From [Leptolyngbya] sp. PCC 7376 (GTDB lineage: Bacteria > Cyanobacteriota > Cyanobacteriia > Cyanobacteriales > MRBY01), in assembly GCF_000316605.1 (NCBI RefSeq), contig NC_019683.1:914036-978035 (forward strand): 64,000 nt of DNA, written 5' to 3'. Of this stretch, positions 1 through 64,000 are shown piece by piece. The position numbers were made by a program, and so were the translations under genes. The number at the start of each line of letters is the position of its first letter. Within the stretch, counting starts at the first letter, position 1. Under the pieces are notes generated by a model. That model ran no database searches. It was not told the DNA's origin and saw only the letters and a program-made list of their open reading frames with translations.

Positions 1-1673
1 GGCGATCGCTCTCTTTCGGTTTCGCACTCATCATGGCTTGTGTGCTGACTATTCTGTCTCACAGTCCAGCACTGGCAAATTTTGGTGTATTCAATGTTTT
101 GCTACCAGAGTCTGACCTCGCCAATGTTTTGCCGAATGATGGCACAGAATTGGTAATTGAACGGTGTGTGTATCTTGATGGTCGCTGTGTGTTTAAAGTG
201 GCAGCACCACGCTCTGAGCTGGATACTCGCCTCAACTACATTCAAAAGCAACTGAATCGAGTCAAGCGACTTTACCGAGAAGGAGCAGAGAGCAATTTGG
301 TCGTGCGTCAAAATGTGGAGGGCAATTTCAATAATATTGTTATCGATATTAACGGTGAATCGTTGCGACTAATGACGGTTACTCGTTGGGATGCGAAGTT
401 ACAAGGGGATACCATTCCAGACCGAACCACCCAAATTATTGATCAGGTAGAAGCCAGTTTAGGTCGTAGTCGCGATGAAAGGCTTCCTACTTTTCTCAAA
501 CGCCAGGGAATTTTAGCTGCTGGCGTTTTCGGGGTGGTGATCGTCTTAAATTTGGTTGGACGAGCTTGGTACAACAAATTAGAGAAACGCCGAAAACATG
601 AGGAAGCCTTCCCTCAAAATAAAAACCTCATTTCAACCCAACTCACTCTGCGCCAATTCCATAATGTCCAAGAGGTGCAATACCGTCTCTGCCAACTCCT
701 CCAGTGGGGGGCGATCGCCACAGCCCTTTTTATTAACATTGGCCTCTTTCCTCAAACTCGTATTGCTCAAGTTTGGCTGCTGAGGATTTTTCAGTATCCG
801 CTCATTATTGCGTTCATCACCATTGCGGCCTATCTCGCCATCCGCATTAGCTATGCCCTCATCGCCAAGGCCAATCAATTTTTTACAGCTGGTGCCCTCG
901 ATGCCTTTGCTTTCATCACCCAGGAGTCAAATCAACGGCTACAACTCCGGGTCAATACCTTTTCACAAGTGGCACGCAGTATCGTCACATTTATTATTTT
1001 GGCGATCGCCCTGCTGGTCTTTTTCTGGATTTTACACATAGATATTGCCCCAATCCTCGCAGGTGCTGGGATTATCGGTATCGTCATTTCCTTCGCGGCT
1101 CAGAATTTACTCAAAGACATCATCAACGGCTTTTGCATTATTTTCGAAGACCAATATGCTGTCGGTGATGTGATTAATGTTGGTGAGGTAGCGGGGTTTG
1201 TGGAACAAGTAAATCTACGCATTACCCAACTCCGCGATGAAGAGGGTCGTCTAATCACTATTCCCAACAGCGAAGTCCGTATTGTCGCCAACCTCACTAA
1301 CGAATGGTCACGAGCTAGCCTCAATATCCCAGTTGCCTACCAAACCGATGTCGATCAAGCCCTCAAAGTCATCAATAAAACAGCTTGGGAAATGCGTGAA
1401 GATAAATTTTGGAGCACATTAATCCTTGAAGACCCACTGCTTTTAGGTGTAGATAACTTTAATGAGCGAGGCATGGTCATCAAATTATGGATTAAAACCC
1501 TACCACTCAAACAATGGGATGTTGCCCGCGAATATCGCCGTCGTTTAAAGTACGCCTTTGAAGCTGTCGATATTCAGATGCCAACCATTCAAAATGAAAT
1601 CTGGCTGAAGCAAATGCCCAATAATAAGAGTGGCGATAGCTCAGAACAACTCAACATCTTTCAGAAAAAATAA
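1..1673 (+). CDS. MscS-family mechanosensitive channel, 5' end cut by window
   Basis: Inner-membrane channel that releases solutes on hypo-osmotic shock. The reading frame is open back to the first base, and the residues before the ATG at 33 continue straight into a hydrophobic stretch ending SHSPALA, which looks like the end of a signal peptide. The true start is therefore upstream of the window and the ATG at 33 is probably internal. After an exported N-terminal part of about 150 residues come several membrane segments (roughly residues 165-345 counted from position 33), then the MscS pore helix and beta-domain signature: a glycine/alanine-rich helix (AGAGIIGIVISFAAQ), a following FEDQYAVGDVI and RDEEGRLITIPNSEV. 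This is longer than E. coli MscS (286 aa), as in the larger MscS-like proteins with a periplasmic domain. It converges on the giant repeat-protein gene 36 bp away. Family assignment is firm; ion preference and trigger cannot be read. Confidence 0.9.
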   Translation, partial: RSLSFGFALIMACVLTILSHSPALANFGVFNVLLPESDLANVLPNDGTELVIERCVYLDGRCVFKVAAPRSELDTRLNYIQKQLNRVKRLYREGAESNLVVRQNVEGNFNNIVIDINGESLRLMTVTRWDAKLQGDTIPDRTTQIIDQVEASLGRSRDERLPTFLKRQGILAAGVFGVVIVLNLVGRAWYNKLEKRRKHEEAFPQNKNLISTQLTLRQFHNVQEVQYRLCQLLQWGAIATALFINIGLFPQTRIAQVWLLRIFQYPLIIAFITIAAYLAIRISYALIAKANQFFTAGALDAFAFITQESNQRLQLRVNTFSQVARSIVTFIILAIALLVFFWILHIDIAPILAGAGIIGIVISFAAQNLLKDIINGFCIIFEDQYAVGDVINVGEVAGFVEQVNLRITQLRDEEGRLITIPNSEVRIVANLTNEWSRASLNIPVAYQTDVDQALKVINKTAWEMREDKFWSTLILEDPLLLGVDNFNERGMVIKLWIKTLPLKQWDVAREYRRRLKYAFEAVDIQMPTIQNEIWLKQMPNNKSGDSSEQLNIFQKK

Positions 1674-1709
1674 CGTTGAGACAATCCTGAGGTAGTTAGT
1701 CGCTGAAAC

Positions 1710-4700
1710 TTATTCAGTAGTTACCCGGAAGCGAATAAAGCCGTATGAGTTTGGTGGCGTTCCAGGCGCGGTAGCACCATCAATCTGACTAGGTGTCGTC
1801 GTCGAATCGACAATTTGGATGACGACAGCACCAGTAGTATTTGTTGATCCAGAGTCCACATTAGTTGAGCCACGTTGACACAATGTTGAAGGAACAGGCG
1901 CAATACCTGGCGGGTAAAATGACCCGCGATCACCATCTAGATAGCTATCAGACAAACCACTCGTTGCATTCAGCAAAGTCCCTGCCTCCGGTGAAGTTGG
2001 ACTGCCGATGGGGTCAGTATTATCGAGAAAAAGTTCCATACTGCTCGGTACATAGCTCATGTTGTCTGGAACAACATCACAAAGTCTCACTGACTCAGCT
2101 GACGCATCACCGCTATTGAGAAAGTAGATTGTATATTCCACTTCATCACCAGGTTGGATTTCGCCCGCATCTAACGCGCCAGACAGATAAGTATTATCTG
2201 GATCTGGCCAGTTAGGATCATTGTCCTCGGCGGCTCTTGCCAAGATAGTGGGCTCTGTCTCTCCCGGAGCAGCAACAAAATCGTTAAACACAAATGTGTC
2301 TTGACCACCTGGGCGATCGCCAGTTCCTAAAATTGCCCCACCACGTCGTACTGCACTGATTCGCTTCACAAGAATCAACTCTGCATCTGTCGAGACAGTG
2401 GTCGTAACAATGAGATCATCCGTTGCTGGAGTGTTGTTACTTCCGACATCTGTAACGAGCTCTCCGACTGGAATCACGTTAGTTTTAGTACCCTCTGTTG
2501 CAGCCGTTACATCAACAGTAATCGTACAACTACCATTTGGAATAATGGCGCCAGTAGCATAGGTCACCATATTAGACCCTGCTACTGCCGTTACAGAACT
2601 CGTCGTACAAGTCCCGCCAATATTCGGAGTCCCAGCAATCACGACATCATCTGGCAAAGTATCAATCAAATCAGATGTGAGTGTTTGAGGATCAGCATTG
2701 ACATTACTAAGAGTTATGGTCAACACCGAGGTTCCGTTCGGAGCAATGCTATTGGGACTAAATGACTTGGCAATGGAGGGTGGAGTCCGAACTAATAAAT
2801 CATCAGTAGCAGGATCTGGATTGTTGCCAGCAGTGGTCTGTAAATCACCCGCCGGAATTGTATTTGTATAACTACCGCTCACTGTAGATGTCACATCCAC
2901 TGAGATTGTACAGCCTCCATTAGGAATGGCCGCACCATTCGCATAAGTGACAGTGCCACCTCCTGCTGTCGCCGTGATATCCCCATTAGTGCAGGTTCCT
3001 CCAATATTCGGAGTCGATGCAATGGCAACATTTGTCGGCAGAGTATCTGTAAGAGTACTAGTTAAAGTAATAGGATTTGTGTTCGTATTTCCGAGGTTTA
3101 AAGTGAGTGTTGAAGTACCACCAGGGTTAATAACATCCGGAGAGAAAGCTTTGGTAATAGATGGGCGCTGCGCCGCAACTAACGTGTCACTAACCGCTAC
3201 TGGGTTCGATGCCCCTTCTGCTGTGGTAATTGAGCCTGCTGGTATTTGGTTTTCATAACTACCAGGGTTAGTGACCACAACATCGGCTGAGAATTGACAA
3301 GTAGACTCTGTACCTAAGCTCGCCCCAGTCAACTCTAGCTGATCGGGATCAGCCGCTGTATTGGGATTAACTGTTCCACCACAATCATTCGCAATATTTG
3401 GAGTAGCAGCAAGATCAACACCCACAGGCATCACATCAGTCAGGTCAAGATCGGTCAATGCTTGGGTGTCATTACCGTTAATCACAGTGATTGTTAAGCG
3501 AGAAGTTCCACCAGGTTCGACGATATTTGGCGTGAATTCTTTAGCGACACCAACACCAGGAGAATTCGCCAAACTAGCCGTTGCTGGTGTGGTGTTTGTC
3601 GCACCTTGGAATGTTGAGGCTCCTGCAACCGGAATTGTATTAATTAAGGTCGCGTTTACTGTCGAGGTTACGTCCAAGGTAACGATACAGCTACTGTTGG
3701 CTGGAAGTGTTGCTCCAGAGAGACTAAAAGATCCATCTCCAGAATTTGCAGAAATAACACCATCAGTACAGGTTGTAGATGCATTGGGTGGCGCAAAAAC
3801 TTGCATACCTGTTGGCATATTATCGACAAACGAAACATCAAGATATTCTTCTGATGGAGAAGGGTTAAATAGCTGAACTGTAAGTTCTGATGCGGTTCCT
3901 GCTGTCACACTTAAGGGGTTAAAGCTTTTAGCAACAGTCAAGGTCAAAGGAGAAAATTCTAAAGTGGCTGTTGCTTCTTCAAGGTTGGAGATTCCTTCGG
4001 CAGTCGTCATAGAATCAGCAGGAATCGTATTCACATAGTTTCCACTACTTTCAGTACTAGTTACATCTACCTCTAAAGTACATATACCTGGTACAGCACC
4101 GACTTGGGCTGGTATTGTTCCTCCCGTAAGACTAAGGCTGGTTCCACCGGCCGTTGCACTTGCTACTCCGCCACAGGTTGTACTAGCATTTGGCGGATTA
4201 GCAACGGCGATCGCCGTCGTATCTGGCGGGAAATTATCAGTCAAATTGACATCTGTAAGGCTAAAAGCTTGATTATTAGTAAAAGTCACCCGTAGGCGGC
4301 TACGACCTCCCGGAGCAATTATGCTTGGCGTGAATTCTTTCGCAAGATTAATGCCTATAACATTTAAAGTATCGCTAGCGGGACTTGTATTAGTAGAACC
4401 TTCATTCGTCGTAATTGCCCCAATTGGAACTTCATTGAAATAGCTGCCATTAGTGTCAGATACGACATTGGCTTGGATATTACATCGTTGACCACTAAGA
4501 ATTTCCACACCACTCGCTGCAAGAGTATTGCTACCCGGAACTGCTGTAATTGTTAGAGGAGCTCCGGTGTCATCACGACAATTACTGTTAGTGGTAATGT
4601 TAGCAGGATTATCAATGACTAAGCCTGCAGGCAAAGTATCTGTCACGCTTAGATCCGTAACATTCGAATCAGGCCGAATTCGCAGTCTGAATCGAGAACG

Positions 4701-6752
4701 TTCATTGATATTGACTGGATCATCACGGAACTGTTTCTCTAATTCAATAGATGCAACATCATTAACTTCTAGATCCCTTCGAGCACGGAATCTATTACTG
4801 ATCCCGCCATCTGCAGTGACATCTCCTGGGTCAATATCATTCCTATTGGTTCCAGCTGTAGCACCAGTAGCGACAACATCGACAGTCACAGTACAGCTAC
4901 TATTCGCCGGAATCGTACCACCACTCAAACTAACTTGGTTACTCCCAGCTATTGCTGTTGGTGTACCTCCACAAGTGGTACTTAGATTTGGAGTAGCCGC
5001 AATTTCAAGTGGCGGAGAATTATCAGTGAAAACATCTGTGAATTGAACATTTGTCAAAGATGAATCAATTGTGTTTTCGAGGGTGATTGTCAGAGTCGTC
5101 GGGACATTGAGATTCGCTACGTTGCCATTAGCATAGTTTTTCCCAACGATAATTTCTGCAGCTCGCAAATTATCACTAGCTTGATTGCTGTTCGTGACAC
5201 CTTGAGTTGAGCTGAGTGAACCAATAGGAATTATATTTGGTAAAACACCTCCTGCAGTTGCGGTTACATCAACTTCAATACGACAAGTTCTCCCTGCAGG
5301 GATCGTCACTCCTTGAATCCCGAAAAAAGTATCTCCAGCAGCTGGGTTCCCTGGAGTACCTGAAGCATCATCGACAAAACCGCCTATGGCACAATCACCA
5401 TTCGTTTCGATGAATGCGTTAGGAGGATCAGCAACAATAATATTTGGGTCGGTAAATATATCAATCAGCTCAACCCCTTGCAAATCAACAAGATCAGACT
5501 CATTCGAAATATTAATTCTGAGAACAGCGGGATCCCCAATACCAATGGGATCATTCCGAAATTCTTTCTCTATTGTTGGAGCCGTAATACTGTTTTGAAC
5601 ATTTAGATCTGCCGTTGCGGGACTTGCATTACTGACTCCTTGCCTCGTATTAATGCTACCAGCAGCCAAAGTATTGGTGAAGCTTCCAGTAGTGCTAGAA
5701 ACAACAGGAACACTAAAAGTACAAGTAGCTCTGCCTGGAATAGTGACATTAGATAAAGTCACAGAAGTCGAGGTCTGTGAGATTGACCCTCCAACACATG
5801 TAGCATCATCTTTTGTTGCTGGTCCGTTTGTTGTCACACCAGCTGGCAAATCATCTGTGAGATTTACTTCTGTCAGGTCGACAGTACTGTTATTCGCGAT
5901 AACAACTTGCAAAGTCGACTCATTAACAGCTCCAGGAGTACCGTTATTGACAAAAATAGTGCTTGGGCTAAAAGATTTCGATAAACTCGGGTCATCAACA
6001 GGGTTCACTGTCAAACCAACAGAACCTGCCGCAGAATTCGTTTCTCCTTCAGCAGTCGTTAAAGCATTTGCAGGAATAACTAAGTTACTTGTGCCCTGCA
6101 TCGTTGTTGTAATACTGACTCTGAACGTACAGGTTCCATCAGTACTTCCTACACGGGGAGGTACCGTGCCACCCTCTAAGTCAAAGACTGACTGTCCAAT
6201 TGTTGCATTCACAATCCCAGATCCACAGTCAGTCATCGCATTTGTTGGGTTTGCGATGTCCATCCCTGAAGGAAGGTTAACTGTCAAATCTGCATTTGTA
6301 AGCTGAAAGGTCTCCGCATTAAAAATCTGGACAATGGCTGTCGAAACACCACCAGGGTCAATACTAGGCGGATCAAACGCAGGTACAACGTTAACGATCG
6401 CCCGGGCAGGAGAGATAAAGACAACGAAGTTTAAGAATAGGAAGAAGATCGCAGAGACAACCCCTAGAATCCTAAATCTCCAACGCCTCACCCATCGCGT
6501 CACATTCGGGAAATCCGTATTTCTATCCCACCAGCGTTGTTGACGTGCTTTCCCTCGCTGAAAGCTAATCTGACTCCGTCGCTGCAATACTCCCAAGATT
6601 GGCAGCTTAGAAGCTGGCTGCTCTGGGTCACGCCAAGACTTTGGTAAGAGCCAGTCCATTACGCCGTAGAACAAGCCAAGCCAAGCTTGCCAGATTAAGG
6701 CGGGGAATCGCTGGAAAAAGTTTTGGTGGCGTTGGGGTTTCTTAGAAGCCAT
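1710..6752 (-). CDS. Giant exported protein with ten DUF7933-like beta-sandwich repeats and a C-terminal DUF11 domain
   Basis: 1680 aa, function unknown. Residues 1-93 are basic and rich in W, R and Q; residues 94-115 form one hydrophobic helix ending in SPARA, so the protein is either cleaved near 118 or anchored there. About ten tandem units of 120-140 residues follow. Each has the pattern K.FSP..I.PGGTS.L.I.L.N, then LTDTLP, a Cys in TPNIGGTC or TTCGG, a second Cys in IPNGGCTISVDVTS, and NTIPAG..TT.G..N. These match my recollection of the 'conserved repeat domain'/DUF7933 class. The last 230 residues resemble DUF11 (GDEVEYTIYFLNSGDASAESV). Two cysteines per unit suggest a disulfide in each repeat (inference). 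It is the last gene of the minus-strand surface cluster, 299 bp after the beta-helix gene. A stalk or fibre on the cell surface is plausible. The start at 6752 has a weak ribosome-binding site. Confidence 0.85.
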   Translation of the reverse strand: MASKKPQRHQNFFQRFPALIWQAWLGLFYGVMDWLLPKSWRDPEQPASKLPILGVLQRRSQISFQRGKARQQRWWDRNTDFPNVTRWVRRWRFRILGVVSAIFFLFLNFVVFISPARAIVNVVPAFDPPSIDPGGVSTAIVQIFNAETFQLTNADLTVNLPSGMDIANPTNAMTDCGSGIVNATIGQSVFDLEGGTVPPRVGSTDGTCTFRVSITTTMQGTSNLVIPANALTTAEGETNSAAGSVGLTVNPVDDPSLSKSFSPSTIFVNNGTPGAVNESTLQVVIANNSTVDLTEVNLTDDLPAGVTTNGPATKDDATCVGGSISQTSTSVTLSNVTIPGRATCTFSVPVVSSTTGSFTNTLAAGSINTRQGVSNASPATADLNVQNSITAPTIEKEFRNDPIGIGDPAVLRINISNESDLVDLQGVELIDIFTDPNIIVADPPNAFIETNGDCAIGGFVDDASGTPGNPAAGDTFFGIQGVTIPAGRTCRIEVDVTATAGGVLPNIIPIGSLSSTQGVTNSNQASDNLRAAEIIVGKNYANGNVANLNVPTTLTITLENTIDSSLTNVQFTDVFTDNSPPLEIAATPNLSTTCGGTPTAIAGSNQVSLSGGTIPANSSCTVTVDVVATGATAGTNRNDIDPGDVTADGGISNRFRARRDLEVNDVASIELEKQFRDDPVNINERSRFRLRIRPDSNVTDLSVTDTLPAGLVIDNPANITTNSNCRDDTGAPLTITAVPGSNTLAASGVEILSGQRCNIQANVVSDTNGSYFNEVPIGAITTNEGSTNTSPASDTLNVIGINLAKEFTPSIIAPGGRSRLRVTFTNNQAFSLTDVNLTDNFPPDTTAIAVANPPNASTTCGGVASATAGGTSLSLTGGTIPAQVGAVPGICTLEVDVTSTESSGNYVNTIPADSMTTAEGISNLEEATATLEFSPLTLTVAKSFNPLSVTAGTASELTVQLFNPSPSEEYLDVSFVDNMPTGMQVFAPPNASTTCTDGVISANSGDGSFSLSGATLPANSSCIVTLDVTSTVNATLINTIPVAGASTFQGATNTTPATASLANSPGVGVAKEFTPNIVEPGGTSRLTITVINGNDTQALTDLDLTDVMPVGVDLAATPNIANDCGGTVNPNTAADPDQLELTGASLGTESTCQFSADVVVTNPGSYENQIPAGSITTAEGASNPVAVSDTLVAAQRPSITKAFSPDVINPGGTSTLTLNLGNTNTNPITLTSTLTDTLPTNVAIASTPNIGGTCTNGDITATAGGGTVTYANGAAIPNGGCTISVDVTSTVSGSYTNTIPAGDLQTTAGNNPDPATDDLLVRTPPSIAKSFSPNSIAPNGTSVLTITLSNVNADPQTLTSDLIDTLPDDVVIAGTPNIGGTCTTSSVTAVAGSNMVTYATGAIIPNGSCTITVDVTAATEGTKTNVIPVGELVTDVGSNNTPATDDLIVTTTVSTDAELILVKRISAVRRGGAILGTGDRPGGQDTFVFNDFVAAPGETEPTILARAAEDNDPNWPDPDNTYLSGALDAGEIQPGDEVEYTIYFLNSGDASAESVRLCDVVPDNMSYVPSSMELFLDNTDPIGSPTSPEAGTLLNATSGLSDSYLDGDRGSFYPPGIAPVPSTLCQRGSTNVDSGSTNTTGAVVIQIVDSTTTPSQIDGATAPGTPPNSYGFIRFRVTTE

Positions 6753-7051
6753 TGAAGATCAAATCAGACGACGTATAAATTACTGAGTCGGAACGCAAGG
6801 TCAGGGCTAGGAAATTAGTCAAAAACCGTCGTTCTATGTAGCGCTTTGGTTTTGCAGCTGAACTAATCAGTTACAGGATAAATCCTTAGAGTTATGTCTA
6901 TGGTATCTCCCAAATATTGGACGATAAGAAAAAGGTTTTTATGGAAGGATTCGCGTTTTGGGTCATTGGAGAAGAAAACATTGCTTTTTAAAAAATATTG
7001 GGGTGTTGGGAAATGCGTCGAGGAGGAAGAAATTCTTAGAGAAAAATGGTT
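6753..7051. other. Intergenic, 299 bp, no gene seen
   Basis: Gap between the beta-helix gene and the giant repeat gene, both transcribed leftwards. No open frame with a ribosome-binding site and no tRNA-like fold was found. It could hold a separate promoter for the giant gene, but I see no clear -10/-35 pair. Confidence 0.5.
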
Positions 7052-8752
7052 TTAGCTACGACATCGTTCTGGTATCTCTGGCAATACAGTAGCGTCAAAT
7101 TGTTGTTCAACGGGTGATTGGAAAGATTGGATCATCGTATTCCGCGCGGGCTCTGATGTTCCATATTCAGGCATATAGGCGATCGCACTATAAACAGTCC
7201 CTAATTCAAAGTCATTAAATTCGAAACTAAAGCGACCTTCTTCATCAGCTGTGGTTTGGGTGATTTTAGTGTTGAGAGTACCACTCTTAAGGTTTGGCTC
7301 TTGGACTTGGTAAAGCACAATCTCCGCACTAGGGTCAGCAACGCCATCGAAAAAAACTTTGCCATTAATAGGATAGAAGGCTTCGCTCAAAAATTCTGGG
7401 GAATTAATCGCACCATTCGCCGTGTCTTCGCGGCGGTTCAGGGAATCACGGGAGGGGTTCTTGCCATCTGCAACCTGGAGTTCTTGGCGACCGACAGACT
7501 GACGGGTAATGAGATCAATACTTAAACCTTTAAGGCGAGCAAATTGATTATCGACGATTTCGTTGCGATAACTTTCACTATAGGCGGCGATCGCCACACC
7601 AGAGCCATTTTGATCAGTGATAAGGTTATTACTAATGAGATGGTCATTACCAGACAAGAAAATAGCGGCCCGCGAGACATCGAGGCCATTATTAACAATG
7701 CGATTGTTCATCACATTAGTCTGACCTTCAGTGCGATAGAAATAAATACCACTGCCGCCATTCCGACAGATCAGATTATTGTCGACAATAGTATCTGTGA
7801 CATTGCCACCAAAGCGAATTCCATCGGGCATCCCAGCTAAACCATTACCAATAATTTCGTTATCAATAATGGTTGTATTTGTAGCCTCAGTCCCCGTGAC
7901 TAAGCCACTGGCATCATGACCAATAATTCGATTATTCGTAACTGCGGCGTTCGCGGCATCATGGAGCCAAATGCCAAATGCAGAACGTAAATCGGATATT
8001 TTGCCATCTGGCATAATACCTAGCCAATTTGATGTAAGTGTGACATTTTGAGGGATAGTGGTTTCATACTCATCAGGTAGTGTCACTAGATCATCGGGAT
8101 GAGGCAAGAGATGAACTTTCCCCACCCAAAGTCCTGCACTAATCGTATTGAAGACAAGGTCAGGAAATAACGGATTAAAACCATAAATGCTCAATCCATG
8201 CACTGTCACATCATCTGCTGCAATGGCTAAGCCCCGTGGGACAATACTTTCAATCGCGGGAGAAAGACTAATTATAGGTCGGACAAACTCGCCAGTTTCT
8301 GGGTCAAATTGGGCTTGACTGAACCCATCAATCTCGACACGATGGGTACGAATCGGTGGTAATAAACTGGTTAGCTCAATCTTGGTTTGTTCAGGAGGAA
8401 GGTCAAACTGCACAACATGACCTTCCTCTCCTACTAGCGTTTCGATCTGCGTTTTCTCAGAATCACTAAGGACATGAATTTCGGCTTTTTCTTCTTCGGT
8501 TAGCTCATCATAGTTTGCGGGGAATTCCCATAGGATATCCTCATTCAAAAAGGCGATCGCCTCCCGTAGATTTAGCCCTTCATCTGGAACGATTTCGTCC
8601 AGTAGCGAAGAGTTAACTGTGACTTGGTAGTAAAGCTGAGGCGTCTCAATATCGACATCATTCGCTAAGACCTGCGGCGATCGCCCTATCGAACTAGCCA
8701 AAACTAGAGAGCTGAGAAGAAATAAGTTGCGGTATGAAGTAGAGCCAATCAC
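7052..8752 (-). CDS. Exported right-handed parallel beta-helix protein
   Basis: 566 aa. The frame opens at GTG (8752), since no ATG lies between the upstream stop and the signal peptide. That signal peptide has a hydrophobic core LFLLSSLVLASS and ends near PQVLA. Residues about 170-420 are a ladder of N- and I-rich turns (NNRIIGHDASGLV, DNEIIGNGLAG, NNLICRNGGSGIYF, NNLITDQNGSGVAI), the pattern of PbH1/NosD-like pectate-lyase folds. A short Ig/CNA-B-like end follows (GKVFFDGVADPSAEIVLYQV ... DEEGRFSFEF). No catalytic set of a polysaccharide lyase could be picked out, so it may bind or organise surface glycan or protein rather than cut it. It lies 61 bp after the beta-barrel gene in the same direction and is likely co-transcribed. 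Confidence 0.8.
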   Translation of the reverse strand: MIGSTSYRNLFLLSSLVLASSIGRSPQVLANDVDIETPQLYYQVTVNSSLLDEIVPDEGLNLREAIAFLNEDILWEFPANYDELTEEEKAEIHVLSDSEKTQIETLVGEEGHVVQFDLPPEQTKIELTSLLPPIRTHRVEIDGFSQAQFDPETGEFVRPIISLSPAIESIVPRGLAIAADDVTVHGLSIYGFNPLFPDLVFNTISAGLWVGKVHLLPHPDDLVTLPDEYETTIPQNVTLTSNWLGIMPDGKISDLRSAFGIWLHDAANAAVTNNRIIGHDASGLVTGTEATNTTIIDNEIIGNGLAGMPDGIRFGGNVTDTIVDNNLICRNGGSGIYFYRTEGQTNVMNNRIVNNGLDVSRAAIFLSGNDHLISNNLITDQNGSGVAIAAYSESYRNEIVDNQFARLKGLSIDLITRQSVGRQELQVADGKNPSRDSLNRREDTANGAINSPEFLSEAFYPINGKVFFDGVADPSAEIVLYQVQEPNLKSGTLNTKITQTTADEEGRFSFEFNDFELGTVYSAIAYMPEYGTSEPARNTMIQSFQSPVEQQFDATVLPEIPERCRS

Positions 8753-8813
8753 GATTCTAAAATTCCAATTAATGGTCCGAGCAATAGAGAGATTTCATGT
8801 CACGACAAGGGAT

Positions 8814-11800
8814 TTATTCACGGTCATCAGGTAAGAGCCACCCCCTAAATAAACCGTCTAATTTAACGTTGACCCCTGCATAAACCCCTCCGGCTTCTCT
8901 CGCACCATTGAAGTCATAGTCATCGACGCGGCCGAAAGAATAGCCAGTGTAAACTCGTAGATCAGGTGTGAAATAATAGCCTGTCTCAAGCATGAAGCCC
9001 ATTTCACTAAAGTTGGCGGAAGCCTGACCAATCCAGCGTCCCTCTACAGCGACATCCCATTGGTAACCCAAGCGATATCTAGCACGGAGTTGACCCAAAT
9101 GTACGGAGCTATCAGCGACGAAATCATCCGCCAAGAATGTGGTGCTGTTGCGGAAAGCATACTTCCCATAAAATTCCCACTGCCAATTAGGCGCATAGAT
9201 TGCTTCGAGAGCAAACACGGTTTCCTCGGAGCCTGTACCACTACCAAACAAAATGGTGTCAGGAATGACCGAAGGGTTTTGACGGTGCTCAAATCGGAAT
9301 AGAGCATTGAAATTATCACTTTCTGGATCGCGATAAGCAAGACCTAATCGTAAATTTGATGTGCCGCCCAGCTCTTCATCAAAGGTTTGGTTCGCTGTTT
9401 GCGCGTAGTTATAACTAAACAAAGCAGTTAATGAAGGTGTAACTTTGCCTGCTGCATCAAGATTAATAACTGTGTTGCCGCCTTGGGTAGAGTTGCGTCG
9501 CTCCCATCGCCCAGAAACCTTAAAGTTTGCATCATCGGTATATTCAAAGCCGACATTAAAAGACGTTTGGCCATCAAGACCCAAACTAGAAGCTCCTTGA
9601 CCTACTGCAAAAGGTTGACGGAATTGAAGATCATTCCCAGTACGACCGAAGTTTTGGAACGTGTATTGATAGCCAAAATCAAGTCTTAAGCCTGATAAGA
9701 CATGCCATTTTTGCTGCAAGCCAAGAGTACCGATGCCTGTCATGCCATCTACACCACCGTTGATGTTGTATTTTGCATTGATGGTTGTGTCCGTACCCAA
9801 GGCATAATCTGCGTTTAAGCCAACTGACGTAATACTTTTTCCAGATTGAGGGCCTCGCGTAAACCAGGATGTACTGTAATTTAGGTTGAGCCAATCAGTA
9901 AGGCGATACTCAATACCCAATAATGTGCGATCGCCAGTCACACTATCCGCAGAACTAGATAAGCCTAACTCGTTTTGTGCCCGAACAGTAATCCGATCCG
10001 TCAAAGGTAACGTTAAGCGAGAACGCAATACCTGAGAATTGGATTCAAGGACATTCGGGGCACGGCGATCACTACGGTCGCGGGATACCCAATCAAGAGC
10101 AACTTGTGCCTTCCCGATTCTCTGTTCGATACCTGCAGTAATCGTTGTTAAGCTATTATCAACGGTAAAACCAGGTACTGGCTCAAAACCAGGATTGATT
10201 AGTTCTTCAAAATCATCTAGGGGACGAGGAGGAGTGCCAAAATTGTCCTCATGATCATACTTAAAGTTAAAGTTGGTCGTTGGACTTAATCGTGCGGTTG
10301 TCTTGAGACCATAACGAGTTTGGCCAGGGACAAAACTGAGCGTCGCATTATTGGCAAATCCTGGGTCAACGTTTCGATAGTAGGCATTTGCAGTGAGCCA
10401 ATCACCGATTTTTGTATCGACTTCAATGCGATAGGCTGACCCTTCAACATCACCTTGGAAAGCTGAGAAATTTTTCGAGTGAGCAAATTCAGCGAGCACA
10501 GTGGTATGGTCACCAAAACTCAACTTACTGTCAACACCAAATAACTCAAAGTCATAGAGGTCACGGTCTTCCTTAACGTAAGAGGCTCCTAACCAACTCT
10601 CAGACTGGAAATCACGGTCGAAATGATAACGAACCCGTCCACCATAGACACTGGTATCGCTGCTACTGGCATCTTCATACTGATAAGTTGCCACAATGCG
10701 ATTAACTAAGACTTCACCAAATTCATTGGCATCAGTAGTGTAAATAGGGTCACTGAAAAGGATAGAACCACGATCATAGTCAATCTCATAATCCCGACCA
10801 CGTTGTAATTTTTCTCGCCGTGTGACAATTCCAGGACGATTGAATTCTTCTGATTCGAGGTAAATATCTTCTGAACCAGCCACAAGTAACCGTCGTGAGA
10901 CAAAGTAGTAACCGCTAGTACCATCAGGAACAATCACATCTCGTTGAAAGCCCTCAACAGAATTGCTATGAAAAGCAGTCAATTCTAAATCACCGAGATT
11001 ATAATGGGCTTTTAGGCCGTGGAGATCACGATTTGTAGCACTAAATTCTTGAGATTCTGTGGAAAATTCACGGACGTTGTAGTCCCCCCACATAATGAAG
11101 TCGGGGTTGGCATTTTCGACAGAGGAGGCGCGCTCAAATCGCAAGTAAACTTGGTCAATGGATGGAGTGGTTGCCTCGCGGCTAGAACTCGTACCATAGA
11201 CTGGATATGTATATTCTGATGATTGGTAATCTCCAAATAAGCGGTTACTACAATCACAATCTTCATTAATCGGGCGATCGCTGTTATAGGCACCAGTAAA
11301 TTTCCATTCACCGATACTGCCCGTCGCAAAGACAGCCGAATCTACATCAAATTCGTGATCATTATCACCATCAATCGGGAGAAAATACTTAAAGCGGTCA
11401 AAGAAATCTGTTCCTCTTGCGCCATAACGCAAATCAAAGTAGCCAGAGATGAGTGGAACTTCTCGTAATTGAGGTTTTTGTAGGAGTTGAGTATAGGCTG
11501 TAAGTTCCCCAGCTGACGCGTTTAAAATGAGCGTTTCTGGCTCTGTTGTCGATTGCAGTTGGGCAGTAAATTTTCCATCTGTTGACTTTACTTGAAAGCC
11601 TGGTTGGTCTGCGTCTAAGTCGACACCAACAAATTCACCATCACTGCTAAATAGAGAAACAGTGGTATTCCAAGTTGAAGCAGTCCCTTGTTCATCGTAG
11701 AAAGAACCAACAATGGTTGCAGTGGAGCGTCCATCAGCAATGATGCTATTTTCCTTGGTACGCAGGCGCATTTCCGTTGGCAAACCGGGAGCAATTACCT

Positions 11801-12317
11801 TCGCCGCAGTCGAGTGAATAACCCCATCGATTTCAACGGTTGCGGTGAGGGTATTTTCTCCGGGAGGGAAAATGACACCATACCAAGTGGTATTTGTCAG
11901 ACCTGCACCATTGTCTACATTTGTCCGACCAATTAACTCATTGTCGACAGGAATATCATTTACTGTCAGAGTGACAACACCACTACCGCGATGCTCAACA
12001 ATGACACTACTGGAAATACTCTCTAGGGGCTTATCGCTAGTCGGCGTGAGGATTTTGATCTGTTCCTCGGCGATCGCCTCTGTATTACTAGTAACATCGG
12101 CAGTCTCGCTGGCATCATTATCAGAAGACTCAGCGACTGTGACGGTGGGCACTTGAGCAATCATTGTATCTAATTCTGTTTCTCTAGAGTCAGACTGGTT
12201 GGCGATCGCTGCAAAAATCACAGGTTGGTAGCTTCCCCATAAAACACCACCGCTGAGAGCACACAATAATAAACGTGCGGAGAAATGTAGACCTTGTTGG
12301 TTTGATGACTGTCGCAT
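8814..12317 (-). CDS. Large outer-membrane beta-barrel protein with N-terminal Ig-like domains
   Basis: About 1167 aa when started at the ATG at 12317. That ATG follows a strong GGGGAGGTG six bases upstream and lies one base past the stop (12319-12321) of the preceding gene. A TTG further upstream would add seven residues and overlap that gene. Signal peptide: LLLCALSGGVLWG, cleavage near FAAIA. Two Ig-like beta modules follow (residues about 85-280), the second with the intimin/invasin-type phrase MRLRTKENSIIADGRSTATI. The rest, to the C-terminus, alternates polar and hydrophobic residues with many aromatic strand ends (FNFKYDHEDNFGTP, LNLNYSTSWFTRG, VYTGYSFGRVDDYDF), typical of a large barrel. 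A linker GRDYEIDYDRGSILFSDPI precedes the barrel, a phrase I associate with big outer-membrane proteins next to DUF11 proteins. No TonB plug was recognised. Likely the membrane anchor or secretion pore for its neighbours (inference). Confidence 0.8.
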   Translation of the reverse strand: MRQSSNQQGLHFSARLLLCALSGGVLWGSYQPVIFAAIANQSDSRETELDTMIAQVPTVTVAESSDNDASETADVTSNTEAIAEEQIKILTPTSDKPLESISSSVIVEHRGSGVVTLTVNDIPVDNELIGRTNVDNGAGLTNTTWYGVIFPPGENTLTATVEIDGVIHSTAAKVIAPGLPTEMRLRTKENSIIADGRSTATIVGSFYDEQGTASTWNTTVSLFSSDGEFVGVDLDADQPGFQVKSTDGKFTAQLQSTTEPETLILNASAGELTAYTQLLQKPQLREVPLISGYFDLRYGARGTDFFDRFKYFLPIDGDNDHEFDVDSAVFATGSIGEWKFTGAYNSDRPINEDCDCSNRLFGDYQSSEYTYPVYGTSSSREATTPSIDQVYLRFERASSVENANPDFIMWGDYNVREFSTESQEFSATNRDLHGLKAHYNLGDLELTAFHSNSVEGFQRDVIVPDGTSGYYFVSRRLLVAGSEDIYLESEEFNRPGIVTRREKLQRGRDYEIDYDRGSILFSDPIYTTDANEFGEVLVNRIVATYQYEDASSSDTSVYGGRVRYHFDRDFQSESWLGASYVKEDRDLYDFELFGVDSKLSFGDHTTVLAEFAHSKNFSAFQGDVEGSAYRIEVDTKIGDWLTANAYYRNVDPGFANNATLSFVPGQTRYGLKTTARLSPTTNFNFKYDHEDNFGTPPRPLDDFEELINPGFEPVPGFTVDNSLTTITAGIEQRIGKAQVALDWVSRDRSDRRAPNVLESNSQVLRSRLTLPLTDRITVRAQNELGLSSSADSVTGDRTLLGIEYRLTDWLNLNYSTSWFTRGPQSGKSITSVGLNADYALGTDTTINAKYNINGGVDGMTGIGTLGLQQKWHVLSGLRLDFGYQYTFQNFGRTGNDLQFRQPFAVGQGASSLGLDGQTSFNVGFEYTDDANFKVSGRWERRNSTQGGNTVINLDAAGKVTPSLTALFSYNYAQTANQTFDEELGGTSNLRLGLAYRDPESDNFNALFRFEHRQNPSVIPDTILFGSGTGSEETVFALEAIYAPNWQWEFYGKYAFRNSTTFLADDFVADSSVHLGQLRARYRLGYQWDVAVEGRWIGQASANFSEMGFMLETGYYFTPDLRVYTGYSFGRVDDYDFNGAREAGGVYAGVNVKLDGLFRGWLLPDDRE

Positions 12318-12318
12318 C

Positions 12319-14871
12319 TTACTGCACCTCCCCATCAATAGCTGGTGTCACGGCAAAGTTCATACGTGCCAGACCTCCAGGTTCTAAACGCGCGACCCTT
12401 GACTGACCATTCTCTGCAATAAAGTAACGATTTGGCGCTAAGTCATACCCCGGAACACTCTCGAGATCGAGGATTCCAGTGTGATAGCCAGGTAAAACAT
12501 TGGCAACCGAGTACAAGCCATCAGCATCAGTCATAATGCGATTGCCATCTTCCAGAAAGATAACAGCATTAGGTATTCCTGGCTCTCCGGGTTGTTGATG
12601 ACCATCAAAGTTTTTGTCGACAAATACCCGACCAATCAACGTGCCGCAATCTGCAACAATACCCGGCTCGATGCGCAAACGGTGAATCGCTGGGCCATCA
12701 CCAACTGAAGTATTAGTTCGAGTCTTAAGACCTTCCACAAAGGCAAGATTTTCACCATCACCCCGGAAACCATCTGGTGTTACTTGAGCCGCATAGACCA
12801 AATCAAAGCTTTCACCCGTTTCGAGCGTAAAGTCTGGTGGCAATTGGAATTCAACATTACGTCCATTCCGGCTAACCGTTACCTCTAAAGGCTGATCTTC
12901 AAACTGAGCTTTCACCACATCTTCGACTAGCACCAAACCAGTGGGCAAGACATCATCGATCACAAGGGTATTCACCGGAGAACTCGATAAACTACGTACA
13001 TTTAAGCGATATAAAACGGTATCGCCTGGCTCTGCTGCAATGCGATCACCAACCTTAGTAATAGAGATTTCTTCAGCCTGACAAATCTCGATACTCGACA
13101 AAGTAAACGCAAAAATCCGTAAACCAACACTTTCTGCATCGGTAACTGTGAGAGTACCCTGCGCTGTAAATTGGTCAATTTGTATCGCATTGGTCAAAGC
13201 ACCAAGGGGACTGCCATCAATAGCAGTAGCTTGATACGTGACGATACTGCCTTGCCGTTGAATAATCTCAATATGGATCCGTCGTTGGAGAAAATTCGAA
13301 CCTGGTGGTGGTGACACGACCAAAACATAATTGCGACCCACATCTAACTGACCACGAGCATTATCTAACAGGAACGTGTAACGACCCTGATCCGCGTTAG
13401 TTAAGAAAAATGGATTTGCATTTTCGTCATTAGGTGCAAGACCCAACGGAATATTATTACCACCAATATCAGGGATTTCTGTAAGGGTTAAATCGGTTAA
13501 ACCTTGTAAGGGGAAGGTGGGATCATTAGAGCTGGTATTGTATAGCGCAACTTGGAAACCGGTGTAATCCTCTAATAGCCCCCCATCACAACTCCGAATT
13601 TCACCAAATGGATCCACTAAACCTAATTCAGATACAACAATCGTTAAAGATTGCTCCTGTTGTGCACCACCACAATTACCACCAAGATTCAAAGAAATAT
13701 TTAAATCATCAACATTGTTCAAACTACCAACCTGAACTTTAACGGAGAAGAAGGCCTCGGCATCCTCTGGCAAAAAGAAAGTTGTTGCATCAGCAGTATC
13801 TGAAGTAATTGTGCCTTCCGCTGCAACGGAATCATCGTCACGAACAACTCTGTAAGCGAGTTCTTCAATTGTCCCAGGGCCAGTCAAACCTGAGGCTTGT
13901 AATTCGGCGAGGGTAGGCAGTCTCAACTCATAGCTTTCATCAGTCTCATTGGGTAAAGAATACTCAAAAAAGACTTCGCTGCCAGACAGCAAGCTTGTAC
14001 CCTGCTGGTCTTGGATGCGATCAATCTCTTGGTTGAAATTTTCAAGGCTAGTACGGACAGTATCTTGATATGGCTTGCCTACTAATTGATTATCAAGAAG
14101 AAAACTTTGGATCTCAGCATTGATAATGTCAAAGTCTTCAGAACCTTCAATATTGAAAAGAATACTTTGAATGCGATTCTTAACTGTAGTGGCGATCGCC
14201 ACTACTTCACCATCTGGGACGCCAAACCGAATCAAAATATCAGGATGGGTAAAAGTTAAAATCTGACCCACTACTTCATCAGCAAGATTATCAGCAATTA
14301 AAGTCTGTTGTGCCGCTGTCAGATTTTGTTGAATGCGTTGAATCACATTGAGGACAGTATTTTCAAAAGAAATTTGCTCTGGAGTATTTAAAAAAGCCTG
14401 AATCCCGATCAAACTTTGACTCTCAGCTGCCGCTGCATCAAGACCAATTGCCAGTAGCTCAGTTTCTAAAGCATCAATGGCATAACCTAAATTAGGAACA
14501 ATATTGCCATTCTCATCACGAATCCCTAAAGTTTGAACTTGATTCAGGATATTGTCGTCGGAGTTCAGGTCTATTTCCTGTCCTTCTTGGAAAACTTGGA
14601 TAATAGGAGTACTAGCACCACCAGAAACAACGATATCCGGCGTTACCTGCCCAAATACACGGTTAAACGTCACAAACGCGTTGTTCGCGATATTCGCTTC
14701 TCTCGTATTGTTAAAAAATAAACCCTGACAAATTCTGGTACTACCAACTGAAGTGCCACTCGTTTGAGCAACAGAACTTGGCATTGGCACAACACTACTC
14801 CACATTAGGCTAGAAAGAGTCGCGGCCTTACAAGCTTGGGTGAATTGTTTTGAGAAAGGAAGATTGTTCAC
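12319..14871 (-). CDS. Exported protein with DUF11 and SdrD B-like domains
   Basis: 850 aa. The only possible start before the signal peptide is GTG at 14871. The signal segment (AATLSSLMWSSVVPMPSSVAQ) is followed by a long helical region at about residues 90-290, rich in Q, E and I, unusual among the otherwise beta proteins of this cluster. Mixed beta domains come next, then a DUF11-like module (about 600-730; GDTVLYRLNVRSLSSSPVN, LPTGLVLVEDV) and a C-terminal SdrD-B-like domain (about 740-850). The last carries the calcium-site phrase VDKNFDGHQQPGEPG and MTDADGLYSV. SdrD-B domains are known from calcium-rigidified bacterial adhesins. Its stop is 2 nt from the ATG of the outer-membrane barrel gene, so the two are probably translated together and may act as partners. 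Confidence 0.8.
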   Translation of the reverse strand: MNNLPFSKQFTQACKAATLSSLMWSSVVPMPSSVAQTSGTSVGSTRICQGLFFNNTREANIANNAFVTFNRVFGQVTPDIVVSGGASTPIIQVFQEGQEIDLNSDDNILNQVQTLGIRDENGNIVPNLGYAIDALETELLAIGLDAAAAESQSLIGIQAFLNTPEQISFENTVLNVIQRIQQNLTAAQQTLIADNLADEVVGQILTFTHPDILIRFGVPDGEVVAIATTVKNRIQSILFNIEGSEDFDIINAEIQSFLLDNQLVGKPYQDTVRTSLENFNQEIDRIQDQQGTSLLSGSEVFFEYSLPNETDESYELRLPTLAELQASGLTGPGTIEELAYRVVRDDDSVAAEGTITSDTADATTFFLPEDAEAFFSVKVQVGSLNNVDDLNISLNLGGNCGGAQQEQSLTIVVSELGLVDPFGEIRSCDGGLLEDYTGFQVALYNTSSNDPTFPLQGLTDLTLTEIPDIGGNNIPLGLAPNDENANPFFLTNADQGRYTFLLDNARGQLDVGRNYVLVVSPPPGSNFLQRRIHIEIIQRQGSIVTYQATAIDGSPLGALTNAIQIDQFTAQGTLTVTDAESVGLRIFAFTLSSIEICQAEEISITKVGDRIAAEPGDTVLYRLNVRSLSSSPVNTLVIDDVLPTGLVLVEDVVKAQFEDQPLEVTVSRNGRNVEFQLPPDFTLETGESFDLVYAAQVTPDGFRGDGENLAFVEGLKTRTNTSVGDGPAIHRLRIEPGIVADCGTLIGRVFVDKNFDGHQQPGEPGIPNAVIFLEDGNRIMTDADGLYSVANVLPGYHTGILDLESVPGYDLAPNRYFIAENGQSRVARLEPGGLARMNFAVTPAIDGEVQ

Positions 14872-14947
14872 CGAAAATTTACCCGTTCGTGGAGATCTTT
14901 AACTGCTGTGGGTCTAACACGCATAGTTATTCGTACAGCCGAGGGAG

Positions 14948-14979
14948 AGGGAGAGGAGTTACATCACCCAACTCTCCCT
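14948..14979 (-). promoter_or_regulatory. Bulged hairpin between two surface-protein genes
   Basis: AGGGAGAG(GAG)TT pairs with AACTCTCCCT across a 9-base loop, with one 3-base bulge. It sits between the stop of the 188-aa protein gene and the GTG of the 850-aa gene. No T-run follows on the minus strand, so it is more likely an mRNA processing or attenuation element than a simple terminator. Confidence 0.4.
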
Positions 14980-15007
14980 TACAAGGTTTCATTCAAACTC
15001 AGAGAAA

Positions 15008-15574
15008 CTAAGGAATCTGGACTTCGTAACTCGCTTCAACACCAAGCTGAGGAGTCAAAGTATTGTCAAATTCCCATTTCACATCGGTATACATATCCGC
15101 AGGAGCGGGCTGCTCTAGCAAAGAGCCATCAGGCTGCTGAACTTTAATGGTGGGATTAGCCACAAAAGTCTGACCATCATCAATACTGTAGGTGATCGTT
15201 GCACTGTTAACAGTCTGAGCAGACGCCAAGACATAAACCATTTGCTCTGGAATATCCTGACTAATCACGAGATTATCTGCATCCTGATTACCGAGATTGT
15301 CACCAGAGACGGTATAGCGAAGAGTCTCACCGGGCAAAACCTCTGCATTTGCACCAAGATCTTCCCAAGTAATAACCTCTTCCCCTTCTGCATTGAGGGT
15401 AATGATTTGCTTTTCGGCAACGAGGTTGAGCTGAACATCTGCTCCCTCAAGGGCTGCGAGCAAAGAGCTACCTGCTTGCTGGAGATTTGCCAAAACAGGG
15501 GAACCCACCAAAAGAGGAGCTCCGAGTAAAGCGAGGGCTGCACCTACAGCCAAAGGCCAACGTTTCATCTTCAT
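15008..15574 (-). CDS. Small exported DUF11-domain protein
   Basis: 188 aa. Signal peptide at residues 1-30 (MKMKRWPLAVGAALALLGAP, ending near SPVLA). The rest is one DUF11-type beta domain: GETLRYTVSGDNLGNQDADNLV, ISQDIPEQMVYVLAS, then VKWEFDNTLTPQLG near the end. Either of two close methionines (15574 or 15568) could be the start; AAGGA lies 4 or 10 bases upstream. The mature protein of about 158 aa is a single module, like a subunit or cap, whereas its neighbours are long multi-domain proteins. It lies 127 bp after the frameshifted DUF11 gene and 136 bp before the 850-aa gene, all in one direction. Function unknown; I infer a part in the same envelope structure. Confidence 0.8.
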   Translation of the reverse strand: MKMKRWPLAVGAALALLGAPLLVGSPVLANLQQAGSSLLAALEGADVQLNLVAEKQIITLNAEGEEVITWEDLGANAEVLPGETLRYTVSGDNLGNQDADNLVISQDIPEQMVYVLASAQTVNSATITYSIDDGQTFVANPTIKVQQPDGSLLEQPAPADMYTDVKWEFDNTLTPQLGVEASYEVQIP

Positions 15575-15701
15575 TATTTCCTTAAAAAGTTGTTCGTTTT
15601 ATATCAATAACGGAATCGCATGTCGCTGCCATCCTTAGGGAAAAGCCTTTGCATAGTTATTTTTCAGCTCAGCTAATCCCTAAATCATCGGCAACGAGTT
15701 T

Positions 15702-18457
15702 TTAGTTCACATTCCGAATAAAGGAGAAGGTTCCAGATTCACCAGAAGACACATTTCCGACTGTATTGCGATACTCAGTCACATCACCGGCAGCGGTTAG
15801 ACCGCCAATGTCTGTACCAGACGTGGGAGGTGTACCAACAGCACCACCATTGAAGTACTGAATCGTGCCTCGAGTAGCAACGGCCCCACCTGGGTTATTA
15901 CTGGTGTCAATTTCACCGTTTCCGTCGTTATCTTCTGCCCAGTTATTGTCTGTACCCGGATTTGCGGGTGAACCATCGCCCGCCACTGCGCCGAAGCCGT
16001 TCTCAGTCACCACAAGGTTTTGTGCTGTCAATACCGTGTTACCACTACCACTGGATGCTGCAGAGATGTTTTCGTAGGTAATTACATAACGAATCTGATC
16101 ACCCGGGCTTGCTTGTGGCTTCGGAGTCGTGCTGTCATCAAAAAGACCACTCGATGTTCCGTTGGCAAACAGAATTTCTGCCTGCTTAGTCAAACGGAGG
16201 AAACCGGTATAAACGTTGTCAATAGTGACGTTATTAATAAGCTCCGTGGTTGGGTTGAAAGCATCGTTACCATCGTTGTTGACATAAGCCACAAGAGGAA
16301 TCGAGTAGCCATTAAAGGCATTACCATTAGGCAGATCAACGTCAACTCGGTAGTCAAGCTCTTCTCCAATAGCGAGATCTTCGATTTCGACTGTATTACC
16401 ACTAGCTAGGACAAAATCAGTACCATTCCAGTTGTAAGTCGCAGTATCATTCGTGAGGTTACCGTCGCCATTCGCATCATCAGGGACACCATCATTGTCT
16501 TGATCCACGAAGATCGTCACAGTGGTGCCAGGCAAAAGTGTGTTGATTACATAATCACAAGAAGCACAGACGGCATTTGCATTAGCGGGTGAAATTGGGC
16601 GTAGTACAACATTTTCTAATTCGACACCAGATGTGTTTCGAACACTGTTTCGAATAGGCACTACAGCCGGATCGACTGTTCCACCTGTAACAACACCTTC
16701 AGCGACCGCTGCATTAGTAAAGTCGTCATTAACATTATTTGGTCCTACCGCAGTAGATTGATCTAATGGACCTGTCAAGAGGTTTCCAGCAACAGGTGGC
16801 TCCGGTGGGTTCTCAAGTTCTACCTTGTTTGGTTCACCATCCTGTCCTTCTCCGGTGTTGTTATTATCCGAATCAGCATCAGTACCGGGTACAGTCGAGT
16901 CAGGATCAGACAATGATGTAATTGGGTTTCCATTCGGGTCAACTAATGGATCACCGAGATCTTCTGGATCACGAGTAGGATCATAGTCACCATAGGGGCT
17001 ATCTGTACCATCATCATCTACTGGTGGATCTAGGTCACCATCATTGTCGCTATCGTCAAAGTTGTTTGGACTCTGGTCACCAGATTCATCAAAGACTACG
17101 TTATTGCCAGGATCGCCGTCCGTTTGACCCAAAACTTGCGCTTTATTGTAAATCGGACGAACTTCTGCAGTATTGCCATCAGCATCAAGATCACCTGCAT
17201 CAGTAGTAGCACCACTAGCTAACACTGACACTTCAAAGCCAGTAACGCTGGTATTGGAATTAACCGTACCATCGAGTACAAAACCAATTCTCGTTATCAC
17301 ACCAGCAGGAACAGCAGTTGTCCATGTTGCCGCCGTCGGCGCAGTGGTCAAAGGTGTATTTGTGTAAACTATCGTCCAGCCAGCAGGTGCGACTGGCGCA
17401 GGAATTGGAGGTACAGCCGTTGTACTATATACAGTTCCGGCTGGGATCGCATCAGAGACCAAAATACGAGTTTGAGCAGTACCATCAAGGCTAGCAAGTG
17501 GAGTACCTACCAAATTTGCCGCTTCAAAACCAGTCAAATTAGTCGGCACATCGCCAGCGACAGACAAACTCAAGCCATAGGTAATGATGTCATCAGTGAA
17601 AACGGTCGTAGTGCTGTTGTTGTTAACGCTAATTGCCGTTTTCAAAACCGTCGTAACCGCTAGAGGATCTGGGGCGGCCGTACCAACAACTAATGGAGCA
17701 GCAGTATCTGCTGCTTCACGCTCACCATTGACCGGAGTAGTCGCATTTCCATCAACCGCATTATCAACCGTTCTCACCTCTGTATTAAGAGGGGTATCTG
17801 GTAAGTCAGCTTGGTTTTGACTATCTGGGTTGCTGGAATCATTAGAATTCGTGTCACCAAGCTGTGCTGTGATCGTCGCACCAGATACTAGACCACCAGC
17901 AACTTCACCTTCAATCGTTACGACAATCGAAGTATCAGGGAGGATACTGGAAACAAGATATCCATTAGCTCCATCAGCAGTAACGGTAAAGCCAGCAGGT
18001 GGTGTACCAGTTAACGTTCCTTGTTAATCGTGACATCGGGCGTGCCATCGTTATTAACATCAATGAGAAGTCTTGGGTTGTCTAAGTTTGAAGTCGTCGT
18101 GTTGGCTGGAAGCGGCACGAAAATATCAGTTTGATCGTTACCAACGTTGGTAACTAAGAAAGGAAACTGAACAGTATCACCCGGAATAACGGAACCACCA
18201 TTTGAGTCGATTGGTGTTTGTGCAACGTTAGTGATACCGGCAACTTCTGCGATGGTTACGTTAACGGTATTAGACTCAGTTGTCTTGGGAGTACCGTTAT
18301 CATCGAAAGTTGCTGTAGCAGTGTTACTAATATTAGTTCCAGCCGCTGTCCCAAGTGATAGGACGGGAATAGCAAGATTGAATAGTCCTAGGCTTGCGAG
18401 CGTAATCCCTGCCGACAAGCGGACTATTCGTTGACGTTTATGCTTATGTTTAACCAT
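15702..18457 (-). pseudogene. Exported Asp-rich DUF11-type protein, split by a one-base frameshift near 18020
   Basis: The frame from 18457 encodes a signal peptide (RIVRLSAGITLASLGLFNLA) and a DUF11-like N-terminus, then stops at 18011 after NNDGTPDVTINKER. The next frame continues from the same spot (LTGTPPAGFTVTADG) and runs open to 15702. Adding one A to the AACAAGG run (minus strand, 18018-18023) gives INKGTLTGTPPAGF and a single protein of about 918 residues. The second part holds an aspartate-rich stretch (about 16830-17120: FDDSDNDGDLDPP, DADSDNNN), another DxDNDG motif (VDQDNDGVPDD), and beta modules with DUF11 character. The stretch resembles thrombospondin type 3 or calcium-binding loops. 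No classic -1 slippery heptamer is present, so a mutation or sequencing error fits best. It is the first gene of the surface cluster. The ATG at 18457 begins a normal signal peptide; an ATG at 18502 would add 15 unneeded residues. Confidence 0.75.
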
Positions 18458-18864
18458 AGTGCTTAGAGAAGTTGATTGGACTAATTCCTGGCGGTCATAC
18501 ATTCACATGTATGAGTTGCTCAGGAGCAAGACGTCTACTTGGTCGACTCGGCCAGTTTGTCATAGCATTTTGACCAAGGTGGAGAGCGTCGGGATGTTGT
18601 TTTTCGGGTGGCGATCGCAACCCTAGAACTCACATAAATTTATAACAAGAAAGCAGCCATGAACAAATATTCAAAAAGTATTTGTACAACTTTCTTGTGA
18701 AATGGTTTTTCGTCAAAAGGAAAATTTTCTTTTAAGGAGAATATTTTTCCATGAAAACCCACATATTTTTATTGTCTTGACATATTAAAAGCCTACCAAT
18801 CTTAAAAGTCAATGCAATCAGGCATTTGACTTAACCATTCTTATGTATAGGCAAACATCTTCAT

Positions 18865-18891
18865 AAAAGCTTCTTATTAAGAGAAGCTTTT
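18865..18891. repeat. Perfect 10-bp inverted repeat, 7-base loop
   Basis: AAAAGCTTCT pairs with AGAAGCTTTT around TATTAAG. Starting in A4 and ending in T4, it would look like a terminator on either strand, yet no gene end lies nearby. Confidence 0.6.
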
Positions 18892-18895
18892 GTAA

Positions 18896-18927
18896 CTCTA
18901 ACCATTAGAGCATTTCTTTTTTTTCTT
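18896..18927 (+). terminator. Short hairpin followed by a T-rich run, orphan terminator-like element
   Basis: CTCTAA-CCA-TTAGAG is a perfect 6-bp stem with a 3-base loop (18896-18910), followed by CATTTC and eight T residues. On the plus strand this has the shape of a Rho-independent terminator, but no annotated gene ends before it, so it could mark the 3' end of an unannotated short RNA. Confidence 0.35.
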
Positions 18928-18992
18928 AGTTCACTTACCAGAATGCTTATTCTAAAGCGCTTTTCAGCCCGAAGCAGCACTTCTCGTCAAAT

Positions 18993-19125
18993 TAATTTTG
19001 GACAAAAAAGCCCTGTTGTCTTTTCCGTAAATAAACGATTTATCATGAGTGCAATTGACAAATCCACCATGAGGCCAAACGAGTATTAATTTCTTTATAA
19101 GAGAATAGTTTGTTGTCCAAAATTA
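18993..19125. repeat. 13-bp perfect inverted repeat flanking 107 bp
   Basis: TAATTTTGGACAA at 18993-19005 is exactly matched in inverse as TTGTCCAAAATTA at 19113-19125. It could be a paired regulator site, the ends of a tiny non-autonomous mobile element, or chance in AT-rich DNA. No target-site duplication was seen. Confidence 0.5.
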
Positions 19126-19497
19126 TCTATGCTTTCAAACAAGATTCTCACCAAAATCAAGAACCAGTCACTTCAAATTCACAGCAAAAACGGTGGATCA
19201 AACAAACCAATAATCCACTCACAATTCAACTGAATCAAATATCTATATTTGATGATTTCAAGCTCGCTTTAAAGTTCTAACAATCTCCCTTTTCATTTTG
19301 AAAACTGATTTTCTTTGAGCAATTTTTATGCGTACCAAACAAAGTGCTTAGAGTAGCCGCTTAAAGACGAGTTATGAACTGTAACTTAACTTCTGGAGAT
19401 CTTTCTCTTGAGATATGGTTAAGGCATAAATTCACAACATCATTTCCAGTCATAAGCAAGGTTGCAAGCTTTGCACAGCGTAAGTTTGGAGTAAGTC

Positions 19498-20295
19498 ATG
19501 TCACATTTACGTCAGCAACAGCGTCAACTACGTCGTCACTCTCAAGACGAGCAACATAATTACATTGTTCCCAAATCTCACCTGACTCCTAGCATTGCGG
19601 CTCTAGACATGTTGTTTTGTTTCGACACTACTATTAGTATGTATCGTTTTTTAGAGCAGGTACGCAGTGATCTAGGGCGTCTGTCAAGAGTGATTCAAGA
19701 CAACATCCCTAAATCGAGGGTAGGGGTCATAGCCTACGGGGACTATTGTGATGCAAAAACAGCTTATGTGACAAGAAGTTTAGGTCTTACGACAGATATT
19801 GATACTATTTCTCAATTTCTGTGGCGGGTTCAAAAAACAGATGGTGGGGATTTTCCGGAAGCAGTGGAGGAAGCCTTGTTTGCAGCAAACCAAGTGAATT
19901 GGAGGCTTGGAAGTAGACGAGCGATCGCCTTGATTGGGGATGCACCTCCCCACGGTGTAATTGACTCCACTCGCAATTGTAAGTATGGACATTTTTGGCA
20001 GCAAGAGATTAAAACGCTCAAACGTAAAGGCATTAAACTCTACGCGATCCAGTGTGGTAGACAGCGAGATACAGAAAGAGTTTTTCGCGAGATGGCGCGA
20101 GAGACGGGTGGTGTCTATCTGAATTTAAGCAATATTAGTGATTTGGTGGATTTATTGATCGGTGTTTGCATGCAAGAAGTTGGTCTTTTGATGACATTTC
20201 AGGAGCAATTAAGGCAGACACAGCGATTAACGACATCAAAGAAAAGTTTATTGAATTGTCTGGGCCATGGCTCAGGGGGGCGGTTACTGCCATGA
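19498..20295 (+). CDS. von Willebrand factor A domain protein
   Basis: 265 aa, probably cytoplasmic (no signal peptide). Residues 36-225 form a vWA domain of the alpha-kinase-associated type: FCFDTTISM carries a metal-site motif DxTxS (D43, T45, S47) in place of the usual DxSxS, followed by GVIAYGDYCD (76-85), TDGGDFPEA (114-122) and IALIGDAPPHG (143-153). Such domains bind Mg2+ and a partner protein. The start has GGAG seven bases upstream. The last base pairs overlap the next gene as ATGA, so the J-domain/pentapeptide protein is almost certainly made together with it. The last 40 residues show no family signature and may exist mainly because of the overlap. Partner and substrate are unknown; I infer that the two proteins work as a pair. 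Confidence 0.85.
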   Translation: MSHLRQQQRQLRRHSQDEQHNYIVPKSHLTPSIAALDMLFCFDTTISMYRFLEQVRSDLGRLSRVIQDNIPKSRVGVIAYGDYCDAKTAYVTRSLGLTTDIDTISQFLWRVQKTDGGDFPEAVEEALFAANQVNWRLGSRRAIALIGDAPPHGVIDSTRNCKYGHFWQQEIKTLKRKGIKLYAIQCGRQRDTERVFREMARETGGVYLNLSNISDLVDLLIGVCMQEVGLLMTFQEQLRQTQRLTTSKKSLLNCLGHGSGGRLLP

Positions 20296-21818
20296 ATTAT
20301 TACGAAATATTGGGTGTGCCAGTTTGTGCGTCGCCAAAGGAAATTAAGCGGGCATATCGAAAAAAAGCCATTGAGATACATCCTGATACTTTGGGTGGAG
20401 AGGCGATGGATTCTCTACGTCAATTAGCGGAGGAACGGCTGAAAGAGCTAAATCTTATTTATGAGGTGTTGTCGGAGCCGCAGCAACGGTCCGAGTATGA
20501 TCAATCTCTTCATGGCGATCGCAAACAAGAGTTGGTGAAGGAGATTGATTATTTCTGTGAGCTAGGGGAACTGGAACAGGCGGTGGCGATCGCCAAAAAT
20601 TTGTACGGTTTATTTCCAACAGATAATGAGTGCGGCGATATCTTAGCGGAGGTTTTGTATGCTTTGGCTGTCGCTGTGTCAGAAACGATTACGGTGGATG
20701 AGCTACATAAAGTCGAAGCGTATTTAAAAGAAGCTTTAGCGGTTGTCTATTCGGCAGAGCTTAGGGCACAAGTCGAAGCAGATTTAGCGTTATTGCAGCA
20801 CCATGCTCACAAGGCAGAAACTTATCAAGCAAGCTCAACAGCCTCCGATGATGAGATCACGACAACAAGAGCTGTCAGATTATTGCAGGCAGGCGAAGCA
20901 GGTATTCGGGCGTGGAATTTATTTCGGCAATGTGAAACCTATATCCCAGATTTAAGCGGCATCGATCTCAGTGGAGCAGATTTAAGCGAAACGAATTTAC
21001 AAGGGGTTAGGCTCAATAAAGCAAAGCTGGTTGGCACTCAGCTCACAGGCTCCAATCTCGACGGAGCTGATCTCTCAGAAGCTGATCTCTCAGGGGCGAT
21101 CGCCGACCAAGGGAGTTTTATCGGTGCAAATCTGACCGCAACCCAATGGATAGAAGGCAGCTTTACAGGCAGTAATTTTTCAGACGCAAAATTCGATAAA
21201 GCAACCCTCAATCACGCCAACGGACAGCAAGCCATCTTTTGTAATGCGAGTCTCCAGCAGGTGCAATGGATCGACGGGAATCTTGACGAAACCCATTGTC
21301 ATAAAGCTAATTTTTCCGGCGCAATTCTCACCAATACAAAAGCGAAAAAAAGTATTTTCACAGAAGTGATTCTAGCAAACTCCCATTGGGAAAATGCCAA
21401 TTTAATGGACACTGATTTTTCGGGAGCAGACCTTGGCCGCGCGGAAATTATCAATGCCAATTTACAAGGCACAACTTTTACCCAAGCAAAGCTCGTTGGC
21501 ACAAACTTTAATGGCAGTAATATTTCAACTAGCAAAAGCTATTCTTATCACCATGTAGGGATTGACTTTTCAGGTTCGGATTTGTCTTGCGCCACCTTAA
21601 TTGGAGTCAATCTTTGCAAATCTGATTTTAGTGATGCAAAGTTGCAAAACACCAAATTTGACCATGCAGATTTAGGCGGGTGTAGCTTAGCAAATGCATC
21701 TATTAACAACACTAGTTTACTCGGCACGAATTTACGCGATGCAGATCTCACAGGCACAAGATTTTATTTCGCCTATGTCGATATTGAAACCAATATTGCT
21801 GGTGCTAAAGGAATCTAA
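20292..21818 (+). CDS. J-domain protein fused to pentapeptide repeats
   Basis: 508 aa when started at the ATG at 20292, which overlaps the vWA stop (ATGA) and has a GGGGGGCGG run upstream. An earlier ATG at 20166 would lie wholly inside the vWA gene. Residues 1-72 are a J-domain with MNYYEILGV and the essential HPD (30-32), so the protein should stimulate an Hsp70 (DnaK). Residues 80-210 are helical and may form short helical repeats. From about 219 to 500 there are pentapeptide repeats (DLSGADLSETNLQG, NLDGADLSEADLSGA), which fold as a right-handed square beta-helix. No Zn-finger or C-terminal DnaJ substrate domain is present. DnaK recruitment to something held by the pentapeptide solenoid or vWA partner is inference. 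Confidence 0.9.
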   Translation: MNYYEILGVPVCASPKEIKRAYRKKAIEIHPDTLGGEAMDSLRQLAEERLKELNLIYEVLSEPQQRSEYDQSLHGDRKQELVKEIDYFCELGELEQAVAIAKNLYGLFPTDNECGDILAEVLYALAVAVSETITVDELHKVEAYLKEALAVVYSAELRAQVEADLALLQHHAHKAETYQASSTASDDEITTTRAVRLLQAGEAGIRAWNLFRQCETYIPDLSGIDLSGADLSETNLQGVRLNKAKLVGTQLTGSNLDGADLSEADLSGAIADQGSFIGANLTATQWIEGSFTGSNFSDAKFDKATLNHANGQQAIFCNASLQQVQWIDGNLDETHCHKANFSGAILTNTKAKKSIFTEVILANSHWENANLMDTDFSGADLGRAEIINANLQGTTFTQAKLVGTNFNGSNISTSKSYSYHHVGIDFSGSDLSCATLIGVNLCKSDFSDAKLQNTKFDHADLGGCSLANASINNTSLLGTNLRDADLTGTRFYFAYVDIETNIAGAKGI

Positions 21819-21871
21819 TTTTCAATGAAATTATTGCCTGAATAAAGTACTTTTTGAGCAATCAAAGGACC

Positions 21872-22390
21872 TCATTCATATTTATTAGCAGAATAAACGA
21901 TGCGAGTACCTTGGCCTTCTATCAAAATAGAGGGCAATCGCGTTAAATTCAACTTTTCTACAACATGAATAGATGCTTTATTTTGCGGATGAATCAAAGC
22001 ATAAATTTTTTGTAAGTCAAGATTGTATAAGGCCCAGGAAATTTGGCCTTGAGCAATTTCTGTCGCATAGCCTTTTCCCCAATGCTGTTTTGATAAGACA
22101 TATCCGAACTCATAGCCCTTTAATTCGACAGAACGAGTAGGAATCAACCCAGCAAAACCGATGATCATATCTGTTGATTGTTCTACTAAAACAGCTAATC
22201 CATAAGGGTTGGAGCAATCAAAAGTAAATCTACTCTCAAAAAAATCGTGTGCTTTCTCATAGTTTAAAACACCGCCAACAAAGACATATCTTAGAACTTC
22301 TACATCAGAAAAAATAGTGTTGTATAGCACATCAAAATCATCTTGTTTAGCGTGACGTAAAATCAAACGAGAAGTTTTAATCAAGTTCAT
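21872..22390 (-). CDS. GNAT-family N-acetyltransferase (RimJ/RimL-like)
   Basis: 172 aa from the ATG at 22390 (a GTG three bases earlier is also in frame). Starts with the family phrase LIKTSRLILRHAKQDDFDVL and has the acetyl-CoA loop region KQHWGKGYATEIAQG (a Q/RxxGxG/A variant) near residue 105, then LYNLDLQKIYALIHPQNKASIHVVEKL. This is the Acetyltransf_3 pattern of enzymes that acetylate protein N-termini or small amines; the substrate cannot be told. It lies 16 bp after the oxoprolinase stop in the same direction and converges on the pentapeptide gene. Confidence 0.85.
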   Translation of the reverse strand: MNLIKTSRLILRHAKQDDFDVLYNTIFSDVEVLRYVFVGGVLNYEKAHDFFESRFTFDCSNPYGLAVLVEQSTDMIIGFAGLIPTRSVELKGYEFGYVLSKQHWGKGYATEIAQGQISWALYNLDLQKIYALIHPQNKASIHVVEKLNLTRLPSILIEGQGTRIVYSANKYE

Positions 22391-22409
22391 CACTCTTCAA
22401 AATCAACTA

Positions 22410-25400
22410 TTACTCTTTCAATATATTTGTGCCATATCCGCCGCCGCCCGGTGTTTTGATTTCGAGGCGATCGCCTATCTCCATTTGTCTTTCTACAGTG
22501 GGAGTAAGATTTTCAGTCTCCTCATCAGCTCTAATCAATTTATTTTCACCTATTTTTCCAGCGTGACCACCATCTAAACCAAAAGGCTCCACTTGGCGGC
22601 GACTAGATAAAATTGCAGCGGTCATTGGTTCTAGAAATTGAACACGACGAATCACGCCATTCCCACCTTTAAATTCACCAAGACCACCACTATTTTTTCG
22701 GATTGAAAATTCTTCGAGTAATACGGGAAAACGCCATTCTAAAACTTCTGGATCGGTTAATCGGGAATTGGTCATATGGGTTTGAACAGCATCAGTTCCA
22801 TGGAAGTTTTTGCCTGCACCTGACCCACCACAAATTGTTTCGTAATACTGGTATTTTTCATTCCCAAATGTGAAATTATTCATCGTGCCTTGGGATGCAG
22901 CTAAAACACCGAGAGCCCCATACAAACAATCGGTAATATTTTGGGAAATTTCGACATTCCCAGCAACGACTGCAGCAGGGTATTTAGGATTTAGCAAACA
23001 GCCTTCTGGAACAATTATATTAATCGGTTTGAGGCAGCCATAATTCAGTGGGATATCATCTTGAACTAGCGTCCGAAAAACATATAAAACAGCCGCTTGG
23101 GTAACTGCTTTTGGTGCATTAAAATTCGTTTTTGATTGGGGGGATGTCCCAGTAAAATCAACAGTTATTGTTTCGGCTTGATGATTCACGCTAATTGCGA
23201 CCATAAGGCGATCGCCACTATCGAGAGCTAAGCTAAATTTGCCATCATTGAGAGTGTGAATCACCTTTTTTACAGCAGCTTCAGCATTATCCTGAACATG
23301 CTGCATATAGGTCTGCACTGTCCCTAAGCCATAGGATTGAACAATGCAGTGAATTTCCTGAACGCCTTTTTCATTTGCAGCAATTTGGGCTTGGAGATCG
23401 GCGAGGTTTTGGGTGAGGTTGCGGACAGGATATGGGGATTCGGTTAGTAGTTTAGTGACGGCAACTTCTTGGAAAACATTATTTTTAACAAGTTGGAAAT
23501 TGTCGATTAAGATGCCTTCTTCGTCGATATGGCGACTTTGGGGTGGCATTGATCCTGGCGTAATACCGCCTAAATCCGCATGGTGCCCTCGTGAAGCAAC
23601 GTAGAAAAGAGGTCTAGTTTGCTCTAAATCTTTAATCCCTCCGGCTTCGCCACCTCCCTTTGAAAGGGAGGCAATGGGTTCCGCCATAGTGAAAACTGGA
23701 GTAATTACAGTGACATCAGGCAAATGTGTACCACCGTTATAGGGGTTATTGAGCATATATACATCACCCGGTTTGAGGCGATCGCCCTTCGCTTGGATCA
23801 GGCTATAAATGCTTTCACTCATCGATCCGAGATGCACTGGAATGTGGGGGGCATTGGCGACTAAATGGCCAGATTGGTCAAAAATTGCACAGGAAAAATC
23901 TAGTCGCTCTTTGATATTCACCGAATAACTGGTGTTTTGTAATGTCACTCCCATCTGCTCGGCGATCGCCCGAAAGAGATTATTGAAAATTTCGAGGCGT
24001 ACTGGATCAGGTTTGAGGTCAAGGCTTTCGGAATTTACATTCGTCTCTTTGATTTCTTCAACTAGTTCCAAAATCAAATGGTTATGGTCAGTAATTTTGC
24101 CCTGCCAGCCGGATTCGATCACATTTGTGCCCGTCTTTTCAATCACTAAAGCCGGACTCGTAATCACATCACCGGGCTGTAAATCTTCGCGTTGATAAAT
24201 GGGTGTCTCTCGCCATTGACCGGCACTATACATTTGGACGGTGGTAACGGGTTGAGCCTGCTGGGGCGATCGCCGCGAAATTCTTGCTTCAGTGGCCGCT
24301 TGGGTTTCACAAACCAGCTCCAGCGTAATCAGCTCCACGATTAAAGACTTATCTGAAATCGAGAAACCATAGCGTTTTTGATGGGATGCCTCAAATTCTG
24401 CTCGCATCTGAGCACAAGCATCAAAGTTAACGCTGAGACTCGAATCCGTCCCTTGATATTTCAGATGCACTTGTCGCAGAAGCTGGGTTGTAGCAGTGCT
24501 AATTTTTTGTTGCTCTAACTCTTGTCTCGCAAATATTTCGAGCTGCCCAAATCCTTGCTGAAGGGTCTCAAAAATGTCTTCATCTAATAATGTTTCAATA
24601 GATTTCTCTTTAAGAATGCGAATCTCAGCTAAGCCGATTCCATAGGCCGACAACACCCCTGCAAATGGGTGAATCAAAATGCGTTTCATGCCCAAAGTCG
24701 CGGCGATCGCACAAGCATGTTGCCCACCAGCCCCACCGAAACAGCACAACGTATAATCACTCACGTCATAGCCCCGTTGCAGAGAAATCTGTTTGATGGC
24801 ATTGCTCATGTTGTCCACGGCGATCGCCAGAAACCCAGCCGCAATTTCCGCAGTATTTTGTCTTAACTCTGTCGCTAGCTGCTCAAATTTTTGGTGAACA
24901 ATCTCTTTGTCGAGAGGTTGATGGCCATCGTGTCCAAACACTTTCGGGAAAAATGCTGGCTGAATTTTACCGAGCATCACATTGCAATCTGTGACCGTCA
25001 GTTCACCACCTTTGCCATAGCAAGCAGGCCCTGGATTAGCACCAGCTGACTCAGGTCCCACCCGAAAGCGTCCCCCATCAAATTGCACGAGGGAACCACC
25101 TCCCGCCGCCACAGTATGAATCGCCATCATCGGCGTCCGCATCCGCACACCCGCAATTTCGGTTTCTAAACTCCGTTCATATTCGCCGTCATAATGAGCC
25201 ACATCCGTCGAAGTGCCGCCCATATCAAAGGTGATGATTTTCTCAAATCCGGCGATCGCCGCCGTTTTTACTGCTCCGACAATCCCGCCCGCAGGCCCCG
25301 ACAAAATACTATCTTTCCCTTGAAACTGAGTCGCCTCCGCTAAACCACCATTAGATTGCATAAACATGAGATTTATTGCTCTTTCTCCTCTCTTTGAAAG

Positions 25401-26120
25401 GGGGACTTTGCCTGTTAGACAGTGACTCACTTGATCGACGTAGCGGCGCAAAATTGGCGACAGATAAGCATCTACCATCGTCGTATCGCCACGGCTAACG
25501 AGCTTCATTAGCGGGCTAACTTCATGAGATAGGGACACTTGCGTAAACCCAATCTCACAGGCGATCGCCCCAATTTGTTTTTCATGGTCGGAATAGCGAT
25601 AACTGTGCATCAACACCACACCACAACTCCGAATCCCTGTATCGAATACCCGTTGGAGATCTTGCCGCACTCGATCCACATCCAAAGGCGTTAAAACATT
25701 TCCCGTCGCATCCAACCGCTCCTCTGCTTCAATTACTTGCTCATAAAGCATTTCCGGTAACTGAATATCCAGTGCAAAAATATCAGGACGATGCTGATAG
25801 CCGATCCGTAATGCATCACGTAATCCCTTCGTAATCACTAAAGCAAGGCGATCGCCTTTCCGCTCGAGGAGAGCATTGGTTGCCACCGTTGTGCCCATTT
25901 TGATCACATCGATTTGATCTATGGGAATTGTGTCATAGGACGCTAACCCCAAAATATCCCGTATACCTTGCACAGGAGCATCAGGATAGAGCTCAGGATT
26001 TTCTGACAACAATTTGTGGGTAATAAGCTTGCCATCAGGGCATTTCGCGACAATATCTGTGAATGTGCCACCTCGATCAATCCAAAATTGCCACATAGAA
26101 GACATTACCTGTGCGCTCAT
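22410..26120 (-). CDS. 5-oxoprolinase / hydantoinase, A and B subunits fused
   Basis: 1236 aa, the normal length for ATP-dependent 5-oxoprolinase (oxoproline to glutamate). The HyuA half (about 1-690) opens with [18 protein letters not shown] and has the ATPase-fold motifs [16 protein letters not shown] and [15 protein letters not shown]. The HyuB half (about 700-1236) begins [20 protein letters not shown], includes [16 protein letters not shown] and [19 protein letters not shown], and ends in a glycine-rich PGGGGYG. Substrate may be 5-oxoproline, from gamma-glutamyl turnover, or a hydantoin; sequence alone does not separate them. Three methionines lie within nine residues, and the start at M9 (26096), directly before WQFWIDRGG, is equally possible. 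It diverges from the small zinc-ribbon gene with 108 bp between. Confidence 0.92.
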
Positions 26121-26228
26121 TATGTTTTTATCGCTTTAGTTCGGAATTTTTTATTAAAGCCTAATTTATTGTGCGATTGTTACGGATGCCGACTAAATTA
26201 TCCTTGTAGAACCTCACGACCCAAAACT

Positions 26229-26360
26229 ATGACGACAAACCTCCAACCAATCTGCAACCACTGTGAGGGTAAAGGTTACGTATCGATTCGCGACTGCGTT
26301 GGCAAAGTTCAATACGAAACCACCTGTCAACTCTGTGGCGGCACAGGCAAACCAGAATAA
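26229..26360 (+). CDS. 43-aa zinc-ribbon protein with two CxxCxGxG-type motifs
   Basis: Starts at the ATG at 26229. The frame is open further upstream, but that part overlaps the oxoprolinase gene. It encodes CNHCEGKGYVS near residue 9 and CQLCGGTGKPE at the end, two halves of a DnaJ-type zinc ribbon (CxxCxGxG twice) with four cysteines for a single zinc. It lacks a J-domain. Similar tiny proteins exist in cyanobacteria, where their role is not known to me. It stands alone, divergent from the oxoprolinase gene and about 200 bp before the pseudouridine synthase. Confidence 0.75.
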   Translation: MTTNLQPICNHCEGKGYVSIRDCVGKVQYETTCQLCGGTGKPE

Positions 26361-26525
26361 GCGATTTATTTTTATTCTTTCTTTCTCAACCCCTTCGGAC
26401 TTAGCCCGACACCCACTGTCTCCCGTCATCGCATCTACTAAATTTTGAGCACAGTGACCTTTACCAAAAACACACCGACATCGCAACCAACACCTGCTAA
26501 GATTTGTGAAGGTTAATCGACAAAA

Positions 26526-26549
26526 AACTTGACAAGTTCGTTTTGTCAA
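26526..26549 (+). promoter_or_regulatory. Overlapping palindromes just before the pseudouridine synthase gene
   Basis: AACTTGACAAGTT (26526-26538) is a perfect palindrome around one A. TTGACAA (26529-26535) can instead pair with TTGTCAA (26543-26549). The element ends seven bases before the ATG and covers the ribosome-binding region, so it may be an operator or an mRNA switch. Confidence 0.45.
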
Positions 26550-26556
26550 CGCCCAA

Positions 26557-27336
26557 ATGACTGAAAGAGTCCAAAAAATTCTGGCACATTGGGGTATCGC
26601 TTCCCGAAGAAGTGCAGAAAAAATGATTGTCGCTGGACGTGTCACCCTAAACGGTGAAGTAGTTCAACTGGGTGATCGCGCTGATCCCGCCATAGACGAT
26701 CTATATGTTGATGGCAAAAAGATTAGTCCGACCCAACGCCCTAGCAGTCATTACTATCTGATTCACAAACCCAAAGGCGTCGTCTCTACCTGTTACGATC
26801 CTCGCGATCGCCCAACAGTGTTGACATTGTTGCCAGAAGACTTACAACAGGGACAAGGAATGCATCCCATTGGTAGACTTGATGCCCAGTCAACCGGCGC
26901 ATTACTCCTGACTAATGATGGTGACTTGACCCTCGCTCTGACCCATCCCCGCTATCATGTCAGCAAACGTTACCGCGTTTGGCTCAAAGGCATCGTCCCC
27001 GATAGCACCCTGACAACATGGCGAAATGGCGTAATTTTAGATGGGCGAAAAACCCTTCCAGCAAAAATTACGCTAAAAAAGATTAACCAAGGTAAAACTT
27101 GTGTTGATATTATGCTTACCGAAGGAAGGAATCGTCAGATCCGCCGTGTCGCCGAACAATTAGGTTATCCCGTGATTAGCCTCCATCGTTCTGCTATCGG
27201 CTCCATCAAATTAGGAAATCTCCAACGAGGTCACGCTCGTCCCCTAACTGATTCTGAACTTCGTCAACTGCAAACACCCACACCCACTCAAGCCTCACCA
27301 AAATTGCCCGTCTCGCATCGGGAGCATTCAGTATGA
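26557..27336 (+). CDS. RsuA/RluB-family rRNA pseudouridine synthase
   Basis: 259 aa. An S4 RNA-binding domain fills residues 1-60 (VQKILAHWGIASRRSAEKMI, GRVTLNGEVVQLGDR). The catalytic domain has the GRLDAQSTGALLLTNDGD motif with the catalytic Asp, HPRYHVSKRYRVW, and LTEGRNRQIRRVAEQLGYPV. The enzyme converts a specific uridine of rRNA to pseudouridine; whether it modifies 16S (RsuA) or 23S (RluB) rRNA cannot be decided here, although cyanobacteria usually name it RluB. Its stop overlaps the start of the RodZ-like gene as ATGA, so the two are translationally coupled. Confidence 0.92.
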   Translation: MTERVQKILAHWGIASRRSAEKMIVAGRVTLNGEVVQLGDRADPAIDDLYVDGKKISPTQRPSSHYYLIHKPKGVVSTCYDPRDRPTVLTLLPEDLQQGQGMHPIGRLDAQSTGALLLTNDGDLTLALTHPRYHVSKRYRVWLKGIVPDSTLTTWRNGVILDGRKTLPAKITLKKINQGKTCVDIMLTEGRNRQIRRVAEQLGYPVISLHRSAIGSIKLGNLQRGHARPLTDSELRQLQTPTPTQASPKLPVSHREHSV

Positions 27337-28169
27337 AGGAGATCACTTCGGATATTTTGACTCAGCAACAAGAACGTCTTATTGAGATTGGCAGCCAGCT
27401 CCAAGCCGCCCGCCTTGAACAAAAACGGACGCTTAATTTTGTCGCGCGCCAAACTAAAATTCGTGCCACTCTCCTCCGACATCTAGAAGCTGCAGAACTC
27501 CAAAGACTACCCGAACCGATCTATGTGCGTAGTCTAATCCAGCGCTACGCGGAATGTTTAGGTCTCGATTCTCGGGCGATCGCCGCGCAATTTCCAGTGG
27601 ACGAAAAACCCCATGGCTGGCAACTCCCATTCTGGAAAAGGCTTACTCTGCAGTTTCATTTACGCCCAGTTCATCTCTATGTTGTGTACCTCGTTGTCAT
27701 TGTGACGACAGTACAATCCCTAGCCAATAATCTAAAAACCCCTCGACTGAGTCTCGACCCACAGCTCGAAACAGCAACAGAAGTTAGTGAAATAAAACAA
27801 CCACAGGCAGCTCCAAAGCCTCAAGCATCTGAATCAATTGATCCGATGACAGCCTTGGTGGACAGTTTGCCAGAGTCTACAATCGCTGATGCTAGTGAAA
27901 TTGTGATTGATATCGAAGCCCAAGAGAATGCTTGGATGCGCGTTGAGGTAGACGGCAAAACAGAATTTGAAGGGACATTACCGAAAGGCACTCAAAAGCA
28001 GTGGGTAGTCGACGAGAGTATCAAGATTCGCACGGGTAATGCGGGTGCTGTGATGATCACGATTAATGACGAAACCCCCCATCCTCTTGGCGAGCCAGGT
28101 GCTGTTGAAGAGTTTACATACCAAGCTCTTGCTGATGATGCAGAACGCATTGAGCGGGCAAATTCGTAA
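27333..28169 (+). CDS. RodZ-like helix-turn-helix membrane protein
   Basis: 278 aa. Residues 12-85 are a Cro/C1-type helix-turn-helix of the HTH_25/RodZ class (QLQAARLEQKRTLNFVARQT, LLRHLEAAELQRLPEPIYVR). One membrane helix follows at about 112-130 (LYVVYLVVIVTTVQSLANN), then a P/E-rich linker. A C-terminal DUF4115-like domain starts near 185 (IDIEAQENAWMRVEVDGKT, FEGTLPKGTQKQW). RodZ links MreB filaments to the cell-wall elongation complex. The gene overlaps the pseudouridine synthase gene by 4 bp and converges on rsmI with 17 bp between. Confidence 0.85.
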   Translation: MKEITSDILTQQQERLIEIGSQLQAARLEQKRTLNFVARQTKIRATLLRHLEAAELQRLPEPIYVRSLIQRYAECLGLDSRAIAAQFPVDEKPHGWQLPFWKRLTLQFHLRPVHLYVVYLVVIVTTVQSLANNLKTPRLSLDPQLETATEVSEIKQPQAAPKPQASESIDPMTALVDSLPESTIADASEIVIDIEAQENAWMRVEVDGKTEFEGTLPKGTQKQWVVDESIKIRTGNAGAVMITINDETPHPLGEPGAVEEFTYQALADDAERIERANS

Positions 28170-28186
28170 TTAACGGTAAAAAATAA

Positions 28187-29035
28187 TTAGAATTCTGGCT
28201 GTTCCAATGTATGGCTCAGCTGATAAATTCGGCGTTTAGAAATCTTTAATTCTTGCGCAAGTACCCGGCTAGCTTGGGAAGGACTTACTCCTTCAGCAAT
28301 CCGCTGTTGAAGTTGGGCAAGGATTTCCGCATCTGAAATTTCGGTAGGTGCAGTAACGGTTTGTCCTGCAACGATAAGAGTGAATTCTCCTTTTGGTGAT
28401 TGAGTTTGATAGTGGATAATCGCCTCTTGAATTGATCCCCGCCAAAATTCTTCGTGTAATTTCGTTAATTCTCTAGCACATACAATTCGGCGATCGCCAC
28501 CGAAACAGAGTTGAAATTCCTGCAATGTTTTTAGGAGACGGTGGGGCGCTTCATAAAAAACGAGCGTTTTTAGTTCTCTTTTGAGTTGTTCTAGCTGCTG
28601 TAGACGCAGTTTCTTTTTGGTCGGTAAAAATCCAGCAAAAACAAATTGCTCTGGCGACAAACCAGAAGCAACTAAACCCGTAATTACAGCACTGACACCA
28701 GGGATTGGCACCACTTGGATCTCTTCAGCAATGGCCGCCACTACCAACTCAAACCCAGGGTCACTAATACCAGGCATACCTGCATCACTCACTAAGGCGA
28801 TCGCCTCTCCAGCTTTCATTTTGTCGATAAGCTGTCCAGCACGCTGTTGGCGATTATGGTCGTGGTAACTAATTTGAGGCGTTGTAATCTGAAAATGCTT
28901 GAGTAATTTGCCTGTATGTCGTGTGTCTTCCGCTGCTATCAGATCCGCAGCTTTTAACGTGGCGATCGCCCGATAGGTCATATCATCCAAATTACCAATA
29001 GGAGTCCCAACGAGATACAGCGTGCCATCAGTCAT
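28187..29035 (-). CDS. rsmI: 16S rRNA (cytidine1402-2'-O)-methyltransferase
   Basis: 282 aa, the usual length for RsmI. The tetrapyrrole-methylase fold is seen in LVGTPIGNLDDMTYRAI at the N-terminus, AAEDTRHTGKLLKHF (about 35-49), ALVSDAGMPGISDPG (80-95) and VPIPGVSAVITGLVASGL (about 107). The C-terminal part (LQQRIAEGVSPSQASRVLAQEL) is the small helix-turn-helix-like end common in the family. It uses SAM to methylate C1402 in the ribosomal P site. A single-gene unit, converging on the RodZ-like gene. Confidence 0.95.
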   Translation of the reverse strand: MTDGTLYLVGTPIGNLDDMTYRAIATLKAADLIAAEDTRHTGKLLKHFQITTPQISYHDHNRQQRAGQLIDKMKAGEAIALVSDAGMPGISDPGFELVVAAIAEEIQVVPIPGVSAVITGLVASGLSPEQFVFAGFLPTKKKLRLQQLEQLKRELKTLVFYEAPHRLLKTLQEFQLCFGGDRRIVCARELTKLHEEFWRGSIQEAIIHYQTQSPKGEFTLIVAGQTVTAPTEISDAEILAQLQQRIAEGVSPSQASRVLAQELKISKRRIYQLSHTLEQPEF

Positions 29036-29088
29036 AACATCAAGACCAAATGATAAAAGTCAGTGAAAATAGAGGATAAGCTCAAATT

Positions 29089-31257
29089 TTACGTTAATTG
29101 AGCCTGTTCTCGGGATAAAGGTATAGGCCGCGAAATACAGTAACCTTGGGCATAGTCAATGCCAATGTGCTTGATTTTTTGCAAGATGGCCTCATTCGAC
29201 ACGTATTCCGCAACGGTTTTGATCCCCATCACATGACCAATGCGGTTAATCGTTTCCACCATCGCATGGTCAATCGGATCATCAACAATATCTTTAATAA
29301 AACTGCCATCAATTTTGAGGTAGTCCACAGGTAAATATTTCAAATAATTGAACGATGACATCCCCGCTCCAAAATCATCGAGGGCAATCTGGCAACCCAT
29401 CGCCCGAATCGATTGAATCACTTCATTGGCACGGCTTAAATTAGAGATCGCCACCGTTTCAGTCACCTCAAAACAAATATGCTCCGTTGGCACCGGATAA
29501 CGCTCAAACTGAGTCTGTAGAAAATCAACCAGCGAATCATCATTAATGCTCATCCCCGATAAATTAATGCTGTAACAATCGCCTTTTTTCATCTCTGGGG
29601 ACTCATGTTCAGCCAAATACTTCAACGTATTTTCGATCACCCAATAATCAATTTGCGTCATTAAGTGGTAGCGTTCTGCCGCTGGTAGAAATAGACCTGG
29701 GCTAATTACTTCGCCATCATCACCCAACATCCGTATCAAAATTTCGCAGCGCCGATACCCAGACGCCTCTTCACACAACGGCAATATTGATTGGACATAA
29801 AGACTAAATCCATCTCGCTCAAGAGCAGTCTTAATTTTTTGAATCCACTGAGCTTCACTGCGATATTTCGCAAACTCTTGATCATTTGATTCATACACAT
29901 GGATCCGCGATCGCCCGCGTTTTTTTGCCACAGTACAGGCAGCATCTGCCACCATAATCATCTCAGTCGCATCCCCACCAAAACCATTATTAATCGGCAC
30001 CAAACCCAGAGAAACACTCAAGGTATACTCGTGCCCCTCCCAGTGAAAAGAAGCATCCTGGATTAGCTCCACAATGGATTCAGCAACCTTCTGCGCCTGT
30101 TCAATGGGACATTGATGGAGAAGCAAGGCAAACTCATCAGAACCGAGTCGAGCCAGCTGGTCTGTTTGACGACAACGACTTTCGATCAGCTTACTGACCT
30201 GCCGGAGGACTTCATCGCCAGCCAAAGTGCCACCCAACTCATTTATTGCTTTAAACCGATCTAAGTTGAGATAGCAGAGGGTGTGCTTTGTAATTTGAGG
30301 GTTATGCTCTAAAGATTTTAGGGTTGATGTCAGATGTCGCTCAAACGCTACTCGGTTGAGCAATCCAGTCAGATGGTCATGGCTAGATTGCCACGAGAGC
30401 TCTTCATTCATCTGCGAAATCTGGTCCGCTCGCACTTGCAATAGATGTTGTAACCGTTCTTGGGTCTTGATTAAAACTTGTTCTGTCTGTTTTTGCTGGG
30501 TGATATTTTCCAGCATGGCGATCGCATAGGGCGTTTGATCAGAGGCTTTTGGCTCAACAAGGGAAAGTTGCACGTTAAACCACAGAGCCGATTGATTCTT
30601 TCGCAAATATCTTTTGGTATAGCCGTAAGGAGAATTTTTATGGCGAAATAATTCGGAGAGAATCACTTTATCCTTAGCGCTACCTTCTAAATCCACACCA
30701 TCAAAGAAATAGCGTTGCGGCAAGCCTGAAACACTATCAACAAAACTGTCATAGTAAGCTTGGTTCGCGTCAAGAATCAGACCATCTACATTCACAATGG
30801 CAATGCCCATGGCCGCTTGATCAAAAATTGAGCGGAATCGATCTTCGCTATTACGGAGGGCAAACTGAGTTTCTTCTTGTTCTTTTTCCTTGCGTCGTAA
30901 TTTAGCCTTAACTTGTTCTACTGTTTGCCACCGTCTTAAATCCAAAATGAAGGAAATAATCGGTAGCAAACGGTACATCAGCAACAACATTGCCGCAATC
31001 AACAGAGAATGGACGGCGATCGCCAGGACAATGTAACCATCACTAGCCGGCATAAAATGAAAAAAATGACCGCCTACATGCACTGCCACCGAGCTGACAA
31101 TAATGCCTAGACTCAACCAATACAACGTGCTCAACTCACCTTGAGCATTGCCCCGTAGCCAACTATAGACAAACAAAAATATGACAGCAACATAGGTCAT
31201 AAACAATAGAGAATGACTCATTGCTTCAAAACAGGACAATATAAAAGGCCAATTCAT
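29089..31257 (-). CDS. Membrane PAS-GGDEF-EAL cyclic-di-GMP protein
   Basis: 722 aa. Three hydrophobic helices occupy residues 1-100 (LFMTYVAVIFLFVYSW, YWLSLGIIVSSVAVHVG, YIVLAIAVHSLLIAAML). A PAS domain (about 138-255; FRSIFDQAAMGIAIVNVDG) follows a coiled linker. In the GGDEF domain the signature reads GSDEF (372-376), and an I-site RQTD (363-366) lies the canonical five residues before it. The EAL domain (about 475-715) reads EIL at 505-507 but keeps the other metal ligands: SINLSG, EVTETVAI, DDFGAGMSSFNYLK and AEYV. So the phosphodiesterase looks intact, and the GGDEF half may be active, feedback-inhibited or only regulatory. It diverges from the PfkB gene with 35 bp between. Likely a light or redox input to biofilm or motility control (inference). 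Confidence 0.93.
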   Translation of the reverse strand: MNWPFILSCFEAMSHSLLFMTYVAVIFLFVYSWLRGNAQGELSTLYWLSLGIIVSSVAVHVGGHFFHFMPASDGYIVLAIAVHSLLIAAMLLLMYRLLPIISFILDLRRWQTVEQVKAKLRRKEKEQEETQFALRNSEDRFRSIFDQAAMGIAIVNVDGLILDANQAYYDSFVDSVSGLPQRYFFDGVDLEGSAKDKVILSELFRHKNSPYGYTKRYLRKNQSALWFNVQLSLVEPKASDQTPYAIAMLENITQQKQTEQVLIKTQERLQHLLQVRADQISQMNEELSWQSSHDHLTGLLNRVAFERHLTSTLKSLEHNPQITKHTLCYLNLDRFKAINELGGTLAGDEVLRQVSKLIESRCRQTDQLARLGSDEFALLLHQCPIEQAQKVAESIVELIQDASFHWEGHEYTLSVSLGLVPINNGFGGDATEMIMVADAACTVAKKRGRSRIHVYESNDQEFAKYRSEAQWIQKIKTALERDGFSLYVQSILPLCEEASGYRRCEILIRMLGDDGEVISPGLFLPAAERYHLMTQIDYWVIENTLKYLAEHESPEMKKGDCYSINLSGMSINDDSLVDFLQTQFERYPVPTEHICFEVTETVAISNLSRANEVIQSIRAMGCQIALDDFGAGMSSFNYLKYLPVDYLKIDGSFIKDIVDDPIDHAMVETINRIGHVMGIKTVAEYVSNEAILQKIKHIGIDYAQGYCISRPIPLSREQAQLT

Positions 31258-31292
31258 CAGAGCTTCAAGGACAAAATTTTCAATAGGTAAAA

Positions 31293-32168
31293 ATGAAAAA
31301 CCGAGGATTGTTTGTTGGCTTAATTACAGGAGATCTAATTTATTTAGCGACACGTCCACCGCTACCGAACGAAAAAGTTGAAGCGATGGATTATTGCTTT
31401 ACGGTGGGAGGACCCGCAGCTAATGCAGCAATCACATTTAGTCATCATGGCTCCCAAGCTGATTTAGCCAGTTTTCTTGGTACAGAGAAACTAAGTTTAC
31501 TGCTTGGGGATGAGCTGAGACAGCATGGCATAAATATGATAAATATGAATATCGAGAAGAGCCTCGAACCGCCAATCTCCTCCGTTATTGTTACCGAATC
31601 AACAGGGGATAGGTCTGTGATCTCCCTCAATGCCAAGAGTCTTTCTGGTGGGGATCACACCTCAGTGATGCAAAATCTACATACATATGATGTCATTTTA
31701 GTAGATGGTCATTTGATGGATACTGGAGCGGTGATCGCCCGCAAAAGCAATGAACTCAGTATTCCAGTGGTGGTAGATGCAGGTAGTTGGAAGCCAAATT
31801 TTCATGTTGTACTTAAGTACACCGATTTTGCAATTTGTTCAGAGAATTTTTTGCCGCCAAACTGCAAACATCAAACAGATGTTGTGGTTTATTTACAAAA
31901 CCTAGGGGTAAGCGCTATCGCAATCACCCAAGGTCAAAGACCAATTCGATGGTGGCAAGGCGATCGCCACGGTGAGATTCCGGTGCCTCAGGTCAAGGTG
32001 GTGGATACCCTCGGCGCTGGTGATATTTTCCATGGTGCTTTTTGTCATTACATTCTTGAACAGGATTTTGTGGCAGCGTTAGCATCAGCAGCAGAAGTAG
32101 CAAGTTATGCTTGTCAGTTTTTTGGCACTCGTAAATGGTTAGAAGGGGATCGTTTCCGGAGCCAATAG
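31293..32168 (+). CDS. PfkB-family sugar kinase
   Basis: 291 aa, cytoplasmic. The ribokinase fold is shown by the N-terminal FVGLITGDLIY, the sugar-binding YCFTVGGPAANAA (about 33-45) and the C-terminal signature DTLGAGDIFHGAF (238-250), whose Asp at 244 is the catalytic base. It transfers phosphate from ATP to a sugar or nucleoside; the sugar is not readable. Its last 30 bp overlap the end of the convergent glycine-oxidase-like gene. Confidence 0.9.
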   Translation: MKNRGLFVGLITGDLIYLATRPPLPNEKVEAMDYCFTVGGPAANAAITFSHHGSQADLASFLGTEKLSLLLGDELRQHGINMINMNIEKSLEPPISSVIVTESTGDRSVISLNAKSLSGGDHTSVMQNLHTYDVILVDGHLMDTGAVIARKSNELSIPVVVDAGSWKPNFHVVLKYTDFAICSENFLPPNCKHQTDVVVYLQNLGVSAIAITQGQRPIRWWQGDRHGEIPVPQVKVVDTLGAGDIFHGAFCHYILEQDFVAALASAAEVASYACQFFGTRKWLEGDRFRSQ

Positions 32169-33236
32169 CCAGTCTCTAATTTTTAAAGCGGTCGCTGGGG
32201 CAAGGAGTACGCCATTTCGGTAGTGGCCTGTCGCCAGCAAAATATTTTGATAGTTTTTAAGGGGTTGGAGTACTGGTGCGCCTTGACCTTCAGGTCGAGG
32301 TCGTTTGCCAGACCAATGGCGTAAAATTTCCGCGTGTTTGAGGGCAGGGTAAAAGGCGATCGCCCCTTGCCAGACTTTTTCCATCAAAGCTTTATCAGCC
32401 TCAAGATGTCCTTTTTCATCTGGAAACTCGACCGTTGCCCCTACCCAAAATTCGTTGTTTCCCAAAGGCACTACATGGATATCGTTGTAGCTCACAACGG
32501 GTGCAAAATCAGGTTGTTTTCCATCCGGCAATTTCACGTGAAAGGCCTGACCCAATACCGATTTCATCTGAAAATCATCGAGTAAGGGTTTGGTGATTTC
32601 AAGGGAACCTAACCCTGCCGCGATAATTAACCAGTCACAAGTCCAGCGGCGATCGCCAGAGTTAACCGCAACACATTTTTGTTGAGCGAATTCTAAAGTT
32701 GGGGGAGCAATATCAAAGTGGGAGTATAAACCGTTTTTTGTGGCAACTTCCAGCAGCGATCGCGCCAATGGGATGGGTTGTACTTGAAAATCTTGAGGAG
32801 AATACACTGCACCAGCACAGATATTCGATGAAATTTGTGGGCATTGGGTCTCGGTTTTTGCTTGATCCCAGAGTTCTAATTGCCAGCCTGCATCATGGCG
32901 TTTTTGCTGAAGTCGTTCCAGTTTGGTAAGGTCAGTCGTTTCATCAAAGAGTTTAAGAATGCCATGGGAATTATGGGGCACTGGTGCGCCAGCTACTGCC
33001 AACTCATCCAATAGGACAGGAAAGCGCTCCATACTCCGCCGCCGTAGCTGCCATGCTCGACCTTTTGTTTTTCGGCTAATAATCCCCATCAAAACCCCAA
33101 GGGCTGCCCCTGTTGAGCCTTGGGTGGGCTGCTGGGTATCTAGAATCGCGACTTTAAATTCGGGACGTAAACTCAACTCATAGGCGATCGCCGCCCCCAC
33201 GATACCAGCGCCGAGAATTACCACTTTTTGGGTCAT
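32139..33236 (-). CDS. FAD-dependent amine oxidoreductase (glycine oxidase/DadA-like)
   Basis: 365 aa. Rossmann FAD motif VVILGAGIVGAAIAYELS at residues 5-22, an acidic residue about 20 further on (AILDTQQP), then GSTGAALGVLMG. C-terminal FAD loop: HWSGKRPRPEGQGAPVLQPL and ILLATGHYRNGVLLAPATA. These mark the DAO family (ThiO, glycine oxidase, D-amino-acid dehydrogenase). No ThiG or ThiS is fused or adjacent, so a thiamine role is only possible. Its start is 3 bp from the methyltransferase stop, so those two genes form a unit (methyltransferase first). Confidence 0.88.
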   Translation of the reverse strand: MTQKVVILGAGIVGAAIAYELSLRPEFKVAILDTQQPTQGSTGAALGVLMGIISRKTKGRAWQLRRRSMERFPVLLDELAVAGAPVPHNSHGILKLFDETTDLTKLERLQQKRHDAGWQLELWDQAKTETQCPQISSNICAGAVYSPQDFQVQPIPLARSLLEVATKNGLYSHFDIAPPTLEFAQQKCVAVNSGDRRWTCDWLIIAAGLGSLEITKPLLDDFQMKSVLGQAFHVKLPDGKQPDFAPVVSYNDIHVVPLGNNEFWVGATVEFPDEKGHLEADKALMEKVWQGAIAFYPALKHAEILRHWSGKRPRPEGQGAPVLQPLKNYQNILLATGHYRNGVLLAPATALKIRDWLLAPETIPF

Positions 33237-33239
33237 TAT

Positions 33240-34163
33240 TTAGCCTTTTACTTGGGCAATTACAGTGCGATGACGCGCCGTATTTTCTTTTGAAAATGGT
33301 GTTTCAAAGCCACACTGAACCAGTTCAGTACCTACATCCAACGAAAAATATTGGTCGAGATAGGGCTCAGTGCTCTTGAGCAAGGCCAAAATATAGGGCT
33401 TCATGGTTCGGTACACTTCAGCCTGCGGATTCATGTCCATCATCGCGAAATGACCGCCAGACTTTAGGATTCGTCTCGCTTCTTGGAAAATGGCGATCGC
33501 CGCACTTTGGGGCAACTCATGGAACACCAAAGAACAAGACACCAAATCCACTGACTGATCCGGCAACGTTGTCGCCTCGCCCGCTGCATGGAGCCAAGAC
33601 AGTTGAGGGTAGGTTGATGCGGAACGATAATTTGCCACCGCAAGAAAATAGGGAGACAGATCAATGCCAGTCACCTGTGCTGCAAAAAATAAGTCTTGTA
33701 GGGCTTCGGTGCTCAACCCCACACCACAGCCAATATCAACAATTTTTTTGGGAGCTTGGGGCAATTGCGCTTTGAGAATATTTTGGTAGCTCTCCCGTAA
33801 CAGACGATCACCCTCAACAGTGGGTTCACCAAATAGCGTCGAATGAACTGCTTTCGATGCAGATTCCACCTCTAGAGCAGGTTCCCAACCGAGGTTCCCT
33901 TCTTCGTAAGCGTGGAAAGAAGTGGTGTAATAGTCGGGATATTTTAAAGCGGGATCGGCGATCGCCTCCAATTCTGGTTGCCAATTACGCTGTTGGAGCT
34001 CTTCCACATTTTTTCGCCAAGGCACACCCAATTTTTCGGCACGGGTAATCATCATGTGTCGAGCGCGATTTTTTGCGAAGTCGGCGATCGGACGGACAGA
34101 TAAAATACCGTTCACGAGTTTCGAACGCAGATCTGTTTCCTTGGTGGGAGTGCTGGCAGTCAT
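33240..34163 (-). CDS. Class I SAM-dependent methyltransferase
   Basis: 307 aa. The SAM-binding motif I is KIVDIGCGVGLSTEAL (about 140-155), followed by VTGIDLSPYFL, then DLVSCSLVFHELP (motif post-II) and ARRILKSGGHFAMMDMNP (motif III). The N-terminal 130 residues contain a basic helical part and SFHAYEEGNLGWEPALEVE, a phrase I associate with cyanobacterial and plant methyltransferases of unknown substrate. It is the first gene of a two-gene unit with the flavin oxidase and diverges from the amylase gene with 200 bp between. Confidence 0.88.
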   Translation of the reverse strand: MTASTPTKETDLRSKLVNGILSVRPIADFAKNRARHMMITRAEKLGVPWRKNVEELQQRNWQPELEAIADPALKYPDYYTTSFHAYEEGNLGWEPALEVESASKAVHSTLFGEPTVEGDRLLRESYQNILKAQLPQAPKKIVDIGCGVGLSTEALQDLFFAAQVTGIDLSPYFLAVANYRSASTYPQLSWLHAAGEATTLPDQSVDLVSCSLVFHELPQSAAIAIFQEARRILKSGGHFAMMDMNPQAEVYRTMKPYILALLKSTEPYLDQYFSLDVGTELVQCGFETPFSKENTARHRTVIAQVKG

Positions 34164-34363
34164 AAATAATTTTGGGGTTTATGCAGCTTGGCAAACAAGT
34201 TTTTAATAAATCTAATTTTAAAAGTTTCAGCCGCGAGTATTAATCCCCTGACACAGAATGTTGCGTGATCCAAAGTGTGGCGATCGCCTGTTAAGGGATT
34301 GATTCAAGTCGCGATAGTCTCCATTACCCTGAGGGCAGACATGAACGAGAGACAAGACAACAG

Positions 34364-35860
34364 ATGCCAGTGCAAACACCAGATTGGGTAAAATCAGCAG
34401 TTTTCTATCAAATTTTCCCAGACCGTTTTGCCAAAGCTGAACCACCGACTTCTTCACCAGCCATGCAAGTCCCCCTCGAATCATGGCACAGTCCCCCAAC
34501 TCTACAGGGCTACAAAGGCGGTAATTTATGGGGTGTGATCGAAAAGCTGGATTATCTCCAAGACCTGGGCATTACGGCAATTTACCTCACGCCAATTTTT
34601 CAGTCAGCTTGTAATCACCGTTATCACACCCACGATTATTACCAAGTTGATCCATTATTGGGCGGTAATCGTGCTCTAAAAGTTTTACTTGATGCGGCTC
34701 ACCAGCGAGGGATGAAAATTGTGTTGGATGGGGTGTTTAACCATGCGAGTCGCGGCTTTTTCTTTTTCAATGACATCCTCGAAAATGGCCCCCATTCTCC
34801 TTGGCTAGATTGGTTCAAAGTGACCAAGTGGCCAGTGTCAGCTTATGACGGTAGCTTGCCTGCAAATTACGCCAGTTGGATAGATAATCGTTCGTTGCCT
34901 CAGTTCAATCACGACAATCCACAAGTGCGCGAATATATTATGCGAGTGGGTGAATATTGGGCTGAATTTGGCATAGATGGCTGGCGATTGGATGTGCCGG
35001 AACAAATTGAAGCGGAAGGTTTTTGGCAAGAATTCCGAGATCGCCTAAAAAGAATCAATCCTGACCTCTACATCGTCGGCGAAATCTGGATCGATGCGCG
35101 GCAATGGCTGGATGGCACTCAGTTTGATGGGGTAATGAATTATCTGTTTACGAAGGAGGCGATCGCCTTTGCAGCGGACAATGTGGTGCCAGAGCTGATG
35201 GAATGGCCTTTCCATCGAAAATATGAACCCATTGATGCCGCGGAATATGATCGCAGAATGCAACATCTTTTAGGTCTATACGACTGGGAAATTCAGCTCA
35301 CTCAACTGAATCTGCTTTCTAGCCATGATGCCGCGCGATTGTTTACGGTCGCAGGCGGAGAAACGGAAAAATCAGGGGCGATCGCCGCCGCCATTAAGAG
35401 TGTCAAACTTTGTACAGTGCTATTAATGACCTTTCCTGGTGCACCTTCGATTTATTACGGCGATGAAGTGGGTTTAGGCGGCGGTATAGATCCAGACTGT
35501 CGGCGCGTTTTTCCAGAGGAAGCAGCATGGCAATCAGAAATTCACAAATGCTATCGCGAGCTAATTCAGTTACGTCACCAATACCCAGCCCTCCAAAAAG
35601 GCCATTATCAAACGCTTTTTGCGGAAGGTAAGATTTACGGTTTCAGTCGACAGCTAAAAAATGACAAATCCTCTCAGACCATCATCATTTTCATTAATGC
35701 TGACACTGACAATCTTCAGACCACTATTTCTCTGGATGCCATAGGAAATTATGGGGCGATCGCCCAGAAATATGGCGACGGAAAGAGTCAATTGTCTAAC
35801 AATCAATTAAACATTTATTTACCGTCTCGCAGTAGCGTAATTCTTGAATGTTTACCCTGA
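34364..35860 (+). CDS. GH13 alpha-amylase-family glycoside hydrolase
   Basis: 498 aa, no signal peptide, so likely cytoplasmic and acting on glycogen-derived maltodextrins. The opening PDWVKSAVFYQIFPDRF is typical of cyclomaltodextrinase/neopullulanase-type enzymes. Conserved regions: LDGVFNH (121-127), DGWRLDV with nucleophile D210, IVGEIW with acid/base E240, and SSHDAAR with D322. The starch-binding N-terminal domain of true neopullulanases is missing; the protein begins directly with the barrel. The short C-terminal beta domain is present. It converges on the glycan cluster (22 bp to the GT4 stop). Confidence 0.92.
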   Translation: MPVQTPDWVKSAVFYQIFPDRFAKAEPPTSSPAMQVPLESWHSPPTLQGYKGGNLWGVIEKLDYLQDLGITAIYLTPIFQSACNHRYHTHDYYQVDPLLGGNRALKVLLDAAHQRGMKIVLDGVFNHASRGFFFFNDILENGPHSPWLDWFKVTKWPVSAYDGSLPANYASWIDNRSLPQFNHDNPQVREYIMRVGEYWAEFGIDGWRLDVPEQIEAEGFWQEFRDRLKRINPDLYIVGEIWIDARQWLDGTQFDGVMNYLFTKEAIAFAADNVVPELMEWPFHRKYEPIDAAEYDRRMQHLLGLYDWEIQLTQLNLLSSHDAARLFTVAGGETEKSGAIAAAIKSVKLCTVLLMTFPGAPSIYYGDEVGLGGGIDPDCRRVFPEEAAWQSEIHKCYRELIQLRHQYPALQKGHYQTLFAEGKIYGFSRQLKNDKSSQTIIIFINADTDNLQTTISLDAIGNYGAIAQKYGDGKSQLSNNQLNIYLPSRSSVILECLP

Positions 35861-35882
35861 GAAATTCAACAGATGTAGAGAT

Positions 35883-36959
35883 CTAGAGCACTTCAGAAAA
35901 TAATTTTACCCAGCGTTCTGCGCCAGCTTCTGGATGCCATTGGGAAGAATTTTTGTAGGATGCTTGGCTCGCAGCAGTTAATTTTTCGGGATTACTAATA
36001 TAGGTTAAAAGAGCTTGGTAAAGTTCCTGTTGATCACCTGCGCTAAAAATAATGCCGTTATCTTTTACAAGATCAGCGGCAGACCCGACTGCATCGGAAC
36101 AAATAATTGGTAAACCGGCTCCCACTGCTTGGTTGACGACCACTCCCCAACCGTCATAACGACTGGGTAAAACAAAAATATCGGCTTGATTAAAAAATTC
36201 AGGTAATAAATCGGGCGCTTGGAAGCCAGCATAAATTACTTTATCTTTGACTGATTCAGGGATATCAGCCATAAAATCTGCAAACTCAGCTTCTCGGCCA
36301 ACCATTGTAAGCGTTGCATTTAATCCCTGCTCAATAATTTGCGAAAAGGCTTGCAGCAGAGTATCAACACCTTTACGCGCAATGATTTGTCCACAGAAGA
36401 AAATATTAATCGGATCTCTTGGGCGTTGTGGAATGTCTTTTTGGAAATTTTTCAGATCACAATAATAAGGAATTGGAGCAACAAGTTTATCAGGATAACG
36501 AGTTTGATAATCTTCCACTGCTGCTGCACCAATCGCGGCGATCGCCCGACAATTATTCAAACTGGCAGCAAACGCTTTCTGAATATCGCCTTTAACCCCA
36601 GTGGCAGCACCAACCATTTTTTCCCCCCAAAAAATACAAGGGATTTTGCTTGATTGCGTCCGGAGAATCCATTGGGACACAAAGCTTTGATAGCCATTGA
36701 GCACGACAACATCTGTATCCTCAAAATTCGGGAGATGCCAATTCACATGGAATCGTGATGACCCCCAACGCAAATCAGTTCCTGGCAACACAGATTCATA
36801 ATCATTAAGCGGTTTCTGAGGCCACGGAGAATCATCCACTGTCATTTCAAGATATTTGACTTGCAGAGAAATATCAGGGCGGGCGGCGATCGCCGCGAAC
36901 AAATCCCGTTGATAGGGCGAAGGTAAGATCGAATAAAAAGTAACCTTTAGATTAGACAT
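35883..36959 (-). CDS. GT4-type glycosyltransferase
   Basis: 358 aa with the two Rossmann halves of GT-B fold. The C-terminal donor half has INIFFCGQIIARKGVDTLLQ and DIFVLPSRYDGWGVVVNQAV, the GT4 EX7E region. Here the two glutamates appear as D and Q (YDGWGVVVNQ), a weaker form seen in some sugar transferases. It adds a sugar to a growing glycan from a nucleotide donor; donor and acceptor unknown. It is the last gene of the glycan cluster, 76 bp after the sulfotransferase. Confidence 0.85.
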   Translation of the reverse strand: MSNLKVTFYSILPSPYQRDLFAAIAARPDISLQVKYLEMTVDDSPWPQKPLNDYESVLPGTDLRWGSSRFHVNWHLPNFEDTDVVVLNGYQSFVSQWILRTQSSKIPCIFWGEKMVGAATGVKGDIQKAFAASLNNCRAIAAIGAAAVEDYQTRYPDKLVAPIPYYCDLKNFQKDIPQRPRDPINIFFCGQIIARKGVDTLLQAFSQIIEQGLNATLTMVGREAEFADFMADIPESVKDKVIYAGFQAPDLLPEFFNQADIFVLPSRYDGWGVVVNQAVGAGLPIICSDAVGSAADLVKDNGIIFSAGDQQELYQALLTYISNPEKLTAASQASYKNSSQWHPEAGAERWVKLFSEVL

Positions 36960-37035
36960 TCAGTCTCCATGTCAATCATCAAATAAAAACAATAAAAGCT
37001 TTACGTTTCAAACCCCAAAAGTAATACCAAACTAA

Positions 37036-37923
37036 TTAGGATGGACGACCTATCTGACCTCTGGCAAACGCTTTCATGAAATCATAATATCCGTAAACTG
37101 TCCCAAACAAGCGATTAAAAATAACGTTTCTCTCACGAAAATCAGCAATGATTTTCTCATTATCTAACTGATATTCAGCTAACTGTTGTTTGAGACGTTT
37201 TTCTGCATACTCATATAATGCAACATCAAGATTATTTTTTTCTCTGATTTTCTCTCTTAATTCAGGAGAAACATTTAACTTCTCTTTGCTTTTACTTGTA
37301 TTTCGTCTGAGATAAAGAGAGAAATTCCAGTCCATAATTTCTTTCAATAATAAAACTGAATGATCAAAGTATTCTGTTAAACCAACTAGAGCAAAATCTT
37401 CCTCGATATGTTTTATCGCTAGGTCAAGTAGCGATTCATCACACTCTCCTGCAGGAGTTTGATTGATAAAATAGCTATTGCTATCACCAGCAATAAATCT
37501 AACCTGACCATTATCGAGTTCAAACAAAGGTGTGTGCAAAGCAAATTCTTCTAGGGTTTTTCCAACAGCATGTTCATGATAGTAAGCAGTTGGATTATTT
37601 ACTGAATATTCATATAAAGAAATAATCCTTGAAACAGGCTCTCGAAGAAAGGTCATATATACCAATGGTTTTGGGAGATCTCGATCAATGCCATAACAGA
37701 AATGACCAATAAAATATCGGTCCTTCATTGATTTCTGTCGCATAATCTCCCGAACTTCTGAAGGAGGAGTCTGGCGATTCAAGAGTCCCATGACTCTACC
37801 AAGTATTGATCTCCCTAGTTTTCTCCTAAAAATTCTTTGAAGACTTATTCCTCCCGTCTTTTGAATATGCAAGAATACTATAAATTTCTTTTTCGTGTCT
37901 AAACCAGAGGGAGTCGAATACAT
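37036..37923 (-). CDS. Sulfotransferase-family protein
   Basis: About 295 aa from the ATG at 37923. The frame reaches to a GTG at 38016 with another ATG at 37962, but no good ribosome-binding site favours those and the extra residues look non-homologous. The PAPS 5'-phosphate loop is near the start, FIVFLHIQKTGGISLQR, and the 3'-phosphate region is FLREPVSRIISLYEYS, the pattern of the Sulfotransfer_2 (heparan-type) family. This predicts sulfation of a glycan hydroxyl with PAPS. Its codons are AT-rich. It lies 35-128 bp after the 415-aa GT4 gene in the same direction and is therefore probably the sulfation step of the cluster product. Confidence 0.8.
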   Translation of the reverse strand: MYSTPSGLDTKKKFIVFLHIQKTGGISLQRIFRRKLGRSILGRVMGLLNRQTPPSEVREIMRQKSMKDRYFIGHFCYGIDRDLPKPLVYMTFLREPVSRIISLYEYSVNNPTAYYHEHAVGKTLEEFALHTPLFELDNGQVRFIAGDSNSYFINQTPAGECDESLLDLAIKHIEEDFALVGLTEYFDHSVLLLKEIMDWNFSLYLRRNTSKSKEKLNVSPELREKIREKNNLDVALYEYAEKRLKQQLAEYQLDNEKIIADFRERNVIFNRLFGTVYGYYDFMKAFARGQIGRPS

Positions 37924-38051
37924 TTTGATATGGTTACTTAAATTAAATTTATCGTTATACATTAAGAAAAGGAAAGACGATATATTAGCAAACAAAAAGC
38001 TTTCATGATAAATCACCAGAAGTTTTCACAATAAACTTCGGAAAACAATCT

Positions 38052-39287
38052 TTAATCTGCCCCTATCAAAGTTTGTAAGGATTGACTTAAAGAGTCTATT
38101 GAAAATTGAGGTTTTGGCTGGATCATCTGTGACATTGTTCGCAATTGTTCTGGGCTATTTTTCAACTGTATCAATGCCTGCTGAATATCTTCTCCAGTAA
38201 CATCATTTAAGACGATACCATCAATATTATCTGTAACCACTTCACCACAATGCTTTGAAGCAATAATTGGGAGTCGCCAAGCTTGCGCCTCAAGCTGCGT
38301 CAACCCAAAGCCATCGGACAAAGTAGGGAACAAAAAAACATCTGCCTGCTGATAATAGTTTGCGGTTTCGCTGCGAGGAACCGCTCCCACCCAATGAATA
38401 TTTCGGCAATCTCGTAACGCCTCCGGAATCTCAATTTGCTGATTTCCGACAAACCAAAATTCGATTGTGTCGTCCTCTATTAATGAAGTGATCGCCTCCA
38501 AACAAGCCCGAATCCCTTTTCGCAAAGTCACTAATCCTAAAAACAACACGCGCATGGGGTGATCGCCAGTAAATGTATCAGGATATTGTCGCTGAAAATT
38601 CTGCGCATTAGAAGGCATTTTATACACCAAAGGTACCGTCTTAATCTTGGCAGGCATTACATCACCTTGCACCAGTAGCTGCCTAGACCATTCAGAATTC
38701 ACCAAAATATAATCGCTCAACTCACATTCCTGCCGCCAATTGTCCCAATATTCCGATGATACAGGTTGCCAATCTGGAGCTAGATCAGTATATTTTTGAG
38801 CTTCTGCTATCACAATTTTTTCTTCCTCAATTCCAGGATCAATTTGTCCTAAAACCGTCATCCATCCCTGGGATTTTGCATATTTAAAAATCTCTAATGC
38901 TGCATAACTATAGGAAAACACAACTATTTTAGAAGTAGAATATTGTGAGGAAATTTGCTTTAGCTTTCGTATAATCTGCCTTTGATACCAATCATTACGG
39001 GCAATCATCCTAGGCCAAGCGGAAGTCTTTAGTAATCGCTGTTGTGCTTCAAACAAAATTAGTTGGTTTGTCGCACTATAAATAGAGGACTGACTTAATG
39101 CAGAATGGTGGCGATCGCCTAAACTTTTCAAGCTATTAATTGGTAACTTGTTCAATAGAGAATCAGGTTTAACCCAAGCATCCGTGAATAATGCTCCAAG
39201 CTGGCCTGCCTGCTCTAAAGACCTAGGAATCGAATAATGTTCCCTTGCCCCAAGTTGACAACAAAACCACTGAATTTCTGATTTCAT
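38052..39287 (-). CDS. GT4-type glycosyltransferase
   Basis: 411 aa from the ATG at 39287 (a GTG four codons earlier is less likely). N-terminal half opens MKSEIQWFCCQLGAREHYSI. The donor half has RVLFLGLVTLRKGIRACLEAI and DVFLFPTLSDGFGLTQLEAQ, a GT4 EX7E region with D and E in the key places. No membrane segment. Role inferred as sugar transfer during assembly of the cluster's glycan; specificity unknown. It lies between a GT2 and the sulfotransferase, all in one direction. Confidence 0.87.
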   Translation of the reverse strand: MKSEIQWFCCQLGAREHYSIPRSLEQAGQLGALFTDAWVKPDSLLNKLPINSLKSLGDRHHSALSQSSIYSATNQLILFEAQQRLLKTSAWPRMIARNDWYQRQIIRKLKQISSQYSTSKIVVFSYSYAALEIFKYAKSQGWMTVLGQIDPGIEEEKIVIAEAQKYTDLAPDWQPVSSEYWDNWRQECELSDYILVNSEWSRQLLVQGDVMPAKIKTVPLVYKMPSNAQNFQRQYPDTFTGDHPMRVLFLGLVTLRKGIRACLEAITSLIEDDTIEFWFVGNQQIEIPEALRDCRNIHWVGAVPRSETANYYQQADVFLFPTLSDGFGLTQLEAQAWRLPIIASKHCGEVVTDNIDGIVLNDVTGEDIQQALIQLKNSPEQLRTMSQMIQPKPQFSIDSLSQSLQTLIGAD

Positions 39288-39341
39288 TCGTTGTATCACA
39301 GCTCATCACTCAATCAAAAAATCACGACTAGACTCTTAATA

Positions 39342-40226
39342 TTATGCTGAAAGCTCAGATATCGGTTGCCGTTTCAATCGTAAAAAAGACTTTAATTTTT
39401 CGGCTTTCACGACAGATCGATGCTGATGATTCTCAACCAACAAACGTGGAATATTTATCAATCCTTTTCCAATTCCAGCCAAACGTTGATTACGAATCAA
39501 CCATAAAATCCGATTGGCTGTTTGTCCTAGTCCAATCCACCATAGCAGTACTGGATAGCGCAAATAGGTCAATAAAATTTGATTACTAATACTAGCTGCT
39601 GTGATTTTTGGACTACCATGACGTGTCAGATCAGTATCATGAAAAACCCGCAACCATGAACTAACTAAAACTCGCCAATCTTGATCAAACAATCGTAATG
39701 ACAAATCCACCTCTTCCATGCCATAGGCAATAGGTAGTTCAACATAACCACCAGTATTTAAAAAGAGATTTCTACGATAGGCACACCCACAACCGACAAA
39801 AGAATGTGCCCAATTTACTTCGTCTTTTTCTGGCAAAATAGTTTCATTACGATGGTAAATTGCTGCACCAATTACAGCGGCCTTAGGATACTTCTGAAAT
39901 AGTGCTAAAAGCCTTGCGAAATAATCAGAATCTAGCGGATAAGAATCATCATCAAAGCTCGCAACGATATCATATTTTGCCTGCTTAATTGCTTTGTTTC
40001 TACCACCACCTGGTCCCACACGACGATCACCCTGAATAATCACAATATCAATCTTCCCTATTGATAGAGACTCTAGCTGTGGCTTTGTAATCTCATCACC
40101 ACAATCAATATGAACAACGATTTCAGCAGGATGTGGTTCACAAGCTACGATTTTTTCAATGGCAACAATTAAGTCGTCAGGGCGCTGATAGGTGGGAATG
40201 ACAACACTAATATCACAGGTAGTCAT
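39342..40226 (-). CDS. GT2-family glycosyltransferase
   Basis: 294 aa, GT-A fold. Starts with ISVVIPTYQRPDDLIVAIE. GGGRNKAIKQAKYDIVASFDDDSY contains the metal-binding DDD, and MEEVDLSLRLFDQDWRV follows further on. The pattern is that of enzymes adding rhamnose or hexose to surface glycans. A basic C-terminal stretch may sit against the membrane. It is separated by 102 bp from the acyltransferase upstream, so a new transcript could start there, though no clear promoter was seen. Confidence 0.88.
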   Translation of the reverse strand: MTTCDISVVIPTYQRPDDLIVAIEKIVACEPHPAEIVVHIDCGDEITKPQLESLSIGKIDIVIIQGDRRVGPGGGRNKAIKQAKYDIVASFDDDSYPLDSDYFARLLALFQKYPKAAVIGAAIYHRNETILPEKDEVNWAHSFVGCGCAYRRNLFLNTGGYVELPIAYGMEEVDLSLRLFDQDWRVLVSSWLRVFHDTDLTRHGSPKITAASISNQILLTYLRYPVLLWWIGLGQTANRILWLIRNQRLAGIGKGLINIPRLLVENHQHRSVVKAEKLKSFLRLKRQPISELSA

Positions 40227-40328
40227 AACTTATTTAGACCAATTTTTGATAAACACAATAAATCCTTTTTCCGCTAGCAATAACACCCTAAAAATCATAC
40301 TTTTGCTTATATATTAAGAATCATACTA

Positions 40329-40886
40329 TTAAGATACTTCAGCTTCACCTTTCATCCGAATGACTTTCGCTGGATTCCCCACGGCGATCGCCTGAGCGGG
40401 GATATCTTTTGTCACTACGCTCCCTGCACCAATTACAGCACCATCCCCAATCGTAATCCCTTTCAGAATTGTGACATTAGCTCCAATCCAAACACGATCG
40501 CCAATCACCGTCGGTTTACAGATAAGCTCTTGCTCTAAAGGTGTCAAATTAGGGTTGAGACCATGATCATGATCGGTAATGTAGCAGCCGGGACCCACGC
40601 CACAATCTTGTCCAATCTTTAATAGCTTAGCTGCATCCAGAAAAGTATTGCGATTAATATAGGTTCTCGCACCAATCATTAGTTTTTTCTCCCCAGTATT
40701 ATCACCACTACACAGCAATACAATACCGCGATCTAAAGCACAGCCTTGACCTAGTTGAATCGAATCAAAATCATGAGGGATTTCAATATCCTGTATCCAA
40801 CAATACCCATCAATGGTAGCTCCTTTCGTTTTGAAAAAAAAATTTCGCCACCTACTTTTTAGTGCTCTAATCACCTTGTTTAGCAT
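40329..40886 (-). CDS. Hexapeptide-repeat acyltransferase (WcaF/maltose acetyltransferase-like)
   Basis: 185 aa. Left-handed beta-helix repeats run from about residue 60 (LMIGARTYINRNTFLDAAK, KIGQDCGVGPGCYI, IGDRVWIGANVTILKG, IGDGAVIGAGSVVTKDIPA), ending in the usual AVGNPAKVIRMKG. TDHDH (about 107-111) supplies the likely catalytic His. Such enzymes acetylate sugars from acetyl-CoA, so the cluster product is probably O-acetylated. It sits 5 bp after a GT4 gene in the same direction. Confidence 0.88.
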   Translation of the reverse strand: MLNKVIRALKSRWRNFFFKTKGATIDGYCWIQDIEIPHDFDSIQLGQGCALDRGIVLLCSGDNTGEKKLMIGARTYINRNTFLDAAKLLKIGQDCGVGPGCYITDHDHGLNPNLTPLEQELICKPTVIGDRVWIGANVTILKGITIGDGAVIGAGSVVTKDIPAQAIAVGNPAKVIRMKGEAEVS

Positions 40887-40891
40887 CTCTT

Positions 40892-41926
40892 TTATATAGC
40901 GATCTTATGATAAAAATTCTTGGTGTTTTGTGCGACTTTATCCCAAGATAAAGTCAACGCTTTTTGTCTTGCTGCATTAGACATTCTAATTTGTCTGTCC
41001 ATAGATTTAGAGAGTACTAACAACATCTCTATTAATTCTTGAGCATTATTTTCTGTTGCTAGATAAGCACAATCATCTCCTGTATATTCAAAAATCCCTC
41101 CTACATCTTCAGCTACTAATGGAACACCGCAAGATAGTCCTTCTAAAAGTGCATTATTAGCCGTCGCATCTTCCATACAAAGCAGCTGGCAAGAGGCATT
41201 TTGATAAGTTTTCCGCAATTCTTCACTGGATAAACGCTGTAGCAAAGTTACATTATTTAAGTCGCCAAATAAATGGTGATGCTGAGAAGAACAAAGAATC
41301 TGAAAGTGAATGTGCGAATGCTCTTGTAAGCTCAGACAAATTGTACGTAACAATGGAAACTTACGTCGATAATTCCCTACTGATAAGACATTAAATGTAG
41401 ATGACTGTTTATTTCGCTGTTGTAAAGGCGTGAAATATTCTGTATCGATACCATGATAAATGACCGAAATATTTTGCGGTTCAACTCCTTGTTCTTCAAA
41501 AAAATGGCGCTGGCTCTCGCTCATTAAAATAATGCCATGTAGTTTCCTAAGGCGATCTTTTTGAGTGATGATTTTATTAAGTTCATCGGAGCAAGCATGA
41601 AATGTGACGCAGAGTCGATGTTGATCTAAATTTAACAACTGATCTAGATATCCAAAATCCCGCTCACCCCATAATAAATGAATTAAGATATTTGATTTTT
41701 TTTTGCTTGCTTGAAGAACTTGCCACTCCAAATTAGCCGAACTTACTTGATACCAACTAGAAACAGACTTTGTGCGAAACAATCTATTTGCTAGTCGGTT
41801 CGTAAGACCCACTCCAAGGCGCTCTACATGAATGCAAGTACTATCTTGAATATACTTTGAAAGAATAGAATATCCAGAATGTCGACTAAAGTTAGCGTCA
41901 TCAGAAAAGGCAATAATTTTATCCAT
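40892..41926 (-). CDS. GT4-type glycosyltransferase
   Basis: 344 aa. Donor-half motifs FNVLSVGNYRRKFPLL and QLLCMEDATANNALLEGLSCGVPLV, the second giving the GT4 glutamate, then EDVGGIFEY. The N-terminal half is poorly conserved, as is usual where the acceptor is bound. No transmembrane helix. AT-rich relative to the neighbouring housekeeping genes, and part of the HIP1-free segment. Gaps of 8 and 5 bp to its neighbours show it is co-transcribed. Confidence 0.84.
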   Translation of the reverse strand: MDKIIAFSDDANFSRHSGYSILSKYIQDSTCIHVERLGVGLTNRLANRLFRTKSVSSWYQVSSANLEWQVLQASKKKSNILIHLLWGERDFGYLDQLLNLDQHRLCVTFHACSDELNKIITQKDRLRKLHGIILMSESQRHFFEEQGVEPQNISVIYHGIDTEYFTPLQQRNKQSSTFNVLSVGNYRRKFPLLRTICLSLQEHSHIHFQILCSSQHHHLFGDLNNVTLLQRLSSEELRKTYQNASCQLLCMEDATANNALLEGLSCGVPLVAEDVGGIFEYTGDDCAYLATENNAQELIEMLLVLSKSMDRQIRMSNAARQKALTLSWDKVAQNTKNFYHKIAI

Positions 41927-41934
41927 AAATTAAT

Positions 41935-42894
41935 TTACTTTACTTTTAAGAATTTCCGGTTAAATTCTCCAATAGATTCTGCTGCAGTAAAACCAAATGC
42001 TTGATAAATTAAACGATATATTTGTGGAGCAGCAGATCCTGATGGAATAAAGTTTTTTTGTGTTGCTTTAATCTGTTGAGCAATGGTCTGAGCCCATACT
42101 GGATCAAATAACCAAATTTGACGTGCACATTCAAACCGAGCTTGATTAATTGCCGTCTGCCTTTCTAGAGTAAGTTGGTTATTCTTATTTAGATAGGACT
42201 CTAAATCAGTTTCAATTGCTAATCGACGACGAAAAACTTCTGGTTTATCTTTCTTGCAAACTGTGTTTTCACTCCATTGTCGATAAACGGAGCCGGCTTG
42301 ATTGAAATAAACAAATTTTTGTTTTGTTTTTAGTAGTCTTAGGTATAACTCATGTTCTTGACAACAAGGCTGATTGATTTTCCATTTCCCAGCATCAATA
42401 ATTGCCTGTTTACGCCAGAGAGGGCTACCTGTCTGAGGAAGAAACCACCGTGCTAACAATATCCAAGGATCATGGGGTTGAGGTATAGGCAAAATCTCTT
42501 GGATCGCGCTGCCATCTGATTGAATATATTCGTAAATACTTGGAGAATACACAATGTCAGTGTCTGGGTTTTGCTGTAAATATATAATTTGCTCTTCTAT
42601 TTTTTTTTGTTTTAAATAGTCATCTGAATCAAGATATTGTAGCCATTCACCAGTACTTTTATCTAACAATTTATTTCTGGTAATATTCCCTCCTTGATTA
42701 GTCTGAGTCTGCCATCGGATATGTTTGCCAAACTGTTTAATAACATTGAGACTTTGATCCGTAGAACCGTCATCAATGACGATTACTTCTTTATTCGAAT
42801 ATGTCTGTTCAAGAGCACTCTCAATCGCCTGCCCTACCCACTGCTCAGCGTTATAACAAGGAATCAAAATACTGACTTTGATATCTTCTTTCAT
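41935..42894 (-). CDS. GT2-family glycosyltransferase
   Basis: 319 aa. Opens VSILIPCYNAEQWVGQAIES, then EVIVIDDGSTDQSL, and DSDDYLKQKKI provides the DxD metal site. Beyond residue 220 a helical tail rich in Q and R may carry acceptor specificity. Typical of transferases for capsule, O-antigen or exopolysaccharide. Lies 6 bp after a GT4 gene and 8 bp before the next. Confidence 0.9.
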   Translation of the reverse strand: MKEDIKVSILIPCYNAEQWVGQAIESALEQTYSNKEVIVIDDGSTDQSLNVIKQFGKHIRWQTQTNQGGNITRNKLLDKSTGEWLQYLDSDDYLKQKKIEEQIIYLQQNPDTDIVYSPSIYEYIQSDGSAIQEILPIPQPHDPWILLARWFLPQTGSPLWRKQAIIDAGKWKINQPCCQEHELYLRLLKTKQKFVYFNQAGSVYRQWSENTVCKKDKPEVFRRRLAIETDLESYLNKNNQLTLERQTAINQARFECARQIWLFDPVWAQTIAQQIKATQKNFIPSGSAAPQIYRLIYQAFGFTAAESIGEFNRKFLKVK

Positions 42895-42900
42895 GGCAGT

Positions 42901-43980
42901 TTAGGGTGCGTGATAAACATCATTTGTTTTCTCTGCAATCATTTGCCAATCAAGGTGATCACCGGCTTCTAGCGTTTTTTTTGCTACATCACCAAGATTA
43001 CTACCGATACTAGCGTGAATTTTCTGAGCTAAGCCCTTTTTATCACCATCGTCATAGAGCAAATAAGTACCTTCACCCAAAGTTTCCAGCAAATTCTCTA
43101 GCCTCGGTGCAATCACAGGTTTACCATAGGACATCGCCAGAATAAGACTACCAGACGTCAAAATACGCGTGAAAGGCAATACAACAACATCTGCTGCACT
43201 GAAATAGAGGTGTACTTCGTCATTGGGAATAAATTCATTCACGAATCTAGCATGCGCCAACTGCGATACTTGAGTCGAAATAGCCTCTCCATACTCTTCC
43301 TCCAAAGCTCTGCCTGCAATCACCAAAAAAGCAGTATCAGCAAGGGAATGGTCTACTTGCCAAATATTCAACAATGACTCCAAACCTTTATAAGGTTTAA
43401 TCATGCCAAAATTGAGAAATATTGTTTTTTCTACAGGCAAGCTCAGCTTGCGGCGTGCATCTTCTTTTGAAATAGCTGTCATATATACTTGGCGATAATG
43501 GCCATGGGGGATAACTGCGATTTTCTGAGCATCAACCCGATAAGTATCTAAAACCTGTGTCTTCGCAACTTTACTATGAACAATCGCCTGATCAACATAG
43601 GATAAAAAGATTTGCTTGAGCCATTTTTCTAAAAGAGGAAATGTCGTATTATGAGCAATCAAATTGTGAATTGTCCACACAATTCTTACCCTTCGACTTT
43701 TCACTAAAATAATATCCAGCAAAAACTTCAAGCAATAAAAAAACTTAATCAGAAAATTGGAACCTTTCAAGTAAGGATTAAGCCAGTGAATATGCAAAAC
43801 ATCAATTGAGTTCTCCTGCATTTGTAGTTGACGAAATAACGGAAAAACACGACGGTATCCCTTGCAAAAGAAAACTGATGTTTTACATTCATTGAGTGCA
43901 TTAGCAAGCAGGCCTTGATAAGGATTGTCTTGACGATAATCAGGCATCATCAGTACATTTAATAAAGCATTCTCTGACAT
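42901..43980 (-). CDS. GT4-type glycosyltransferase
   Basis: 359 aa. IDVLHIHWLNPYLKG in the acceptor half and FLNFGMIKPYKGLESLLNI plus DVVVLPFTRILTSGSLILAM in the donor half. The usual first glutamate of the EX7E motif is replaced here by TSGS, as in the branch of GT4 enzymes that resembles mannosyl- and fucosyl-transferases. Function inferred as sugar transfer onto the cluster's glycan. Starts 17 bp after the neighbouring gene. Confidence 0.84.
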   Translation of the reverse strand: MSENALLNVLMMPDYRQDNPYQGLLANALNECKTSVFFCKGYRRVFPLFRQLQMQENSIDVLHIHWLNPYLKGSNFLIKFFYCLKFLLDIILVKSRRVRIVWTIHNLIAHNTTFPLLEKWLKQIFLSYVDQAIVHSKVAKTQVLDTYRVDAQKIAVIPHGHYRQVYMTAISKEDARRKLSLPVEKTIFLNFGMIKPYKGLESLLNIWQVDHSLADTAFLVIAGRALEEEYGEAISTQVSQLAHARFVNEFIPNDEVHLYFSAADVVVLPFTRILTSGSLILAMSYGKPVIAPRLENLLETLGEGTYLLYDDGDKKGLAQKIHASIGSNLGDVAKKTLEAGDHLDWQMIAEKTNDVYHAP

Positions 43981-43997
43981 CTATTAATTATCCTTTA

Positions 43998-44900
43998 CTA
44001 GGCTACCAACTGCTGTAAAAATCCCTGCTTCGCTAATTGCTTTATCCCTTCGCTATACATTAAATGACGAATCGCTCCAACATAATGACGACTCGCATCC
44101 TGACCGCGATCACCCTCGAGATGAACATCATAAGTCTTGGGTAACAACTCAGTACCAAACTTTGAGCTGCAGAGCGCATACATTGTTTGCTCAATACGCC
44201 AAAAATGGCCGATTGCATCTGGCAACTGTAAAAACTCCTCGAGCCAATCCAAATTCAGTGACTCCTTATGGATTAATCCCAAGCCAGAATTAAATCGATT
44301 AATTACCTCGAAACCGGCCTTTTCCTTGACCACAGCGGGGTCAATCGTATAGGCATTACTTACATCACCATTAACGCTGTTGAGCTTATATTCTGGGTTT
44401 TCAATGCGTTCTAATAGCTCTTTAGGCTCCGCAAAGAAAATCAAGTCGCTATCAAATAACAACATCCGATCTGCATTTAAATATGCCCGAAAATCGAACA
44501 CTTTGGGTGATAAATGGTTAGTTTCGCGAAACTTGAGACAATTTGGATAATCCTTCAATTGTGGCAAAACAAATGCATCAGCTTCATGGCGCTCAATCAC
44601 ACGGGCATTAGGAAAATGGTAGCAAAAAGCAGCCAACATCTCAGACGTTAAAGATCCATCATCATGGATACAAAGTCCATATTGGCGACCCGAATACACG
44701 TAAAAGGATTTGATCGACCACATTAGGTTCAGCCAATCCCGTTGCGATGTCATCACATGCAATTCACAGCTCGTATCTGTCGTTTCTGTAATTGGACGCG
44801 TACCTAAAATTTTAGGGCGGACAATATCACGATAATAGGCTACCGATAAACCATGGCCAAATTTTTCTTGGAATTTTAAACGGAGTGAACCTAGTGACAT
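43998..44900 (-). CDS. GT-A-fold glycosyltransferase-like protein
   Basis: 300 aa. No standard family signature stands out, but the layout is that of a nucleotide-sugar transferase: an early HVMTSQRDWLNLMWSIKSF, then LFDSDLIFFAEPKEL with a DSD that would bind the metal-nucleotide, SVNGDVSNAYTI and FNSGLGLIHKESL. This resembles the GT8/nucleotide-diphospho-sugar transferase group. It is co-directional with the neighbouring transferases and 17 bp from the next gene. Confidence 0.7.
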   Translation of the reverse strand: MSLGSLRLKFQEKFGHGLSVAYYRDIVRPKILGTRPITETTDTSCELHVMTSQRDWLNLMWSIKSFYVYSGRQYGLCIHDDGSLTSEMLAAFCYHFPNARVIERHEADAFVLPQLKDYPNCLKFRETNHLSPKVFDFRAYLNADRMLLFDSDLIFFAEPKELLERIENPEYKLNSVNGDVSNAYTIDPAVVKEKAGFEVINRFNSGLGLIHKESLNLDWLEEFLQLPDAIGHFWRIEQTMYALCSSKFGTELLPKTYDVHLEGDRGQDASRHYVGAIRHLMYSEGIKQLAKQGFLQQLVA

Positions 44901-44962
44901 GATCTTAGGAGGATTTTTCGTAAGGAACGGAATAAATAATCGTGCAGCAATACATTGAGACT

Positions 44963-45877
44963 TTAGTTTGCTGATGGACTTTTCAGAACGCCATATTTTC
45001 TCAGGATATTTTTAACGTCACTACCGAATTGCCAAAACCAAGGATAAAATTCCTTCCAGTTACGTCTGAGAGGTGTTTCCCAAACTTTCTTTTGCCATGG
45101 GAATGTGTTTTCTTCAACGTCTGGCGGCAGGACACTAGTAAAGATTTCATCCCAATTTTCTCCATAATTGTTGCGGAGGTATTGTGCAGCAAATTTTCTG
45201 GCACGCAGATGGTATTCATGGCGAGAGATTTTGGTCACGACACCATAGGTACTACCGCTTTGATCATGATAGATATTGGCAATATCTGAGTATGCGAGAA
45301 ACCAATTATTTTTGTATACCTTGTAGGCTAGTTCAGAACTAGCACCTTGAGAATAGTGAAACTGGGGGTTACAGTAACCAACTTCTCGGTAAGCTGTGCC
45401 TCGCATTAACATTGCCAGTCCGTGGATAGTGGAGGCTTTATGCCATTTACGTAATTCTGGTTTAGGGTGACATCCTTTATAGTCATCGGCTTCTGGTTCT
45501 CCCGGCCCAATAGCAGCCATGCGGGGATTCTCTTGAAGAGCTTCCCAGAGTAATTGAAGAGTGTCTTCACCTTCGGGAAAAATAATGTCGTTCACAACAA
45601 ACCAATAGTAATCGTACTCGAGCTTGATTTGGTGGGCAAATTTGATACCCTGGTTAAACGCATAGTAACGCCCTTTATAGTTGCGATCACCAAAGTAGTG
45701 GGTCATATATTTCGAGCGTTTATTGGGATGGCTACCGGCTTCAACCACGATCAGAGAAACGTCGAAGTTCCCGCCCATTTGCTGAACCTGTTCTACCACA
45801 TTATTTGTGATCTTGGGGCGATCACGGTTCATGATGATAATGGCAACAGTTTCTCTTTTTTGCTGCTTAGTTTCCAT
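44963..45877 (-). CDS. GT2-like glycosyltransferase
   Basis: 304 aa. VAIIIMNRDRPKITNNVVEQ is the GT2 entrance, and YYWFVVNDIIFPEGED stands in the position of the metal site with ND in place of DD. HGLAMLMRGTAYREVGY follows. The start is at 45877, after an upstream gap of 103 bp. Acceptor unknown; membership of the cluster suggests a role in the same glycan. Confidence 0.78.
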   Translation of the reverse strand: METKQQKRETVAIIIMNRDRPKITNNVVEQVQQMGGNFDVSLIVVEAGSHPNKRSKYMTHYFGDRNYKGRYYAFNQGIKFAHQIKLEYDYYWFVVNDIIFPEGEDTLQLLWEALQENPRMAAIGPGEPEADDYKGCHPKPELRKWHKASTIHGLAMLMRGTAYREVGYCNPQFHYSQGASSELAYKVYKNNWFLAYSDIANIYHDQSGSTYGVVTKISRHEYHLRARKFAAQYLRNNYGENWDEIFTSVLPPDVEENTFPWQKKVWETPLRRNWKEFYPWFWQFGSDVKNILRKYGVLKSPSAN

Positions 45878-45980
45878 TAATTTATCTCGAAAGAAATGTT
45901 TAAAAGGTCAAAAATCATAGTCTTTAGGGACTCAGATTATGGGATAAAACTCGGCTGTTGCTGATAATTTTGCGAATCAA

Positions 45981-46967
45981 TTACTTTAAAAGAATTTGAT
46001 CCTTAGTATGGCATAGAGACCAATAGTATGGATCTTCGGCTCGGTCAATTTTCTGAGGGTCAATTGATACATCATCTAAGACAGGTTGCTGCTTTTTTAA
46101 TAGATCATAGGCAGTCATCAAAATAATGTTTAAGCCATAGCTGCTAAGGGCCTGATCAGAGTCAATAGCAAGTAATTTTGGAGATAAGACAGAGTCAGAA
46201 AAAAGCTGCTTTGTTGTTTTAGAGTCATCAATGAGCAAATCATAATCGTTTCTCTTTAAAAAGAAATTAAAGATTGCAGGAACTTTTGCAGCCAAAGAAT
46301 AGGGACGTTTGCTAAAAATTCTTTGCTCAGACTCGGACGGTTCCGAGTTTGTATGATAGTAATATGCAATCTCGTTTGCGGTAATAATCCGTTCTTCAAA
46401 GAGTTCTGTCAAAATCGGAAATTTTTGGGTAAGATATTGCACTCGTTTACGGGCACTAGCTGTAGCAAGGATTAAGGTAACCCCTTGCTTTTTAAGCCAG
46501 CATAATCCATACAGGATACCGGGCCGAAAGCAAACAATATGGCGCGGTTGCTGAAGAAAAGAATATTTCACTCGATCACGGGTGTCGTAGTCTGTTCTCC
46601 CCAAAAGCTTTTGCAAACGTCCTTTGAGGGTCGGTTGGAGGCGATCATATCGAAAGGCAGGATAGATATTTCGATCTTGATAGCCTCCTCCTAAATTCCA
46701 TATTTCTGGGGAAATATAGCTATTCATTAGTAGGGTTTCGTCAAGATCGAAGACGACAGTTTTGTTTTGCAACTCTGGAATTGTCTGGGGGAGAGGAAAA
46801 GCACTGGATTCAAAAAAGTTCTTCCAATTTTCGAGATCACCCTCTAAATGAACAGGGGTCGTATCAATAAAGTTCTCATCGGGAAGCGGTAAATCTGTCG
46901 GTCGCCTCAAGCGAGCAAGGGACTGTTCAGCAAGGATATCAAGGTGAGGATCGAGTGCGAAGTTCAT
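45981..46967 (-). CDS. HAD-superfamily phosphatase-like protein
   Basis: 328 aa. HAD motif I is VFDLDETLL with D74 and D76, the FCP1-like DxDxT form (T78). Motif II is ILATASARKRV, and DLLIDDSKT matches the later acidic motif. The first 65 residues are a unique N-terminal arm. No membrane segment or signal. In a glycan cluster it may release phosphate from a sugar phosphate, or act on a carrier; a protein-phosphatase role is also possible because the DLDET form is used by FCP/SCP enzymes. Confidence 0.8.
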   Translation of the reverse strand: MNFALDPHLDILAEQSLARLRRPTDLPLPDENFIDTTPVHLEGDLENWKNFFESSAFPLPQTIPELQNKTVVFDLDETLLMNSYISPEIWNLGGGYQDRNIYPAFRYDRLQPTLKGRLQKLLGRTDYDTRDRVKYSFLQQPRHIVCFRPGILYGLCWLKKQGVTLILATASARKRVQYLTQKFPILTELFEERIITANEIAYYYHTNSEPSESEQRIFSKRPYSLAAKVPAIFNFFLKRNDYDLLIDDSKTTKQLFSDSVLSPKLLAIDSDQALSSYGLNIILMTAYDLLKKQQPVLDDVSIDPQKIDRAEDPYYWSLCHTKDQILLK

Positions 46968-47000
46968 AAGAAACCAAAGCGATTTTCTGAGACGAAATGG

Positions 47001-47933
47001 TTATTTTACTAATAGGTTTTTCACCTTACTTTTAAATTTTTTGATGATGGAATCAACAAATTCCTGGATATGATCGCCAATATTTTTTTTCACTTCAAAG
47101 CCAATCAGTTCATAAACTGAGCGAACATGGGGCCAAAATAATTTATTTCGTGGAGCATAGCCCTGTTTAGCTTCAATTTCTTCTACTAATTCCACAAGGT
47201 ATTTTCGGTTATATTCTGAAATCAGATGCAACCGATCAGTACTCCAAGTACGGTCATCACCCAAGTGAAACGTCCAACATTGGTCACGAATTTTCTTGAA
47301 CGGTCGACCATAGGCCGCCGCATTTAGAAGTAAAATTTTGTCAAACCAGCATACTCCAACAAAGACAGGTCTAAGGCTCATTTTAGGGAAGCAAGCTTTA
47401 GAAAATACAAAAAAATCATCCCCAGGATGTGCTTCTCCCTTGCTTTGATACATTGCGTCGAGCTGTTCAGGGGAATCAAATTCTTGTGGAATTGTCCGTC
47501 TCGTAATGGATAGGGACTCAGCTCCTTGATCTAGTTCATTTTTGACATTGACATAAATTTCTTTCTGCACGGCAATATCAATATTTGAATAAATCAAGGC
47601 ATCAGCATCGACAGCAGCATCTAAACCTCGCTGAATAATATCAGCTAAAGATGGTAGCTTACGATTATCTAATAGTTCCGGATATTCCAAGCAAGAAAAT
47701 TCGAGATCTTCTGTTGCTTCAATCCACTCTGGAATACGAGTGTGGTCTTCTGGATACTGTGCAGAAAGTAATTTGATTTCTAAGCCTTGATTTTCAGCAT
47801 ATATTTTTGCTCTCTTCAGAGATTCTAAGGTAATATTTTGGGCGATCGCATGTTCACTACCCGCTTTAAAGTCAACGATATTAACAAGATGAATAATCTT
47901 TTTGACAGGGTCAGAGAGTTTAGAAAGGTTCAT
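47001..47933 (-). CDS. Uncharacterised protein of the glycan cluster
   Basis: 310 aa, no family recognised. It is soluble-looking, with an alternating beta/alpha N-terminal half: KKIIHLVNIVDFKAGSEHAIA, LEIKLLSAQYPED, DADALIYSNIDIAVQ. The last could be a donor-site DxD-like motif (NIDI). Conserved-looking HPGDDFFVFSKACFP and WTFHLGDDRTWS follow. The C-terminus ends in many lysines. I would guess a GT-A-like transferase from position and these motifs. It lies between a GT4 gene (48 bp) and the HAD gene (33 bp) in one direction. Confidence 0.6.
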   Translation of the reverse strand: MNLSKLSDPVKKIIHLVNIVDFKAGSEHAIAQNITLESLKRAKIYAENQGLEIKLLSAQYPEDHTRIPEWIEATEDLEFSCLEYPELLDNRKLPSLADIIQRGLDAAVDADALIYSNIDIAVQKEIYVNVKNELDQGAESLSITRRTIPQEFDSPEQLDAMYQSKGEAHPGDDFFVFSKACFPKMSLRPVFVGVCWFDKILLLNAAAYGRPFKKIRDQCWTFHLGDDRTWSTDRLHLISEYNRKYLVELVEEIEAKQGYAPRNKLFWPHVRSVYELIGFEVKKNIGDHIQEFVDSIIKKFKSKVKNLLVK

Positions 47934-47981
47934 TTAACAAAATAAAGGAAAATCACTATTTAAAGGAGAACACATAAAAAG

Positions 47982-49211
47982 TTAAATCAAAGATTTATAG
48001 AGATGTTCATGGGCAGTAATAAATTTATTGAGATTGAATTTTTCTTTTACATAGTCAACAGCATATTCCTCCGTTGCTTGACGTTCTTGAAGCGATCGCC
48101 CCAAGAACTCATGGGTAGCCTCCACCAAAGCAGAGGGATCATCCGGTGGCATTAAAATACCCGCATCGCCAATCACTTCTGGCACACCACCAACAGATGC
48201 CGCAATCACAGGAGTACCTGCGGCGAATGCTTCCAAACTCATTAGTGAAGACGTATCTGCACGACTAGGATGCCAAACCAAATCCGCCGCACTCAGCAAT
48301 TTATTAAGCAACGCGACATCACTCACATGGGCAAACTCACGGTGAGCAAATCCAGCCAACGCCTCTGCAATCTGTGTTCCGGCCCCAGCAATTCCAAGGG
48401 GAATCAGATAAAGGTTATTAAGAGTGAGTTGGGGTAAAGCTTTGAGGATAATATCTAAACCTTTTCGCTGATCTTCAACTTTCCCAGACACCGAAAATAA
48501 AATTACTTCTGCATCAATCGGAATATTTAAACTTTGCCGCAAGGCAGTCCGATCAACAATTGGATAAAAATCCTTGGTATCAACTGGATTGAGAATTGTT
48601 TGCACTGGAAAACGTCCCAAAATACCTTTTTTAGCTTGATCACTAATCCAGTTAGACACCCCAATAATGTGTAGTTGGCTCAGTTGATAAATCAAGCGCT
48701 TGAGGTTGATGTTTAACCCAGATCCATCACGATGTAACCAGAGTACGGGAAACTTGCCAAACTGCGGGCAATTACCACAACTGCTTTGCCAGCGATCACA
48801 GTCATATGAATAAAGACAATTTCCAGTAAAAGCAGCCATCGTATGCATTGTCCAGACTGTCGGTATCAAACGACTTAACCAAGGTAAACCGGCTAAATTA
48901 AAGGTGGGCAGATCATGGAGATGAACGAGATCAAACTGCCGAACAAAATCAGCTTCTAATCGAAATGGCAAAGTCTCCGTCAACCCCAATTGATTAATGC
49001 CTAAACGATGAATAATTCTTTGGGGAATGGTGCGGGACTCATGCTTAACTATCGGTCTAGGAATTTCCTGAATAAAAGTATCCGTTGCCGATTGATGTTG
49101 GACAAGATAACAAACTTCATGGTGGCGCTCTACCAGACCTTTAGCAAGCAGATAGCCAACTTTTGCTGCTCCTCCTTTCACATCAGAGGCATTCAGAATC
49201 AATATTTTCAT
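47982..49211 (-). CDS. GT4-type glycosyltransferase
   Basis: 409 aa. Starts MKILILNASDVKGGAAKVGY, a first Rossmann loop. FDLVHLHDLPTFNL follows, then a four-cysteine patch NCLYSYDCDRWQSSCGNCPQ (about residues 130-150) typical of one GT4 branch. Donor half: ILFSVSGKVEDQRKGLDIIL and HPSRADTSSLMSLEAFAAG, with S in the first and E in the second EX7E position. The first gene of the minus-strand glycan run; its promoter should lie in 49212-49320. Confidence 0.87.
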   Translation of the reverse strand: MKILILNASDVKGGAAKVGYLLAKGLVERHHEVCYLVQHQSATDTFIQEIPRPIVKHESRTIPQRIIHRLGINQLGLTETLPFRLEADFVRQFDLVHLHDLPTFNLAGLPWLSRLIPTVWTMHTMAAFTGNCLYSYDCDRWQSSCGNCPQFGKFPVLWLHRDGSGLNINLKRLIYQLSQLHIIGVSNWISDQAKKGILGRFPVQTILNPVDTKDFYPIVDRTALRQSLNIPIDAEVILFSVSGKVEDQRKGLDIILKALPQLTLNNLYLIPLGIAGAGTQIAEALAGFAHREFAHVSDVALLNKLLSAADLVWHPSRADTSSLMSLEAFAAGTPVIAASVGGVPEVIGDAGILMPPDDPSALVEATHEFLGRSLQERQATEEYAVDYVKEKFNLNKFITAHEHLYKSLI

Positions 49212-49320
49212 CTCAATACAAGTCGAGCAGCAGTAATAGACATAAGGAAACCTGGATAAGGTCTTTTCCTATCCTATGTTAGATACAGGATTTAGCTGCT
49301 AAAATTCGGAAGAATTCAAG

Positions 49321-50394
49321 CTAATTTTTGCTATCTATGGTTTCGAGCGATAGCGCATAAACTTGGCCATCCAGCAGCACACGGGTAATGCCTTTTGCTG
49401 TTAGACAAGCACTTGTTTTCAGGAAGAGACGACTATCGGGTACTTTAATAACTTTCTGTGATCGCCCGTGAGTAAAACGCTTGGCAACCCGGTGATTATC
49501 AAAAATCGGCAGCGTTTTCTGACTAGTTTCTTCGTCAGGAATCTGGCCTAATTCACGGAATTCTTTGAGAGGACGGGCAATCAGCTCGGACATCCGGTCT
49601 GTCACAACGTAACAAGTACGAGGGAAAGAAGCCTGATTCAGCGGTAAAATTTGCACCTGATCTGGAAGAATACGCTGTGAAGAGCCAATATCAGTATCAT
49701 CCTGCTCATCATCATCGTATTCGTCATCGTCGTCTTCTTCCTCTAAATCATCGATGTCATCGCCTAATAGTTCTTTTAAAGCCTGCTGGCGATCGCCTAA
49801 CCGAATTTCCTGAGCCAAAGCCAACAGATCTTGATTTACATCAGACTCATCCATATCCTGTGGTTGCTCATCCTGAACTACGACCTCTTCTGATTGTTTA
49901 ACGTCAGGAGAATCATCTTGCTGAGCCTTACTATCCAACTCCTGCAATAACGGTAATGGTTTTTCTTCTGTCTTAGACCGCGAGCGCCGCGAGCGAGTCC
50001 GACGCTTCTTTGGCTTTTCCTGCTGCTCATCAGATGACGCAGAATCCGAAGCTTCTTTTACACTCTCTACAATTTCAGTAATCTCTATCTCTGGTTTAGC
50101 CTTATCTTGTTTCGGCTTCAGCTTAGGTGCTTTATCTTTGGAAGCGGATTTAGACTTCGACTTACTATCGGATTTCTTGGCTTTCGCCTTTTTAAGGCTA
50201 TTGCTCCGACCAAGACGTTTCTTCTGAATTAGATCTTCGTATTCCTCAGTGCTGAGGCGGCTCTTCAGGAAACGGCTAATAGTCGAGCTACTCACCCCAT
50301 ACTGTTCCGCCAGAGTCGATGTCGTCGCCGCAGTGTCGCGGTAGGCAACCAATAACTCTTCTTTATCTGCATTAGTGAGTTTGCGGGGGCTCAT
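49321..50394 (-). CDS. Helix-turn-helix protein with long charged low-complexity middle
   Basis: 357 aa from the ATG at 50394, which has GGAAG six bases upstream; an ATG-like start ten codons earlier lacks one. Residues 1-55 are a helix-turn-helix like those of resolvases and IS630-type transposases (DKEELLVAYRDTAATTSTLA, SSSTISRFLKSRLS). From about 60 to 240 the chain is low-complexity: first lysine/serine-rich, then glutamate-rich and strongly acidic (EEEDDDDEYDDDEQDD). A conserved-looking C-terminal domain (about 255-357; CYVVTDRMSELIARPLKEF, DGQVYALSLETID) ends it. No DDE catalytic set, so this is not a transposase. A nucleoid or transcription-associated regulator is possible. No close partner: 184 bp separate it from the gene upstream. 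Confidence 0.7.
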   Translation of the reverse strand: MSPRKLTNADKEELLVAYRDTAATTSTLAEQYGVSSSTISRFLKSRLSTEEYEDLIQKKRLGRSNSLKKAKAKKSDSKSKSKSASKDKAPKLKPKQDKAKPEIEITEIVESVKEASDSASSDEQQEKPKKRRTRSRRSRSKTEEKPLPLLQELDSKAQQDDSPDVKQSEEVVVQDEQPQDMDESDVNQDLLALAQEIRLGDRQQALKELLGDDIDDLEEEDDDDEYDDDEQDDTDIGSSQRILPDQVQILPLNQASFPRTCYVVTDRMSELIARPLKEFRELGQIPDEETSQKTLPIFDNHRVAKRFTHGRSQKVIKVPDSRLFLKTSACLTAKGITRVLLDGQVYALSLETIDSKN

Positions 50395-50580
50395 ATGGTC
50401 TTCCGGGCAATGCGCTAGCAACAACGAAACAACAAAAATTCCTTACCAAAGCCTTAGCCAAGATAAGTCCTACTAGTGTATCGCCTCTAGGAACGAGCAG
50501 GCTTGTTTTTCTCAGTTATTCCATAATTGATTAATACAACCTACGTTACCCAAAGAAAGTTGCTTCATAAAATCTGAGGA

Positions 50581-51237
50581 TCAATGCCACATTTGTCCTA
50601 ACGGAGATTGTCCAAGCCACTTAATAAAATACTGTTGCTCTTCTGATGGCATATCTACTAGCAATTCATCAATCCCTTCAGCAAAAGAACTATTTCCAAA
50701 ATACGCTTTACCAATCCGATACATCTCCTGTAAAAGCGTAATGAGATGATGTTCTTCCCAAGGCGGCACATTACCTTCAAGAGGATCAACGTCGATGATC
50801 GTCCCCAAATCCTGAGCCGTCTTTAATTGTGGGAAGTTCCATGGCTGCAAAACCTTCATTAGCTCGGTATTGAAACGTTCAGCTTGTCTTGCTCCAAAGA
50901 GGTCTTCAAGGTCGAAATAAACTGTTTGCAGCAAAATAATGCAGGCTTGGGTCAAGGGCACAATTTGGCTGGAAGCATCATCATCACTACCCAATTGCTC
51001 AACTCGAATTTTTCCCCAAACACTAAAACGTTCAGTCTCTTCAAGAAGAATACAAAATTTACCTTGGTTATCTGTTAGATCACGCCAAAATCCCCGTGCT
51101 TCAGTTTCCTGATTAGCACTAAAAACACTAATCAGGCGGAAGGTTTGTCCTTGGTAGTTGAGGATAGGAACGGTTTGTTCCCGCTTGGGATGTTGGACAT
51201 TGGCAATGTCTACATCTTTCCGTTTCAGAATGAGCAT
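50581..51237 (-). CDS. Conserved cyanobacterial protein (resembles Npun_F0813 family)
   Basis: 218 aa. Starts MLILKRKDVDIANVQHPKRE, a beginning I associate with the cyanobacteria-only Npun_F0813 family; function unknown. Mixed alpha/beta, with FRLISVFSANQETEARGFWR, then KFCILLEETERFSVWGKIR and a long helical C-terminal part. No signal peptide or membrane helix is visible. It is a single gene, 180 bp upstream of the SLH gene in the same direction. Confidence 0.72.
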   Translation of the reverse strand: MLILKRKDVDIANVQHPKREQTVPILNYQGQTFRLISVFSANQETEARGFWRDLTDNQGKFCILLEETERFSVWGKIRVEQLGSDDDASSQIVPLTQACIILLQTVYFDLEDLFGARQAERFNTELMKVLQPWNFPQLKTAQDLGTIIDVDPLEGNVPPWEEHHLITLLQEMYRIGKAYFGNSSFAEGIDELLVDMPSEEQQYFIKWLGQSPLGQMWH

Positions 51238-51417
51238 GGGCTATTGTTGTGCTCCCTCTCGATTGCTAAGCAAAGATTGGGACGGAATGTGAAATTTATG
51301 AGGTAGATGCTTGTCCTGTTTTAAGGCAGCTTTTGCATGTTTATCTTGGCACAGGGTTGACCAAAGCGAATAGTTTACACATGAAGTTTCACGTCAATGT
51401 TACGGATCTGAATGAAA

Positions 51418-52140
51418 TTAGGGTGAAAGGGTAGGGATTGTGCTGGGTTGCCGACCAAAGGATGGGCGAGAGCTTTGGCCACCAACGATATATTCTTCGG
51501 AAATAGTGCCAGTGGTATCAAGGGCACGGCACAAAAAACTGGCAACTTCGGCGCGGCTAGCCCATTGTTGAGGGTTCAGGCGAGTGAGATTAGGATAATT
51601 TACGATCAATTGCTGTTCTGTAGCCGCGGCGATCGCCGGATAAGCAAAGGCGGGCAAGTCAGCAGCATCTTCATAATACTTAGAAATGATTGTCTGGGGA
51701 TTGCCTTGGGGAACGTAGTTTAGGCCAGCCACCAGAGCAAGCAAGGTTTCGTATCGGGGAATATTACGGGTTGGTTTGAATGTGCCATCAGGATAACCAG
51801 TCATAAAGCCAGAGCGAGTAGCACGATCAATGGGAATTAGTCCCCAATAGGTTTCGTCAAGATCACGGTATTCTTGAGCAAAAGTTTGATCGATTGAATC
51901 GGGAAAAGCACGGTTCAGAAAAGCGGCGAATTCGGTGCGGGTAACAGGTTCGTTAGGGCGAAAGGTTTGATCTGGATAACCCTGGACAATATCCCGCTGC
52001 TCAAGATGTTGAATACAGCGCTCCGCCCAATGGTCGTTAATATCGGTCAAGGTTTGAGCCTTAACTGCATGGGGAATAAAGGCGATCGCCCCACCGAGAC
52101 AGCCCGCCATTAACCGTTGAACATCAGTCGAATTTGTCAT
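51418..52140 (-). CDS. Small SLH-domain protein, probably envelope-bound
   Basis: 240 aa from the ATG at 52140, which has GGAGG nine bases upstream; the longer frame adds eight residues. A signal peptide ends near PHAVKAQ. Three SLH-type units follow: DINDHWAERCIQHLEQRDIV with GYPDQTFRPNEPVTRTEFA; YRDLDETYWGLIPIDRATRS with GYPDGTFKPTRNIPRYE; and DAADLPAFAYPAIAAATEQ with LNPQQWASRAEVASFLCRAL. A proline/serine-rich tail ends it. SLH domains attach envelope proteins to pyruvylated peptidoglycan-linked polymer. Cyanobacterial SLH proteins usually continue into a porin barrel; this one stops after the SLH units, so it is a free-standing anchor or linker. Confidence 0.88.
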   Translation of the reverse strand: MTNSTDVQRLMAGCLGGAIAFIPHAVKAQTLTDINDHWAERCIQHLEQRDIVQGYPDQTFRPNEPVTRTEFAAFLNRAFPDSIDQTFAQEYRDLDETYWGLIPIDRATRSGFMTGYPDGTFKPTRNIPRYETLLALVAGLNYVPQGNPQTIISKYYEDAADLPAFAYPAIAAATEQQLIVNYPNLTRLNPQQWASRAEVASFLCRALDTTGTISEEYIVGGQSSRPSFGRQPSTIPTLSP

Positions 52141-52254
52141 AATCCACAACCTCCACGACACCACAAAAGCAGCTCGTTATACTAAGTAACTTTACCCCAG
52201 AAAATTTTCCAGAGTCTAACTCTAAAATTCCCTGCTTCTTCTGATTGTATTGCC

Positions 52255-53811
52255 ATGCCTTTGACAAGAATTTTGTTGTGGTACCGTCGTGACCTACGCC
52301 TCCATGACCATAAACCTCTCATTACAGCGCTCCAGCAGCAGGCCGAGATTATCCCCCTCTACTGTTTTGACTCCCGGGAATTTACACAAACTGCTTTTGG
52401 TTTTCCTAAAACGGGTAATTTTCGGGGTCAATTTTTATTGGAAAGTGTGGCAAACCTAAGGCGATCACTCCAACAAAAAGGCAGCAATCTCCTGATCTAT
52501 TCCGGCAAACCAGAGGTGATTATCTCTCAACTCTGTAGACAGTTTCAAATTGACACAGTGTATTGGCATCGGGAAGTCACAGCGGAAGAAACTCACATCG
52601 AAAAACGTCTTCAAAAAAACCTCAGTCAGCAGAATGTTTCTGTCGGAACCTTTTGGGGTACAACACTCCATGAACCAGAAGAGATGCCTTTTGGGATTCC
52701 GCAAGTACCAGAGGTTTTTACGCAATTTCGTAAAACAGTCGAAAAATATGCGAATATTGTCCAAGCCTTACCAACGCCCCAAGAATTACCGCCTCTCCCC
52801 TCAGAATTGGCAATGGCATTGGGTGAGCTACCGACTTTAAAACAATTGGGGTTAAGCACACCAGAGAGCGATCGCCGTGGTGTTTTAGCCTTTCAAGGCG
52901 GCGAAACGGCTGCCTTAGAACGATTACAAGATTATTTTTGGCGCGGCAACCACTTAAAAAGCTATAAACAAACCCGCAATGGCCTTTTAGGGGGAGACTA
53001 TTCCTCTAAATTTTCACCTTGGTTAGCCCTAGGTTGTCTCTCTGCCAGACAGATTGCCGCCCAAGTCAGCCGATATGAAACAGAGCGCGTGGCTAATGAT
53101 TCAACTTACTGGCTCATTTTTGAATTGTTATGGCGAGATTATTTTCGATGGATTAGTGCAAAACATGGCATTAAAATTTTCCAACCTAAGGGATTACAGG
53201 GTGTCAAAATTCCGTGGAAACAAGACAGGGAAGCCTTTGAATTATGGCGCACTGGTCAAACAGGAATTCCCTTTGTTGATGCAAATATGCGAGAACTCCT
53301 CCAAACAGGTTTTATGTCAAATCGGGGACGGCAAAATGTCGGCAGTTTCCTAACAAAAAATCTGGGACTCGATTGGCGAATGGGAGCAGAATGGTTTGAA
53401 TCACAACTCATTGATTACGATGTCTGTAGCAATTGGGGTAACTGGAATTACACAGCAGGTGTAGGTAACGATGCACGTGGATTTCGTTACTTTAATATCC
53501 CCAAACAAGCCAAAGATTATGATCCACAAGGAGAGTATGTCCGCCACTGGCTCCCAGAGTTGAAATCTATTCCCGGAGAGCAAATCCACCAACCTTGGCG
53601 CATCTCTGTAAGAGAACTGGGCGATCGCCATGACATTACTTTGGGAGAGACATATCCAAAGCCAATGGTCGATCTACAGCAATCCGTTCAAGAAAATGAG
53701 CGCATTTATCAAAAGGCCCTCGGCATTCAACCCAACTCATCACGTCAATCCAAAGGTAAAAACAGCAAAACCAAACGGTCTTCACGCCCTCAAAAACCCC
53801 ACCGCCGTTAG
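52255..53811 (+). CDS. Cry-DASH family photolyase/cryptochrome
   Basis: 518 aa. The N-terminal antenna domain begins RILLWYRRDLRLHDHKPL and has the DASH-type FGFPKTGNFRGQFLLE and YWHREVTAEETHIEKRL. The C-terminal FAD domain has SYKQTRNGLLGGDYSSKFSP, WRDYFRW, and VGSFLTKNLGLDWRMGAEWF with DYDVCSNWGNWNYTAGVGND. These are the hallmarks of Cry-DASH, which repairs cyclobutane dimers in single-stranded DNA using blue light. The last 40 residues are basic (SRQSKGKNSKTKRSSRPQK), a likely nucleic-acid tail. A single gene, 80 bp before the tRNA. Confidence 0.93.
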   Translation: MPLTRILLWYRRDLRLHDHKPLITALQQQAEIIPLYCFDSREFTQTAFGFPKTGNFRGQFLLESVANLRRSLQQKGSNLLIYSGKPEVIISQLCRQFQIDTVYWHREVTAEETHIEKRLQKNLSQQNVSVGTFWGTTLHEPEEMPFGIPQVPEVFTQFRKTVEKYANIVQALPTPQELPPLPSELAMALGELPTLKQLGLSTPESDRRGVLAFQGGETAALERLQDYFWRGNHLKSYKQTRNGLLGGDYSSKFSPWLALGCLSARQIAAQVSRYETERVANDSTYWLIFELLWRDYFRWISAKHGIKIFQPKGLQGVKIPWKQDREAFELWRTGQTGIPFVDANMRELLQTGFMSNRGRQNVGSFLTKNLGLDWRMGAEWFESQLIDYDVCSNWGNWNYTAGVGNDARGFRYFNIPKQAKDYDPQGEYVRHWLPELKSIPGEQIHQPWRISVRELGDRHDITLGETYPKPMVDLQQSVQENERIYQKALGIQPNSSRQSKGKNSKTKRSSRPQKPHRR

Positions 53812-53891
53812 TATCCAGTCTCTCAACCCAAAGAAATCCCGGAGAAGTCTTGCACTTTCGAAAAACCCTTGTTATTATTGTTAAGGCTTAA

Positions 53892-53963
53892 GGGCGTTTA
53901 GCTCAGTGGTAGAGCGCCTGCCTTACAAGCAGGATGCCACTGGTTCAAATCCAGTAACGCCCA
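53892..53963 (+). tRNA. trnV: tRNA-Val (UAC)
   Basis: 72-base cloverleaf: acceptor GGGCGTT pairs with AACGCCC, D-arm GCTC..GAGC, anticodon stem CTGCC/AGCAGG region around TTACAAG with anticodon TAC, and T-arm CTGG-TTCAAAT-CCAG. The 3' CCA is not encoded and must be added. Discriminator base A. Confidence 0.93.
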
Positions 53964-54087
53964 TATTTTCCCTAAGTTCAATCATCCCATGCTTACCCAC
54001 CATTATGGTTTGGGACAGTTCTCCTTTCACCGCTGAGGAGATGCGTCTCCAATATAATTGTGAGTATTTCTAGTTCGGCTTGGGCTA

Positions 54088-55155
54088 ATGATCAATGCAT
54101 TTCTGAAATCCTATTCAATTGGCTTGGCGATCGCCTGTCTCACTGTCATTGGTGGTTGTAATCGTGAGTCGATGCCGGACGAACCTGTTGAAGGGCTACC
54201 GATAGGCAATTCAAGCAAACTGGAAGAGGTTTTAGATAGAAAAGAAATTATTTGTGGCGTTAATGGTCAACTGCCTGGCTTTAGTTTTATTGATGAAACA
54301 GGAAATTATGCCGGCATAGATGTCGATTTTTGTCGGGCAGTGGCAGCAGCTCTCTTCGATGATCCCAAGGCTGTCCAGTTTAAAGAACTTAGTGCTCAAG
54401 AGCGTTTAGAGGTTGTCCAAAATGAAGGAGTGGATCTGCTCAGTCGCAACACAACCTGGACCATTAGCCGCGATACGGTTGTGGGCCTAGAGTTTGGGCC
54501 AATTTTGTTTTATGACGGGCAAGGTATCCTCGTATCCCAAGCCAGTGGTGTTCAGGCGATCGCCGATCTCGAAGGCAAATCTATCTGTGTACAATCCGGC
54601 ACCACTACCGAATTAAACCTCGCTGACCGGATGCGCCAGAAAAATATCACATATAAGCCCGTTGTTTTTGATGATGCGGAAGATATGTACCAAGCCTATG
54701 CCGATGGTCGGTGTGAGGGAGCAACATCTGATCGCTCCCAACTCGTAATTCGTCGCGCCACAATGGCAGATCCAGAGGCCCACAAATTACTTTCCGATGT
54801 TCTATCAAAAGAACCCCTTGCCCCAGTTGTCAAAAATGATGATTCACCCTGGTTCGACACTGTTAAATGGGTAGCTTATGCTCTGATTCAGGCAGAAGAA
54901 TTTGGGATCAATTCAGACAATGTTTCAGATTTTTTAGATTCTAAAGATCCATTAGTACGACGCTTTCTCGGTCTCGAAGGTCGACTCGGAGAGGATATGG
55001 GCTTAAGCAATGATTTTGCACTGCGGATCATCAAGCATGTTGGCAATTATGGCGAAATTTATGAGCGTAATCTCGGGGAGCCTTTCGGGTTAGAACGTGG
55101 CATGAATTCACTCTGGACTGACGATGGACTTATCTATTCACCACCCTTCCGCTAG
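54088..55155 (+). CDS. ABC-transporter amino-acid-binding lipoprotein
   Basis: 355 aa. The first 24 residues form a lipoprotein signal (AIACLTVIGGC) with C24 as the lipid-anchored cysteine. The mature part is a periplasmic binding protein type 2: EVLDRKEIICGVNGQLPGFS, then DVDFCRAVAAALFDDPKAVQ and GKSICVQSGTTTELNLADRM, close to the AapJ/BztA branch for polar and acidic amino acids. Its ABC partners are not in the window. No neighbour appears functionally linked; a 97-bp gap separates it from the tRNA gene. Confidence 0.9.
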   Translation: MINAFLKSYSIGLAIACLTVIGGCNRESMPDEPVEGLPIGNSSKLEEVLDRKEIICGVNGQLPGFSFIDETGNYAGIDVDFCRAVAAALFDDPKAVQFKELSAQERLEVVQNEGVDLLSRNTTWTISRDTVVGLEFGPILFYDGQGILVSQASGVQAIADLEGKSICVQSGTTTELNLADRMRQKNITYKPVVFDDAEDMYQAYADGRCEGATSDRSQLVIRRATMADPEAHKLLSDVLSKEPLAPVVKNDDSPWFDTVKWVAYALIQAEEFGINSDNVSDFLDSKDPLVRRFLGLEGRLGEDMGLSNDFALRIIKHVGNYGEIYERNLGEPFGLERGMNSLWTDDGLIYSPPFR

Positions 55156-55319
55156 GGCGATCGCCTAACTTGCGACAATTCAAAACAAATCACTCTCCGT
55201 AAACATTAAGGACACTTGCAAGAAAAAAGTAGCGATCGCCGCAATCCAGAAAAGTCAAGTATCTATAATAAACAATGGAAGCATAAACTTTCCTTATCAG
55301 CTGTCTCTACCCGAAACCT

Positions 55320-56054
55320 ATGTTAGACAAATTACCGTCGGAAGTTCGTCACTGGGTCGAAGGTCTATCATGGCAACAACGCCGCTACATGCTCTCCCTA
55401 TGCCATTTGCTCTGTGCTGCGACTCCCCAAGACCAAGCACAATTCCTCGACGACTTTACCGCAGAAGGGATCATCGCAAAAATCTTAGTTGACCAAGACA
55501 CCCAACAACAAATGCGCGGCCATTTAGAACGGTTCCGTATTGGTAGCATTCTCAACGAAAAATTATTACGCACCTATATCCGACAGTTTTACGTCCACTC
55601 AGCCCAGGATATGCACCGACGGCCACAACAATATCTACAATCTGCACTGCAACTTGTAATCAAAAAACAAGAACAAAACAAAGTATTGAACTATATCCTC
55701 GGTTTCGAAGTTTTAAAAATGTTTTTTCAGATGAGCTGGGAACAACAGGAAAAACTCTACCAACTTCAAATTAACCAAGACTATTTTTATAACCGCTACA
55801 TTAAACCTATCCAATACACCCATCGCATTAACAGCATTGTGGTTCCCAAAGATGAAAAAGTTTTCTTTGCGAAGCGCGATTACTACATCCAGATTCCGCA
55901 GATTCCCACGAAAAAATTAGTGACCCTAATTATGGCGACCTTTTCTACGGATGCTGTGATTGATTTTGGCTTCTCGATTTCTCGCAATAGTCAATATTTG
56001 ATTTTTGATTTCGATTATATTTTTGCGCCGGCTCACGACCCGATCTTTGCCTAA
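55320..56054 (+). CDS. Conserved cyanobacterial protein of unknown function
   Basis: 244 aa. Largely helical in the first two thirds (LPSEVRHWVEGLSWQQRRYM, FEVLKMFFQMSWEQQEKLYQ) and beta-rich after residue 180 (VFFAKRDYYIQIPQIPTKKL, SRNSQYLIFDFDYI). No signal peptide, no membrane helix and no known catalytic motif. I recognise similar sequences only from cyanobacteria. The next gene on the same strand starts 98 bp later. Confidence 0.6.
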   Translation: MLDKLPSEVRHWVEGLSWQQRRYMLSLCHLLCAATPQDQAQFLDDFTAEGIIAKILVDQDTQQQMRGHLERFRIGSILNEKLLRTYIRQFYVHSAQDMHRRPQQYLQSALQLVIKKQEQNKVLNYILGFEVLKMFFQMSWEQQEKLYQLQINQDYFYNRYIKPIQYTHRINSIVVPKDEKVFFAKRDYYIQIPQIPTKKLVTLIMATFSTDAVIDFGFSISRNSQYLIFDFDYIFAPAHDPIFA

Positions 56055-56152
56055 CCTCTGGGCGATCGCCCCACGTAGCATGACCGGAGAATGATGCTAT
56101 CGTTGAATGCGAAAGCTTAGCAAACATCCCCTTTTCAAGGTAGATCAGGTTA

Positions 56153-57685
56153 ATGTCCCACACCATCGAAACACTCATCAGAACCCTACAAACCCCCGAT
56201 ATCTATCCCCACAACGCAAATAATGAGATTGACCTGGTGCAGACCCACGTTTCATATGTCTTTCTGACAGGGGACTACGCTTACAAACTCAAAAAATCCG
56301 TGAATTTTGGGTTTCTCGATTTTTCAACATTAGAAAAGCGGAAGCATTTTTGCGAAGCAGAACTCGCCCTAAATAGTTCCCTCACAAAAGATCTCTACCT
56401 TGAAGTTGTCTCCATTACCTATGACGGCGAGACATATGCTATTGACGGGCAAGGAGACATTGTTGAATACGCAGTAAAGATGCGCCAATTCCCTCAGGAA
56501 AATCTCCTCAGCGGTATGTTCCAAGCGGGAACCCTGACTGAAGAGCAGATGGTGCAATTGGGTAAAGTTGTGGCAGCATTCCATGCAACAGCTGAAACGA
56601 ATGACTACATCCGCAGCTTTGGTGAAATCGCAAAAATTCGTCAGGCGATCGATGAAAACTACGATCAAACCGCTGGATATATTGGTCGTGTTCAAACTCA
56701 AAAACGCTTCGAACAAACAAAGGACTTTACTGATAATTTTTTTGCGAGCCGCGAAGATATTTTTGCGAGCCGTCGCGATCAAAACAAAATCTGTGAATGC
56801 CATGGTGATCTACATCTCCGCAATATTTGCCTATGGCAAGACGACATTCAACTCTTTGACCGTATCGAATTTAATGAGCCTTTCCGCTTCGTCGATACGA
56901 TGTATGACGTTGCCTTTGCGGTAATGGATCTCGATGCCCGTGGCGCAAAAGAGCTGGGCAATGCTTTCCTCAATACGTACCTTGAACAAACAGGAGATTG
57001 GGAAGGATTACAAGTGCTGCCGCTTTATCTCAGTCGCCAAGCCTATGTCCGCGCAAAAGTAACATCTTTCCTTCTAGATGATCCGGCGATCGCCGAAGAG
57101 GCAAAACAGGAAGCCGCCAAAACCGCCTCCGAATACTACGAACTCGCTTGGCAATATACCCAGCTCCCCAAAGGAAAAGTGGTCATGATGTCTGGTCTAT
57201 CTGGCTCCGGAAAATCAACAGTGGCACGACGCTGTGCAAGATTGTGGAATGCTATTCACATTCGTTCTGATGCAGCTCGTAAACACCTTGGTGGTGTGTC
57301 CCTTGATGCAAAAGCACCAGACAGTCTCTACAGTGCAGAGATGACAGAGAAAACCTATGCTCGTCTCACAGAGCTTGGGGTGTTGTTAGCAAAACAAGGC
57401 TTTACTGTCATTCTGGATGCAAAATTTGATCGCATCTCCCAACGTAAAGATGTGATGGCAGCCTGTGAAGCAGAAGGGTTGCCCTATCAAATTTTGTATT
57501 GCCAAGCGCCGACTTCCACTCTCGAACAGCGTCTGCAAGACCGTAACGATGATATCTCTGACGCAACAGCAGACTTGTTACAGACTCAGATCGACAATGC
57601 TGAGGGTTTTACGGACGATGAATCTCTCTGGGTACGTAGCATTGATACCACTCAAAATATTGATGCCATTATTAGCTATTTATAA
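56153..57685 (+). CDS. APH-like kinase fused to a P-loop ATPase
   Basis: 510 aa. The N-terminal half (about 25-330) resembles an aminoglycoside/choline-kinase fold: YVFLTGDYAYKLKKSVNFGF near the ATP lysine, then CHGDLHLRN (catalytic D219) and the metal-site Asp near RIEFNEPFRFVDTMYD. The C-terminal half is a small kinase-like P-loop: SGLSGSGKST (Walker A, K354) and HIRSDAARKHLGG, followed by the Walker-like VILDAKFD. Both parts look catalytic. Such fusions are often called 'bifunctional aminoglycoside phosphotransferase/ATP-binding protein', substrate unknown; nothing ties this one to drug resistance. The gene ends before a strong bidirectional terminator. Confidence 0.88.
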   Translation: MSHTIETLIRTLQTPDIYPHNANNEIDLVQTHVSYVFLTGDYAYKLKKSVNFGFLDFSTLEKRKHFCEAELALNSSLTKDLYLEVVSITYDGETYAIDGQGDIVEYAVKMRQFPQENLLSGMFQAGTLTEEQMVQLGKVVAAFHATAETNDYIRSFGEIAKIRQAIDENYDQTAGYIGRVQTQKRFEQTKDFTDNFFASREDIFASRRDQNKICECHGDLHLRNICLWQDDIQLFDRIEFNEPFRFVDTMYDVAFAVMDLDARGAKELGNAFLNTYLEQTGDWEGLQVLPLYLSRQAYVRAKVTSFLLDDPAIAEEAKQEAAKTASEYYELAWQYTQLPKGKVVMMSGLSGSGKSTVARRCARLWNAIHIRSDAARKHLGGVSLDAKAPDSLYSAEMTEKTYARLTELGVLLAKQGFTVILDAKFDRISQRKDVMAACEAEGLPYQILYCQAPTSTLEQRLQDRNDDISDATADLLQTQIDNAEGFTDDESLWVRSIDTTQNIDAIISYL

Positions 57686-57714
57686 GTCTTTGCCTTTGAT
57701 CTAAATAAAGTTAA

Positions 57715-57746
57715 AAGCCTCCTAATCTCATGAGATTAGGAGGCTT
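57715..57746. terminator. Bidirectional intrinsic terminator
   Basis: A perfect 32-base palindrome (AAGCCTCCTAATCTCA and its inverse) with A-run before and CTTT after, lying between the ends of the plus-strand APH/P-loop gene and the minus-strand RNase-like gene. It would stop transcription from both sides. Confidence 0.85.
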
Positions 57747-57812
57747 CTTTCGTTAGTTCACTCAAACAGTTAATGCAGACATCGGACTTTGACTTCAACA
57801 GACGATTTGAAT

Positions 57813-60110
57813 TTACTCTTCTTCCCAAGCTTCTTCTTCTACATCAGCCTGCTCATCCGTTTGGTCAGCAGCGTTAGTGTCTCCAGAATCTTTGGCGATC
57901 GCCAGATCAATTTGCTGACGATAATAGTCAACGCTTTTAACTTCCACTTCAACGGTATTACCGAGGCGGTAGGAAACTCGATTTTTCCGGCCGACTAAAC
58001 AGCTATGGCGAGCGCGATATTCATACCAGTCATCCTTCAATGAGCTGACATGCACTAAACCTTCGACGAGAAGGTCTTCGATTTCCACAAAAAAGCCATA
58101 GGATTGCACGCCCGTAATCAGCCCCTTAAAGGTATCTCCAGTATGAGCTTTCATCTGTTCAGCTTTCTTGAGACCTTGGAGATCTTTTTCAGCATCATCA
58201 GCGATCTTTTCTTGGTCATTCAGTTGCAAAATCAGTCCGGCAATCGTCTCTTCGATTTCGCCTTGTTTAGTGGCTGTCAGTACCTTCCAATTTACTTTTT
58301 CATGACAGGAGTTACTGCCAAGATTGACGCCATTTTTAACACGACTAGAACGGCGATCGCGTCCTTCACTCAAAACTAATTTGAGAATTCGCTGCATCAC
58401 CAAGTCGCCATAACGCTGGGCAGGTGAACAGATACGAGTATAGCCATCACGATAAGCTAAGCCAAAGTGAGGATGGGGGTGTTTACCGTAGCGTGGTGAA
58501 TCGAGGGTTGATTGGAGTAAATAGTTCAGAATCTTGGCGGAGTCAACCTTACTAAATTCCTGAATGAAATGCTGATAATCATGGGGCAGTAATTCTTCTT
58601 CGGATTCGAGCTTCAGGTCAAGCTCTAAATTGCCACCGAGTTTAATCAGATTTTCAAGGCTTTCAAAATCGGGTTGGGCTTGGTAACAGTAAATCGCGGG
58701 TAATTCCAACGCAGTCATATGTTCTGCGACAGCGCGTCCAGCCAAAATAGTGACTTCGGAGAGCAGCGATCGCACGGGAAGACTCGGCGACACAATCATC
58801 GTGCCAAAACGCCCTTCATCCTTAAAGGCAGACACGACTTCAGGCAGGGAAATTTGGAAGCCACCTCGTTGTAATCGCTGCGCTTTAACCAATGGACTGA
58901 GATTAAAAATCAGGTTATTTAAAAGATCAGAAACGTCTTTTAGCTCACCTTCAACTTCCTCACCACTGCTGAGCACATGCTGAACTTTTTGGTAACTGAG
59001 ACTTTGGTCAACGCGAATCACGCTGGGGACAATCTCAAATTCATTCACGATTCCCTGTTCATCCAAGGTCAACAGAATCGACAGAGTGAGGCGATCGCCA
59101 CCCGGCAACAAACTAATTTTTTCTTTAAACGCTGCAGGAAAAACTGGAATGGTCGTCTCTCCCAAAAATACTGCGGTACCATGCTTTTTCGCCCAACGAT
59201 CTAAAGCACTACCTTCAGACACATACTCCGCAATATCTGCAATATGAATACCCAGCTGCCACTGGCCAGTCTCTGTTTTCGAGAGAGTAAAGGCATTTTC
59301 GACAAAGGCTTCATTACCAGGAGCTAAATGTTGCTCTTCCTCAATCGTGATCGTCAATTGATCCCGAAAGTCCCGGCGTTGGGCAATCACCGCCTCATCT
59401 AAATCTTCAGCAATCTCGGCGATCGCCGCCACAATATCCCCAGGAAAATCCCGTAAGAGATCATGCTTACAGCAGACAATATCTGTGTCTGCCGCCTCTT
59501 CTGCATCACTACCGAGCACCTTCGTGACAGCACCCAAAGGTAAATGTTGAGCAATTGGATAGCGCAGCACCGACACATGCACCAAATGATCAATCGCCTC
59601 CTGGAGCAACTCATTTTGATCCTGTAGCTCTAACTCAAATAACAAACGATCATCGAGGGGAACCGCCCGGAAGCCTTCCTCTTTTTTGACCACTTTCGCC
59701 AAGAGAGAAGGATTGGCTCGCTCTAAAATCAGCTTAACCGCTCCCTCAGGCGATCGCCGCCTCGTGCCTTCCTTAATAATTTTGACCAGTACCCGGTCAC
59801 CATTCCAAGCATTACTCAGATAGGTTTCGCGAATATAAATATCTTCCGCATCCTCAGAATCCTGGATCGCAAAACAAAATCCTTTACTCGAACATCGCAA
59901 CTTAGCCTCAAAGATGCCTTCATCAGTCACACGTCGATACTTGCCTCGCTCCTTCACCAACAACTTGGCGCGCTCTAAAGCATCCAAAACAATTTGGAGA
60001 TTGGTACTATCCTCATCAGAATTACACTCTAACTTTTTCTCGAGGAATTTACCTGCAACTAATTTGTCATCCGTAAAGTACGACAGCAGTGTAGCGACTG
60101 AGAAATCCAT
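57813..60110 (-). CDS. RNase II/R-family protein with altered active-site aspartates (Zam-like)
   Basis: 765 aa. A cold-shock/winged-helix-like N-terminus, the RNB domain (about 225-620; LGIHIADIAEYVSEGSALDRW, YTRICSPAQRYGDLVM) and a C-terminal S1 domain (about 665-740; KGLITGVQSYGFFVEIEDLLVEG spans two parts here) ending in an acidic tail. The length fits the cyanobacterial Zam (acetazolamide-resistance) protein. In RNase R the catalytic site reads TIDGEDARDFDDA; here the aligned stretch (253-274, nt 59289-59354) reads ITIEEEQHLAPG and then NEAFVENAF, so the metal-binding aspartates look missing. It may bind RNA without cutting it. A single gene with a 700-bp upstream region that holds no other gene. 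Confidence 0.82.
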   Translation of the reverse strand: MDFSVATLLSYFTDDKLVAGKFLEKKLECNSDEDSTNLQIVLDALERAKLLVKERGKYRRVTDEGIFEAKLRCSSKGFCFAIQDSEDAEDIYIRETYLSNAWNGDRVLVKIIKEGTRRRSPEGAVKLILERANPSLLAKVVKKEEGFRAVPLDDRLLFELELQDQNELLQEAIDHLVHVSVLRYPIAQHLPLGAVTKVLGSDAEEAADTDIVCCKHDLLRDFPGDIVAAIAEIAEDLDEAVIAQRRDFRDQLTITIEEEQHLAPGNEAFVENAFTLSKTETGQWQLGIHIADIAEYVSEGSALDRWAKKHGTAVFLGETTIPVFPAAFKEKISLLPGGDRLTLSILLTLDEQGIVNEFEIVPSVIRVDQSLSYQKVQHVLSSGEEVEGELKDVSDLLNNLIFNLSPLVKAQRLQRGGFQISLPEVVSAFKDEGRFGTMIVSPSLPVRSLLSEVTILAGRAVAEHMTALELPAIYCYQAQPDFESLENLIKLGGNLELDLKLESEEELLPHDYQHFIQEFSKVDSAKILNYLLQSTLDSPRYGKHPHPHFGLAYRDGYTRICSPAQRYGDLVMQRILKLVLSEGRDRRSSRVKNGVNLGSNSCHEKVNWKVLTATKQGEIEETIAGLILQLNDQEKIADDAEKDLQGLKKAEQMKAHTGDTFKGLITGVQSYGFFVEIEDLLVEGLVHVSSLKDDWYEYRARHSCLVGRKNRVSYRLGNTVEVEVKSVDYYRQQIDLAIAKDSGDTNAADQTDEQADVEEEAWEEE

Positions 60111-60810
60111 GCAAAACGATCCTTTTCGTTAGAAAGTAAAGTGAAACAACAAAACCTGCCAAAACAAAATTAACCATTAATTTTCCGTGATCAGTCCCGA
60201 AAGGATGTCGGGAAAATCAACCATTTTGCCAGGGGAAGTGCCACAAGAAGCAATTGATCAGGGTCAACATCTGAGTATTTCCTATCAGTAAAGATCAAAC
60301 TCATTACCAGCTAGAAAAATTCAGGGTGAGCGAGGTGGGGCCAGGGAGCTATCTAGACCTCGTTTGTGCAGAGACAAAGTCGACAAAAACTCAATGCTTA
60401 AAAATCAAGTCTTCTACTTCAACCGACCCATAAGGATCTGGGTCATAACACCAAGGGAGTGTCTAAGGCAGAAATAGTCTGAAACCGACCGGAGTAACAT
60501 TTCAGCGAAAGACAGAAAGGTAGTGCCTGTGGCTCAGCAAAACTTTCGAGATTCTAGGTAGATTAAGGCAGACAAGGTCTTGTTTGCGATGACCGATGAG
60601 CGATACTAAAGCGACGGCAGTACAATGTTGCTTTTGAATGCACATCAAGTCGTCAGACAATGCTTGTTATAGCGCCTCGGAGAATATTGTACCTCGTAAT
60701 TGGGCGACTCTACATGTACCCATTTGTTTACCTCAGTTTCAGGCAACCGCGAGGGGCAAGATAAAGTACTATTGAACTAGAAGTTAGCGAAATAAGACGC
60801 GTCAGGTTCC
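60111..60810. other. 700-bp gene-free region
   Basis: Lies upstream of both the RNase-like gene (leftward) and the 209-aa gene (rightward). No frame of useful length with a ribosome-binding site, and no HIP1 site. A compact stem CCCGA-AAGGATG-TCGGG lies near 60197-60213. A long 5' leader or a small RNA is possible; I could not match it to RNase P RNA, tmRNA or 6S RNA. Confidence 0.5.
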
Positions 60811-61440
60811 ATGACACCAGAGATTTTTCGACAGCAATATCCCCAAGGCGGTTTGGTGAGCGAGTTAGCTGCCATTGAGCATGGTCAATATGTAGTGCGG
60901 GTTTTAGTGCAGAATGATGGTGTGACGCTTACGAGTGGCTTGGCGGCAGCAGCTTCGGTAGAGCATGCAGAAGATCAGGCTCGGGCTCGGGCTTTAGGGT
61001 TATTGGTGTCGGGTAGTAGAGCCGCATCCAAACCGGCTTCAGTACAACCAGCGATCGCCCCACCGACCATTCCCGTACCTTCGCCCACAGCAGTACCAAT
61101 CAAGCAACCCACTGTAACAAAGCCTGTTCCGGTAGCGGCTCCCAAGGCAGAATTCACCTATGACTTGCCGCTGTCTGCCCCGCCAGAACTAGAGCCAGAA
61201 CCAATTATTGAGCCTTCTGCGCCTGCGACAACGACAAGTGCGGCCCCTGCCGTAGAAGAGCCTCTCGATTTTTCAGATATTATTGCCCGCAGTGATGTCG
61301 AGCTAAAACGTCTGGGTTGGACGAGTGAGCAGGGTCGGAATTATTTACTCGAAACTTATGGGAAGCGATCGCGTCAATTATTATCGGACGCAGAATTATT
61401 AGAGTTTTTACGGTTCCTTGAAGGTCAGCCATCCCCCTAA
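60811..61440 (+). CDS. Two-domain protein with proline-rich linker, function unknown
   Basis: 209 aa. Residues 1-68 form a small alpha/beta domain (GGLVSELAAIEHGQYVVRVL, VTLTSGLAAAASVEHAEDQA). Residues 70-145 are a proline/alanine/threonine linker. The last 55 residues form a helical domain (SDVELKRLGWTSEQGRNYLL, ETYGKRSRQLLSDAELLEFL), a tail I have seen on other cyanobacterial proteins. No signal peptide. The start has AGG six bases upstream. The MFS gene follows 94 bp later on the same strand. Confidence 0.7.
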   Translation: MTPEIFRQQYPQGGLVSELAAIEHGQYVVRVLVQNDGVTLTSGLAAAASVEHAEDQARARALGLLVSGSRAASKPASVQPAIAPPTIPVPSPTAVPIKQPTVTKPVPVAAPKAEFTYDLPLSAPPELEPEPIIEPSAPATTTSAAPAVEEPLDFSDIIARSDVELKRLGWTSEQGRNYLLETYGKRSRQLLSDAELLEFLRFLEGQPSP

Positions 61441-61534
61441 TTTTTCTTAGCGTATTTTTACTAAGCTGAATCATCAAATTATTCTTCGCTATTGTTGAGA
61501 CAGGATTCGTTTTGCTTAATAGCTGAGTGGAATT

Positions 61535-62740
61535 ATGGCGACAACTTCGACAAAATCAATGGGCGTTGTTTGGGGACGGGTATTGGCGATCGCCGCAGTG
61601 CAGAGTGCGCTCACGGTGATGTGGGTAACCTACAACGCCTACCTCGGTGATCTGTTAGGAGGATGGGGTTTTTCGGAAGCCTTCACAGCTAAACTCGTCA
61701 CCTTTGAGGTGGTTCTGGCGCTATTAATGGAACCGATTTTTGGGATTCTCAGCGATAAGCAGCAACAAGCTTTGGGTAGCCGTGGCCCTTTAATTACCCT
61801 AGGCGTCATTCTCTCCGCTGCTACTTTTGTGCTATTTCCCATCGTCGCCCTGTTGCAATTACCGTTCACTTGGGTACTCCCTGGTGTGGCGATCGCCTGG
61901 GCTTTAGCCATGACAATCTTCCGGACACCTATCTATGTGTTGTTGCTAAAAAGTGCTCCGAAATCAGAATTACCTTTAGCCGTTTCGGTATTGATGATGG
62001 CAGGCGGCTTAATGGGCTTGATTAAGGGCAATATCAAAGAAATTATTTTGGGATGGGGGCCACTGCCAGCATTTTTGGTGGGGTCAATTACCTTACTTGC
62101 CGCCTCAACTTTTTTGAAGTTTTTTATGCCACCGTTACAACCACCAGCGGAGGATCAAGAGCACTCGACACCGCCGATACCTTGGGATGGTATTGTCCGC
62201 ACCGCTCTCATTTCCCTTGTTTTGGCATGGGGTACAAAAATTTTCATGGGTAATTTAAGTGGTGTCTTTGGAGCAGGGGCCTTCGGTTCAGACGCCAATT
62301 GGATGCCACTTTTAAACCTACTCCTCGCTTTAGCAGCTATTCCTATCGCCATGCTATGGAGACGGTGGCGAGATTATCCGTTATTGGCGATCGCCTTAAG
62401 TAGTTTGAGTTTAATGCTCATCATCCTGCTAGCCTCACCGGGGTTGGCATGGCTCTATATCTTTGTGGCGGGCTTATGGATTTGCGCCTTTGCGACAGTA
62501 CGCAATGGTACATTGCCATACATTTTCGCGACAGTGCCAGGTCGCTGGGCAGGCTTCGGGATCGGAATTTATTTTGGAGTCTCGGGCATCGCTAATCGAT
62601 TATTCCCTAGTATTTTTTCACCAGAAAACCAAGCCTTTCAGGGCATTGCTGGGGTCTGTGCCTTGGCGATCGCCGCAGGACTCGCACTACTGCCATTTTT
62701 ACCGAAACAATCTGAAGATCTAGGCAACGAGATCAAGTAG
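61535..62740 (+). CDS. Major facilitator superfamily transporter
   Basis: 401 aa with about 12 hydrophobic helices (first at GRVLAIAAVQSALTVMWVTY). EPIFGILSDKQQQALGSRGP is the MFS loop-2 motif (G..SD....GSR). A charged central loop lies near residue 205 (PPAEDQEHSTPP). Substrate unknown. The last 21 bp overlap the end of the convergent purQ gene. Confidence 0.87.
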   Translation: MATTSTKSMGVVWGRVLAIAAVQSALTVMWVTYNAYLGDLLGGWGFSEAFTAKLVTFEVVLALLMEPIFGILSDKQQQALGSRGPLITLGVILSAATFVLFPIVALLQLPFTWVLPGVAIAWALAMTIFRTPIYVLLLKSAPKSELPLAVSVLMMAGGLMGLIKGNIKEIILGWGPLPAFLVGSITLLAASTFLKFFMPPLQPPAEDQEHSTPPIPWDGIVRTALISLVLAWGTKIFMGNLSGVFGAGAFGSDANWMPLLNLLLALAAIPIAMLWRRWRDYPLLAIALSSLSLMLIILLASPGLAWLYIFVAGLWICAFATVRNGTLPYIFATVPGRWAGFGIGIYFGVSGIANRLFPSIFSPENQAFQGIAGVCALAIAAGLALLPFLPKQSEDLGNEIK

Positions 62741-63409
62741 ACCTTCAAATAAACCTTTGCCGTCCGCATTACCCAAATTGGTATCAGCTGCGCGTTCAGG
62801 GTGGGGCATCATGCCGAGCACATTCCCTTTCGCGTTAACGATGCCTGCAATGTTATTGAGGGAGCCATTCGGATTTGCCGCTTCATTGACATTCCCTTGG
62901 GTGTTGCAATACCGGAAAATCACCTGTCCATTGTCTTCAATACTTTGCAAGGTTTCTGCGTCAGCATGGTAACGGCCTTCACCATGGGCAATGGGAATGG
63001 TAATGACTTGCTCTTGCTGATAACCTCGCGTCCAAGACAGATCACTGCGCCCCACTTTAAGGGGAACGCGATCGCAGATGAAATGAAGGTCACGATTTCG
63101 GACGAGAGCACCAGGTAATAACCCTACTTCCGTTAACACCTGAAAACCGTTACAAACACCCAACACATATTTTCCTTGGTTGGCGTGCTCAATCACGCTT
63201 TTAATCACAGGTGAAAACCGGGCGATCGCCCCACATCGGAGATAATCCCCATAACTAAACCCACCGGGGATCGCGATCACATCTAAGTCTGAAATATCCG
63301 TTTCCTGATGCCAAACCATGCGGGTCGGTTGCCCAAACACACCGTCTGTGACCATCGCCATATCGCGATCGCAGTTTGAGCCGGGGAAAACAATTACACC
63401 AAATTTCAT
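62720..63409 (-). CDS. purQ: Phosphoribosylformylglycinamidine synthase, glutaminase subunit
   Basis: 229 aa, normal PurQ length. FGVIVFPGSNCDRDMAM starts it; the nucleophile Cys is in GKYVLGVCNGFQVLTEVGLL (about 88), and the His/Glu pair in MMPHPERAAD near the end. PurQ supplies ammonia to PurL in step four of purine synthesis, with PurS completing the complex. The purS gene lies 59 bp upstream in the same direction, so the two are one unit; purL is not in the window. Confidence 0.97.
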   Translation of the reverse strand: MKFGVIVFPGSNCDRDMAMVTDGVFGQPTRMVWHQETDISDLDVIAIPGGFSYGDYLRCGAIARFSPVIKSVIEHANQGKYVLGVCNGFQVLTEVGLLPGALVRNRDLHFICDRVPLKVGRSDLSWTRGYQQEQVITIPIAHGEGRYHADAETLQSIEDNGQVIFRYCNTQGNVNEAANPNGSLNNIAGIVNAKGNVLGMMPHPERAADTNLGNADGKGLFEGLLDLVA

Positions 63410-63468
63410 AGTTCAGTTATCTAAATAGCAATAGGTTCGACACTCTCTCTTTGGTAGGCGATCGCCTA

Positions 63469-63723
63469 TTAACTTACAGATGTTAGATCGAAACGATAAT
63501 TTTCAATAACAGGATTTGTAAGGAGCTGATCACACATTTGATCAACTTTTTGCTTTGCGTCAGCCTCATCAGCCGCCTCTAAATTTAGTTCAATATATTT
63601 ACCAATCCGTACCTCAGAAACCCCTTCATAGCCCAATTGACCTAAACCAGATTCCACAGCTGTGCCTGCCGGATCGAGAACAGAAGGACGAAGCGTAACG
63701 TAGATTTGAGCGTGGTACTGCAT
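63469..63723 (-). CDS. purS: Phosphoribosylformylglycinamidine synthase subunit PurS
   Basis: 84 aa from the ATG at 63723. The longer open frame adds 27 residues not expected in this 80-90-aa family. MQYHAQIYVTLRPSVLDPAG is the classic PurS start, then GYEGVSEVRIGKYIEL and a C-terminal NPVIENYRFDL. PurS is a small dimer bridging PurL and PurQ. It precedes purQ by 59 bp. Confidence 0.94.
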   Translation of the reverse strand: MQYHAQIYVTLRPSVLDPAGTAVESGLGQLGYEGVSEVRIGKYIELNLEAADEADAKQKVDQMCDQLLTNPVIENYRFDLTSVS

Positions 63724-63796
63724 AGCAATTTGACTGTTGAAAACGGTATTTATTGTACGTCGCGGGGGCATTGATAAAAAAATCAATTCCGAGACA

Positions 63797-64000
63797 TTAA
63801 GCAAAATAGCTATAACCCAACGCCAGAATGAAAGTGAGTTGCCCTGCCAACATGAAGAAATACAAAATGAAGCGGGGTTTAAAAATTGAGAGCATTAAAC
63901 CCACGGCTTTGATGTCGATCATCGGCCCAAAAATCAAAAAGGCCAGCAATGATCCGGTTGTAAAAGTTGAGGCAAATGACAGTGCAAAAAACGAGTCTAC
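63797..64000 (-). CDS. C-terminal end of a permease (DUF318/UPF0718-like), cut by window
   Basis: 67 residues and a stop, continuing past the window end. Hydrophobic, with FTTGSLLAFLIFGPMIDIKA, then LMLSIFKPRFILYFFML and LTFILALGYSYFA. The GPMIDIKA phrase is typical of the C-terminal half of the 'predicted permease' YraQ/UPF0718 family. It was found by reading the minus strand at the window end. Adjacent to purS (73 bp). Confidence 0.75.
   Translation of the reverse strand, partial: VDSFFALSFASTFTTGSLLAFLIFGPMIDIKAVGLMLSIFKPRFILYFFMLAGQLTFILALGYSYFA

Follow-up and report, generated by a model that had tools for sequence, protein, structure and literature searches.

A vWA protein gene and a J-domain protein gene overlap in the 64,000-nucleotide stretch of [Leptolyngbya] sp. 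PCC 7376 analysed here (the window; contig NC_019683.1), and comparison with relatives offers good support for regarding such a vWA-J pair as a real, rare genetic module that crosses phylum borders. At the level of predicted genes, the loci collected demonstrate that members of this vWA family are encoded beside a J protein or, once, in fusion with Hsp70, in several phyla. We see about an even chance that the pair is a two-gene functional unit, acting as a specialised two-polypeptide Hsp70 co-chaperone and client-specific remodelling switch.

The preliminary description of the locus had proposed two open reading frames overlapping as ATGA, a vWA domain with a metal site, and an intact HPD J-domain fused to a pentapeptide solenoid of about 280 residues. 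Coordinates, Pfam matches, MIDAS residues and the extent of the repeats (residue ~220 to the end) bear this out. The features are as follows (window positions):

19498..20295, + strand: vWA protein gene, 265 aa, P0002 (relatives aligned)
19624..19638, + strand: MIDAS motif D43-T-T-I-S47 (alignment A4, residue table)
19837..19839, + strand: MIDAS Thr114 (8/8 rows of A4)
19939..19941, + strand: MIDAS Asp148, in a GDAPPHG motif (8/8 rows of A4)
20134..20268, + strand: C-terminal helices beyond the vWA sheet (alignment A4; predicted helices 213-227, 231-240, 246-257)
20292..20295, + strand: ATGA stop/start overlap of both genes (sequence)
20292..21818, + strand: J-domain/helical/pentapeptide protein gene, 508 aa, P0001 (start by alignment of relatives)
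20295..20501, + strand: J domain, residues 2-70 (DnaJ PF00226, 6.8e-18)
20379..20387, + strand: HPD motif, residues 30-32 (sequence)
20532..20801, + strand: helical TPR-like segment, residues ~81-170 (alignments; helices of a low-confidence model)
20949..21815, + strand: pentapeptide-repeat solenoid, residues ~220-508 (Pfam PF00805, 4.6e-49; Foldseek)

The first protein matches Pfam VWA (1.1e-6) and has a structure model of high confidence (pLDDT 88), for which integrin beta chains come first in Foldseek (TM-score 0.5-0.6). The Rossmann-like fold comes with a complete metal site of the DxS/TxS, T, D type, formed by D43, T45, S47, T114 and D148, residues present in 8/8 rows of A4; position 46 is Ile in the window protein and Gly in the other seven rows. 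The C-terminal helices follow the consensus DLVDLLIGVC..E.G.L...L..S/TK..L and are also found in the archaeal and the Hsp70-fused copies.

The second protein has the J domain with HPD loop that is typical of J-domain co-chaperones, and its pentapeptide match is made up of 11 stretches. In sequence searches the repeats match designed pentapeptide solenoids as well as HetL, NP275, MfpA and Qnr chains; the model of the whole protein is of low confidence (pLDDT 66) and usable for the repeat fold only, and Foldseek with it returns HetL (3du1) first, with MfpA, AlbG and Qnr also matching. The solenoid thus resembles HetL, NP275/NP276 and MfpA/Qnr by sequence and by Foldseek, but it is fused to a J and a helical part and stays below the NCBIfam equivalog cut-offs (110.5 of 260 bits for HetL, 61.1 of 240 for Qnr and 118.8 of 125 for Alr5209). 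The helical TPR-like stretch between J domain and solenoid, absent from the preliminary description, is found in relatives as well, and in the alignments it is common to the pentapeptide, HEAT and hydrophobic-tail versions of the J protein. The label "TPR-like" was given by eye and from weak, sub-threshold Pfam matches in two relatives (G138 and G1084); the window protein itself has no TPR match in Pfam, even below threshold.

The vWA stop codon TGA (20293-20295) overlaps the ATG (20292-20294) of the J gene. This ATG was taken as the start because the frames of relatives (G468, G138 and G091) open only 4-6 codons before the aligned Met, and the TTG at 20166 given by the mechanical ORF list was rejected on the same ground. 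A second genome of the genus (G072) has the same 4-bp overlap, as GTGA, with the GTG start picked by alignment; the vWA C-termini are alike (GSGEGLLP in the window, GSGGRLLP in G072), and comparison of the two genomes gives a dN/dS of 0.137 for the vWA gene (dS 1.4) and 0.047 for the J gene (dS 2.6, saturated). Judged by the shared overlap, the similar vWA C-terminus and the dN/dS of both genes, the ATGA arrangement seems not to result from a frameshift, an error that had been considered at the outset. The coupling as ATGA, present in the window, is however one of several junction types and was rejected as a universal mark of the pair. The vWA-then-J junctions measure -4 bp in the window genome (G000, ATGA), G072 (GTGA) and G1084 (ATGA), -8 bp in G138 and G091, 0 in G494, +10 bp in G1085 and +23 bp, preceded by GGAGG, in G468. 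The gene order is reversed in two loci, with gaps, calculated from coordinates, of ~35 bp (G577) and ~240 bp (G495). Whichever gene comes first, it is the J-coding end of the partner that faces the vWA gene.

In the window the pair forms a unit by itself, with genes of the opposite strand on either side. Surface-protein-like genes (DUF11, DUF7925) lie upstream, the nearest upstream gene (18011-18502) having no Pfam match, and a GNAT acetyltransferase and a hydantoinase/oxoprolinase gene lie downstream. A promoter/terminator scan scored below its shuffle mean and was uninformative.

Relatives were searched with the vWA alone as query, and the neighbours were inspected afterwards. Matches at E<=1e-10 occurred in 25 of 148 genomes of the order sample, of which four were close (the window genome, G072 at 73%, G138 and G091 at 59% each), and matches at E<=1e-30 in 9 of 388 genomes of the class sample, two of them close (the window genome and G468 at 57%). 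The family is rare: E<=1e-80 was reached in 2/388 class and 4/148 order genomes, the window genome being counted in both. A search of genome contigs with the single protein gave no match, and with alignment A1 as query it returned 138 relatives. Among the best 80 of these, at least 47% identity was found in Dolichospermum FACHB-1091, Microseira wollei, UBA8530 (G494), Candidatus Argoarchaeum ethanivorans (G495) and UBA11371 (G496), and the vWA of a planctomycete MAG (G497) showed 38%. Profile A4 then matched 3/343 in the phylum of G497 at E<=1e-50 (G497, G577 and G711), 1/237 genomes in the class of G495 and 3/18 in the class of G494 (G494, G1084 and G1085).

Twelve vWA loci were scored with the family profile, and 11 exceeded 300 bits. 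A J gene adjoins the vWA gene in 10 of these 11, downstream of it in eight (G000, G072, G468, G138, G091, G494, G1084 and G1085) and upstream in two (G495 and G577). The adjacent pairs are distributed over cyanobacteria, the UBA8530 class, a genome in the phylum of the planctomycete MAG and the Candidatus Argoarchaeum MAG. In the eleventh locus (G497) the vWA follows an Hsp70 within one fusion protein, as its C-terminal part, and among the loci found there was no intact vWA above 300 bits without J or Hsp70. Since 8 of the 12 scored rows had built profile A4, their own scores are inflated; a fair test is provided by G577, G1084 and G1085, which are not part of A4 and were picked up through their vWA alone, and an adjacent J gene was present in 3/3.

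The count of 11 leaves out three loci. G711 (213 bits) was not accepted as a clear family member: its score lies within the control range, and the degenerate J-like stretch (HAD) of the membrane-protein-like frame just upstream of its vWA is in a frame other than that of its neighbours. G473 and G496 are broken loci with adjacent remnants of both genes, the vWA fragment of the former being 59% identical over 69 residues and that of the latter scoring 303.8 bits.

On the family profile, 22 rows of control vWAs scored 186-217 bits (18 rows) or 94-125 bits (4 rows). Using a J profile built from the loci's J domains together with phmmer searches with the window J domain, we found a J ORF in 0 of 74 loci (L068-L141) of a vWA group with 31-38% identity, of which 61 had flanks longer than 1.5 kb in both directions; the vWA frame of this group has a median of 376 aa. 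The idea that all vWA relatives are J-linked was rejected on this result. The weaker order-level loci (L005-L025) gave 0/21, with flanks of up to 1.5 kb and larger regions (L039-L055) for 17 of them, and viral-contig vWA loci gave 1/46, at a distance of ~5 kb. Moreover, the identities of the vWA and of the J+helical part correlate across 8 genomes (r = 0.92; 0/5000 permutations as high), consistent with joint inheritance or transfer; joint inheritance is no proof of physical contact. The vWA tree, in which long branches are in play, did not give the J/Hsp70-linked vWAs (12 rows, G711 included) as a single clade against the other groups (2 changes; AU p = 0.043).

The J protein itself is modular, with a J and helical core and an exchangeable tail. 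The core is alignable across the vWA-then-J loci, the window protein being 28-29% identical to those of the UBA8530 class. The tail consists of pentapeptide repeats in G000, G072 and G468, and of HEAT_2 repeats in G494 (2.3e-17), G1085 (3.2e-24) and G1084 (4.5e-16). In G138 and G091 a charged, coiled-coil-like stretch (by eye) is followed by hydrophobic segments, one in G138 and four in G091, and in G577 and G495 the hydrophobic segments (four and one, respectively) precede a C-terminal J domain. These segments were called by a simple hydropathy scan; single marks are weak evidence because the scan also marks one weak segment each in the window J protein (117-135) and the window vWA (216-234). 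The vWAs of G138 and G091 are 97% identical and their J+helical parts 82% identical, and yet their tails differ. With HEAT repeats in three loci and hydrophobic or coiled-coil parts in four, the pentapeptide solenoid was rejected as an essential partner.

The single G497 locus (L220) is the strongest evidence for a connection with Hsp70 besides the HPD motif. It encodes the Hsp70-VWA fusion (PF00012, 9.5e-91), GrpE (2.2e-9), a second Hsp70 (3.8e-55), GAP1-N2 (1.1e-16) with GAP1-M (1.0e-8), DO-GTPase2 (3.5e-9) and a 1325-aa protein without Pfam match. Near the two-gene vWA-J loci no Hsp70 ORF was found in the flanking DNA examined. The HPD motif is kept in 8/8 vWA-then-J loci and in G577; Hsp70 stimulation is doubtful in G495 and G711 because HPD is replaced there by HSD and HAD, respectively. 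Of the initial proposal that vWA, J domain and a rigid beta-helix are together tied to Hsp70, the vWA-J link stands, recurring across phyla and with one Hsp70 fusion, but the beta-helix is not constant.

J proteins determine what Hsp70 acts on. If the vWA-J pair is a co-chaperone unit, its HPD J domain would recruit or stimulate the host DnaK, the vWA might bind a partner or client through its MIDAS face and bring it to the J protein or withhold it, and the tail, whether pentapeptide, HEAT or membrane/coiled coil, may serve for docking or localisation; the whole would act as a client-specific remodelling switch. As a conjecture from kinship with the G497 vWA, a stress or conflict (anti-invader) role may be the most likely setting, because this kin sits in a GAP1-N2/DO-GTPase/Hsp70 locus. 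Tentatively, and with less confidence than for the functional unit, we propose an undescribed class of two-subunit Hsp70 co-chaperones in bacteria and archaea, in which the vWA would be the client-selecting or metal-gated half and the J tail would be swapped between lineages, even at 97% vWA identity, for retargeting. If this is true, the conserved vWA partner would represent a new way for clients to be chosen or gated. A hint at the origin of such switches comes from the Hsp70-vWA fusion, whose locus is of a known conflict-system type.

In Class C-like J-domain proteins the HPD J domain belongs to a polypeptide that also has a targeting region. The J proteins described here resemble them in this layout, and differ in their separate vWA partner and exchangeable tail. 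Further likenesses are found in GAP1-N2 conflict systems, whose neighbourhoods, in the portion of the source drawn on here, contain HSP70 (in some cases two copies) and GrpE, as well as a protein in which FNIII is joined to DnaJ or TPR (Kaur et al., 2020, PMC7159879). Shared with them are a J domain on variable repeat parts in Hsp70/GrpE gene sets, and the G497 member of the vWA family, which is fused to Hsp70 beside GAP1-N2 and DO-GTPase2. In contrast, genes for GTPase, GAP1, GrpE and Hsp70 are all lacking beside the window pair, and vWA-linked J proteins bear pentapeptide, HEAT or hydrophobic parts where FNIII is reported in that portion; the DO-GTPase and GAP1 genes that define a GAP1-N2 locus are lacking at the window and present at G497. 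According to the same portion, pentapeptide, HEAT, TPR and coiled-coil proteins are common vWA partners in MoxR systems (Kaur et al., 2020, PMC7159879). These ternary systems are alike in using the vWA as a chaperone partner with superstructure-forming repeats, but the NTPase of the vWA-J pair would be the host Hsp70. No MoxR AAA+ gene was found among the neighbours of the window vWA, and a coarse Walker-A pattern scan of the loci of 10 relatives yielded 7 Walker-A-like ORFs, none recognised as MoxR-type (two were named by Pfam, as type IV coupling protein and DUF3854, and the rest judged by eye). One group of jumbo phages has both DnaJ proteins and MoxR-vWA pairs, so that J domains and vWA co-chaperones coexist there; in the part of that source used, the vWA is paired with MoxR and a peptidase domain, and a vWA-J pair is not described (PMC7824862). 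The initial statement that no described pathway is built in this way has to be narrowed: HSP70-GrpE-DnaJ gene sets in GAP1-N2 systems are described, but the stand-alone vWA-J pair does not appear in the portions used of the nearest open-licence literature, Kaur et al. (2020) and then the jumbo-phage paper. The building rules are known from the former (Kaur et al., 2020), and the vWA-J combination, as far as these portions go, is little described.

It might be argued that the J-pentapeptide protein is the working unit, that its beta-helix docks it on a target (a DNA-binding enzyme, for instance), and that the vWA is an optional accessory. Indeed, in a search of six genomes of the genus the vWA was found in 2/6 and the J-pentapeptide gene in 5/6. 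Three of these five (G029, G053 and G106) have no vWA in the genome and no credible remnant nearby; the J-pentapeptide gene likewise adjoins the oxoprolinase gene there, and it is constrained between G029 and G053 (dN/dS 0.039). One J-core search with alignment A2 contributed to this count; a second one with A2 scored at most 7 first-look candidates per genome, so its own tally is a lower bound. The vWA is dispensable in these three genomes, as their J-pentapeptide genes survive without it, and since no intact vWA above 300 bits among the loci found lacks J or Hsp70, dependence looks one-way. The question raised in the preliminary description, whether the genes are separate in most relatives, receives a mixed answer: J adjoins 10/11 of the high-scoring vWA loci and the eleventh is the Hsp70 fusion, but the vWA is missing from 3/5 genomes of the genus that carry the J-pentapeptide gene. 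The matches of the repeats to HetL, NP275, MfpA and Qnr by sequence, and to HetL, MfpA, AlbG and Qnr by Foldseek, would also suit a docking solenoid. However, pentapeptide proteins are common in the window genome (38 matches to the whole J-pentapeptide protein, J-only ones included), so the likeness of fold says little about the target, the model compared is of low confidence, and what is constant across phyla is vWA plus J, not the solenoid. We regard this reading as unlikely.

A reduced GAP1-N2/DO-GTPase Hsp70 conflict system, an anti-invader switch with the J tail as effector or sensor, seems distinctly unlikely, although several observations point in its direction. The sole J-less member is the Hsp70-vWA fusion with GrpE, Hsp70, GAP1-N2, GAP1-M and DO-GTPase2, in a locus close in composition to one in the portion used of Kaur et al. 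(2020, PMC7159879); swappable repeat or hydrophobic modules sit beside a constant core; the distribution is patchy; a gene for a type IV coupling protein is found two genes away from the G138 pair; and DnaJ is reported, in the part of the source used, to take part in phage sensing by bNACHT25 (2025, PMC12169576). Against it, the two-gene loci have no Hsp70 in the flanking DNA examined, the window neighbours include no GTPase or GAP1, the only PADLOC match was one of 14 bits for the J protein, with nothing for the vWA, and within the genus the gene adjoins an oxoprolinase gene. That unrelated genes came together by chance or hitch-hiking is highly improbable, even with few independent loci and several MAGs among them. 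The window genome (5.13 Mb, single contig) has 10 J loci, from which we estimate a chance of ~0.5% that a J gene adjoins a given gene; the pair reappears in several phyla and with either gene first, most vWA-then-J junctions overlap or are tight, and 0/74 control loci stand against 3/3 in the fair test. The preferred reading remains that of a two-gene unit of vWA and J protein.

Plasmid and phage searches gave only distant vWA matches, in 8 plasmid records (29-35%) and in 37 phage records, where identity among the 10 matches listed was at most 37%. Next after the pair in Dolichospermum are genes for XisH and XisI. Although G495 is a MAG, an archaeal origin of its locus is credible from the genes around it: the contig carries an archaeal-type phosphopantothenate synthetase fragment (PF02006, 4.4e-38; below NCBIfam cut-offs), and directly after the vWA lies a protein weakly matching a Methanosarcina S-layer domain (35.5 bits, cut-off 121.9).

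The metal-ion-dependent adhesion site (MIDAS) of the vWA protein includes the following loop, read from A4, an alignment of eight vWA sequences that includes the window protein:

19624-19638, plus strand: MIDAS loop of the window vWA, sequence DTTISM

Position 46 of this loop is isoleucine in the window vWA versus glycine in the seven remaining rows, an isoleucine within the metal loop being unique to the window protein among the eight rows of A4. Distant relatives of this vWA are also carried by large viral contigs (L166-L211) and by crAss-like phages (records H9-H18), with an identity of at most 38% among the matches listed. A J ORF was found in one of the 46 viral loci, 5 kb away, as counted over the viral contigs L166-L211.

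Two distinct remnants of the vWA/J pair were observed, at L163 (genome G473) and L066 (genome G496). Each lacks the J domain as well as the final stretch of the vWA gene, with other portions of the two genes still adjoining.

The pair in the window is preceded by:

12319-18502, minus strand: run of surface-protein-like genes (DUF11/SdrD-like, DUF7925), upstream of the vWA/J pair

In the same-genus genomes G072 and G106 the J gene also lies near genes that, judged by eye, resemble these. Elsewhere in the class, at least three genomes of a different family (L147-L149) have a J protein whose frame spans 375-387 aa and whose match to the J-core profile (J plus helical part) is confined to the J domain; for L147, the one of the three subjected to a Pfam scan, no Pfam match was obtained outside the J domain.

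A planctomycete MAG (G497) carries, by Pfam:

L220, 4058-17805: consecutive genes for an Hsp70-vWA fusion, GrpE, a second Hsp70, a 1325-aa protein (no match in the Pfam scan), a GAP1-N2/M protein and DO-GTPase2
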